Assembly (NCBI GenBank): GCA_016873255.1
Contig: VGXR01000014.1
Span: 1-45,691 of the forward strand
Source of the DNA: Planctomycetota bacterium
GTDB taxonomy: Bacteria; Planctomycetota; Phycisphaerae; Phycisphaerales; SM1A02
Length of the DNA: 45,691 nucleotides
Reading direction: 5' to 3'
Part shown: piece by piece, positions 1 to 45,691 of the stretch
How the letters are laid out: each line of letters opens with the position of its first letter
How positions within the stretch are numbered: the stretch's first letter is position 1
Notes under the pieces: model-generated
The model's database searches: none
What the model saw: the letters and a program-made list of their open reading frames with translations, nothing else
What the model was told of the DNA's origin: nothing
Translations under genes and position numbers: made by a program

Positions 1-70
1 CGAGCGGCTTCCCGGGGAAGCGGCTGCTGGCCCAGCGTGCCGGGATGACGGCGGCGGCGCGGACGTTCAT
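1..70 (-). CDS. kdsB: 3-deoxy-manno-octulosonate cytidylyltransferase, N-terminal fragment (cut by window edge)
   Basis: Only the first 23 codons lie in the window, read from position 70 towards 1. They translate to a start followed by AAAVIPARWASSRFPGKPL, which matches the N-terminal nucleotide-binding signature of KdsB-type CMP-Kdo synthetases (consensus IPAR-x-x-S-x-R-x-PGKPL). The enzyme activates Kdo with CTP for lipopolysaccharide inner core or lipid A assembly in the cytoplasm. The ATG overlaps the TGA of the preceding lipoprotein gene by the ATGA arrangement, so the two are probably translationally coupled in one minus-strand operon with the TPR gene. The family call is good because this signature is distinctive; the related NeuA-type CMP-sialate synthetases share part of it, and only the missing downstream sequence could separate them fully. 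Confidence 0.8.
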   Translation of the reverse strand, partial: MNVRAAAVIPARWASSRFPGKPL

Positions 71-1530
71 GGCTCGGGCACCTTGGTCGCCGGCGTGCCG
101 CCCGGCGGCGGGGCGGTGTCGCCCGGCGCACCGGCCTCGATCCTGCGCGCGGCCTCGCGCGCGCGCTCCGGGTACGTGGTGCCGAACGCGTAGACCTTGC
201 GCTTGCCATCGCGCTGCAGGCCGCGGTCGAGCGGGTGCGCGCCCGAAATGAGGGTGAGCAGCACGTCGGTGCTCACTTGGGGGTCCTCGTGGAAGTAGGA
301 GTGGCCGAGCCAGCTGCCCATCCGTTCCTCTGCTGCGGCGACGTCGACGATGTCCACATTCGCGTCGTCCTCGAGAAACTCGACGCGGCCCGGGGTGAGT
401 TCCGCGAGCGGCTGTCCGAGGCGCGCGAAGCCCGCCATCCACGCCGAGAAGTCGAGTGCCTTGTCGCGGCTGCTCACGTAGATGGTGGTCCGCTCGGGGA
501 CCTCCGTCGTGCCGTCGGCCACGCAGTCGCGGAACTCGTCGAGGTCCATGTCGGGTGCCACCAGCACGAGCCGCCCCAGCCGCAGCCCCTCCCGCACCGC
601 GGGCGCCGGGTCGGCCGAGCGCATGAGGCGCAGTTCGTGGATGGCCGCGACGGCAATCGGCGCGCCTGCGCTGTGCGCGATCACGTGGACCTTCCGGACG
701 CGATTGCCCGTTCCGAGCCGGGCAAGCAGGTGCCGGAACGTGCGCACCGACGCCGCGGCCGCGGCCTTGTCCGCCTGGTACGACCAGACGCTGTTGCGCG
801 AGGGCCACTCGAACTGCACGAGCGCCCCGCGGCGGCCGAGGTAGTGGAAGAGCGATGCGCCGACCGCGGCATTTCCCTCGATGTCCGTGTTGAAGCCGTG
901 CACGAACACGAACAACTCGTCGAGTCCGCTGTCCTGCAGCTGCCGCTCCACCGCCGCGGCGAAGCGGTCGCGCACCGCCGCTTCGATGCCGACTTCGGCG
1001 CTGCCCGTGCGCAGTTCCGCGGCGGAGGTCCACACGGGCCCGAAGTCGTCGATCGCCGCGATGCGCATCGGGGGCGTCCCGTCGCGGCCGTCGCGGCGCG
1101 AGAGCTCGCGGAGCTCGGGCCAGCCGAGGCCATCGTCGCCGATCCTGACGTCGAGGGTCCCGAGGCGCAGCTCGTCGGCGCGGTCGTTGCCGAAGTAGGT
1201 CGATGGACCACCGCTGTCCTTGCGGACGGACCGGTTTGTGGCCAGGAAGAGCCTGACGGTGGCGCCGCGGTCCGGCTCCGCGGTCTGCGCGAACGGGTCC
1301 GCGCCAGCGCGGTCGAACCCTACGGGCGTGGGCATCAACGAGTTTCCGCAGCCCGCGAGCGCCGCCGCGAGGAGCAACGCCGCGGCCGCGGCGAGGCGCG
1401 TCGAACCCAACTCAGCTGGGCACAAGTCAGCCGAGCTCATGTCAGCCGAGCTCAAGTCAGCTGAGCTCATGTCAGCCGAGCTCATGTCAGCCGAGCTCAT
1501 GTCAGCCGAGCTCATGTCAGCCGAGCTCAT
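67..1530 (-). CDS. lipoprotein with DUF900-type alpha/beta hydrolase domain
   Basis: The mature protein follows a lipoprotein signal with hydrophobic LAAAAALLLAAALAGC, where the cysteine is the lipobox residue, so it is probably anchored in the outer or cytoplasmic membrane. The central domain has FVFVHGFNTDIEGNA, QFEWPS and the nucleophile elbow VIAHSAGA (HSAG around the serine), typical of the DUF900 branch of alpha/beta hydrolases. The substrate is unknown. The start is uncertain: the reading frame begins one base after the stop of the TPR gene, and the first 35 codons are seven copies of a pentapeptide (M/L)SSAD encoded by a tandem repeat containing six in-frame ATGs. A start at 1530 gives 487 residues; the last ATG, at 1440, gives 457 residues and a more ordinary signal peptide. 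The stop overlaps kdsB. Confidence 0.8.
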   Translation of the reverse strand: MSSADMSSADMSSADMSSADMSSADLSSADMSSADLCPAELGSTRLAAAAALLLAAALAGCGNSLMPTPVGFDRAGADPFAQTAEPDRGATVRLFLATNRSVRKDSGGPSTYFGNDRADELRLGTLDVRIGDDGLGWPELRELSRRDGRDGTPPMRIAAIDDFGPVWTSAAELRTGSAEVGIEAAVRDRFAAAVERQLQDSGLDELFVFVHGFNTDIEGNAAVGASLFHYLGRRGALVQFEWPSRNSVWSYQADKAAAAASVRTFRHLLARLGTGNRVRKVHVIAHSAGAPIAVAAIHELRLMRSADPAPAVREGLRLGRLVLVAPDMDLDEFRDCVADGTTEVPERTTIYVSSRDKALDFSAWMAGFARLGQPLAELTPGRVEFLEDDANVDIVDVAAAEERMGSWLGHSYFHEDPQVSTDVLLTLISGAHPLDRGLQRDGKRKVYAFGTTYPERAREAARRIEAGAPGDTAPPPGGTPATKVPEP

Positions 1531-1541
1531 GTCAGCCGAGC
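1426..1541 (-). repeat. 15-bp tandem repeat spanning a stop/start junction (7 full copies plus a partial one)
   Basis: Plus-strand unit GTCAGCCGAGCTCAT occurs seven times from 1426 to 1530 (the 1441 and 1456 copies each have one change), followed by the first 11 bases of an eighth copy at 1531-1541 that is the 3' end of the TPR gene. A degenerate copy precedes it at 1411-1425. On the coding strand each unit reads ATG AGC TCG GCT GAC, so most units supply an in-frame start codon for the lipoprotein. The last coding bases and stop codon of the TPR gene look like the seed of the array. Each unit also contains the palindrome GAGCTC. Confidence 0.95.
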
Positions 1542-2998
1542 GTCCGCACCAGCTCGTCCACTTCCTTGCGGCGGGCGCGGACGTCCTTGTAGGCGATGTT
1601 CTTGCGGACGATCACGCTGCAGATGTCGGCGGCCTCCTTGGCATGGGCGCCCGACTTCTCCAGCTTGGCCAGCTCCATGAGGGCCAGCATCAGGTCGTAC
1701 TTGATGTCGAGCTCGCGCTCGCCCTGCGTGAGGTCGAGGGAGCCGAGCGCCTCCTTGAACTCGCCCACGGCCTCGGCATGCCAGCCTTCCTTGGAGAAGC
1801 AGCGTCCGAGCATCCAGGCACTGTTCACCTTGAGCTTCGGGTCGTCCTTGGCCGCCTGGAACGCGGCCATGGCGTCCTCGTAGCGGCCGAGCTCGTACTC
1901 GATGCGGCCGAGGTCGGCCCGCATCTCGCGGTTGGTGGGGTACTTCTGCACGCGCTCGCGGTAGACCTCGCCCTCGCGGTCGAGGAGGCGCGCGCGCGCG
2001 GCCTCGTGCGCCTGCTGCAGGGCAGGGTTGTCCGGTGCCTGCTCGAGCTGCTCGCGCGCGATGCGCTCGGCCCTGCGTGCCTGCGCGATGGTCAGGTCGT
2101 CGGCGGCCATCTTGAAGCGGTACTCGCTCAGGCGGCGGAAGCCGGTCATGAACACGTCGATCGCCCGGGCCTCGTCGTCGCCCTGGCCGCGCTTGCGCAG
2201 CAGCGATCCGTAGCGGTTGATGGCCTCGGGGGACATCGGGTCTTCCTCGAAGTCCTTCTTGGCCTTCTCGAGGGCCGTCTCCTCGCTGCCGCCTGCACCG
2301 GAGATGCTGTTTGCCGCCTCGAGCTGCCGCTGCTTCTCGGCGTCGCGCACCACCGTGCGGAATCCGCTGGTGCCGCCGCCGGACTGCGAGTAGCCGCCCT
2401 GCTGGATGGCGCGCGCGGCCGTGAGCTGGCGCATGCGGTCCTCGAGCGCGCCGTCGGAGGGATCGAGCCGCTGGGCCTCCTCGCCCGCCGCGAAGGCCTC
2501 GTTCCACGCCTCCACCTCGGAGAAGTAGTCGATCGCCTGCACCCAGACCTTCTTCTGGGGCTTCTTGGCCATCGCGTTGCGCAGCATGTTGAGGAGCTTG
2601 GGCGCAAGCCACTGCCCGAGCGGCGTCTGCCCCGCGCGGCCGGCGGCCTCCATCAGGCGGATGGCGGCCGACACGTTGTTGAGGTCGCGCATCCACACGT
2701 ACTCGGCGACCACCATCTTGTCGATGGGGCCGGGCCCCTCGATCTCCTTGACGTCCTTGCCGCCCGCGGGCGTCGACGTGGCGTGGAACTTGGTGGCCAC
2801 CTCGTACATGCCCTGGTGCGCGGCCAGGTTGCCGGGGTCGAACTTGAGCCCGTTGGCCCAGAGCTTGAGTGCGTACTCATGCTGGTCGGCCGCGCCCACC
2901 GTGCGGGCGTGGTCGAAGAACTTCCGCGCCTTCTCGGGCTGCGGTTCGAAGGGCTTCTCCGAATTGCCAGACTCGCCTTTGCGCCAACCGAAGATCAC
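1532..2998 (-). CDS. cytoplasmic tetratricopeptide-repeat protein
   Basis: The 488-residue protein has no signal peptide or membrane segment. It contains helical repeats with TPR spacing, for example around ALKLWANGLKFDPGNLAAH near the N-terminus and LGRIEYELGRYEDAMAAFQA and LGRCFSKEGWHAEAVGEFKE in the C-terminal half, with a Gly/Ser-rich stretch (GGYSQSGGGTSG) in the middle that may be a linker. TPR proteins are scaffolds for protein-protein contacts; no partner can be named. I chose the GTG at 2998 because GGAGG lies nine bases upstream (3008-3012); the longer frame to 3079 would overlap def and adds an Arg-rich stretch with no family resemblance. It heads the minus-strand unit TPR-lipoprotein-kdsB, and its stop is one base from the first ATG of the next gene. 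Confidence 0.8.
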   Translation of the reverse strand: MIFGWRKGESGNSEKPFEPQPEKARKFFDHARTVGAADQHEYALKLWANGLKFDPGNLAAHQGMYEVATKFHATSTPAGGKDVKEIEGPGPIDKMVVAEYVWMRDLNNVSAAIRLMEAAGRAGQTPLGQWLAPKLLNMLRNAMAKKPQKKVWVQAIDYFSEVEAWNEAFAAGEEAQRLDPSDGALEDRMRQLTAARAIQQGGYSQSGGGTSGFRTVVRDAEKQRQLEAANSISGAGGSEETALEKAKKDFEEDPMSPEAINRYGSLLRKRGQGDDEARAIDVFMTGFRRLSEYRFKMAADDLTIAQARRAERIAREQLEQAPDNPALQQAHEAARARLLDREGEVYRERVQKYPTNREMRADLGRIEYELGRYEDAMAAFQAAKDDPKLKVNSAWMLGRCFSKEGWHAEAVGEFKEALGSLDLTQGERELDIKYDLMLALMELAKLEKSGAHAKEAADICSVIVRKNIAYKDVRARRKEVDELVRTLG

Positions 2999-3024
2999 TG
3001 GGCGTTGCCTCCGTCGTGATTCCG

Positions 3025-3035
3025 TAGCGTAGCAT
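3025..3035. promoter_or_regulatory. shared -10 region of divergent def and TPR-gene promoters
   Basis: The plus strand reads TAGCGTAGCAT. TAGCGT or TAGCAT can act as a -10 element for def, whose ATG follows nine bases after 3035. On the other strand the same bases read ATGCTACGCTA, giving TACGCT (3031 to 3026) as a -10 for the TPR gene, 27 bases before its GTG. The core TAGCGTA is thus usable in both directions. No convincing -35 is visible for either. Confidence 0.45.
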
Positions 3036-3044
3036 CGACCCGGC

Positions 3045-3584
3045 ATGGCCGATCGACCCGAGGAACCCCGCCTCGCCACGCGTCCGGTGGTGCTCTACCC
3101 GGACCCCGTCCTGCGGCGGAAGGCCGCGCCGGTCCGGGCCGTCGACGGCTCGGTCCGCGCGCTGGTGGAGGAGATGTTCCGGCTGATGGACGCCGAGGAC
3201 GGGGCCGGCCTGGCCGCGCCGCAGATCGGCGAGTCGCTGCGCATCTTCGTGACCGGTGCCACCGAGCGGGGCGGGGCGCGCAAGGCCTACATCAACCCGG
3301 TGCTCGTGGACGTGACCGGCGACCTCGAGGCCATGGAGGAGGGCTGCCTGAGCCTTCCCGACATCCGGGGCTCGGTGCGCCGCCCGACCACGGTCACCAT
3401 CCGGGCGCTCGATGCCGACGGCACGGAATTCACCGAGACAAGCAGCGACTTCGCCGCGCGCGTCTGGCAGCACGAGCACGACCACCTCGAGGGCGTGCTC
3501 ATCATCGACAAGATGAGCCCCATCGACCGCCTGCGGGTCCGGCGCGCGCTCCGTGACCTGAAGGCCGCGGCGGACGAGGCGTGA
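3045..3584 (+). CDS. def: peptide deformylase
   Basis: Removes the formyl group from the N-terminal methionine of new proteins, using a bound metal ion (Fe2+ in the family). All three family motifs are present: GAGLAAPQIG near residue 53, EEGCLSLP near residue 98 (the cysteine is a metal ligand) and QHEHDHLEG near residue 142 (two histidine ligands and the catalytic glutamate of HExxH). The length of 179 residues is normal. No Shine-Dalgarno sequence precedes the ATG, and a TANNNT hexamer lies nine bases upstream, which suggests a leaderless mRNA. It is followed immediately by fmt, the enzyme that adds the formyl group it removes; this pairing is classical. Confidence 0.96.
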   Translation: MADRPEEPRLATRPVVLYPDPVLRRKAAPVRAVDGSVRALVEEMFRLMDAEDGAGLAAPQIGESLRIFVTGATERGGARKAYINPVLVDVTGDLEAMEEGCLSLPDIRGSVRRPTTVTIRALDADGTEFTETSSDFAARVWQHEHDHLEGVLIIDKMSPIDRLRVRRALRDLKAAADEA

Positions 3585-4618
3585 TGGCAGGGCACCGCGC
3601 CGCACAGGCCCGGAGCGCCGCGCAGCGGGACCCGGCCTCGCTCCCCGAGGTGGTGTTCCTCGGGTCCGGGGAGTTCGGGGTGCCGGTGCTGCGCATGCTC
3701 GCGGACGCGGGGCGCGTGGCGCTGGTGGTGAGCCAGCCCGACCGCGAGGCGGGGCGCGGCAAGAAGCTGACGCCGACACCGGTCACAGCGTTCGCGCTCG
3801 AGCGGGGATTGCCGCTCGTGCGGCCGCAGGACGTGAACGCCGCCGGGGAACTCGAGGTGGTTCGCGGCGCAGCCATCGCCGCCGCCGACCGTTCCGTGCG
3901 CGACGGTCGCCCCCAGCCGGGTGCGTGCTTCGTGGTGATCGCCTTCGGGCAGAAGCTCGGCGCGCCGCTCCTCGACGACGTGTTCGCGATCAACCTGCAC
4001 GGGTCGCTGCTGCCGCGCTGGCGCGGCGCGGCGCCCGTGCAGCGCGCGCTGATGGAGGGCGACCCGGTGGCGGGCGTCAGCATCATCGCGCTGGCAGAGC
4101 GCATGGATGCCGGCGTCGTCTACGCCGAGGAGCCGCTCGCCATCGGCCCGCGCCAGACCGCCGGCGAGCTGGCGGAGGCGCTCTCGGGGCTCGGCCCTGA
4201 CCTCGTGGCCGCCGTGCTCCATGCCTGGCGGTCCGGCACCGTGCAGGCCCGTGCGCAGGACGAGTCGAGGGCCACGCGCGCGCGAAAGCTGTCGCGCCAG
4301 GATGCGTGGGTGGACCTCTCGCTCCCGGCGCCGCGCGTGCGCGCACGGATCAACGGACTCAACCCGTGGCCCGGGTGCGCCATGACGGTGTCCGGCATCG
4401 CGCTCACCGTTCGGCGGTCGGAGGAGGCTGAGCGTCCGCACGACCTGCTGCCCGGGCAGGTGAACCCCGACGGCGTCCTTGCGTGCGGCGAGGGCGCGGT
4501 GCGGCTCCTCGAGGTGCAGCCTGCGGGCGGCCGGGTGATGGGGTTTGCGGAGTGGGCGCGCGGCGCGCGGCTGGCGGCGCCCGCGCCGGCAGCCAGTGCG
4601 CCGCCCGCGGGGGGCTGA
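3584..4618 (+). CDS. fmt: methionyl-tRNA formyltransferase
   Basis: Transfers a formyl group from 10-formyl-tetrahydrofolate to Met-tRNA(fMet). The N-terminal Rossmann part begins VVFLGSGEFGVPVLRML, the loop QPDREAGRGKKLTPTPV follows, and the signature INLHGSLLPRWRGAAPVQRA carries the catalytic asparagine and histidine plus the SLLP folate-binding motif. The C-terminal OB-like domain for tRNA contact runs from about residue 215. Length 344 residues is slightly above typical, with an N-terminal extension of about 20 residues. ATG at 3584 overlaps the def TGA by one base, with GAGG four bases upstream; a GTG at 3581 is also possible. It sits between def and queA in one operon. Confidence 0.95.
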   Translation: MAGHRAAQARSAAQRDPASLPEVVFLGSGEFGVPVLRMLADAGRVALVVSQPDREAGRGKKLTPTPVTAFALERGLPLVRPQDVNAAGELEVVRGAAIAAADRSVRDGRPQPGACFVVIAFGQKLGAPLLDDVFAINLHGSLLPRWRGAAPVQRALMEGDPVAGVSIIALAERMDAGVVYAEEPLAIGPRQTAGELAEALSGLGPDLVAAVLHAWRSGTVQARAQDESRATRARKLSRQDAWVDLSLPAPRVRARINGLNPWPGCAMTVSGIALTVRRSEEAERPHDLLPGQVNPDGVLACGEGAVRLLEVQPAGGRVMGFAEWARGARLAAPAPAASAPPAGG

Positions 4619-4622
4619 CGGC

Positions 4623-5687
4623 ATGTCGGGCCTCGCGACCGATCTCCTCGACTACCCCTTCGACGAGCGCTGCATCGCCACGGAGCCCGCGCACCCGCGC
4701 GATGCCGCACGGCTGATGGTGGTGGACCGGGCGAGCGGCGCGGTGCAGCACGCGCAGGTGCGCGACCTGCCGCGGTGGATCGGCGCCGGCGATGCGCTCG
4801 TCGTCAACCGTTCGTCGGTGCTGCGCGCGAGGCTCCGGACGCCCGACACCGAGGGGCTCCTCCTCGAGCCCACCGCCGACGGCTGCTGGCGCATGCTGCT
4901 TCGGCGCGCCAAGCGCTACCGGGCCGGGGACCGCCTGCCGCTCGTCGGCCCGCATGCGGGGGGTGGCGGCGACGCGCTCGAGCTGGTGGCGCGCGACGGC
5001 GGGGCCTGGAAGGTGCGCATCGCGGCCGGCACGGAGGGCGGCGACGCGGCCGCGGTGATCGAGCGCTCCGGTTGGACGCCGCTTCCGCCCTACATCCTGC
5101 GGGCCCGGGAGGGTCGACACGAGCCCGGGGACGACGACCACGACCGTGCCGAGTACGAGACCGTGTACGCCGATGCCGCGGCGCGGGGCTCGGTGGCCGC
5201 GCCGACGGCGGGCCTGCACTTCACCGACGAGCTGCTCGCGGAGCTCTCGGCGCGCGGCGTGCGGCGCGAGTCGGTGGTGCTGCACGTGGGCGCGGGCACC
5301 TTCAAGCCCGTCGATTCGGCGACCCTCGGCGAGCATCCGATGCACTCGGAGCCGATGTTCGTGCCGCCGGCGACGCTCGCCATGCTGCGCGAGTCGCCGA
5401 GGCCGCGCGTGGTGGCCGTCGGCACCACGGTGGTGCGGGCGCTCGAGTCGGTTCCCGCCGATGCCGGCGCAGGCGGATGGGGCGGCGAGACGTCGATCCT
5501 CATCGCCCCGGGGCATGCCTTCCGGAACGTCGATGCGATGCTCACCAACTTCCACCTTCCGCGGAGCACGCTGCTGGCGCTCGTCGGCGGGTTCGTCGGG
5601 CTGGAGCGCCTGAAGGAGCTGTATGCGCTCGCGCAGCGCGAGGGGTACCGCTTCTACAGCTTCGGCGATGCGATGCTCATCGCGTGA
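4623..5687 (+). CDS. queA: S-adenosylmethionine:tRNA ribosyltransferase-isomerase
   Basis: Adds the ribosyl part of SAM to preQ1 in tRNA and rearranges it to epoxyqueuosine, the penultimate step of queuosine synthesis. Recognised by the N-terminal DYPFDERCIATEPAHPRDAA, LVVNRSSVLRARL, the core GSVAAPTAGLHFTDELL, HVGAGTFKPV and HPMHSEPMFV, and the C-terminal LTNFHLPRSTLLALV; all are in the family order. The 354-residue length is normal. The ATG lies four bases after the fmt stop; the longer frame from 4545 would overlap fmt. The following step, QueG, is encoded elsewhere in this window (27023-28153). A strong hairpin 54 bases after the stop probably ends the def-fmt-queA transcript. Confidence 0.95.
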   Translation: MSGLATDLLDYPFDERCIATEPAHPRDAARLMVVDRASGAVQHAQVRDLPRWIGAGDALVVNRSSVLRARLRTPDTEGLLLEPTADGCWRMLLRRAKRYRAGDRLPLVGPHAGGGGDALELVARDGGAWKVRIAAGTEGGDAAAVIERSGWTPLPPYILRAREGRHEPGDDDHDRAEYETVYADAAARGSVAAPTAGLHFTDELLAELSARGVRRESVVLHVGAGTFKPVDSATLGEHPMHSEPMFVPPATLAMLRESPRPRVVAVGTTVVRALESVPADAGAGGWGGETSILIAPGHAFRNVDAMLTNFHLPRSTLLALVGGFVGLERLKELYALAQREGYRFYSFGDAMLIA

Positions 5688-5740
5688 GACGCGCGCCCGG
5701 CAGGCCCGAGGCACGCGTGTCGCGCAACGCGCAAAAGCTG

Positions 5741-5775
5741 GACCGCCCCGGCGAGGCGTGGTCGCCGGAGCGGTC
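5741..5775 (+). terminator. strong hairpin after queA, probable terminator
   Basis: GACCGC (5741-5746) pairs with GCGGTC (5770-5775) and CCGGCGA (5748-5754) with TCGCCGG (5762-5768), with one C/A mismatch between the two blocks and a seven-base loop. No T-run follows, so it may act with Rho or be only an mRNA 3' end stabiliser. Confidence 0.5.
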
Positions 5776-6080
5776 AAGACGCTTGGCCCGAGATCCGGCC
5801 TACGCCTTGAGGACTCGTGTGTCGCCCCCTGCGACGCGCCCGTGCATACACGCTTGCACTTCCGCGAAAGGCGACGGGTCCTTTCCCGAGCGGCAGGCTC
5901 CCGACGAACCCGCGCTCACCAGCAGATTGTCACGGGGGGAAACGATGACCCACCATGGGCTGCATCTTTCTGGATCGGCTGCAGCCAGACCGGTCGCTTC
6001 CATGGTGCCGCGGGTGCGCGCGAAGTCAAGGAGGAAGCGCACGGGGCGATCGTTCCCGGACACATCGATCGCACGGGGGC

Positions 6081-6086
6081 TACGCT
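6081..6086 (+). promoter_or_regulatory. TACGCT -10-like hexamer 7 bases before a start codon
   Basis: TACGCT fits TANNNT and is followed by GACCCGA and then the ATG of the EcsC-like gene at 6094. Transcription would begin at or next to the start codon, giving a leaderless mRNA. No Shine-Dalgarno sequence is present. Confidence 0.4.
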
Positions 6087-6093
6087 GACCCGA

Positions 6094-6729
6094 ATGGAAC
6101 TGAAGGACCTGCGGCGTGATGCGCTGAAGCTCGCCGACTGGATCACGGATCGGTCGATCGCCGGCGTGTCGCCGCTCTCGAGCGCCGCGGACCTCGCCGA
6201 GCGTTACCGCATCGACGCCGGGTTTGCCGACGACGACAAGCGCGTCGACGCGCTGATCCGCTGGGAGACCACGAAGAACTTCACCGCCGGGTTCATCACC
6301 GGGCTCGGTGGCGTGCTGACCCTTCCCATCACCGTGCCCGGGTCGGTGGCCGCATCGTGGCTGATCCAGGCGCGGATGGCCGCGGCGATCGCGTCGATCT
6401 ACGGGCACGATCCGCGGTCGGACAGGGTGCGCACCGTGGTGCTCCTGGCGCTCGTGGGCGATGCGAGCGCCTCGAAGCTCCTGAAGGGAGCGGGGATCGC
6501 CCTTGGGCGGCAGGCCGCGCTGCGCGCGATCGAGCGGGTCGGAGGCCGCACGCTGACCGAGCTCAACCGGGAGGTCGGCACGCAGCTCATCGCCAAGGGC
6601 ACCGTGAAGGGCGCGCGGGGAGTCGGGAAGCTGGTGCCGATCGCGGGCGGCGTGGTCAGCGGGGCGTTCGACGCGGTGTCCTGCCAGGTGGTGGGGCGGT
6701 GCGCCAAGCGGATGTTCCGTCCCGGGTGA
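6094..6729 (+). CDS. EcsC-family protein
   Basis: A 211-residue protein resembling the EcsC family: an amphipathic N-terminal part, the glycine-rich hydrophobic stretch ITGLGGVLTLPITVPGSVAA (about residues 70-90), then LIQARMAAAIASIYGHD and a second hydrophobic glycine-rich part near KLVPIAGGVVSGAFDA. The family is named after the third gene of the Bacillus ecs locus, but its molecular role is unresolved; the segments suggest peripheral or re-entrant membrane association. The ATG at 6094 is preceded by a TANNNT hexamer and no ribosome-binding site. It stands alone between queA and murE on the plus strand. Confidence 0.75.
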   Translation: MELKDLRRDALKLADWITDRSIAGVSPLSSAADLAERYRIDAGFADDDKRVDALIRWETTKNFTAGFITGLGGVLTLPITVPGSVAASWLIQARMAAAIASIYGHDPRSDRVRTVVLLALVGDASASKLLKGAGIALGRQAALRAIERVGGRTLTELNREVGTQLIAKGTVKGARGVGKLVPIAGGVVSGAFDAVSCQVVGRCAKRMFRPG

Positions 6730-6830
6730 GGCGGCGGGCGCCGCTGGACGGCAGGCGCGGTGGCTGCCGATGGACGTAGAGTGGAGCGCAGCGGCGGATG
6801 CCGCGCACGAACCCCGGCAAAGGACTGCCC

Positions 6831-8375
6831 ATGAAGTTGGACGCGCTGCTCGAGCGGCTGGTTCCCGTCACCGCGGAGGTCCGCAAGGCCTCCTGCGACG
6901 TCACCTCGATCTGCGATGACTCCCGGGCGGCGGCACCGGGGTGCCTGTTCGTGGCGCGCGCAGGAACGCGCAGCGACGGGAGGGCCTTCGTGGCCGACGC
7001 CGTGGCGAAGGGCGCGGTGGCGGTGCTGCACGCGGGCGACGACCCGTGCGCCGGCGCATCCGGTGCCGAGCGCGTGCTTCGCGTGCGTGTGCCGGACGGG
7101 ACCGACCTCGCGCGCCTCGCCGGGGCGATCGCGGACCGCCTCGAGGGCTCGCCGACCGAGTGGCTTCGCCTCGTTGGCATCACGGGGACCAACGGCAAGA
7201 CAACGATGGCGTTCCTGGTGCAGCAGTTCGTGCAGGCCGCCGGCGAGCGCTGCGGCGTGATCGGCACCGTGGTGATCGACGATGGCGCGGTAGCCGAGCC
7301 TGCGAGCCTCACCACTCCCGGCGGCATCGAGGCCGCGCGCGCGCTCGGTCGGATGGTGCGCAACGGATGCACCGCATGCGCCATGGAGGTCTCGAGCCAT
7401 GCGCTCGACCAGGGCCGGGCCGACGCGCTGCATTTCCGAACGGCGGTCTTCAGCAACCTGACGGGCGACCACCTCGACTACCACGGCACGATGGAGCACT
7501 ACGCCGCCGCCAAGGCGCGCCTGTTCCGGATGCTGCCCAAGGACGGCGTGGCGGTGGTGAACGCCGACGACCCGTGGCACGTGGCGATGCTGCAGGGGTG
7601 CGGCGCGCGCGTCCTCCGCTGCCGCGTGGGCGTGGCGGCCGCGCCGGCCGGGGAGGCGGAGTGCACGGCAACGATCCACGAGTCCCGCCTGGGCTGGCAG
7701 GACACCGCCTTCGCCGGGCCATGGGGCGGGGTGCGGGTGCGGCTTCCCATCGTGGGGAGGCACAACGCGATGAACGCGCTGCAGGCGGCGGCCGCGGCGT
7801 GGTCGATCGGGGTGCCGGCGGAGTCGATCGCCAAGGCGCTTGCCGGCTGCACGGCCCCTCCCGGAAGGCTGGAGCCCGTGACGGGGCCTGCCGATCCGTT
7901 CGCCGTGCTGGTGGACTACGCGCACACGGACGATGCGCTGGAGAACGTGCTCACGGCCCTCCGCCCGCTCGTGGGCGCGGGCGGTCGGCTGGTCACGGTC
8001 TTCGGCTGCGGCGGCGACCGGGACCGCACGAAGCGCCCGCGCATGATGGCCGTGGCATGCAGGCACTCTGACCGCGTGGTGGTGACGAGCGACAACCCGC
8101 GCACCGAGGATCCCGAGGCGATCATCGACGAGGTCCTTGCGGGCCGTCCCGGGGCCGGTGGCCCCGCGGTCGTCCGCCAGGCGGACCGGGCGCGTGCGAT
8201 CGAGCTTGCGGTGTCGGAGGCCCGGCCCGGCGACATCGTGCTCGTCGCCGGCAAGGGCCACGAGGACTACCAGATCGTCGGAACCGAGAAGCGCGCGTTC
8301 GACGACCGGAAGGTGGCACTCGCCGTCCTCGGGCGGTCCGGGGCCGCATCCGGGGTCGCGCTGGCCTCGCGCTGA
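6831..8375 (+). CDS. murE: UDP-MurNAc-tripeptide synthetase (meso-DAP-adding)
   Basis: Mur ligase adding the third residue to UDP-MurNAc-L-Ala-D-Glu. The ATP-binding loop is GITGTNGKTTMAFLVQQF (near residue 117). The C-terminal DNPRTEDPEAII is the signature that, in the family, goes with meso-diaminopimelate rather than lysine, so the peptidoglycan should be DAP-type. The usual order of Mur domains is intact: N-terminal UDP-binding domain, central ATPase with EVSSHALDQGR and VDYAHTDDALENVL, and C-terminal ligand domain ending GKGHEDYQI. I chose ATG 6831 because AAAGGA lies seven bases upstream; an ATG at 6798 is less likely. The transcript ends at a bidirectional terminator, so murE is separated from murF and mraY. 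Confidence 0.95.
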   Translation: MKLDALLERLVPVTAEVRKASCDVTSICDDSRAAAPGCLFVARAGTRSDGRAFVADAVAKGAVAVLHAGDDPCAGASGAERVLRVRVPDGTDLARLAGAIADRLEGSPTEWLRLVGITGTNGKTTMAFLVQQFVQAAGERCGVIGTVVIDDGAVAEPASLTTPGGIEAARALGRMVRNGCTACAMEVSSHALDQGRADALHFRTAVFSNLTGDHLDYHGTMEHYAAAKARLFRMLPKDGVAVVNADDPWHVAMLQGCGARVLRCRVGVAAAPAGEAECTATIHESRLGWQDTAFAGPWGGVRVRLPIVGRHNAMNALQAAAAAWSIGVPAESIAKALAGCTAPPGRLEPVTGPADPFAVLVDYAHTDDALENVLTALRPLVGAGGRLVTVFGCGGDRDRTKRPRMMAVACRHSDRVVVTSDNPRTEDPEAIIDEVLAGRPGAGGPAVVRQADRARAIELAVSEARPGDIVLVAGKGHEDYQIVGTEKRAFDDRKVALAVLGRSGAASGVALASR

Positions 8376-8414
8376 GGGCGCTCGGGCTTGCGGCCATCGG
8401 AGGAGACAGAGCGC

Positions 8415-8445
8415 AAACGGCCCCCGGCGATGCCGGGGGCCGTTT
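8415..8445. terminator. bidirectional intrinsic terminator between convergent murE and a small membrane-protein gene
   Basis: AAACGGCCCCCGGC (8415-8428), loop GAT, GCCGGGGGCCGTTT (8432-8445): a perfect 14-bp stem with A-residues at one foot and T-residues at the other, usable by transcripts from both sides. Confidence 0.9.
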
Positions 8446-8468
8446 GGTCAATGCGGTTGGCGGTGGCC

Positions 8469-8711
8469 TCAGCTGGTGGTCGAGGTCCGCTTGGTGAAGA
8501 TGCTGATGATGATCAGCAGGGCGATCAGTCCGACGAAGCCGTTGCTGCCGAGCTGCGTGACGAAGGCCATCAGGTTGCCGGTGATCTTGCCGAAGTACGA
8601 GGTGCTGTCGGTGCCGAAGATGATCTGCACCAGCACGCCGAGGGCGATGAACAGCAGCATGATGTCAACCAGTTCGCGAGCCCAGCCCTTGACCAGTTCG
8701 AAACCCTTCAT
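8469..8711 (-). CDS. small two-helix membrane protein, unknown function
   Basis: Eighty residues with two clear hydrophobic segments: IMLLFIALGVLVQIIFG (about residues 17-33) and FVGLIALLIIISIF (about 58-71), joined by a polar loop, and a short basic tail KRTSTTS. The start is well supported: AGGAGA lies about five bases upstream of the ATG. The amphipathic N-terminus (MKGFELVKGWARELVD) and the size recall holin-like or pilin-like subunits, but there is no specific signature and I do not assign a function. It is transcribed alone, towards murE, and shares the terminator at 8415-8445. Its insertion between murE and murF breaks the usual mur order. Confidence 0.8.
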   Translation of the reverse strand: MKGFELVKGWARELVDIMLLFIALGVLVQIIFGTDSTSYFGKITGNLMAFVTQLGSNGFVGLIALLIIISIFTKRTSTTS

Positions 8712-9436
8712 GCGATTCTCCTCTTTCGGGGGGTAGCAAGGAGGGCGAACCAGTTCCGCCCCATAGGAGACCCAATCGGCAGGGTGGGTCCCGAAACTTG
8801 AACGAACCGTTCGGGAGGTGTCCGGGGATGCCGGGGCGCCGCGGGTCGGGCAGCAGCCCTGGTGGGCCGCGGGACGGTCAGAACCCGGCGAAACGCGCGA
8901 TCAGGATGCCAATGCAGAAGGCGCAGGCGGCTGCAAGCGTGCGCTGCGCAAGGCGGTGGAACTGGGCCATGGGAGATCTCTCAAACCGAGGCGCCGGTGC
9001 CGGGCCCGGAACGGATGGGCCGTTGCGGCTGCGCGCCTCTGCCACTGTGCGGTCGGACGCGCGGAAGGCAAGCGATCCGCGCGGATTCACGTCCTTCCGG
9101 ACGCTCCACCGAACCTGCCCGGCACTCAACTCGTAGCAGCGGAGTCTCGCCCGTCGGACGATCCAGGCTGCCCGGAGACGGGAAACCCGGCCGGGTCGGA
9201 CGCCCGGCCTCGAGCGCTCCCCGGTTCGCCGGGTGGCCACTCGGGGTGCAGTGCGGGCAGGGACGACATTGAGTGGGCCGCCCGGTTCGATCAGGGACCC
9301 GAACCGGGCGCTGCCTCGTCCCGATTTCATCCCGCAATCCTGCGGGGCCGTTCGGGGGACCTGCCGATACCGATGCATGCCCCGGCTGGATCCGGGGCGG
9401 TGGCGCGGCCCCCGCCGTGCGCAGCGAGGACCGAGC
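8712..9436. other. 725-base stretch with many short perfect hairpins; no clear gene
   Basis: Apart from a possible 30-codon frame (8878-8970, minus) I see no credible coding sequence. The segment holds an 11-base palindrome CGAACCGTTCG (8803-8813), ATCCGCGCGGAT (9075-9086), CGTCC-TTCC-GGACG (9090-9103), GGCCGGG-7-CCCGGCC (9190-9210), CCCGG-TTCG-CCGGG (9221-9234) and a 10-bp stem GCCCGGTTCG/CGAACCGGGC (9280-9309). It may be a long structured 5' leader of murF, an independent small RNA, or simply GC-rich spacer. I compared it by eye with SRP RNA, RNase P RNA and cobalamin riboswitch cores and found no adequate match. Confidence 0.55.
8878..8970 (-). CDS. possible 30-residue membrane peptide
   Basis: The frame encodes MAQFHRLAQRT followed by one hydrophobic helix LAAACAFCIGILIARFAGF. 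GAGAG lies eight bases before the ATG, a weak Shine-Dalgarno match. A basic start followed by a single membrane helix is typical of bacterial small membrane proteins, and it is on the same strand as the 80-residue membrane protein downstream. The frame is short enough to be accidental, so this is a candidate only. Confidence 0.3.
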   Translation of the reverse strand: MAQFHRLAQRTLAAACAFCIGILIARFAGF

Positions 9437-10885
<1,449 letters not shown>

Positions 10886-10887
10886 GC

Positions 10888-12102
10888 ATGCTCTACTCGC
10901 TCGTCGAGCACCTGCAGAACTGGCTGGACGCGGTCGGCCTGTACCCGGTGGTGCAGGTGATGTTCCAGCTCGAGTTCCGTGCGTTCTTCGCGGTGCTGCT
11001 TGCGTTCGCCGCCGTGCTCGTCCTGATGCCGCGGCTCATCGCGCGGCTGCGCGCGGTGAAGGTGACCGACGACCCGGAGTTCTACGGGAAGGACCTCAAC
11101 GAGATCATGGCGTCCAAGCGGGGCACGCCGACGATGGGCGGCATCCTGCTGTGCGGGTCGGTTCTGCTGACCACCGTGCTGCTCGCCGACGTCCTTCACA
11201 GCCGCTACGTGCAGGTGTGCATGGTGGTGCTCGTGTGGCTGGCCGCCGTGGGTGCGTGGGACGACTGGATGAAGCTGACGCAGGCCGCGCGCACCAAGCG
11301 CAATGGCGGCAAGCGCACGCGCGACGGGCTGCTGCCGTGGGAGAAGCTGGTGTTCCAGTTCGGGATCGGGGCGATCGCGGCATGGTTCATCTTCGGCGCG
11401 GCCGAGCTCCCCGATGCGCGCGTCCTCAACCTGCCGTTCCAGCGGACCTACGTGCCGGCGCCCGTCGAGGGCGTGCTGGTGCGGCCGGAGCTCGCGCCGG
11501 GCGTGTGGCAGCTGGGGGTGGCGGGGTTCGTGCTGCTCGGCATGTTCATGATCGCGTTCACGTCCAACGCGGTGAACCTGACCGACGGACTCGACGGCCT
11601 CGCGGGCGGGACGCTCCTCATCGCGAGCTTCGCGATGATGGTGCTCACGTGGATCGCCTCGAGCGAGCGTGCCGCGCAGTTCCTGCTGGTGCCGCACGTG
11701 CCCGGGAGCGGCGAGCTGATGGTGGTGGCCGGGGCGATGGCGGGGGCGTGCCTCGGGTTCCTCTGGTTCAACGTGGCGCCCGCGCAGATCTTCATGGGCG
11801 ACACCGGGAGCCTGGCGATGGGCGGGCTGCTCGCGACCGTGGCCGTGTGCATCCGCCAGGAGGCGCTGCTCGTGGTGATCGGCGGGGTCTTCTACCTCGA
11901 GGCGCTCAGCGTGATGCTGCAGGTCGGGTGGTTCAAGTGGACGAGGCTCCGCTTCGGCGAGGGGCGCCGCATCCTGCTGTGCGCGCCGGCGCACCACCAC
12001 TTCCAGCACAAGGGCTGGAAGGAGACGCAGGTGGTGGGGCGCTTCTACCTCGTGGCGATCACCCTGGCGATCGTGGCGCTCGTGAGCCTCAAGCTGCGGT
12101 AG
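10888..12102 (+). CDS. mraY: phospho-MurNAc-pentapeptide transferase
   Basis: Integral membrane enzyme that transfers phospho-MurNAc-pentapeptide to undecaprenyl phosphate, making lipid I. Family motifs are complete: KRGTPTMGGILL near residue 78, AWDDWMKL (first aspartate pair), NAVNLTDGLDGLAGG near 229, FMGDTGSLAMGG near 303 and the cytoplasmic loop PAHHHFQHKGWKE near 369. About ten hydrophobic segments are visible. The 404-residue length is a little above the usual 360, from an insertion around residues 175-205 (RVLNLPFQRTYVPAPVEG region). The start lies two bases after the murF stop. It meets the rluD-like gene head to head with only 19 bases between the stops, so murD, murG and murC must lie elsewhere. 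Confidence 0.95.
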   Translation: MLYSLVEHLQNWLDAVGLYPVVQVMFQLEFRAFFAVLLAFAAVLVLMPRLIARLRAVKVTDDPEFYGKDLNEIMASKRGTPTMGGILLCGSVLLTTVLLADVLHSRYVQVCMVVLVWLAAVGAWDDWMKLTQAARTKRNGGKRTRDGLLPWEKLVFQFGIGAIAAWFIFGAAELPDARVLNLPFQRTYVPAPVEGVLVRPELAPGVWQLGVAGFVLLGMFMIAFTSNAVNLTDGLDGLAGGTLLIASFAMMVLTWIASSERAAQFLLVPHVPGSGELMVVAGAMAGACLGFLWFNVAPAQIFMGDTGSLAMGGLLATVAVCIRQEALLVVIGGVFYLEALSVMLQVGWFKWTRLRFGEGRRILLCAPAHHHFQHKGWKETQVVGRFYLVAITLAIVALVSLKLR

Positions 12103-12121
12103 GGGCGTTTCTCCGGAGAGG

Positions 12122-13282
12122 TCAACTGGTGCCAGACGAACCAGGGGCGGACTTCCCGAGGTCGAGGATGGCGCCGGGGGCGGCGAGGACGCGCTTCAGG
12201 CGCGTGGCGCGCAGCAGCTCGACGGCGCGCGCGAGGTCGGGCCACATCGGGGCCTCGAACGCCATGCGCGTGCCGGAGACGGGGTGCTCGAAGCCGAGTC
12301 GCGCGGCATGGAGCGCCTGGCGCGCGATGAGCGGCGCCGCGGCGTCCGGCTGCGACGGGTCGAAGTCGCCGACGGTGACGTGCCTGCCACCGTACAGGTC
12401 GTCGCCGACGAGCGGGTAGCCAACGTGGCTCATGTGCACGCGGATCTGGTGCGTGCGGCCGGTGCGCAGCTCGACCTCGACGAGCGAGCAGCCCTCGTAG
12501 ACCTCGCGCACCCGGTAGACGGTCTGGCTGGCCTTGCCGAGCTCGTCGTGCCGGACGGCGTACTTCTCCTTGATGGTCGGGTGCTTGCCGAGCGGGAGGT
12601 CGATGACGTCGGCCTCCGGCTCGACCTCGCCGTGCACCAGGCACAGGTAGCGCTTCTCCGTCCTGCGCACCTCGAACTGCCTGGCGAGGCGCCAGTGCGC
12701 CACGTCGCTCTTTGCGCAGACCATCACGCCGGAGGTGTGCTTGTCGAGGCGGTGCACCACGCCGGGCCGCGCGATGTCCTCGCCGACCGTGCTCAGCGTG
12801 CCGCCCGTGTTGTGCAGGAAGTGCCAGGCGAGGGCGTTGATGAGCGTGCCCGACTTGTGGCTGCGCGCCGGGTGCACGATGAGGTCGGGCTGCTTGTTGA
12901 CCACCACCAGGTGGTCGTCCTCGTGCAGGATCTGCAGCGGGATGCGCTCGGCGGCGATCGCGTTGGAGGGCGGCGGGGGCAGGGTGGCCACCACGCGGTC
13001 GCCGCGGCGGAGCTTGGTGCTTGCCTTGGGCGCCCGGCCGTTGACGAGCACGGCCTCCTCGTCGATCAGCCGCTGCAGCTGCGTTCGGCTGAGGAACGGC
13101 ACGCGGCGCGCGAGGAAGCGGTCGAGCCGTACGTCGAGGTTGCGCTGCACCTCGAAGACGGCGGTGACCGGCGTCTCGTCGTCGGAGGACTGCCTCTCGT
13201 AGAGCTCGAAGAGCTCCGCGGGGTCGGTGCTGATGGCCTCGTCGGCGGTGTCCGCCTCCGGGCCGCGGTCCGGCTCGGTCAC
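12122..13282 (-). CDS. RluD-type 23S rRNA/tRNA pseudouridine synthase
   Basis: An N-terminal S4 RNA-binding domain (RLDRFLARRVPFLSRTQLQ to RRGDRV, about residues 50-105) is followed by the RluA/RluD catalytic domain with PGVVHRLDKHTSGVMV (the aspartate of HRLD is the catalytic residue) and the C-terminal signature GRTHQIRVHMSHVGYPLVGD. The architecture matches RluC/RluD; which uridines are modified cannot be told from sequence alone. The GTG at 13282 overlaps the stop of the upstream gene (GTGA), implying coupling. The first 45 residues are acidic and not part of the known domains. Total 386 residues. Confidence 0.9.
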   Translation of the reverse strand: MTEPDRGPEADTADEAISTDPAELFELYERQSSDDETPVTAVFEVQRNLDVRLDRFLARRVPFLSRTQLQRLIDEEAVLVNGRAPKASTKLRRGDRVVATLPPPPSNAIAAERIPLQILHEDDHLVVVNKQPDLIVHPARSHKSGTLINALAWHFLHNTGGTLSTVGEDIARPGVVHRLDKHTSGVMVCAKSDVAHWRLARQFEVRRTEKRYLCLVHGEVEPEADVIDLPLGKHPTIKEKYAVRHDELGKASQTVYRVREVYEGCSLVEVELRTGRTHQIRVHMSHVGYPLVGDDLYGGRHVTVGDFDPSQPDAAAPLIARQALHAARLGFEHPVSGTRMAFEAPMWPDLARAVELLRATRLKRVLAAPGAILDLGKSAPGSSGTS

Positions 13283-14115
13283 GGCGTGCCGGCGGGGGCG
13301 GGCGAGCCGCCCTGCAGCTGCTTCACCACGTCCTCGGCCGACGCGGGGCTGCTGCCGGCGGGGGCCGGGGCGGGCGCGGGCGCGGACAGGAGGCTCGGAA
13401 TGCCGCTTCCCGTGAGGTCGGGGATCGCCAGCGGCGCGCTCGGCGCCACCACGGGCTTCGAGGGCAGCTTCACCGGGGTGGCGAGCGCGGAGAGGGACGC
13501 GAGGCGCTTCGCGGCCACTTCGCCGGCGGCGGCGAAGTCGGTGCCCTTGGAGCGGTCCTCGATGGTCCTCAGGTGCGCCTCCGCGGACTTCAGGTCGCCG
13601 AGGTCCTCGGCCACCGCGGCGCGGCCGAACAGCGCGCTGAACAGGAACCCGTACTCGCCGGTGGAGCCCGCCTTGGTGACGCGGTCGGCGACCTTGGCGT
13701 AGAGCCGGTCGGCCTCCTTGAGCCACTCGGCGCGGAGCTCCGGGGTCATGGCGGCGTCGACGGCGCTGGCCTCGCGGTCGAAGCGCTTGCCCGTGATGAC
13801 CGCGAGCAGGTAGGTGTCGGCGGCCTCGAGCTCGGCGAACAGCGCCACCGAGTCCTTGCCCGCGTGCCGCGCGGCGATCTCCTCGAGCGCCGCGGGGAGC
13901 GTGGCGCCGTCGAGCTCGGCCCATGCGTCGTCGCGCTCGCGCTCCTTGCGCTGCTGCCACCAGTGCCAGGCCATGCCCAGGGCGACGATGACGAGCACCA
14001 CCAGCAGCAGGTTCTGGCCCCACGTCTTGAGCCAGAGCACGAAGTCGTCGTTGACGCGGCTCTCGGAGAGGTCCGCCTGCTGCACGTTCTTGAGACGACG
14101 GTCGATCTGGCTCAT
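13279..14115 (-). CDS. single-pass membrane protein with helical-repeat domain (YfgM/TPR-like)
   Basis: A short cytoplasmic N-terminus is followed by one membrane segment NLLLVVLVIVALGMAWHWW (about residues 35-53) and then a helical region up to about residue 200 that resembles the YfgM-type TPR fold seen in proteins around the Sec translocon and outer-membrane assembly. The C-terminal 75 residues are Ala/Pro-rich, ending APAPAPAPAGSSPASAEDVV and a short tail. The soluble part should face the periplasm. No ribosome-binding site precedes the ATG; instead TACACT lies 11 bases upstream. It is cotranscribed with the pseudouridine synthase. The assignment to YfgM is a fold-level guess. Confidence 0.7.
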   Translation of the reverse strand: MSQIDRRLKNVQQADLSESRVNDDFVLWLKTWGQNLLLVVLVIVALGMAWHWWQQRKERERDDAWAELDGATLPAALEEIAARHAGKDSVALFAELEAADTYLLAVITGKRFDREASAVDAAMTPELRAEWLKEADRLYAKVADRVTKAGSTGEYGFLFSALFGRAAVAEDLGDLKSAEAHLRTIEDRSKGTDFAAAGEVAAKRLASLSALATPVKLPSKPVVAPSAPLAIPDLTGSGIPSLLSAPAPAPAPAGSSPASAEDVVKQLQGGSPAPAGTP

Positions 14116-14126
14116 GGGAACCGGGG

Positions 14127-14132
14127 AGTGTA
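14127..14132 (-). promoter_or_regulatory. TACACT -10-like hexamer 11 bases before a start codon
   Basis: On the minus strand TACACT is followed by CCCCGGTTCCC and the ATG of the membrane protein at 14115. It fits the TANNNT pattern found before several first genes in this window. No Shine-Dalgarno and no recognisable -35 are present. Confidence 0.4.
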
Positions 14133-14192
14133 GCCCAATTCGCCTATCCTCCCCGGCACGGCCGCGCGGTTATCCGGCAGGCCGAGCACGCG

Positions 14193-15095
14193 ATGGCAGG
14201 ACTCATCGTCACCGACCTCGACGGCACGCTGCTCGGCAAGGACGGCCGCGTCAGCGAGCGAAACCGAGCCGCGCTGCGGGCCGCGCACGACGCGGGCTGG
14301 CACGTGGCGATCGCCACCGGCCGTACCTGGGCGGAGAGCCACCGCGCGATCGACTGCATCGCGGAGGACGCGTTCTTCATCGGCGCGTCGGGCGCGTCGC
14401 TCCACGAGGCGGGCTCGGGCAAGGTGCTCGCCACGGCCACCGTGGACGCGCGCGCGGCGCTCGACATCGCCGATGCCATCATCCGGCACGGCCATCGCGC
14501 GCATGTCCTGCTCGATGCGTCGATGACCGGGCACGACTACGTGTTCCTGGGCACCGCCGAGCTCGACGCGGCGACCAAGTGGTGGCTCTCCGAGCATCCG
14601 GTGATCGCGCGCGACTGGCATGCCGCGCCCGACGATGCGCACGTGCACCTGGCCGACGCGGTGCTTCGCGTCGGGACCATCGGGCCCGCGGCGGAGATGG
14701 ACTCGATCGTCGGCCACGTGGAGGACCGGTGGGGCGGTTCGCTCGCGGTGCGCAGCTGGAGCGCGCTGACCGCGGAGGAGGCGATCGGCTCGCGCACGCA
14801 CATGCTCGAGGTCTTCAGCCGCACGGCCGACAAGTGGTCGATGGCGTGCGAGGCCGCGGCACGGCTCGGCATCGACCCGCAGCGGATCATCGCCCTCGGC
14901 GACGGGCTCAACGACCTCGACATGATCCGCAGCGCCCCGCTCGGCGTGGCAATGGGCAACGCCGACGAGCGGATCCGCCGCGTCGCACGCGCGCACACGC
15001 GTTCCCACGACCGCGACGGCGTGGCGGTGGCCGTGGAGGCGCTCCTCGGCGGCGAGCTGGTTCCGGGATGGCGGGCTCCGGAGGACGGCGCGTGA
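14193..15095 (+). CDS. HAD-superfamily hydrolase, Cof type
   Basis: Motif I is VTDLDGTLLGKDG (the first aspartate is the nucleophile), motif II/III lie around ATGRTW and the lysine in ADKWSM, and motif IV is ALGDGLNDLDMI, which together define a HAD phosphatase. The large insertion between motifs I and III (type C2 cap) and the length of 300 residues fit the Cof/sugar-phosphatase branch. The substrate is probably a phosphorylated sugar or small metabolite but cannot be specified. The start ATG follows GAGCACGCG, with no strong Shine-Dalgarno. Its stop overlaps the GTG of the next gene, so it is coupled with the large oxidoreductase-like protein. Confidence 0.88.
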   Translation: MAGLIVTDLDGTLLGKDGRVSERNRAALRAAHDAGWHVAIATGRTWAESHRAIDCIAEDAFFIGASGASLHEAGSGKVLATATVDARAALDIADAIIRHGHRAHVLLDASMTGHDYVFLGTAELDAATKWWLSEHPVIARDWHAAPDDAHVHLADAVLRVGTIGPAAEMDSIVGHVEDRWGGSLAVRSWSALTAEEAIGSRTHMLEVFSRTADKWSMACEAAARLGIDPQRIIALGDGLNDLDMIRSAPLGVAMGNADERIRRVARAHTRSHDRDGVAVAVEALLGGELVPGWRAPEDGA

Positions 15096-18000
15096 CGGCA
15101 TCGCCGGCCGAGCTCGTCGGTCGATGGAACCACCCGCTCATCCGCGCCGAGGGCACGGCGCTGCTCTCGGCGCACCAGGCGATCGTGAAGGGCGTGCTGG
15201 AGAGCGAGCTCGCGGTGGATGCGGTGGTTGGTCCGCGGCAGGTGCCGTTCGAGCCCGTGCTGGCGATGCAGGGCGACGCGGCGGTGGCGCGCGCGCTGGA
15301 AGCGCACCGCGTCACCGTCACCGACTCGGTGGACGCGGCGCGTGCGGTCAGCCTGGCGGTGCGCGCGGCAAGCGAGGGCAAGCGCGTGCTCGCCCTGGTG
15401 CCCAACGAGCAGCTCGCCATCGCCGTGGCGGTGGCGCGCCGGGCGCTCGACTCGCCGCGGCCCGGGGAGGGCGGCGTGGTGCTCCTCCTCGAGGACAATC
15501 CGTACCTCGTCCGGCTGTCCTCGCCGTGGCAGGCGGCACGGTCGATCGGGCTGCCCGTGGTGGCGCCCGACGGCATCGAGTCGCTGCGCGACGGAATCGA
15601 GCACGCCTTCCGGCTTGCCAACGCCGGCCCGCGCATGGCCGCGGTGGTGGCGCACTCGGCGGTGCTGCGCTCGATCGACTCGCCGCCGCTGCGCGCCAAC
15701 CGGATCACGGAGCGCGTGGAGCAGGTGGCGGCGCTCCTGCGCGCCCGGCGCGGCGCGCGTGCCCCCGACGGCGACGACGTGCTGCGCGTGGTGCGGCGGA
15801 TCGAGCTGAACCGCGCCAGCGCGCTGCCGAGCCCGGGCGAGCGCGAGCCGGTGGCGTTCATCACGGTCGGCCCGGCCTCGGTGGCGGTGCACCACATCCT
15901 CGGCGAGTTCGGGCTCGAGGGACGGGTGCCGGTCCTGGACCTCGGCTGCACCAACCCGATGGACGAGGCGGCGCTCGAGCGCGTCCTCACCCGCTGCGAC
16001 GACGCCATCGTGCTCGAGCCCCGGCCCGGGTCGGTGGCGCCGGACATCCTGGAGGTGGCGGAGGCGCTGCGCGCCCGCGGCGAGCGTCCCGCGCGTCTCT
16101 GGTGGGACCGCCTGCCGCCGCGCGACGGCGAGGAGGTGCGCCTCGAGGTGAACGACGGCGTCCGCACGTCGATCCTGCTGCGCAAGGCGCTGCACATCTT
16201 CCGTCGCGTGCGCACGGGCCTGGAGCACTCGCCGCGATTGGCCCCGTCGCAGCCGGACCTCGAGCGCATCGCGGTGCCGAGGCGCAGCTTCGGCCTCGGC
16301 CCCACCGGCGCCATGGACGCCGTGCGCGCGGTGCTCCCCGAGGCGGCCGCGGAGGTGGCGCGCGTCGATCCCGAGAGCCCCGAGGCGCCGCTGCGTGCAC
16401 TGGCCCTCGAGGGCACCGAGGTCCCGCAGGCGGAGGTGGTCACGGAGGTGGAGGTGTGGGACCGTCGGCGCTTCGCGCTGGAGGGGCCCGCGGCCATCCA
16501 GCAGGCCGCCATCGACCCGCAGCCGACCCTCTTCGTGGTGGTCGACCTCGGCGGCAGCGACGTGGTGGACGTGGAGCGCCTGGCCAATGCCGCGGTGCCG
16601 CTGCGATCGGCTGCACGGCTGCACGTGCGCCACTGCGACCTCAACGACCGGCCCGGGCTGCTTTCGGCGATCGTCCAGTCCGCGCGGCGCGATGGCGTGG
16701 GCGTCGTGGTGGCGCACGACGGGCCGCCCGCGCGGCGCGACATCCGGCAGCTCGAGGCGGGCGTCGCGGACGCGGACCGGCTGGGGTTCACGTCGCGGCA
16801 GAACCTGATCTGGCCCGCGGACACCGGCTGCGACGTCCGGCCGCTCCCGCAGGCGGTGCTGATGGAGCGCGGGCTCGAGCGCGGGCTCGACCCGCTCCAG
16901 ACCGAGTTCGTGCGCGAGCCCGTGGGCGCGGTCGACGGGCTTCCGCTTCGCATCGAGGTGCGCGCGCTCCTCGAGCAGGTGGAGGTGGTGCGGACCCGGC
17001 CGCCGCCGATCCACGTGCCGGAGGGCATGCGCGTGCGGCCGCCGAGGCCGGTGCATGCCCGCGAAGGGCGCTGGCGGTGCCACATCGCGGGGTACCGCGG
17101 CGAGCCCCCGGGCATCGCGACGCTTGCGCTCTGCGAGGCCGGTCGTGCCATGGGCTACCGGGTGCAGGCGATCTACCACCCGACGCCCATCGGGCCGGGG
17201 CGCCGCGCGTGGGGGCAGGTGCTCTTCACCGGCGAGGACCGCGGTCCCGATGCCCGCATCCACACGCCGCAGTGCCCCTACGGCGAGGCGGACCTGCTGC
17301 TCGGCTTCGACGCGGTGGAGACGCTGCGGGCGCTCGGGCCCGATCCGTACCTGCGCGTGGCAGCCCCGGACAAGACGTTCGTGGTGGCCAACCTCGGCGG
17401 CTTCGAGGACCAGGTGCAGGTGGAGCTCGCGGCGGCGACCGACACGCTGCCGCGCGCGCTGCCGCTTGCGACGCGGCAGGACGGCGCGATGCTCGCGGAC
17501 ATCTCGGGCACGGCCCGGCGCGAGTTCCTCACCGACCGCGTGGCGGACCTCATCGCCCTGGGCGCGGCGTTCCAGCGCGGGTTCATCCCGGTTTCGGTGG
17601 AGGCGATGGAGTCGGCGATGCGCCGGCTGGAGGCGCGCGGGTACGGCCGTTCGCTGGAGGCTTTCGACTTCGGGCGGCGCCTCGCCGAGGGGCTCGAGAC
17701 GGCCGAGGGCGACGGGCGCAAGGGCGAGAGCCTTGGACGGCTGGTCCGGCGCACGGCGCTGGAGCTCGAGGCATCGCGCCACGGCGGGCGCCGGCGCGCG
17801 CGGCAGTTCCGCGAGATCGTGCGCGGCGCGCTCGACGCCATGCCGGCCCTCTACGCGACCAACGACGGGCGCCAGGCGCTCCGCGACTTCGTGAACGCCT
17901 GCGCGCGCTGCGTGGCGTGGGGCGGGGTGCGCCACCTGCGCTGGTACGCGGGCCTGGTGCGCGACATGTACGACGCGGATGCGGATCGGTCGCTCTGCAC

Positions 18001-18448
18001 CTACGGGATCCTGCCGCTGGCGGAGGCGGTCCTCATCCGCGACGCGCTGTACGTGGCGTCCGTGCAGGCGGGCGTCGGCCAGGCGCGCCGGATCCGCGAG
18101 CGCCTCGGCGTGCGCGAGTCGCGCGGCGACCAGATGTTCCGCCGCTACCTCAACCGCGTGGAGATCGTGCTCGGGCGGGCGCGCTGGCGGCTTGACCTCC
18201 GCTCGAGCGACTGGCCGGCGCAGCTTGCGCTCCTCCTCTGGCGCGTGGTGCCCAACGAACTGCGCGGCCAGCCCGAGGAGCGGCGGGCGCGGTCGGCGGT
18301 GCTCGACCTTGTGGAGCGGGCCATCCACAACCCCGGCGAGCGGGATGCGTGGCTTGCTGCCGTCCGCGAGCTGCACGAACTGGCTGCTGCGCACCGTCTG
18401 CACGAGATGGCCGCACCGGACGTGGAGCGGATCGCATCGGGGCGGTAG
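15092..18448 (+). CDS. large protein resembling fused indolepyruvate:ferredoxin oxidoreductase, cofactor motifs missing
   Basis: The 1118-residue protein follows the order of the fused 2-oxoacid:ferredoxin oxidoreductases: a POR_N-like start (ALLSAHQAIVKGVLESELAV, about residues 25-190), a transketolase-C-like domain (VPVLDLGCTNPMDEAALERV, about 255-370), a central part at about 470-640 where the thiamine-diphosphate domain should be, a gamma-subunit-like domain (GYRGEPPGIATLALCEAGRA, about 665-870) and a C-terminal helical part. The expected thiamine-diphosphate motif (GDG/GDS...N) and the cysteine clusters for 4Fe-4S centres are not visible. It may be a non-catalytic or re-purposed homologue. 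The GTG overlaps the HAD gene stop (GTGA), with GGAGG upstream. There are no membrane segments or signal peptide. The relationship is recognised from local motifs, so it is moderately sure. Confidence 0.6.
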   Translation: MTASPAELVGRWNHPLIRAEGTALLSAHQAIVKGVLESELAVDAVVGPRQVPFEPVLAMQGDAAVARALEAHRVTVTDSVDAARAVSLAVRAASEGKRVLALVPNEQLAIAVAVARRALDSPRPGEGGVVLLLEDNPYLVRLSSPWQAARSIGLPVVAPDGIESLRDGIEHAFRLANAGPRMAAVVAHSAVLRSIDSPPLRANRITERVEQVAALLRARRGARAPDGDDVLRVVRRIELNRASALPSPGEREPVAFITVGPASVAVHHILGEFGLEGRVPVLDLGCTNPMDEAALERVLTRCDDAIVLEPRPGSVAPDILEVAEALRARGERPARLWWDRLPPRDGEEVRLEVNDGVRTSILLRKALHIFRRVRTGLEHSPRLAPSQPDLERIAVPRRSFGLGPTGAMDAVRAVLPEAAAEVARVDPESPEAPLRALALEGTEVPQAEVVTEVEVWDRRRFALEGPAAIQQAAIDPQPTLFVVVDLGGSDVVDVERLANAAVPLRSAARLHVRHCDLNDRPGLLSAIVQSARRDGVGVVVAHDGPPARRDIRQLEAGVADADRLGFTSRQNLIWPADTGCDVRPLPQAVLMERGLERGLDPLQTEFVREPVGAVDGLPLRIEVRALLEQVEVVRTRPPPIHVPEGMRVRPPRPVHAREGRWRCHIAGYRGEPPGIATLALCEAGRAMGYRVQAIYHPTPIGPGRRAWGQVLFTGEDRGPDARIHTPQCPYGEADLLLGFDAVETLRALGPDPYLRVAAPDKTFVVANLGGFEDQVQVELAAATDTLPRALPLATRQDGAMLADISGTARREFLTDRVADLIALGAAFQRGFIPVSVEAMESAMRRLEARGYGRSLEAFDFGRRLAEGLETAEGDGRKGESLGRLVRRTALELEASRHGGRRRARQFREIVRGALDAMPALYATNDGRQALRDFVNACARCVAWGGVRHLRWYAGLVRDMYDADADRSLCTYGILPLAEAVLIRDALYVASVQAGVGQARRIRERLGVRESRGDQMFRRYLNRVEIVLGRARWRLDLRSSDWPAQLALLLWRVVPNELRGQPEERRARSAVLDLVERAIHNPGERDAWLAAVRELHELAAAHRLHEMAAPDVERIASGR

Positions 18449-18553
18449 CGGCGCATGGTTATCGGCATGTGCGGGGGCGATTCCGTGTCCAGCCGGAACC
18501 CGGTGCGGAATCCGTTTGAAGTCCCCGGGCGTCGGGGTAGGTTCACCCGGCCC

Positions 18554-18568
18554 CGGGACGGGGTCCCG
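18554..18568 (+). promoter_or_regulatory. hairpin directly before a start codon
   Basis: CGGGAC-GGG-GTCCCG forms a 6-bp stem with a three-base loop, ending three bases before the ATG at 18572. A second stem CCCCG-GGCGT-CGGGG lies at 18523-18537. The only G-rich stretch that could bind 16S rRNA is inside the first hairpin. Confidence 0.45.
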
Positions 18569-18571
18569 CTG

Positions 18572-20635
18572 ATGCACCCGAGACTCGCCATCACCCTTGC
18601 GCGTGCGGCTGTCATTGCATTCGCGCTCGCTGCCTTTGGGTCGACTGCCGCGGCTGCGGACCAGTCGGTGGCGCGGCGGTGGAACGAGATCCTCCTTTCC
18701 TCGATCCGCCGCGACCTGGGGCGCCCCACCATCCACGCGCGCAACCTCTTCCACGTGAGCGTGGCCATGTGGGATGCGTGGGCCGCCTACGACACCGGCG
18801 ACTCGGAGCAGTGGATTGCCAACGAGCGGCACGTGGCCGCGGACCCTGCCGCGGCGCGTCGCGAGGCCATCTCGCACGCGGCCTATCGCGTGCTGCTGAA
18901 TCGCTTCGCGCAGAGCCCCGGCTACGCGACCATGCTGCCGCAGTACCAGGCGCTGATGGCGTCCCTCGGCTTCGACCACACGAACACCTCCACGCTCGGC
19001 GACTCGCCGGCGGCAGTCGGCAACCGCATCGGCATGGCCGTGGTGCAGTTTGGCCAGCAGGACGGGTCCAACCAGGCCGGCGGATACGCCAATCGCGTCT
19101 ACCAGCCGGTGAACCCGCCGCTGATCGTGGCCATGCCGGGGAACCCCTCCGCGATCGACGTGCGCCGGTACCAGCCGCTCGCGCTCAAGTTCTTCGTGGA
19201 CCAGAACGGCCATCCGATCCCGGACGGTTTCCCGCCGTTCCTGTCCGCGGAGTGGGGAGACGTGATTCCGTTCGCGCTGACGGCCGCCGACCGCGTGGAC
19301 CGCGTCCGCGACGGCAAGGTGTGGCACGTCTATCACGATCCGGGCGCACCGCCCGAGCTCAACGCCGCCGGCGACGCACGCTGGCGCTGGGGCCACGAGA
19401 TGGTGGTGACGTGGTCGTCGCACCTCGATCCGGCGGACGGCGTCACCTGGGACATCTCGCCCGCGGGGCAGGGCAACGTCACCGCGCCCACGGACGGGCA
19501 GTACGAGGGGTACTACCGCTACCTCGACGGCGGCGACATCGGCACCGGCTACGCCCTGAACCCCGTGACGGGCCAGCCGTACGCACCGCAGCACGTGAAG
19601 CGCGGCGACTACGCACGCGTGCTCGCCGAGTTCTGGGCCGACGGTCCGAGCTCGGAGACGCCGCCCGGGCACTGGTTCTCGATCCTCAACAAGGTGATCG
19701 ATGACCCGAACTTCCACCCGCGCCTGGTCGGCGTGGGCGCCGACGTCGATCCGCTGGAGTACGACGTGAAGGCGTACCTGGCGCTCGGGGGCGCGATGCA
19801 CGACACCGCCGTCAGCGTGTGGAGCGTGAAGGGCTGGTACGACTGCTCGCGTCCCATCTCGGCGATCCGCTGGATGTGCCAGCAGGGCCAGTCGAGCGAT
19901 ACGCTGCTGCCGCGGTACAGCGCCAGCGGCATTCACCTGATCCCGGACCACATCGAGCTGATCTCGGCCGCCACCACCGCGGCGGGCCAGCGGCATGAGC
20001 ACCTCGCCGGCTACGAGGGAGAGATCGCCGTGCGCGCGTGGCGCGGTGCCGGAGACCTCACGGACCCCGCCAACGAGGTCGCCGGCGTCGGCTGGACGCT
20101 CGGCCAGCTGTGGTGGCCCTACCAGCGGCCGGCCTTCGTCTCGCCGCCGTTCGGCGGCTACACGTCGGGGCACAGCGCGTACAGCCGCGCCGCGGCGCAC
20201 GTGCTGACCAAGCTCACCGGCAGCAAGTACTTCCCCGGCGGCCTCGGGGAGTTCGTGGCGCTGCGCAACCAGCACCTGGTGTTCGAGGACGGGCCAAGCA
20301 CAGACGTGCGCCTGCAGTTCGCCAGCTACTTCGACGCCGCCGACCAGAGCGCGCTCAGCCGCATCTGGGGCGGGATCCACCCGCCGTTCGACGACATCCC
20401 GTCCCGCGGGATCGGCGACCGGACGGGCCCGCAAGCGTTCAATGCAGCGCGCGCGATGTGGGGCACGCCCGCATGCGCCGCTGACCTCGACGGCGACGGC
20501 GACGTGGGCGGGGTCGACCTGTCGCTGCTGCTAGCGGCCTGGGGCACCGACGGCGGGGCCGACATCGACCGCGACGGCTCGGTGGGCGGGTCCGACCTCT
20601 CGAGCCTCCTCGTGGCCTGGGGGCCGTGCCCGTGA
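18572..20635 (+). CDS. secreted PAP2/vanadium-haloperoxidase-type protein with C-terminal dockerin-like domain
   Basis: A signal peptide (ITLARAAVIAFALAAFG..AAA) directs export. The central domain resembles the vanadium-dependent haloperoxidase/PAP2 acid phosphatase fold: CSRPISAIRWM, then GYTSGHSAYSRAAA near residue 530, and SRIWGGIHPPFD near residue 590, which fits SR-x5-H-x3-D exactly; the histidine would be the vanadate or phosphate-binding residue. Whether it acts as halogenase, phosphatase or neither cannot be decided. The last 50 residues hold two EF-hand-like repeats, DLDGDGDVGGVDLSLLLAAW and DIDRDGSVGGSDLSSLLVAW, the short dockerin-like domain common on planctomycete secreted proteins. 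ATG 18572 is chosen from the signal peptide; a GC hairpin sits just before it. The stop overlaps the next gene, also dockerin-tailed. Total 687 residues. Confidence 0.8.
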   Translation: MHPRLAITLARAAVIAFALAAFGSTAAAADQSVARRWNEILLSSIRRDLGRPTIHARNLFHVSVAMWDAWAAYDTGDSEQWIANERHVAADPAAARREAISHAAYRVLLNRFAQSPGYATMLPQYQALMASLGFDHTNTSTLGDSPAAVGNRIGMAVVQFGQQDGSNQAGGYANRVYQPVNPPLIVAMPGNPSAIDVRRYQPLALKFFVDQNGHPIPDGFPPFLSAEWGDVIPFALTAADRVDRVRDGKVWHVYHDPGAPPELNAAGDARWRWGHEMVVTWSSHLDPADGVTWDISPAGQGNVTAPTDGQYEGYYRYLDGGDIGTGYALNPVTGQPYAPQHVKRGDYARVLAEFWADGPSSETPPGHWFSILNKVIDDPNFHPRLVGVGADVDPLEYDVKAYLALGGAMHDTAVSVWSVKGWYDCSRPISAIRWMCQQGQSSDTLLPRYSASGIHLIPDHIELISAATTAAGQRHEHLAGYEGEIAVRAWRGAGDLTDPANEVAGVGWTLGQLWWPYQRPAFVSPPFGGYTSGHSAYSRAAAHVLTKLTGSKYFPGGLGEFVALRNQHLVFEDGPSTDVRLQFASYFDAADQSALSRIWGGIHPPFDDIPSRGIGDRTGPQAFNAARAMWGTPACAADLDGDGDVGGVDLSLLLAAWGTDGGADIDRDGSVGGSDLSSLLVAWGPCP

Positions 20636-21513
20636 TGCGGGCCTCGATCGGGGCGCTGTTGCTCCTGATCCAGCCTGTCGTCGCGGTGCGCGCGGGCGGG
20701 TTCGCGGCCTTCACGTCGGAGCACTCCGCGCGCGGCGTCCTCTACAACATGATGCTGTACCCGCCGCTGCCGATACCGAGCGAGGGCTTCGGCATGGCGG
20801 CGGCGGACCTCGACGGCGACGGCGACCTCGACCTGGTGCAGAACAACATGGCCGGCGCGGTGCGGCTCTACATGAACAACGAGGGAAGCGAGCGTGCGTG
20901 GCTGCGACTGCGCGTCGCCGGCACGGGTCGCGTGCGCGACGCGATCGGCGCCTCGGCGACGCTGGTGGCGCGCGGGCCGGACGGCGCGCTGCGTGCGCCG
21001 CAGTGGCGCGAGGTGCTGTGCGGCGGCAACGGTTACCTCGGGCAGTCCGAGACGACGCTGCACTTCGGCGTGGCCGACGCGGCTGCGATCGAGTCGGTGG
21101 AGGTGCGGTGGCCCGCGGGCGGCGGCGTGCGCCTCCTGCGCAACATGCCCGTTCGCGCCGGCTGGACCGCCTATCCGCCGTCACGGCTCGGCGACGTGGA
21201 CGGGGGCGGCTCGGTCGATGCCTCGGATTGGGCCGCGATCACGGCGTGGGGGCCCGGGCCGGTCATGCCGGGACGCGAGATGGCGGACCTCGACGGGGAC
21301 TGGTCGATCGGTCCTGCCGATGCCGACGCGTTCTGGGCGCGTGCCTCGGCGCCGCGCGGCGACCTCGACGGCAACGGCCAGGTGAACGGCGCGGACCTCG
21401 GTCTGCTCCTCAGCGCCTGGGGAGCGGCTGGAAGCGCCGCGGACCTCGACCTGAGCGGCGCGGTGGGCGGTGCGGACCTCGGGCTGCTGCTTACCGGCTG
21501 GACGAACGGCTGA
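20635..21513 (+). CDS. secreted ASPIC/UnbV-domain protein with one FG-GAP repeat and dockerin-like tail
   Basis: A signal peptide (ASIGALLLLIQPVVAVRAGG) is followed by a single FG-GAP/VCBS repeat (GMAAADLDGDGDLDLVQNN) and then an ASPIC/UnbV domain (RVRDAIGASATLVARG ... GGNGYLGQSETTLHFGVADA ... VEVRWPAGG). The C-terminal third has dockerin-like calcium loops (GDLDGNGQVNGADLGLLLSA and DLDLSGAVGGADLGLLLTGW) plus one or two weaker ones. Family members usually carry several FG-GAP repeats that form a propeller; here only one remains, so the protein (293 residues) is a minimal or truncated form. The ATG shares its A with the preceding TGA; GTG at 20632 or 20626 is also possible. Function unknown; probably extracellular and calcium-binding. 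Confidence 0.78.
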   Translation: MRASIGALLLLIQPVVAVRAGGFAAFTSEHSARGVLYNMMLYPPLPIPSEGFGMAAADLDGDGDLDLVQNNMAGAVRLYMNNEGSERAWLRLRVAGTGRVRDAIGASATLVARGPDGALRAPQWREVLCGGNGYLGQSETTLHFGVADAAAIESVEVRWPAGGGVRLLRNMPVRAGWTAYPPSRLGDVDGGGSVDASDWAAITAWGPGPVMPGREMADLDGDWSIGPADADAFWARASAPRGDLDGNGQVNGADLGLLLSAWGAAGSAADLDLSGAVGGADLGLLLTGWTNG

Positions 21514-21528
21514 GGCCGGCGAGTGCGG

Positions 21529-22617
21529 TCAGCCGCCGGCGCGCAGCGCCTCGTGGCGGAGCTGCCCGCACGCGGCCTTGATGTCGCGGCCGCGGCGGCT
21601 CGCGCGGATGTGCGTGTTGACGCCCGCCTCGCGCAGCACGCGCTGGAACACCAGCACGTCGTCGTCGCCCGGGCGGGCGAAGGGCAGGCCGTCGACCTCG
21701 TTGTAGCGGATCAGGTTGACGTTGGCACGGATGGTGCGCGCCACGCGGGACAGCTCCTCGGCGTGCTCGCGCCGGTCGTTGAAGCCGCCGAGCAGGATGT
21801 ACTCGAGCGTGATCTCGCGTCCGGTCTTGCGGAACCACTCCTGGCACGCGTCGAGGAGCTCCGGCACCGTGGAGTACTCCGCCCACGGGATGATCCTGCG
21901 GCGCAGCTCGTCGTTGGGCGCATGCAGGCTGAGCGCAAGCGTCACGGGCAGCTCGAAGTCGCACAGCTTCCGGATGGCCGTGGGCAGGCCCACGGTGCTG
22001 ATCGTGATCTTGCGCGCGCTGATCCCGAGGCCCCACGGCGCATTGAGCGTGCGGATGGCGTCCATCACCGCCGACGCGTTGGCGAGCGGCTCGCCCATCC
22101 CCATGAAGACGACGTTCGTGACGCGTCCGACGCCCGGCTTGCGCGCAAGGCGCCACACCTGCTCCACGATGCGGCCCGCGGTGAGGTTGCCCTCCACGCC
22201 CTCGAGGCCCGATGCGCAGAATCGGCACCCGACGGGGCAGCCCATCTGGCTCGACACGCACGCGGTGCGGCGTTCCTCGCTCGGGATCATCACGCACTCG
22301 GTCTCGCGGCCGGTGGCGACGCCGAGGACCGGCAGCGTGACGCCGGGCGCGGGCCAGCCGAGGAGCAGCTTGCGCGTGCCGTCGGTGGCCTCGAGGTCGC
22401 GGAGCTCGTCGCCCTGCAGGAAGCGCATCTCGTGCGCGAGGAGGTCGCGATGCGCCTTGGAGAGGTTGGTCATCGTGCCGAGGTCGATGGTGCCCTTGGC
22501 ATAGACCCACTCGGCAAGCTGCCGTGCGGCGAACCGCGGCATCCCGCGCGCGCCGCACCAGGCCTCGAGGCCCGGAAGGTCGAGCTCGAGGAACGCCGTT
22601 CGCGCGTCCTGCGTCAC
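21529..22617 (-). CDS. rlmN: dual-specificity 23S rRNA/tRNA adenine C2-methyltransferase
   Basis: Radical-SAM enzyme that methylates A2503 of 23S rRNA and A37 of certain tRNAs. The 4Fe-4S signature is CVSSQMGCPVGCRFC (CxxxCxxC in GCPVGCRFC). VVFMGMGEPLAN, ISTVGLPTAIRKL and LALSLHAPNDELRRRIIP follow in the family order, and the catalytic C-terminal cysteine lies in IKAACGQLR. The length of 362 residues is typical. The GTG at 22617 overlaps the stop of ispH (GTGA), with GAGG directly before it. The two genes form one minus-strand unit, and rlmN ends 15 bases from the stop of the ASPIC/UnbV gene. Confidence 0.95.
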   Translation of the reverse strand: MTQDARTAFLELDLPGLEAWCGARGMPRFAARQLAEWVYAKGTIDLGTMTNLSKAHRDLLAHEMRFLQGDELRDLEATDGTRKLLLGWPAPGVTLPVLGVATGRETECVMIPSEERRTACVSSQMGCPVGCRFCASGLEGVEGNLTAGRIVEQVWRLARKPGVGRVTNVVFMGMGEPLANASAVMDAIRTLNAPWGLGISARKITISTVGLPTAIRKLCDFELPVTLALSLHAPNDELRRRIIPWAEYSTVPELLDACQEWFRKTGREITLEYILLGGFNDRREHAEELSRVARTIRANVNLIRYNEVDGLPFARPGDDDVLVFQRVLREAGVNTHIRASRRGRDIKAACGQLRHEALRAGG

Positions 22618-23675
22618 CTCGTGGCGCCCACCGTGAGGTCGACGGTGCGGTGCGCGATGCCGTGGCGGTCGAGCCAGGCATCCATCGCCTCGTGCGCGTC
22701 CTTGCGGAGGACGCGGCGGCCGGTCGGGTCGATGCCGCGCCGGCGCATCTGCTCCTTGAGCGTTCCCGGGAGGCCGAACTCCACCTGCTCGTGGTAGACG
22801 TCGTGCGTCTCCACCTCGCCGCCGAAGCGCTCGACGAGGTGGACGATGAGCGCCTGCACCAGGTCCTCGGGCGCGCTGGCGCCGGCCGTCACGAGCACGG
22901 TGCCGACCCCGGCGAACCACTCGGGGCGCAGCTCGCCTCGGTCGTCGATCAGCCTCGCCGGCGTGCCCATGTTCTGGCTGATCTCGGTGAGGCGCACGGA
23001 GTTCGAGCTGTTGCGGCTGCCCACCACGAGCACGAGGTCCGCCTGCGGGGCGAGTACGCGCACGGCGCGCTGGCGGTTGGTGGTGGCGTAGCAGATGTCC
23101 TCGCTCGGCGGCTCCTTCAGGCCGGGGAATGCCATCTTGAGGGCGGCGATGATGACGTTGGCGTCGTCGGTCGAGAGCGTGGTCTGCGTGAGGTAGACGA
23201 GCTTGTTCGGGTCGTGGATGACGAGGTCGGGGATGTCCTCGGGGCACTCCACCACCTGCGTGCAGTGCGGCGCCTCGCCGCGGGTGCCGATGATCTCCTG
23301 GTGGTCGGCGTGCCCCACGAGGAGGATCTGGTAGCCGGCCTTCGCGTAGCGGATGGCCTCGTTGTGCACCTTGGTGACGAGCGGGCACGTGGCGTCGATC
23401 GCGGTGAGGCTGCGCTCGGCGGCCTCGGCGCGGAGCGCGGGGCTGACGCCGTGGGCGCTGAAGACCACGATGGAGCCATTGGGCACCTCGGAGATGTCCT
23501 CGATGAACTTCACGCCGCGGTCGCGGAAGCGGTTCACCACGTGCATGTTGTGCACGATCTCGTGGTAGACGTAGATCGTCTCCTCCGGGCAGATGTCGAG
23601 CAGCTGGTCCACCACGTCGATCGCCATGTAGACGCCGGCGCAGAAGCCGCGGGGGTTCGCGAGGATGATCTTCAT
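22614..23675 (-). CDS. ispH: 4-hydroxy-3-methylbut-2-enyl diphosphate reductase
   Basis: Last enzyme of the MEP pathway, an iron-sulphur protein giving IPP and DMAPP. The N-terminus MKIILANPRGFCAGVYMAID, then YHEIVHNMHVV, VFSAHGVSP, DATCPLVTKVH, LVGHADHQEIIGTRGE and the C-terminal GSRNSSNSVRL and TAGASAPEDLV match IspH throughout, with the three cluster cysteines (FCAG, ATCP, ICYATT). I chose the ATG at 23675 because the conserved sequence begins there; an in-frame ATG at 23687 is possible. TAGAAT lies ten bases upstream. It is divergent from hpnC, which uses the isoprenoid products of this pathway. 353 residues. Confidence 0.96.
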   Translation of the reverse strand: MKIILANPRGFCAGVYMAIDVVDQLLDICPEETIYVYHEIVHNMHVVNRFRDRGVKFIEDISEVPNGSIVVFSAHGVSPALRAEAAERSLTAIDATCPLVTKVHNEAIRYAKAGYQILLVGHADHQEIIGTRGEAPHCTQVVECPEDIPDLVIHDPNKLVYLTQTTLSTDDANVIIAALKMAFPGLKEPPSEDICYATTNRQRAVRVLAPQADLVLVVGSRNSSNSVRLTEISQNMGTPARLIDDRGELRPEWFAGVGTVLVTAGASAPEDLVQALIVHLVERFGGEVETHDVYHEQVEFGLPGTLKEQMRRRGIDPTGRRVLRKDAHEAMDAWLDRHGIAHRTVDLTVGATR

Positions 23676-23685
23676 CGAACCGCGC

Positions 23686-23744
23686 ATTCTAGCCGCATGC
23701 GGCCATCGCTCCCGCGCCCCGCGGGGCGCGCTTGGCGCTACAGT
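23686..23744. promoter_or_regulatory. divergent ispH/hpnC promoter region with two palindromes
   Basis: On the minus strand TAGAAT (23691 to 23686) lies ten bases before the ispH ATG; on the plus strand TACAGT (23739-23744) lies eight bases before the hpnC GTG. Between them are two perfect palindromes: GCCGCATGCGGC (23692-23703) and CGCGCCCCGCGGGGCGCG (23713-23730). Both genes may be leaderless, and the palindromes could be operator sites controlling isoprenoid genes on both sides. Confidence 0.4.
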
Positions 23745-23752
23745 CCGGGGCC

Positions 23753-24730
23753 GTGAAGGACGTCCGCGACGAACTCGAGCGCTTCGGCCCGGAGCGGGTG
23801 GGGCCGGGCCTGCCGCCGCCGATGGACGAGCGCGCCGCGCGTGCATGGTGCGGATCGCTCGCGCGCGGCCACTACGAGAACTTCAGCGTGCTGAGCGGAC
23901 TCGTCCCGTCCCGGCTGCGCGACGACTTCGCCGCGGTCTACGCCTTCTGCCGCTGGGCCGACGACCTCGGCGACGAGGCGGGCGAGGCCGGCGCGGAGCG
24001 GCTTGCGCTGCTCGCGTGGTGGCGCGGCGAGCTGCAGGCGTGCTTCGAGGGCGCGCCGCGGCACCCGGTGTTCGTGGCGCTGCGCGCGACGGTGGTGCGC
24101 CACGCGCTGCCGATCGCGCCGTTCGACGACCTGATCCGCGCGTTCGAGGTGGACCAGGTGCAGTCGCGCTGGTCCACGTGGGATGACCTGGTCGGCTACT
24201 GCAGGCTGAGCGCGGACCCGGTGGGCCGGCTGGTGCTCGGGCTGTTCGGGCTGGCGACGCCGGAGCGCGTGGCGCTCAGCGACCGCGTCTGCACCGCGCT
24301 GCAGGTGGTCAACCACCTGCAGGACGTCCGGCGCGACCTGCTCGAGCGCGACCGCATCTACCTGCCGCAGGAGTCCACCGCTTCGATCCCGGAGTTCGAG
24401 CCACGCCTGCGACGGGCTGCGCAGCTCGGCCACGCGCCGGACCATGCGTTCCTCGAGGAGTACCGCGCGGCGCTGCGGCCGCTCGTGGCACGTTGCTGGG
24501 AGCTCTTCGACGAGGGCCGCGTGCTCCTCCCCATGCTCACGCCCGAGGCGCGTCCGGTCGTCCGGCTCTTCGTCGAGGGCGGCGAGCACGTGCTCCGCTC
24601 CATCGAGCACTGGAACCTCGAGACCTGCATTCACCGTCCACGCCTCGGCAAGGCCACGAAGGCGGCGCTCGTCATGCGGGCCTGGTGGGGTGCGCGCGGT
24701 CCGCGCCTGCTGCAGGGAGCGGGAGCATGA
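23753..24730 (+). CDS. hpnC: squalene-synthase-like HpnC (hydroxysqualene synthase)
   Basis: Member of the squalene/phytoene synthase family; in bacteria HpnC converts presqualene diphosphate to hydroxysqualene. The first aspartate-rich motif is AFCRWADDLGDE (near residue 72) and the second is VNHLQDVRRDLLERDRIYLP (near 190). HpnC-like features are the N-terminal HYENFSVLSGLVP and the order hpnC-hpnD-hpnE. The GTG at 23753 gives 325 residues; a TTG at 23732 would add seven and is less likely. TACAGT stands eight bases upstream. The stop overlaps hpnD by four bases. Confidence 0.9.
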   Translation: MKDVRDELERFGPERVGPGLPPPMDERAARAWCGSLARGHYENFSVLSGLVPSRLRDDFAAVYAFCRWADDLGDEAGEAGAERLALLAWWRGELQACFEGAPRHPVFVALRATVVRHALPIAPFDDLIRAFEVDQVQSRWSTWDDLVGYCRLSADPVGRLVLGLFGLATPERVALSDRVCTALQVVNHLQDVRRDLLERDRIYLPQESTASIPEFEPRLRRAAQLGHAPDHAFLEEYRAALRPLVARCWELFDEGRVLLPMLTPEARPVVRLFVEGGEHVLRSIEHWNLETCIHRPRLGKATKAALVMRAWWGARGPRLLQGAGA

Positions 24731-25623
24731 GCGCGGTGCCGGCCGGCGTGCCTGCGGACCTGCTGCCCGCCATCGCAGAGTGCGAGCGGGTCACGCGCAC
24801 CCGGGCGCGGAACTTCTGGTACGGGCTGCGCCTCACGCCGGAACCGCAGCGCAGCGCGATGTACGCGATCTATGCGTGGATGCGCGAGGCGGACGACCTC
24901 GCGGACGCCGAGGGTTTCGAGGACGCGGAGCGCGTGGACCGCATCGCGCGCTTCCGGCAGGACACGGACTCGGCCCTCGCCGGGCGGGCGCCGGGCGGCC
25001 GGGCCACCTGGCGGGCGCTGGCGTGGGTGGCCGGCAGGTACGAGCTGGCGCCGCGCGACCTGCACGACATGCTCGATGGGCAGCTCTCCGACGTCGGTTC
25101 GGTGCGGTACGAGACCTGGGAGGACCTTCGCGGCTTCTGCTACCGGGTGGCAAGCACCGTCGGCCTGGTCTGCATCCGCGTCTGGGGCTACCGCGACCCC
25201 GAGGCGCCGGCGCTGGCGGTCGACCGCGGCATCGCGTTCCAGCTCACCAACATCCTGCGTGACTTCCGCGAGGACTTCGACCAGGGCCGCGTGTACCTGC
25301 CCGCGCAGGACTTCCGGCGCATGGACCTGACGCCCGAGGCGCTGCGGCGCTGGACCCCGCCCGCGCAGTGCGCGGAGTTCGTGCGCGCGCAGTGCGACCG
25401 CGCGGCGCAGTTCTACGAGCGGAGCGCGCCGCTCGACCGGATGATCGAGCCGTCGTGCCTGCCGACGCTCTGGGCGATGACGCAGATCTACCGGGGCATC
25501 CTCGGCCGAATCGAGGCACGGCCGGCGGGCATCGCGTCGGAGCGTCGGGTCCGGCTGCCGGCGTGGCGCAAGGCGCTGATCGCCTGGCGCGCGCGGCGCC
25601 TCGCCTCGGGGGTCGCGCCGTGA
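24727..25623 (+). CDS. hpnD: presqualene diphosphate synthase HpnD
   Basis: Condenses two farnesyl diphosphates to presqualene diphosphate, the first step of the HpnDCE route to squalene. The substrate-binding motifs are YAWMREADDLAD (near residue 50) and QLTNILRDFREDFDQGRVYL (near 180), with YCYRVAS-like GFCYRVASTVGLV between them, typical of trans-isoprenyl diphosphate synthases of the phytoene/squalene type. Length 298 residues is normal. The ATG overlaps the hpnC stop (ATGA) and the stop overlaps the hpnE GTG, so the three are translationally coupled and made in similar amounts. Confidence 0.92.
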   Translation: MSAVPAGVPADLLPAIAECERVTRTRARNFWYGLRLTPEPQRSAMYAIYAWMREADDLADAEGFEDAERVDRIARFRQDTDSALAGRAPGGRATWRALAWVAGRYELAPRDLHDMLDGQLSDVGSVRYETWEDLRGFCYRVASTVGLVCIRVWGYRDPEAPALAVDRGIAFQLTNILRDFREDFDQGRVYLPAQDFRRMDLTPEALRRWTPPAQCAEFVRAQCDRAAQFYERSAPLDRMIEPSCLPTLWAMTQIYRGILGRIEARPAGIASERRVRLPAWRKALIAWRARRLASGVAP

Positions 25624-27026
25624 GCGCCCCGCGCCGCGTCGCGGTGGTGGGCGGCGGCATCGCGGGCCTGGCCTGCGCGCTCCGCCTTGCGGAGGAGGGC
25701 GTGCAGGCCACGGTGCTCGAGACGCGCCGCAAGCTCGGCGGGCGCGCCACGAGCTTCACCGACCCGCGCACGGGCGAGGTGCTCGACAACTGCCAGCACA
25801 TCCTCATGGGCTGCTGCACCAACCTGCTCGACTTCTACGCGCGCCTCGGCGTGGAGGGCGCCATCGAGTGGCACGACGAGGTGTTCTGGGCGAACCCGCC
25901 GCACGCGCCCGACGTCATGCGGCCCTCCCTGCTGCCGGCGCCCGCCCACTTCACGGGCAGCTTCGCGGCGATGCGCATGCTCTCGCTCGCCGAGAAGCGC
26001 GCGGTGGCAAGGGCCATGTGGCGGATGCTGCGGATGGGGCCCACCGGGCGCGCGCGTTGGGAGGACCGGACGTTCGCCGACTTCCTGCGCGAGTGCGCGC
26101 AGCCGCAGGGCACCGTCGAGCGCTTCTGGAGCCCCGTGGTGGTGAGCGCGTGCAACCTCGACGTCCACGAGGCGAGCGCCGCAAGCGCGATGCAGGTCTT
26201 CCAGGAGGGTTTCCTTGCCAATGCCGCGGCGCCGCGGATGGGCATCTCCACGGTGCCGCTCGTCGAGCTCTACGACCCGGCCGAGGAAGCGATCCGGTCC
26301 GCCGGGGGCGAGGTGCGCCTGGGCATCAGCGCGGTGGCCATCGCCTTCGACGGGCGCCGCGTCACCGGCGTGGTCACCGACGAGGGTGCGTTCGACGCCG
26401 ACGCGGTCGTGAGCGCCGTGCCCGCCGACCGGCTCGCGAAGCTGTGCTCGTCGACGCTCGTCGCCGCGGACGGCAGGCTGCGGCACCTCGACCGCGTCGG
26501 CACCAGCCCGATCGTCGGCGTGCACCTGCGCTTTCCCTCGCGCGTCCTCGATCTGCCGCACCTGGTGCTGCCCGGGCGCGGCACGCAGTGGCTCTTCGAC
26601 AAGGGCACGTCAGCCGACGGGACGCAGCACGTGCATGCCGTCATCAGCGGCGCGGCGGCATGGATGGATCTCGACGAGCCGGCGATCGCCGCGCGCGTCC
26701 TTGATGACATCCGGTGGGCCTTGCCCGCCGCTCGGGGCGTGGAGCCGGTCTCGGTGCGGAGCGTGAAGGAGCGCCGGGCGACGTTCGCGGTGGTGCCCGG
26801 CTTCGAACGGATCCGCCCGCAGGCCGGGGCGGTGGGCACCGAGCGCGACGGAGGCGTGCGCAACCTGTTTCTCGCCGGCGACTGGACCCGCACCGGCTGG
26901 CCTGCCACCATGGAAGGCGCGGTGCGGTCGGGGTACCTGGCGGCGGGAGCCGTGCTGGGGCGACGGCTCCTGGTGCCGGACCTGCCGCCCGGACGCGTGG
27001 CCGCGCTCCTGGGGGTGGCTCGGTGA
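25620..27026 (+). CDS. hpnE: hydroxysqualene dehydroxylase HpnE
   Basis: FAD-dependent amine-oxidase-type protein that reduces hydroxysqualene to squalene. The N-terminal dinucleotide fold is VAVVGGGIAGLACALRLAEE followed by the downstream RRKLGGRATSF, and the C-terminal FAD contact is LFLAGDWTRTGWPATMEGAV. DNCQHILMGCC (near residue 60) is characteristic of HpnE rather than of phytoene desaturases. The length of 468 residues fits. The GTG at 25620 overlaps the hpnD stop and its own stop overlaps queG. No squalene-hopene cyclase gene lies in the window, so the end product (hopanoid, sterol or squalene itself) is open. Confidence 0.92.
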   Translation: MSAPRRVAVVGGGIAGLACALRLAEEGVQATVLETRRKLGGRATSFTDPRTGEVLDNCQHILMGCCTNLLDFYARLGVEGAIEWHDEVFWANPPHAPDVMRPSLLPAPAHFTGSFAAMRMLSLAEKRAVARAMWRMLRMGPTGRARWEDRTFADFLRECAQPQGTVERFWSPVVVSACNLDVHEASAASAMQVFQEGFLANAAAPRMGISTVPLVELYDPAEEAIRSAGGEVRLGISAVAIAFDGRRVTGVVTDEGAFDADAVVSAVPADRLAKLCSSTLVAADGRLRHLDRVGTSPIVGVHLRFPSRVLDLPHLVLPGRGTQWLFDKGTSADGTQHVHAVISGAAAWMDLDEPAIAARVLDDIRWALPAARGVEPVSVRSVKERRATFAVVPGFERIRPQAGAVGTERDGGVRNLFLAGDWTRTGWPATMEGAVRSGYLAAGAVLGRRLLVPDLPPGRVAALLGVAR

Positions 27027-28153
27027 GCATCGGGGCGGGGATCGCAGCCGATGCCCCGTCGACCCGGTCGGAGGCGCTTCTTGCCCTCTGCAGGACTCAT
27101 GGATTCGCGCTCGCGGGCATCGCTGACGCACGGCCCGGCCGTCACGCGGATGCGTTCCGTGCGTGGGTGGCGGCGGGGAAGCACGGCCCGATGGCCTATC
27201 TCGCGAAGGAACTCGAGCGGCGCATCGACCCGCGGATCCTGGTCCCGGGCGCGGTGAGCGTGCTCTGCGTGGCCGACCGCTACCACGATGGACGCCCGGA
27301 CCGCCACGTGCCCGGCGAGGGGCGCATCGCCCGTTACGCGCGCGGCGAGGACTACCACGCGGTGATCCGGGCGCGCCTCGAGTCCGTGGCCGCGGAGCTG
27401 CTCGCTGCGCACCCCGCGCACCGGTTCCGCGCGTGCGTCGACACCGCGCCCGTCCTGGAGCGAGACCATGCCGAGCGCGCGGGGCTTGGCCGCATCGGCA
27501 AGCACACCCTCCTCATCGGGGCGGGTGGCGCGGGCACCTGGCTGTTGCTCGGGTGCATCGTGTCGACGCTCCCGCTGGCGGCCGTGCGCGCCGATGGGCT
27601 GGCGCCCGGGAGCGAGGCGCCCGATCCGTGCGGCGGATGCACGCGGTGCATCGATGCCTGCCCGACCGACGCCATCGCGCCGTGGTCGGTGGACGCCCGG
27701 CGGTGCATCTCGACGGTCACCATCGAGGATCGCGGCGACGTGGACCCGTGGTTCGCCGGCCGGGTGGGGGCATGGGTGTTCGGCTGCGACGACTGCCAGG
27801 AGGCGTGCCCGCACTCGCAGCCCACGCGGCGCTCGCGCGCCATCGGTGCGCACGAGGCGTACCGCGGAGGAACCGGCACGGTGCCGCTCCTCGAGGTGCT
27901 CGGGTGGACCGCGGAGTACATGGAGCGGGCCCGCCTCAACGGCGTGCTCCGGCGCGCCGACCTCTCCATGTGGCGCCGCAACGCCGCGCTTGCGGCCGCG
28001 GACGCGCTCTTGTCGGCGGACACGCCGCATGCGCTGCGCGAGGCGCTGCGGGCATCGCTCGCCGCGGTGGCGCTCGATGCGGACGCCACCGTCGCCGTGC
28101 GAAACGCCGCCCGGGCGGCATTGCGCGCGGGCGGCGTAGATTCGGTCCCGTGA
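27023..28153 (+). CDS. queG: epoxyqueuosine reductase
   Basis: Cobalamin- and iron-sulphur-dependent enzyme for the last step of queuosine synthesis in tRNA. Two ferredoxin-like cysteine clusters are visible: CGGCTRCIDACPTDAI and FGCDDCQEACPHS. VDTAPVLERDHAERAGLG and IGKHTLLI are the conserved central motifs with the catalytic aspartate. Length 376 residues, with a C-terminal HEAT-like tail (ALRASLAAVALDADATVAVR). The GTG at 27023 overlaps the hpnE stop (GTGA). Its place in the squalene operon looks fortuitous; the substrate-producing queA is in another operon about 21 kb away. It ends facing the lipoprotein gene, with a GC hairpin between the stops. Confidence 0.95.
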   Translation: MSIGAGIAADAPSTRSEALLALCRTHGFALAGIADARPGRHADAFRAWVAAGKHGPMAYLAKELERRIDPRILVPGAVSVLCVADRYHDGRPDRHVPGEGRIARYARGEDYHAVIRARLESVAAELLAAHPAHRFRACVDTAPVLERDHAERAGLGRIGKHTLLIGAGGAGTWLLLGCIVSTLPLAAVRADGLAPGSEAPDPCGGCTRCIDACPTDAIAPWSVDARRCISTVTIEDRGDVDPWFAGRVGAWVFGCDDCQEACPHSQPTRRSRAIGAHEAYRGGTGTVPLLEVLGWTAEYMERARLNGVLRRADLSMWRRNAALAAADALLSADTPHALREALRASLAAVALDADATVAVRNAARAALRAGGVDSVP

Positions 28154-28157
28154 GCCA

Positions 28158-28174
28158 GCCCCGCGTGGCGGGGC
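28158..28174. terminator. GC hairpin between convergent queG and lipoprotein genes
   Basis: GCCCCGC (28158-28164), loop GTG, GCGGGGC (28168-28174): a perfect 7-bp stem lying in the 27 bases between the two stop codons. No T-run follows on either strand, so intrinsic termination is uncertain. Confidence 0.4.
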
Positions 28175-28180
28175 CGGGCG

Positions 28181-29743
28181 TCACTTGTTGGGCTCGGCGG
28201 GGTCGGCGGGCGGGCTCGGCTCGGGATCGCTCGGCGCGGGATCGCTCGGCGCGGGATCGGCAGGGGCCGGTTCCGCTGGCGCAGGCTCGGCCGGCGTCGC
28301 GCCCTCGGTGGCAGGTGCTTCGCCCTCGGCGGGTGCCGCCGCACCGTCGCCCGCGGGTGCCTCGCCTTCCGCGGGTGCGGTGCCCTCGGCCGGCGCCGCC
28401 GGCGCGGTGATGTCCACGCCGAGCGCCGCGGCCAGCTCGTTGACGGCCCCGAGCACGCCCGACGCCTGCGTTGCATCCACGCCGGAGAGGGCGTTGCGCG
28501 CCTCGACCAGCGAAGCCTTGGCGGCATCGATGAACTTCGTCCGCTCGCTGCGCATCGCCGCGATCACCGCGACGCCGTCGGCGCCCGCGGATGCCGCGGC
28601 CGCCATCGCGAGCGCCATGCCCTGGTCGACGGCATCGGCACGGATGGCCGCGAACCGCGCCTTCATCAGCGCGATCATCGCCGCGTCCGTCGAGGCCTTG
28701 GACGCGAGGTCGCCTTCCTGCATGTTCTCCTCGACCGACTTGACCGCCGGCTCGAAGAACTCCGACTGGAGGCGCGTGAACTCCTTGGCCAGCTCGGCCA
28801 TCTCGCCGGCGAGCGCCATGACCCGCCGCTGTGCCGCGGTGGTGCGCGTCTTGGCGCCTTCCTCGGCCTTCTCGGCCTCGTCGACGCGCGAACCGAGGAA
28901 CCCCGAAGTCTCGTCCGCGCCCTGCAGCGCCGCATCGACGATCCGGGCCTCGCTGCGCAGCGGCTGCGCATCGCGGTCGGCGGACGCGGCGGCCATGCGC
29001 AGGTCCTGGGCCTGGTCGAGCTTCTGCCGCGCCTCGACCATCAGCGGCAGCGACTCCGCGGCGCGGCCGGTGGCGCTGCGCAGACGCAGGGACTGGATCT
29101 CCGCATCGAGCTGCTCGGCATCCTTGCCCTTCGACGCGATGTCGGCATCGATCGGCTGCAGGGCCTGCTTCGCCTGCTCGCCCGCGGACTGCAGCGCCTC
29201 GAGCAGCTGGGCGTAGGAGTCGCGCGCGCCGCGCATGGCGCGCACGCGACCGCCCGCCTGCGTGGCGGCATTCAGGTCCCCGGACGCGTTGATGGCCTGC
29301 ACCATGGCGATGCGCTCGCCGATGTCCCAGGCAACCTGGCCCTTGAGGCCGGCGACGCGCTCGAGGTCCATGAGGTCGAGCATCATGGCGTCGCGGCGCA
29401 TCCGCGTGGCGAGTGCCTTTGCATCGCCGCGCTGTGCCTCCGTGCCGCCTGCCGAGGCCACCTCGGACGCGAGCTGGCGGAGTTCCTTCGCCGCCTCGGC
29501 CGGCGCGAGGAGCGGCTGCGACACCTCGCGCTCGGGCGAACCCTCGCCGTCGCCCGGAAGCATCCTGCCCACGGCATCGGGGCTGTGCGTGATTCGGTTG
29601 GCCAGTACGCGGGCCTTCGCCGCCGCCTGGGCGACCTTCTTGCCCCCGTTCTCGGCGGCCGACGGGGTGTGCAGGCCGTTGCAGGCCGCCAGCGGCAGCG
29701 TCAGGAGGAGGGCGGAGGCGACGATCGTGCGGGCGCTCTTCAT
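28181..29743 (-). CDS. coiled-coil lipoprotein with Pro/Ala/Glu-rich tail, unknown function
   Basis: The signal peptide SARTIVASALLLTLPLAAC ends in a lipobox (LAAC), so the 520-residue protein should be a membrane-anchored lipoprotein. Residues about 70-450 are almost wholly Ala/Glu/Arg/Lys/Leu-rich helix with heptad-like patterns (for example KDAEQLDAEIQSLRLRSATG and VDEAEKAEEGAKTRTTAAQR), suggesting coiled coil. The tail from about 455 is a repetitive Pro/Ala/Glu/Asp/Gly stretch (PAEGEAPA units then PADPAPSDPAPSDPEP) of low complexity, like linkers that cross or bind peptidoglycan. GAGAG lies about seven bases before the ATG, and TACATT about 35 bases before. No enzymatic signature is visible. 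Confidence 0.75.
   Translation of the reverse strand: MKSARTIVASALLLTLPLAACNGLHTPSAAENGGKKVAQAAAKARVLANRITHSPDAVGRMLPGDGEGSPEREVSQPLLAPAEAAKELRQLASEVASAGGTEAQRGDAKALATRMRRDAMMLDLMDLERVAGLKGQVAWDIGERIAMVQAINASGDLNAATQAGGRVRAMRGARDSYAQLLEALQSAGEQAKQALQPIDADIASKGKDAEQLDAEIQSLRLRSATGRAAESLPLMVEARQKLDQAQDLRMAAASADRDAQPLRSEARIVDAALQGADETSGFLGSRVDEAEKAEEGAKTRTTAAQRRVMALAGEMAELAKEFTRLQSEFFEPAVKSVEENMQEGDLASKASTDAAMIALMKARFAAIRADAVDQGMALAMAAAASAGADGVAVIAAMRSERTKFIDAAKASLVEARNALSGVDATQASGVLGAVNELAAALGVDITAPAAPAEGTAPAEGEAPAGDGAAAPAEGEAPATEGATPAEPAPAEPAPADPAPSDPAPSDPEPSPPADPAEPNK
28223..28259 (-). repeat. 15-bp repeat encoding the Pro/Asp-rich tail
   Basis: Plus-strand unit GGGATCGCTCGGCGC occurs at 28223-28237 and 28238-28252 and begins a third time at 28253-28259. 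It encodes the PAPSD repeats near the lipoprotein C-terminus. The unit length is a multiple of three, so gain or loss of copies keeps the frame. Confidence 0.8.
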
Positions 29744-29804
29744 TGTGATTCTCTCGAGGGGCCGTGGGCCGGGGGCTCAATGTACCCGCTGCGGCAGGCG
29801 TGTC

Positions 29805-31412
<1,608 letters not shown>

Positions 31413-31526
31413 TGTCGCATGGATCGTTCGCGGCCGGGACGCCCCGGGTTGCCGGGCGCCGCGCAGGGCCGGGAACTACGCTTTGGGCCTGCTCACGGCG
31501 GCCCCCGGCCGCGAAAGGACCTCTCC

Positions 31527-32519
31527 ATGAAGCTCGGCGTCATGTCCGCCCTCTTTGCCGGCCGCACCCTCGAGGACACCTGCAGCTACATCGCCGACAT
31601 CGGCCTGCAGGCCATCGAACTGCCCGTGGGGGCCTGGCCGGGCAAGCCGTTCTTCGACCCGCGCAAGGTGCTGGCAAGCCGCAAGGAGCAGGACCGGATC
31701 ACGGGCGTGCTCAAGCAGCACGGGCTGATGCTCTCGGCGCTCGCCGTGCACGGCAACCCGGTGCACCCCGAGAAGGGGTTTGCGAGGAAGCACCACGACG
31801 ACTTCGCCACCGCGGTTCAGCTTGCGCCGAAGCTGGGCACCGACATCGTCATCACGTTCAGCGGCTGCCCCGGCGGGTCGAAGGCCGACCGCACGCCGAA
31901 CTGGGTCACCTGCCCGTGGCCCGGCGACTTCCTCGAGATCCTGAAGTACCAGTGGGACACGGTGCTCGTGCCGTACTGGGCGCAGCAGGCGAAGTTCGCG
32001 GCCAAGCACGGCGTGCGCGTGGCGTGGGAGCCGCACCCCGGCTTCACCGTCTACAACGGCGAGACGCTGATCAAGCTGAGCGACCTCGCCCAGCGCAAGG
32101 CGGGCCTGAAGGGCAAGCCGGTGCTCGGCGCGAACCTCGACCCGTCGCACCTCTTCTGGCAGGGCATGGACCCGGTGCTCGTTGCGCGACAGCTCGGCGA
32201 GGCCGGGCTGCTCTTCCACGTGCACGCCAAGGACACCGAGCTCGACCGGCACGAGGGCCCGCTCAACGGCTACCTCGACTGCAAGCCCTACGGCGACCTC
32301 AAGCGTCGCGCGTGGAACTTCCGCACGTGCGGATGGGGGCATGGCACCGACTTCTGGCGCCCGTTCGTCAGCATGCTGCGCCGCCACGGCTACGACCACG
32401 TGCTGTCCATCGAGCACGAGGACGCCATGATGAGCGTCGACGAGGGCTTCGAGCGCGCCGTGGCATTCCTCCAGGAGTGCATCGTGGAGGAGAAGCCGGC
32501 GCAGGCCTGGTGGTTCTGA
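31527..32519 (+). CDS. sugar-phosphate isomerase/epimerase (xylose-isomerase-like TIM barrel)
   Basis: A 330-residue TIM-barrel protein of the AP-endonuclease-2/xylose-isomerase-like group. Candidate metal ligands and barrel strands are visible in order: MKLGVMSALFAGRTLEDTC, ADIGLQAIELPVG, VAWEPHPGFTVY (glutamate), GANLDPSHLFWQG (aspartate and histidine), FHVHAKDTEL (histidines) and VLSIEHEDAMMSV (glutamate). Relatives act on inositols or sugar phosphates; the exact substrate is not given by the sequence. AAAGGA lies about nine bases before the ATG at 31527, and TACGCT at 31477-31482 is a possible -10. It is a single-gene unit, divergent from the CX4CH protein and convergent with the DUF4139 gene, whose stop is four bases away. 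Confidence 0.88.
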   Translation: MKLGVMSALFAGRTLEDTCSYIADIGLQAIELPVGAWPGKPFFDPRKVLASRKEQDRITGVLKQHGLMLSALAVHGNPVHPEKGFARKHHDDFATAVQLAPKLGTDIVITFSGCPGGSKADRTPNWVTCPWPGDFLEILKYQWDTVLVPYWAQQAKFAAKHGVRVAWEPHPGFTVYNGETLIKLSDLAQRKAGLKGKPVLGANLDPSHLFWQGMDPVLVARQLGEAGLLFHVHAKDTELDRHEGPLNGYLDCKPYGDLKRRAWNFRTCGWGHGTDFWRPFVSMLRRHGYDHVLSIEHEDAMMSVDEGFERAVAFLQECIVEEKPAQAWWF

Positions 32520-32523
32520 GCCG

Positions 32524-34302
32524 TCAGTCGGGCAGGGGCGTGATGGTCAGGTCGGCCGGGCGCGTCACCTCGACGGTCCAGGCGATGGTCGTGGCCTTGG
32601 GGCCGCGCGCGGCGGCCGGGAGCACGAGGTCCCAGCGCAGGATGCCCTGCGGCATGCGCTGCTCGACATAGGCCTTGTCGGTGCTGGGCGGGGGCACGAC
32701 GCTCGTGACCTTGGCCTCGATCTTGTCGTTGCGGCTGACGGGACGGCGGTCGTAGATCTCGATGCGCACGTCGCGCCCGGTGCCGTTGTCGACGGTGATC
32801 CGGTTGCTCCACGAGGTGACGGTGCTGCCTCCGAAGAGGCCGCTCGAACCGGTGGACCGCGACGCCACCTCGCGCCTGGCGCGCAGGGCCCGGTCGGGGC
32901 CGAAGAAGATGCGGAACTCGTCCTTCGGCGCCACCGACGGCATCATCGAGTCGCCCACGAAGTCGCCGCCCATGAAGACCTGCGCCCGTCCGGGCAGCAG
33001 CTGGAACGCGCTCTCGTTGGCGAGGTCCCCGCGCAGGAAGACGCTCTCGGACAGGATCGGCGCGGCCACGTAGGTGAAGGCCGACTTCGGCTCGACGGTG
33101 CCGATGCGCGTGCGCTGCTGGCGGGACGCATCGCTCAAGAGCGTGACGGGCCGGGGCAGGTCGAAGGTCACCGCGGTGCCGTTGTCGTTCACGGCGGCTC
33201 CGGCGGAGAGCTCCTCGAGCGCCTCGCGCATCTCGGCGCTCTCCTCAGGCATGTCGGCGGCGGGTGCGGGCGAACCCGGCGCGGCATCGGCCATGGCCAT
33301 GGGCGCCGCGTTCATCGAACGCACCGCGGGGGCGGCGGTGGCCACCGGCGGCGGGACGAACACGTCCACGAACCAGGGCTCGACCGGCGGCGGCCCCGAG
33401 GCGCGCGTCGGCTCGGCGGTCGAGAGCGAGAGGGTCACCTCGTTCCAGTCCTCGCCCGTGCTCTGCACCACGAGCGCGTCGTACTCCACGGTGACCGCGC
33501 TCCGGTCCGCCGCGGCGCGTACCGCGTAGGCAGGTGCCCAGCCCGCGCCCTTCACGAGGTAGGTGAACTGCACCTCCACCGAGGCATCCTGGGGCACCGC
33601 AAGCTGCACCAGCCCGGCGCGCTCGGTGCGGTCGGCGCCGCCCCGCGAGGCAAGCTGCTGCTCGGCCACGGCAACCTCGCGCTGGAGGCGTTCCTTGCGT
33701 TCGTCCATCTCGCGCGAAGCGTCGAGGATGCGCTTCTTCTCGTTGCGCACCGCCTCGAGCTGGCGCTCGACCGCGGCGAGGTCGAGCGGCTGCGTCGCGC
33801 CGTCCGGGCCTGCGCCCGCCGTCGGGCGGATGCCGACCTGGTCGACGAGCTTCTCGTGCGCCTCGAGGGCTGCGCGGTCCTGCGCGAGGTAGGCAAGCTT
33901 GCGCCGCAGGTCGCGGACGGCGTCGGCGAGCGCCGCGCCCTCGGGGCTGCTCGCGAAGTCCATGCGGGGCGTGGCGGCGAACTCGACGCCGAGGAGCCGG
34001 GCGGCCCGGTCCGCGGCGGTGCCCGTGGACGTGACCTTCGCCTGCAGCGAGCGCGCGTCCACCGAGCGCGGGAGGTCGGGGATGCGCAGCGTCCACAGGC
34101 CCTGCTTGAGCTGCACCCTCACGCTGCGCGTCACCGAGGCGCGGTCGGGGTAGAGCGTCACGGCGCGGACGGTGCCGCGATCGGAGGCCTGCTGCGCGAC
34201 CGGCTCGGGAGCGTCCGGGGCCTGGGCGCGGACGGCCGGCACGGCAATGCCCGCAAGGAGCGCCGCGGCGGCGATCGACGATCGGAGGATCATGGCGTGC
34301 AT
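32524..34302 (-). CDS. exported DUF4139 (MuiA-type) protein, copy 1
   Basis: The signal peptide (ILRSSIAAAALLAGIAVPAV) suggests export. Residues about 45-140 form the N-terminal DUF4140-like part (VRAVTLYPDRASVTRSVRVQ), followed by a coiled coil (about 150-230) and the DUF4139 beta region with VQFTYLVKGAGWAPAYAVRA, WNEVTLSLSTAEP, VFMGGDFVGDS and RITVDNGTGRDVRIEIYDRR. The family includes proteins annotated as mucoidy inhibitor MuiA; the molecular role is not established. Glycine/alanine/methionine-rich residues form a linker near 330-370. Total 592 residues. The start at 34302 has GAGG nine bases upstream; ATG 34293 is an alternative. It lies 13 bases after its paralogue, in the same unit. Confidence 0.82.
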   Translation of the reverse strand: MHAMILRSSIAAAALLAGIAVPAVRAQAPDAPEPVAQQASDRGTVRAVTLYPDRASVTRSVRVQLKQGLWTLRIPDLPRSVDARSLQAKVTSTGTAADRAARLLGVEFAATPRMDFASSPEGAALADAVRDLRRKLAYLAQDRAALEAHEKLVDQVGIRPTAGAGPDGATQPLDLAAVERQLEAVRNEKKRILDASREMDERKERLQREVAVAEQQLASRGGADRTERAGLVQLAVPQDASVEVQFTYLVKGAGWAPAYAVRAAADRSAVTVEYDALVVQSTGEDWNEVTLSLSTAEPTRASGPPPVEPWFVDVFVPPPVATAAPAVRSMNAAPMAMADAAPGSPAPAADMPEESAEMREALEELSAGAAVNDNGTAVTFDLPRPVTLLSDASRQQRTRIGTVEPKSAFTYVAAPILSESVFLRGDLANESAFQLLPGRAQVFMGGDFVGDSMMPSVAPKDEFRIFFGPDRALRARREVASRSTGSSGLFGGSTVTSWSNRITVDNGTGRDVRIEIYDRRPVSRNDKIEAKVTSVVPPPSTDKAYVEQRMPQGILRWDLVLPAAARGPKATTIAWTVEVTRPADLTITPLPD

Positions 34303-34315
34303 CGATTGGCCTCGG

Positions 34316-36130
34316 TCAGTCGGGGAGGGGGGTGGTCTGGACGTCCTTCGCATGCGTCGCCTGGACGGTCCACGTCACGGGCAGCGCCGCCTTGCCGCGC
34401 GCGGCGGCGGGCACGGCGAGGTCCCAGCGCAGGATGCCGGACTTCTGCGGTCCGGCGGCGTACTCGGCATCGGTCGACAGCGCCGAGGAGAGGTCCGCGA
34501 CCTTGATCTCGATCTTCTCGTTGCGGCTGACGGGCCGCCGGTCGAGGAGCTCGACGCGCAGGTCGCGGCCGGTGCCGTTGTCGAGCGTGACGCGGTACTT
34601 CCACGTGGTGGCCACGCTGCCGCCGAACAGGCCCGCCGCGCCGGTGACCTTCGACACCACCTCGCGCTTGGCGCGGATGGCGCGGTCAGGGCCGAAGAAC
34701 ACCTTGAACGGAGACCCCGGGGCGACGGAGGGCATCGGCGTGGTGCCGATGAAGTCGCCGCCCATCGAGATGTCGGCGGGGCCGGGCAGCAGCTGGTACT
34801 GCGATGCATTGACGAGGTCGCCGCGCAGGTAGACGGACTCCGTCATCAGCGGCTCGGCCACGTACACGAAGCTGCACGTCGGATCGATGGTCGTGATGCG
34901 CGTTCGCTGGCTCCGTCGAGCGTCGCTCGGCACGGTGACGCGGCGAGGCAGCTCGAAGGTGGCGGCGATGCCGGCATCCGCGACCGAGGCGCCCTCGGCA
35001 AGTCTCGCGAGCTCGTCGGCGCGCATGTCCTCCAGGTTGCCCGCGGGCGCCCCGGCGTCGTCGTCGCCGCCGGTGCCGACGAACCCGCCGCCGCCGGGGC
35101 CGCCTCCCGACGGCCGCCCGGGCTTGCCGCGCTTGGCGAAGCGCGGGCGCGAACCACCCTCGGCGGCCTCGGCGAGCCCGCCCGCGAGTCCATAAGACGG
35201 TTGCTGCACGTCGACGTAGACCGGTTCTACCTCGCCCGGCTGCGCGGCATCATCGGGGTTGGCGGTCGAGAGCGAGATGCGCACGTCCTTCCACTCCTCG
35301 CCGGACTGCTGCACGAGCACGGCGTCGTACTCGATGCCCGTGGCGGTGCGGTCGCCGGCGGCACGCACCGTGTAGGCCGGCGACCACCGTGCCGCGGGCA
35401 CGAAGTACGTGACGTCGAGGTCCGCCTCGCACGCGGTGGGCGCCGCGATGCGCACCACCGCCGCGCGCTGCACGCGCCCGGCGGCACCGCGCTGCGCGAT
35501 CGTGGCCTCGAGCGTGCTGACCTCGCGCGCGGTGGCCTCCGCCAGTTGCTCGAGCTCCCGCCGCGCCGCGAGCGACGTGGCCTTGCGGTCCTGCACCCAG
35601 GCAAGCTGCTCGAGCGACCTCGCGGGATCTGCCTTGGCGGTGCCGCCGTCGGCGGTGGCGTTGGCTGTGGCACGGACCGCCACCTGGTCGATGCGCGCGT
35701 CCTCCTGCGCGCGCTGCGCGAGGTCCTGCTTCGTGCGCTCGAGCCTGGTGCGCGCGGCCTTCAGCTTCTCGGCGAGCTCCACGCCCTCCGGGCTTCCCGC
35801 TAGGTCAAGCCCGGGCGCCTCCTCGTACTCCACCCCGAGCAGCCTCGGGGCACCGTCGACCGGCACGTCGCCCGTGCGCAGGCGCGCCTGGATCCGGCGC
35901 GGGTCGACGCCCTCGGGAAGGCTGGTCACGCGCAGCGTCCAGAGACCCTGCGCCAGTTCCCGGTGGAGTGCGCGCGTCACGGCGGCGCCGGTCGGGTACA
36001 TCACCACGCGGTCGATGGTGCCGGCCTCGGCGGCGGATCGCTCGGCGACCTGCTGCGCGTGCGCCGCGGCCCCGGGCGAGAGCAGGAGTCCGGCGGCGAG
36101 GGCGATCGATCGGGCGTTCGTCCAGTTCAC
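34316..36130 (-). CDS. exported DUF4139 (MuiA-type) protein, copy 2
   Basis: Paralogue of the gene downstream, with the same order: signal peptide (NARSIALAAGLLLSPGAAAH), N-terminal part (IDRVVMYPTGAAVTRALHRE), coiled coil, then VTYFVPAARWSPAYTVRA, WKDVRISLSTANPDD, ISMGGDFIGTT and RVTLDNGTGRDLRVELLDRR. It differs by a glycine-rich linker, SGGGPGGGGFVGTGGDDDAG, in the middle. The GTG at 36130 is well supported by GGAGG six bases upstream (36137-36141). Length 604 residues. The pair probably arose by tandem duplication and may form a heteromer; this is inference. A hairpin terminator of the upstream gene lies between it and the glutamate dehydrogenase. Confidence 0.82.
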   Translation of the reverse strand: MNWTNARSIALAAGLLLSPGAAAHAQQVAERSAAEAGTIDRVVMYPTGAAVTRALHRELAQGLWTLRVTSLPEGVDPRRIQARLRTGDVPVDGAPRLLGVEYEEAPGLDLAGSPEGVELAEKLKAARTRLERTKQDLAQRAQEDARIDQVAVRATANATADGGTAKADPARSLEQLAWVQDRKATSLAARRELEQLAEATAREVSTLEATIAQRGAAGRVQRAAVVRIAAPTACEADLDVTYFVPAARWSPAYTVRAAGDRTATGIEYDAVLVQQSGEEWKDVRISLSTANPDDAAQPGEVEPVYVDVQQPSYGLAGGLAEAAEGGSRPRFAKRGKPGRPSGGGPGGGGFVGTGGDDDAGAPAGNLEDMRADELARLAEGASVADAGIAATFELPRRVTVPSDARRSQRTRITTIDPTCSFVYVAEPLMTESVYLRGDLVNASQYQLLPGPADISMGGDFIGTTPMPSVAPGSPFKVFFGPDRAIRAKREVVSKVTGAAGLFGGSVATTWKYRVTLDNGTGRDLRVELLDRRPVSRNEKIEIKVADLSSALSTDAEYAAGPQKSGILRWDLAVPAAARGKAALPVTWTVQATHAKDVQTTPLPD

Positions 36131-36176
36131 GTGAAGCCTCCGGCGCCGAGGGTACGCCGCGCCGTGCCGGAATGAC

Positions 36177-36213
36177 AACCGGCCGGCCCGCGGCTTGCGC
36201 GGACCAGCCGGTT
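36177..36213 (-). terminator. hairpin after the glutamate dehydrogenase gene
   Basis: On the minus strand AACCGGC pairs with GCCGGTT around inner stems including CCGCG/CGCGG, with a five-base loop; the downstream strand continues GTTGTCATT. It lies in the 122 bases between the dehydrogenase stop and the DUF4139 start and fits an intrinsic terminator of moderate quality. Confidence 0.55.
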
Positions 36214-36252
36214 TGAGTCCATTTGCCGGGGATGCCGCCCCGGGGCCGTCGG

Positions 36253-39219
<2,967 letters not shown>

Positions 39220-39334
39220 TCCGTGGGTGATACCACGCCGCTCCACGTCCAACCAACCAGTGATTCCCGGCATTTTCGGCACGGGCTGCGCGGCCCCGGG
39301 GCACCGATATCCTTTCCCGGTTCGGCCCTTCGCC

Positions 39335-40222
39335 ATGCTCGTCGCCACCATCGGCAACTTCGACGGCGTCCACCTCGGCCATCAGGCGCTGGTCGCCGCG
39401 GCGCGCGCCGCCGCGGGTGCCGGCGGGCGGACGGTCGCCGTCACGTTCGAGCCGCTCCCGGCGAGCGTGCTCCGGGCCGAGGGCGCGCCCGCGCGGCTGA
39501 CGCCTGGCGCGCGCCGCGCCGATCTCCTCCGCGAGGCGGGATGCGACGAGGTGCTCGAACTCGACCCGCGCGGCGGGCTGCTCTCCGACACCCCCGAGGA
39601 GTTCGTCGCGCGCCTGCGCGGTGCGCTCCCGTTCGATGCCATTGCCGAGGGCGGCGACTTCCGCTTCGGCCGCGGCCGCGCCGGGGACGTGGGCACCTTG
39701 CGCGCGATCGGCGACCGCCTCGGCTTCGGCACGGTGGAGGTCGCGGAGCAGGAGGTGGCCATTGCCGACGGCTCCATCGTGGCCGCACGCAGCAGCGCGG
39801 TGCGATGGATGCTGGCGGTCGGGCGCGTCGCGGACGCCGCGCTCCTCCTCGGCCGGCCGCACGAGGTCGCGGGCACCGTCGAGCCCGGCGACCGACGCGG
39901 CCGCGGGCTTGGGTTTCCCACGGCGAACGTGCATGCGCCCGGCATCGCGCTCCCGGCGGACGGCGTCTACGCGGGCGACGCGCTCGTCGACGGGGCATTG
40001 CGTCCCGCGGCCATCAGCATCGGCACCAAGCCGACCTTCGGCCGCGCCGCGCGCACCCTCGAGGTGCACGTCGTGGGCCTCGAGCGCGCGCTCGACGACT
40101 ACGGGTGGGCCATCACCGTCCGCTTCCGGCGCTGGCTGCGCGAGCAGTGGCGCTTTCCCGGGCCCGATGCGCTCGCTGCGCAGCTTCGCCACGACGTCGC
40201 GCAGGCGGCGGCCCTCGCGTAA
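39335..40222 (+). CDS. ribF: bifunctional riboflavin kinase/FAD synthetase
   Basis: Makes FMN and FAD from riboflavin. The N-terminal adenylyltransferase domain begins VATIGNFDGVHLGHQALV, with the HxGH nucleotide-binding signature, and EGGDFRFGRGRAGD and RSSAVRWML follow. The C-terminal kinase domain starts at GTVEPGDRRGRGLGFPTANV (about residue 183). Length 295 residues, slightly short but both domains look complete. The ATG at 39335 lacks a good Shine-Dalgarno; TATCCT is 21 bases upstream. It is followed by the DHH phosphoesterase after 12 bases; in many bacteria ribF, truB and nrnA-type genes are linked, and this pair keeps that association. Confidence 0.93.
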   Translation: MLVATIGNFDGVHLGHQALVAAARAAAGAGGRTVAVTFEPLPASVLRAEGAPARLTPGARRADLLREAGCDEVLELDPRGGLLSDTPEEFVARLRGALPFDAIAEGGDFRFGRGRAGDVGTLRAIGDRLGFGTVEVAEQEVAIADGSIVAARSSAVRWMLAVGRVADAALLLGRPHEVAGTVEPGDRRGRGLGFPTANVHAPGIALPADGVYAGDALVDGALRPAAISIGTKPTFGRAARTLEVHVVGLERALDDYGWAITVRFRRWLREQWRFPGPDALAAQLRHDVAQAAALA

Positions 40223-40225
40223 GGT
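40220..40225 (+). promoter_or_regulatory. TAAGGT -10-like hexamer 9 bases before a start codon
   Basis: TAAGGT starts with the ribF stop codon TAA and is followed by nine bases and the ATG at 40235. It may give an internal leaderless transcript of the DHH gene; alternatively AAGGT acts as a ribosome-binding site for coupled translation. The sequence cannot decide between them. Confidence 0.3.
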
Positions 40226-40234
40226 GCCTGCCCG

Positions 40235-41278
40235 ATGACCTACCGGTCCACCGTCAACCACGCGCAGATGGCTGCCATGCTGCGCTCCGCGCGCCGCCCG
40301 TTCGTGACCACGCACTTCAAGCCCGACGGCGACGCGCTCGGGTCGGCCCTTGCGCTCGGCCGAGCGCTGCGCGCCCTCGGCGCGGAGGTCGACGTCGCCG
40401 TCGCGGGCCCGATCGACCGCAGCATCCTCGGGCTCGCGCAGCCCGGCGAGCACCGGCACGCGGACCGCGGGCCCGTGGAGCCGGGGCCCGGCTGCGACCT
40501 TGCCGTGGTGGTGGACACGGGCGCCTGGAGCCAGCTCGAGCACTGCCGCGACTGGCTGCGCGCCAACGCGTCGATGGTGGCGGGAATCGACCACCATGCG
40601 CGCGGGGACCTCGTCGCGCCCGCGCGCATCGTCGACGTCTCGTGCGCGAGCTGCACGCAGGTGCTCGTGCCGATCCTCGATGAACTGGGCGCATCGCTCG
40701 GCCCGGGCACCCGGCGCGCTCGGCACACCGTGGCCGAGGCGCTCTTCGCGGGGCTCGCCACCGACACCGGCTGGTTCCGGTTCAGCGGCGCCGACGACCG
40801 CGTCTTCGCGCTCGCGGCCCGGCTCCTCGCCTGCGGCGTCGACAAGGATGCGCTCTTCCGCATGGTTGAGCAGGGCGACGCGCCCGGGCGCCCGCTCCTG
40901 ACGGCGCGCGCGCTGTCGTCGCTGCGCTACGCGTGCGGCGGGCGGGTGGCGGTCATGCGCCTCGCGCGCGCGGACTTCGAGGCCACGGGCACCCGGGTCG
41001 ACGACCTCGCCGGCCTCGTCAACGAGCCGATGTCCGTCGCGGAGGTGGAGGTCAGCGTGCTCCTCGTGGAGAGCGAGCCCCGGCTCACGAAGGCCAGCTT
41101 CCGGAGCAAGCCGCCCGCGGCGCCCGGCGGCGCGTTCGTGGACGTGAACCACCTGGCCGCGCGCTTCGAGGGCGGGGGCCACGTGCACGCCGCCGGCGCC
41201 CGCATCGCCGCGTCGCTCGACGAGGCCGCCGACCTCGCGGCGCGGGCCTGCGAGGACTACCTCGAGTCAGGTTCCTGA
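40235..41278 (+). CDS. DHH-family phosphoesterase (NrnA-like)
   Basis: Two-metal phosphoesterase related to NrnA, which degrades short oligoribonucleotides and pAp. Motif I is HFKPDGDALGSALA (near residue 27; the family has HxNPDGDA, here with lysine instead of asparagine), motif II is VVVDTG, motif III the IDHHARGD near residue 119, and the C-terminal DHHA1 substrate domain has RFEGGGHVHAAGARI. Length 347 residues fits. The gene lies 12 bases after ribF. Its 3' end overlaps the 3' end of the convergent metal-binding lipoprotein gene by 22 bases. Confidence 0.9.
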   Translation: MTYRSTVNHAQMAAMLRSARRPFVTTHFKPDGDALGSALALGRALRALGAEVDVAVAGPIDRSILGLAQPGEHRHADRGPVEPGPGCDLAVVVDTGAWSQLEHCRDWLRANASMVAGIDHHARGDLVAPARIVDVSCASCTQVLVPILDELGASLGPGTRRARHTVAEALFAGLATDTGWFRFSGADDRVFALAARLLACGVDKDALFRMVEQGDAPGRPLLTARALSSLRYACGGRVAVMRLARADFEATGTRVDDLAGLVNEPMSVAEVEVSVLLVESEPRLTKASFRSKPPAAPGGAFVDVNHLAARFEGGGHVHAAGARIAASLDEAADLAARACEDYLESGS

Positions 41279-41598
41279 GCGGCGGCCGCGGCGGGAGCAG
41301 GGGCGATCCGGTAGCCGAGCCTGGTGATGGCGCGCTCCGCCTCGGGACGGGCGGAGGGATCGTCGAGCGTGATCACCGCCTGCCGGGACGCGAAGGTGCA
41401 CTCCACCGTGCGCACTCCCTTCACCTCCTGCACCTCCGCGACGATGGCCCCGGCGCATCCGTCGCAGTGCATTCCCTCGACCGAGTACGCGACCTTCACG
41501 GCGTCGGCCCGCGCCATGCCGGCCGAGGGTGCGTCGCCGCATGCTGCGAGCGGCGATGAGGCGAGCGCGAGCACGGCGAAGGCCCGACGGATGTGCAT
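41257..41598 (-). CDS. lipoprotein with heavy-metal-associated (HMA) domain
   Basis: The signal peptide RRAFAVLALASSPLAAC ends in a lipobox, followed by a short linker and an HMA domain with the metal-binding signature VEGMHCDGCAGAIVAEVQ (CxxC) and a typical C-terminal strand AERAITRLGYRI. Most HMA domains with this motif bind Cu(I) or Zn/Hg in the cytoplasm; an exported, lipid-anchored copy would face the periplasm. The ATG at 41598 is chosen from the signal; an upstream ATG at 41616 gives six more residues. TACCAT stands six bases before the start. The RND transporter gene ends 18 bases upstream, so they may be linked. The 3' end overlaps the DHH gene. Confidence 0.82.
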   Translation of the reverse strand: MHIRRAFAVLALASSPLAACGDAPSAGMARADAVKVAYSVEGMHCDGCAGAIVAEVQEVKGVRTVECTFASRQAVITLDDPSARPEAERAITRLGYRIAPAPAAAAAQEPDSR

Positions 41599-41604
41599 GC
41601 CCCG

Positions 41605-41610
41605 ATGGTA
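41605..41610 (-). promoter_or_regulatory. TACCAT -10-like hexamer 6 bases before a start codon
   Basis: On the minus strand TACCAT is followed by CGGGGC and the ATG of the HMA lipoprotein. If used, transcription would begin at the start codon. It lies in the 18-base gap after the transporter gene. Confidence 0.3.
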
Positions 41611-41616
41611 GGGCAC

Positions 41617-44328
41617 TCAGGCGGGCCCGGGCGCCGTCCGCGACCGTAGGCCCACCACTCGCAGGAGCGCCGGGAGCGTCCACACGGCCGTCACCATGCA
41701 GCAGGCGCTGCCGACGGCCATCGCGATCCCCAGGCTCCGCAGGCCCTGGTGGTGCGCGAGCGCCAGCGCGCCGAACCCGATCGTGGTGGTCAGCGCCGTC
41801 ACCGCCACGGCTCGGCGCGTGGAGCCGAAGCCCAGGTCGAGCGCGCCCTCGTGCGCCCGATGCGTGATGTGGATGGCGCTGTCGATCCCCAGCCCGATGA
41901 GTATGGGGATGGCGAAGAAGTTCGCGAGGTTGAACGTGGTGCCGAGCGCCGCCATCAGGCCGACGGTCCACGCCACGCCGATCGCGAGCGACGCGATCGC
42001 GGCGAGCGCCTCGCGCGCGTTGCGCAGGTCGAGCCACAGCAGCGCGGACACCATCGCCGTGGCCAGCACCGCCTGCAGCGCGAACGACCGCTCCATGCTT
42101 GCCATCGACTCGCTGACGGTCATCGGGACGCCGGTGGCATCGGGGTCCGCGTCGCGCAGGGCGGCCACGAACGCGGCGAGCGGGCCGGATTCCCACACGT
42201 CCTCGGCGGGATGCGCCATCACCAGGAACCTGCCGTTCGGCGACACCATCTGCGCGCGAACGGCCTCGGGGAGCGCATCGCGCAGCGTGCGCCGCGCGCC
42301 GTCGGCCATGAGGACCGCCGAGTCGCGGGCCCGCCGGGCCGCCTCGTCGACGCTCGCGCGCGCCACCGCCGCGGCATCGCTGCCGTGGCGCGAGGGGTCG
42401 CAGAGGTCGGCCAGCGCGCGGAGGCGGCCGGCAAGCCCGTCCATCCCTGCGGCCGCGGCCGGGGCCTCGCGCCGCGCGTGTCCGGCGAGCTCCGACACGC
42501 GCCCTGCGGCGCCGCGGAGTTCCTCGGCGCCCCAGGGCGTGTCCGCGTCGGCGGCGGGCGGCCGCGCCTCCACCGCGTTTGCGAACTGGCGGCGCAGCTG
42601 CGCACGCTCGTCGGTCTCTTGCTGAACCGCGTCGAGCACGCTGCGCACCTGCCCGACCTCCGGGTGCGCGCGCAGCCGATCCACGAGCGGCGGGATCTGG
42701 TCCATGGAGTCGACCGTCGATGCCCCGAACCAGCTCGCGGCCGCGGAGTCGTCGATCACGCGGTGCTCCCATTCCACGCTGTCGAGGCCCTTGGCCTGCA
42801 GCCGCAGCAGGTTGGTCTCGAAGCGCAGGTGCGTCAGCCCGTAGAGGGCGGCGAGCACCGCGAGCGCCACGCTCATGGCCGTGGTCCGCATCGCGCCGGG
42901 GCGGTCGATGGCGACGCCTGCGGGCTCGCGCCGCGCGAAGAACGCCGGCGTCGCGCCCGGCCCGGCCCTCGCCATGCGGTGGTCGAAGATCACGATGAGC
43001 GCCGGCAGCACCAGCACGATCGATGCGAGCGTCAGGAGCAGGCCGACCCCCGAGACCACGCCCAGCTCGCGGAGCCCCTGGAACTCCGTGAACCACGCCA
43101 GCAGGAACACGCCGGCCGACGTCAGCGCGCCGCTCAGGTTGCTCGGCACCGCCGTGCGCATCATGTGCTGGACCGACGGCAGCACGCCCACGCGGCGGCG
43201 CGCCTCGAGGTAGCGCGCGGTCATGTGGATGCCGTAGTCGAGCCCCACGCCCACGAGCACCAGCATGAACACGATGCTGAGCAGGTTGAGCCGTCCGTAG
43301 AGCAGGGCGGCGGCCGCGTACGTCAGCGCGCATCCGACGAGGAACGCCGCGAGCGCCATCAGCGGAAGCCGCACGCCTCGGAACACCGCCATGAAGAGCG
43401 CCGTGCAGAGCAGGAGCCCCACGATGCTCGAGAGGTTCATGTCGCGGTTGGTGGTGGCCATCTCGTCGGCCTGCAGCACGGGCTTGCCCGTGAGGCCGAT
43501 CTCGACCTCGGGCACCTGCGCGCGCACCTCCGCCACGGCGCTGCGGATGGCCGCCAGCGGGCCGTCGATCACCTCGAGCTGCGAGAAGTCCTTCCTCGGC
43601 AGGATGCCGACGAACCAGAGGTTGCCGCTGTCGCTCACGAGGTAACGCGACTCTCGCGGGGAACCGAGGCCTTCGGGCGCGCCGGGCGCGGCGCTCGCAA
43701 GCACCTCGAGCCCGAGCATGGCGCTGGCCGCCTCGCGCTCGGCACGTTCGCGGGGCATCGACAGCCCGCCCTCGAAGAGCGATCGGAGCCGGCGGTCGGC
43801 GTCGGCGAGGACGGTGCCGGCGCCGGGCGCGGAGGCGATGCCCGGCAGCGCGTCGCGCGCCGTCACCAGGCCGCGGAGGTCGGCGGTGGGCATCGCCCAT
43901 GTGGCCAGTCGCCGCTGCTCGGGGACGGTGACGCGGGAGTGGACCTCGGCGATCCCCTCATTGCCCCGCAGTCGGGCATCGAGGAGGTCGACCGCGCGTT
44001 CGGCCGAGCCGGGTCGCGGCACGCCGCCCGAGCCGCGCCCGTCCACCACGATCCATGCGTACTCGAGATCGCCGAACTCGCGGAGGAACCCGAGGTAGCG
44101 CGCGACGTAGGGCCGGTCGGTCCCCATCAGGGAGTCCGTGTTGGCATCGATCCGGACGCGGTCCCAGCTCCACGCCACGGCTGCCGCGGCCACGAGGAAG
44201 GCGCCGACCGCGATCGCCACCGGGTGCGCGACGATCCACGCGCCCAGACGGTCCGCGGCGCGCTCGCGCCGGGAGCGGTGGCCCGCCGACGCGGGGTCGG
44301 CGCCTGTTCTGCGGAGATCGGGGGGCAT
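41617..44328 (-). CDS. RND-superfamily transporter, HpnN/MMPL-like
   Basis: A 903-residue membrane protein with the duplicated RND layout: one helix near residue 40 (PVAIAVGAFLVAAAAVAWSW), a large periplasmic loop to about 270, five helices to about 455 including NLLSIVFMLVLVGVGLDYGI with conserved GLDYGIH, a second half starting near 490, a second loop to about 740 and helices with FFAIPILIGLGIDSAIHITH. The GxDYGIH and GIDSAIH motifs are typical of MMPL and HpnN proteins, which carry lipids such as hopanoids to the outer membrane. With hpnCDE in the same window an HpnN role is attractive, but other lipid or lipoprotein cargo is possible. TATGAT lies 20 bases before the ATG. Confidence 0.75.
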   Translation of the reverse strand: MPPDLRRTGADPASAGHRSRRERAADRLGAWIVAHPVAIAVGAFLVAAAAVAWSWDRVRIDANTDSLMGTDRPYVARYLGFLREFGDLEYAWIVVDGRGSGGVPRPGSAERAVDLLDARLRGNEGIAEVHSRVTVPEQRRLATWAMPTADLRGLVTARDALPGIASAPGAGTVLADADRRLRSLFEGGLSMPRERAEREAASAMLGLEVLASAAPGAPEGLGSPRESRYLVSDSGNLWFVGILPRKDFSQLEVIDGPLAAIRSAVAEVRAQVPEVEIGLTGKPVLQADEMATTNRDMNLSSIVGLLLCTALFMAVFRGVRLPLMALAAFLVGCALTYAAAALLYGRLNLLSIVFMLVLVGVGLDYGIHMTARYLEARRRVGVLPSVQHMMRTAVPSNLSGALTSAGVFLLAWFTEFQGLRELGVVSGVGLLLTLASIVLVLPALIVIFDHRMARAGPGATPAFFARREPAGVAIDRPGAMRTTAMSVALAVLAALYGLTHLRFETNLLRLQAKGLDSVEWEHRVIDDSAAASWFGASTVDSMDQIPPLVDRLRAHPEVGQVRSVLDAVQQETDERAQLRRQFANAVEARPPAADADTPWGAEELRGAAGRVSELAGHARREAPAAAAGMDGLAGRLRALADLCDPSRHGSDAAAVARASVDEAARRARDSAVLMADGARRTLRDALPEAVRAQMVSPNGRFLVMAHPAEDVWESGPLAAFVAALRDADPDATGVPMTVSESMASMERSFALQAVLATAMVSALLWLDLRNAREALAAIASLAIGVAWTVGLMAALGTTFNLANFFAIPILIGLGIDSAIHITHRAHEGALDLGFGSTRRAVAVTALTTTIGFGALALAHHQGLRSLGIAMAVGSACCMVTAVWTLPALLRVVGLRSRTAPGPA

Positions 44329-44348
44329 GCCTGGAGAAACCGGGGTCG

Positions 44349-44354
44349 ATCATA
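44349..44354 (-). promoter_or_regulatory. TATGAT -10 element of the RND transporter gene
   Basis: TATGAT differs from the TATAAT consensus at one position and lies 20 bases before the start codon, predicting a leader of about 13 bases. No clear -35 is visible upstream. Confidence 0.5.
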
Positions 44355-44435
44355 GGGCGTCCGCGTGCGGCCTCGAGCCGTGGATGACCTGTCGATTGGG
44401 TGCCGACGCGCTGCGGGAGCGCGGACACTTGCCCG

Positions 44436-45668
44436 ATGCCGTTCCGCCAAGGCTCCGTTTCCTACTCGCGCTTCGGGATCGCCGGATCCCTCCCCGACGC
44501 CGCCGGCGAGGGAGCGCTCGAGCTCCTCGCGCAGCACGTGGTGCGCAACCGCACCGTCGCGGAGGAGGGCACCGCGAGCGGCTGGTGCACCGGCCGGCAT
44601 GTCTTCGACACCGACTTCACGTGGGAGCACTGCGGGTTCAGCGGCGCGATCCTGTGCGCGATGCGCGTGGACGTGGCGCGCGTGCCCGCCGAGATCAAGC
44701 GCGCGTACGTGGCAATGGCGGAGGACGAGCGGCGATCCACCGAGGAGGGTTCGGCGGTGGCCGGAGTCCTCAGCCGCAGCGCGCGCAAGGAAGCGCGCGG
44801 CGAGGCCGAGCGGCGCTGCAAGGAGGAGATCGCGGAGGGCAAGTACCGGCGCATCACGCTGATGCCCGTGCTCTTCGACCTCGTGCGCAAGTCGGTGCTC
44901 GCGCCTGCCTCCGGGGATTCGGCGTTCAAGGAGCTGCGGGGCCTCGTGGAGGCGACCTACGGATGCAAGCTCGCGCGCAGGACCGCGGGGGGACTCGCCG
45001 CCGACCTGATGGGCGAGCGCGGCATGACGAGCGACCTCGACGACGCGCTTCCGGACGCCTTCACCGAGCCGCCGGCGCAGGCGGCGGGCGAGGAGGGCGG
45101 CGCGCCGCGCGCGAAGGGCCGGCCGGAGGTGCCGTGGGCGATGGCCGGCGGCGAGCCGCGCGACTTCCTGGGCAACGTGTTCCTGCTCTGGCTCTGGTGG
45201 CACGCCGAGGAGAACGGCGGGTCGATCGACACGAAGGACGTGCCCGTGGCGCTGGTGGTCGACAAGGTGGTGGACCTCGAGTGCCCGTGGGGCACCGGCG
45301 GCCGCGTGTCGCTGCGCGGCGAGCTGCCCACGCGCGCGCCCGAGGCGATCAAGGCGCTGCAGGCGGGCAAGTGGCCGCGCAAGCTCGGCCTGCTCGTCGC
45401 CGCGCACGGCCAGGAGTTCGAGTGCGTGCTGCAGGGCGACCGCTTCGCCGTGACGGGCCTCAAGCTCGGGGCGCCCAGCGAGGAGGCGCGCACGCCGCGC
45501 CTCGAGATCGAGGAGCGGCTCGACCGGCTCGCGACGTTCGACGCGGTGCTCGTCGGCCTCTACGACCACTTCCTCCGCGAGCGCTTCGGCCGGGGCTGGA
45601 ACACGCGACGCCAGCAGATCGCCGACTGGATCGCCGCTCGCCAGCTCGCGAAATCCGTTCCTGGTTAG
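44436..45668 (+). CDS. RdgC-like recombination-associated protein
   Basis: The N-terminus MPFRQGSVSYSRFGIAG, then GWCTGRHVFDTDF, AMRVDVARVPAEIKRAY, SRSARKEARGEAERRCKEEI and YRRITLMPVLFDLVRKSVL follow the pattern of RdgC, a ring-shaped DNA-binding protein that limits RecA activity in Escherichia coli. The second half (residues about 240-400, with FLLWLWWHAEENGG and KLGLLVAAHGQEFECVLQG) matches the RdgC C-terminal layout in length but less clearly in sequence. Total 410 residues, longer than the 303 of E. coli RdgC. ATG 44436 is chosen because the family start is there; an upstream ATG at 44400 adds 12 residues. No Shine-Dalgarno; GACACT ends six bases before the ATG. Confidence 0.7.
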   Translation: MPFRQGSVSYSRFGIAGSLPDAAGEGALELLAQHVVRNRTVAEEGTASGWCTGRHVFDTDFTWEHCGFSGAILCAMRVDVARVPAEIKRAYVAMAEDERRSTEEGSAVAGVLSRSARKEARGEAERRCKEEIAEGKYRRITLMPVLFDLVRKSVLAPASGDSAFKELRGLVEATYGCKLARRTAGGLAADLMGERGMTSDLDDALPDAFTEPPAQAAGEEGGAPRAKGRPEVPWAMAGGEPRDFLGNVFLLWLWWHAEENGGSIDTKDVPVALVVDKVVDLECPWGTGGRVSLRGELPTRAPEAIKALQAGKWPRKLGLLVAAHGQEFECVLQGDRFAVTGLKLGAPSEEARTPRLEIEERLDRLATFDAVLVGLYDHFLRERFGRGWNTRRQQIADWIAARQLAKSVPG

Positions 45669-45691
45669 TTTGGCACCAATCGTTCTCTCTA

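Follow-up and report, generated by a model that had tools for sequence, protein, structure and literature searches.

OFORs count as redox enzymes of ancient origin that are sensitive to oxygen and are defined by thiamine diphosphate (ThDP) and Fe-S clusters, and the locus described here raises the question of what such a protein does when the sites for both are missing. In the window, the whole 45,691-nucleotide stretch of contig VGXR01000014.1 from a planctomycetotal bacterium that was analyzed, a long reading frame with a GTG start follows a HAD phosphatase gene, whose stop codon it overlaps by 4 bases (Table 1). The original prediction, made from the sequence, was that the product of this frame keeps the domain order of fused indolepyruvate:ferredoxin oxidoreductases (IORs) without their cofactor motifs and that the intact gene argues for selection. 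A new role was proposed for it, for instance in binding acyl substrates or CoA or in a complex with a catalytic paralogue, together with a coupling to the phosphatase. We refer to the protein as pseudo-IOR.

Table 1. Features of the pseudo-IOR locus (window positions, except for the kinase genes, whose positions refer to loci L020 and L059)
Feature	Position	Strand	Basis or remark
HAD-IIB (Cof-type) phosphatase gene	14193..15095	+	DLDGT motif intact; 4-base overlap with pseudo-IOR
Pseudo-IOR gene	15092..18448	+	Cofactor-free homologue of fused indolepyruvate:ferredoxin oxidoreductase, 1,118 aa
PYR-like (POR_N) domain, residues about 15-215	15134..15736	+	AlphaFold and VIA match to 6n2n_A, 9bt4_A, PFORs; TIGR03336
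GPRQVPF (residues 47-53), replacing catalytic YPGSP loop	15230..15250	+	Alignment; PRxxPF consensus
VDAARAV, with ThDP-activating Glu column at A82, D81 adjoining	15329..15349	+	R84 family-invariant
Transketolase-C-like domain II, residues about 225-380	15764..16231	+	Among the two best conserved parts
ThDP PP domain remnant, residues about 395-545	16274..16726	+	Shortened, least conserved
WDRRRF, replacing MGDGTFF Mg-ThDP motif	16457..16474	+	
Former Fe-S segment, residues about 546-655	16727..17056	+	C580 left of seven cluster cysteines
Gamma-like (POR) domain, residues about 656-865	17057..17686	+	GVGGMG changed to GYRGEP (R669 in 32/33)
C-terminal helical region (DUF6537 position), residues about 866-1118	17687..18445	+	Aligned by hhalign
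APH-like kinase gene in f1, example L020	4974..5990		
APH-like kinase gene in f1, example L059	7916..8896		

By single sequence, the relationship to fused IORs is weak. The NCBIfam model NF009589 matches pseudo-IOR with 41.3 bits (E 4e-11), below the curated fused-IOR cut-off of 816 bits, and Pfam POR scores 17.7 bits, under its cut-off of 27.4, the gamma region being covered by the NCBIfam and structure matches; TIGR03336 matches residues 25-323. For DUF6537, Pfam gave no direct match in the window protein (P0001) or in L010 and 28.2 bits in an f4 homologue, and the region is aligned by hhalign. A PDB sequence search returned no match with P0001 and, with a profile, only weak matches to TPP domains (E 0.04). 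By contrast, hhalign comparison of a profile of 23 family members with one of 8 catalytic Phycisphaerales IORs yielded probability 100 and E 3e-108 over 1,082 columns, spanning the full length, and at the level of profiles the homology to fused IOR is certain. VIA placed the AlphaFold model of pseudo-IOR (pLDDT 83.7, pTM 0.78) on known enzymes of this class, with residues 20-371 matching the 2-oxoglutarate:ferredoxin oxidoreductase 6n2n_A (Z 27.5, 3.2 Å, 298 residues) and residues 19-867 matching the PFOR 7plm_A (Z 26.4, 499 residues). The same structures ranked top when a canonical IOR was modelled likewise. The OFOR fold is kept in the predicted structure, and the fused-IOR domain order of the original prediction is borne out by the hhalign and VIA matches alike.

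In OFORs, Mg-ThDP is held by a GDG motif and an Asn, and ThDP is activated by a Glu (PMC5020499). These and the cluster sites were scored column by column in a joint alignment of 65 proteins, with 33 rows from the pseudo-IOR family and 24 catalytic rows (8 from Phycisphaerales and 16 other catalytic IORs). The column of the ThDP-activating Glu in the PYR domain holds A, G, P, or S in 33/33 family rows and E in 24/24 catalytic rows, a result that hinges on a one-residue alignment choice, Asp81 adjoining the column in most family members. The CPGC/DTGC segment is deleted in the family, the GDG position is mostly occupied by D/E/S/T-R-R type residues, and that of the Mg-ligand Asn mostly by L or V; the GDG…N motif as a whole is missing from all 33 family rows, with D and N present in all 24 catalytic ones. 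Also missing from all or nearly all family members are MTG(H)Q and six of the seven Fe-S cysteines, and the first Fe-S position, the first Cys of CxxCxxC, survives as C580 (window 16829-16831) in 29/33. In the window protein, this cysteine sits in WPADTGC; the second cluster cysteine has been exchanged for Arg in 31 of the 33 members. The catalytic rows keep the cofactor columns, the exceptions being GDA in one row and the sixth Fe-S Cys, which is missing from the proteobacterial set. GDS occurs in some other catalytic Phycisphaerae, so the third glycine has no diagnostic value by itself. Judged from the alignment columns, the ThDP/Fe-S ligand set as a whole is lost, the ambiguity of the Glu column notwithstanding. 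The original prediction had named intact ligands, or the lack of a family match, as findings that would count against it; the tally and the profile comparison returned the opposite on both points, with the ligands gone and the match extending over the full length.

The intact 3.3-kb frame was found again in dozens of independent genomes; therefore, the gene is not an assembly accident. In the survey of its conservation suggested at the outset, it was present in 21/21 family genomes that are at least 90% complete, the three genomes without it being 64-86% complete, and in 16/16 genomes of a class-wide draw; the named relatives are Phycisphaerales/Phycisphaerae MAGs. A count of the Nei-Gojobori type gave dN/dS of 0.039 (L002/L003) and 0.057 (L005/L006) for the congeneric pairs with the least saturation, with values of 0.042 and 0.027, respectively, in the former PP domain; farther pairs, which are saturated or affected by composition, were set aside. 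Pseudo-IOR is under strong purifying selection and the gene is not decaying, as had been argued from the intact frame. The order RluD-type synthase, TPR, HAD, pseudo-IOR, RlmN, IspH, and squalene/phytoene synthases is kept across the family and most of this block reaches the deepest member, G035, so that pseudo-IOR is inherited vertically. Within this block, an APH-like kinase gene lies between the TPR gene and the HAD or pseudo-IOR gene in most of the f1 family and is absent from the window. Two dockerin-bearing genes (DUF6851 plus dockerin and FG-GAP/UnbV plus dockerin; window 18455-21513) separate pseudo-IOR from RlmN in the window, and in the congener L058 the genes flanking their position are about 55 bases apart.

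The cofactor-free proteins of the f1 and f4 forms constitute one clade (support 100/99) in a long-branched tree of cofactor-free and catalytic proteins from which the PP and Fe-S columns were excluded. Because of this single clade, cofactor loss probably occurred once within Phycisphaerales and was followed by long retention. Independent losses in f1 and f4 are disfavoured: trees placing either form with catalytic IORs were rejected at an AU p of about 0.02, a value obtained with long branches. The outlier L033 (f6x), likewise on a long branch, joins the cofactor-free clade at an SH-aLRT of only 94 and was excluded from the careful tree. In a distant f4 relative (L034; G051:C1:2152129-2155147), pseudo-IOR is apparently split over two reading frames. 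All 24 proteins sampled from other families or genera of Phycisphaerae retain CPGCPH and/or CxxCxxC, with GDG or GDS where read, and are catalytic by these motifs. Catalytic fused IORs of about 1,600 aa occur in the Phycisphaerae families f15 and f25 (L191:845-6460 on the + strand, L177, L178, L179, L190, and L193). In L191, Pfam identifies a C-terminal GltD-like flavoprotein (Fer4_20 and Pyr_redox_2), the tail of L177 looking alike by eye, which suggests an IOR that passes electrons to NAD(P).

With its catalytic and cofactor residues lost from the sequence, and with the predicted fold and the gene kept by selection, the protein has the properties of a pseudoenzyme; going by its motifs, it does not belong among the indolepyruvate:ferredoxin oxidoreductase enzymes and is best called a pseudo-oxidoreductase. 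Very probably, it now has a different, new role, and this part of the original prediction is supported as an interpretation. We consider it fairly probable that pseudo-IOR is an ancestral fused IOR without cofactors that has been kept as a putative binding or regulatory scaffold, which is the most likely role. An ancestral fused IOR in Phycisphaerales would have lost ThDP binding and the electron-transfer clusters, probably in a single event. What remained, a large shell of PYR, domain II, gamma domain, and helical C-terminus that presumably still dimerizes as OFORs do, would have been retained by strong selection for a task that involves neither redox chemistry nor ThDP. As a scaffold, the shell would act through domain II and the gamma domain, where conservation is highest; it is lowest in the former PP domain. 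Identity within the family reaches 94% or more at 67 positions, of which 38 are common to catalytic IORs, and the remainder include new charged residues. By alignment, three of these, R84, E134, and E454, fall near the old active-site loops, and R669 in the gamma glycine loop; the old ThDP cleft may have been closed or re-used by the former three. More tentatively, the 120-kDa OFOR shell might have been converted, once, into a new core protein of a bacterial family, neither cofactor remaining and the remodelled ThDP/Fe-S region serving a putative new ligand or reaction.

It may just as well be a new catalytic site that the invariant residues mark. Pseudo-IOR would then be a new enzyme on the old scaffold, with a putative active site in the remodelled region of domain II, former Fe-S segment, and gamma domain that needs neither ThDP nor clusters, a reading we hold to be unlikely. 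It would account for the more than 60 positions that vary little or not at all, among them the family-specific charged residues R84, E134, E454, D562, R669, R816, and D819, for the better conservation of domain II and the gamma domain relative to the former catalytic PP part, and for the retention of C580. However, a new catalytic motif is not recognizable, and the 38 invariant positions common to catalytic IORs are probably structural. No specific indication emerged for the proposed binding of acyl substrates or CoA. Nucleic-acid binding, for which the many arginines might speak, was rejected: the R+K content and pI of pseudo-IOR are near those of catalytic Phycisphaerales IORs, and the K-to-R exchange is probably due to GC bias.

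The proposed complex with a catalytic paralogue was rejected for the window's genome (G000, 97.5% complete), in which the search for a canonical paralogue found neither another POR domain nor any TPP_enzyme_C domain. As a separate canonical-looking IOR is present in only 2/37 family genomes (G021 and G024), a hetero-complex is also not the general explanation. TPP_enzyme_C was present in 14/14 control genomes, and its absence from G000 points to acetolactate synthase-type enzymes being missing there. The coupling to the HAD phosphatase holds as far as adjacency is concerned: the HAD gene immediately precedes pseudo-IOR on the same strand in 23/27 assessable loci, and 12 loci, including that of the deepest member, offer a start codon with a 4-base overlap of the HAD stop, this count being an upper estimate because the start codon closest to that stop was used. 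As an obligatory link, the coupling does not hold. Pseudo-IOR is kept in two genomes in which HAD is relocated (G022 and G014) and in two others without an orthologue-level match to HAD (G025 and G036); HAD is inverted in L061 and L063, and none was found near the f4 pseudo-IORs. That pseudo-IOR serves as a regulator or scaffold specific to the co-translated HAD-IIB phosphatase, as their adjacency might imply, appears in view of these exceptions decidedly improbable. In f4 (L138, L139, and L140), pseudo-IOR is encoded in a conserved three-gene cluster between a polytopic membrane protein and a Rho-like ATPase, and no partner common to the f1 and f4 forms was found. No single partner tracks the pseudo-IOR gene; for the scaffold that we favour, the HAD phosphatase, its usual neighbor, would be the first partner candidate but not an obligatory one.

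We give very little credence to pseudo-IOR still being an OFOR-type enzyme that binds ThDP or clusters non-canonically or via ligands of another protein. The fold is retained in the model, and shifting the alignment by one residue at D81 would bring an acid into the Glu column in most members, but the deletion of CPGC/DTGC, the replacement of both GDG and the Asn, and the loss of six of seven cluster cysteines speak against this reading, and no TPP_enzyme_C partner is encoded in the window's genome. A recently inactivated gene or a sequencing artefact, to which the high sequence divergence and the split relative in G051 might point, is refuted by the intact copies in dozens of genomes, dN/dS far below 1, and a deep single loss, and was rejected.

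A whole family of plankton-dwelling Planctomycetota retains pseudo-IOR under strong selection, and such a fixed, selected, cofactor-free lineage shows that the OFOR shell has value without its chemistry. The order still holds catalytic sister lineages, and the conversion of an enzyme into a pseudoenzyme can be studied here in a tractable case. The lineage also carries a warning about homology-based annotation, which would wrongly attribute indolepyruvate oxidation to these bacteria.

A literature search, with most subscription papers outside its scope, did not find a description of a cofactor-free OFOR. Among known systems, the fused IORs (NF009589/PRK13030 and NF009588/PRK13029) share with pseudo-IOR full-length homology and the order POR_N/PYR, transketolase-C-like domain, PP domain (a remnant in pseudo-IOR), and, going by the profile alignment, gamma (POR) domain and helical C-terminus; unlike them, pseudo-IOR lacks the ThDP Glu, GDG…N, and CPGC/DTGC, has one of seven cluster cysteines, and has a shortened PP domain. 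The solved OFORs (6n2n, 9bt4, 5b48, and PFOR 1b0p/6cip/7plm) share the predicted fold of domains I-II (VIA Z 25-27.5), the alignment with the PFOR structures extending to residue 867, but the identity in these matches is 11-13%, and their ThDP and cluster sites are absent from pseudo-IOR. An analogy, and no more than that, is offered by human transketolase-like protein 1, likewise a paralogue of a ThDP enzyme missing part of the cofactor site according to the delta-38 transketolase model (PMC3485151), which PMC6334435 contests. In that case, however, a different ThDP enzyme would be affected, and by a 38-aa deletion, whereas pseudo-IOR has lost the whole motif set together with the clusters, an ancient loss that has become fixed across a bacterial family.
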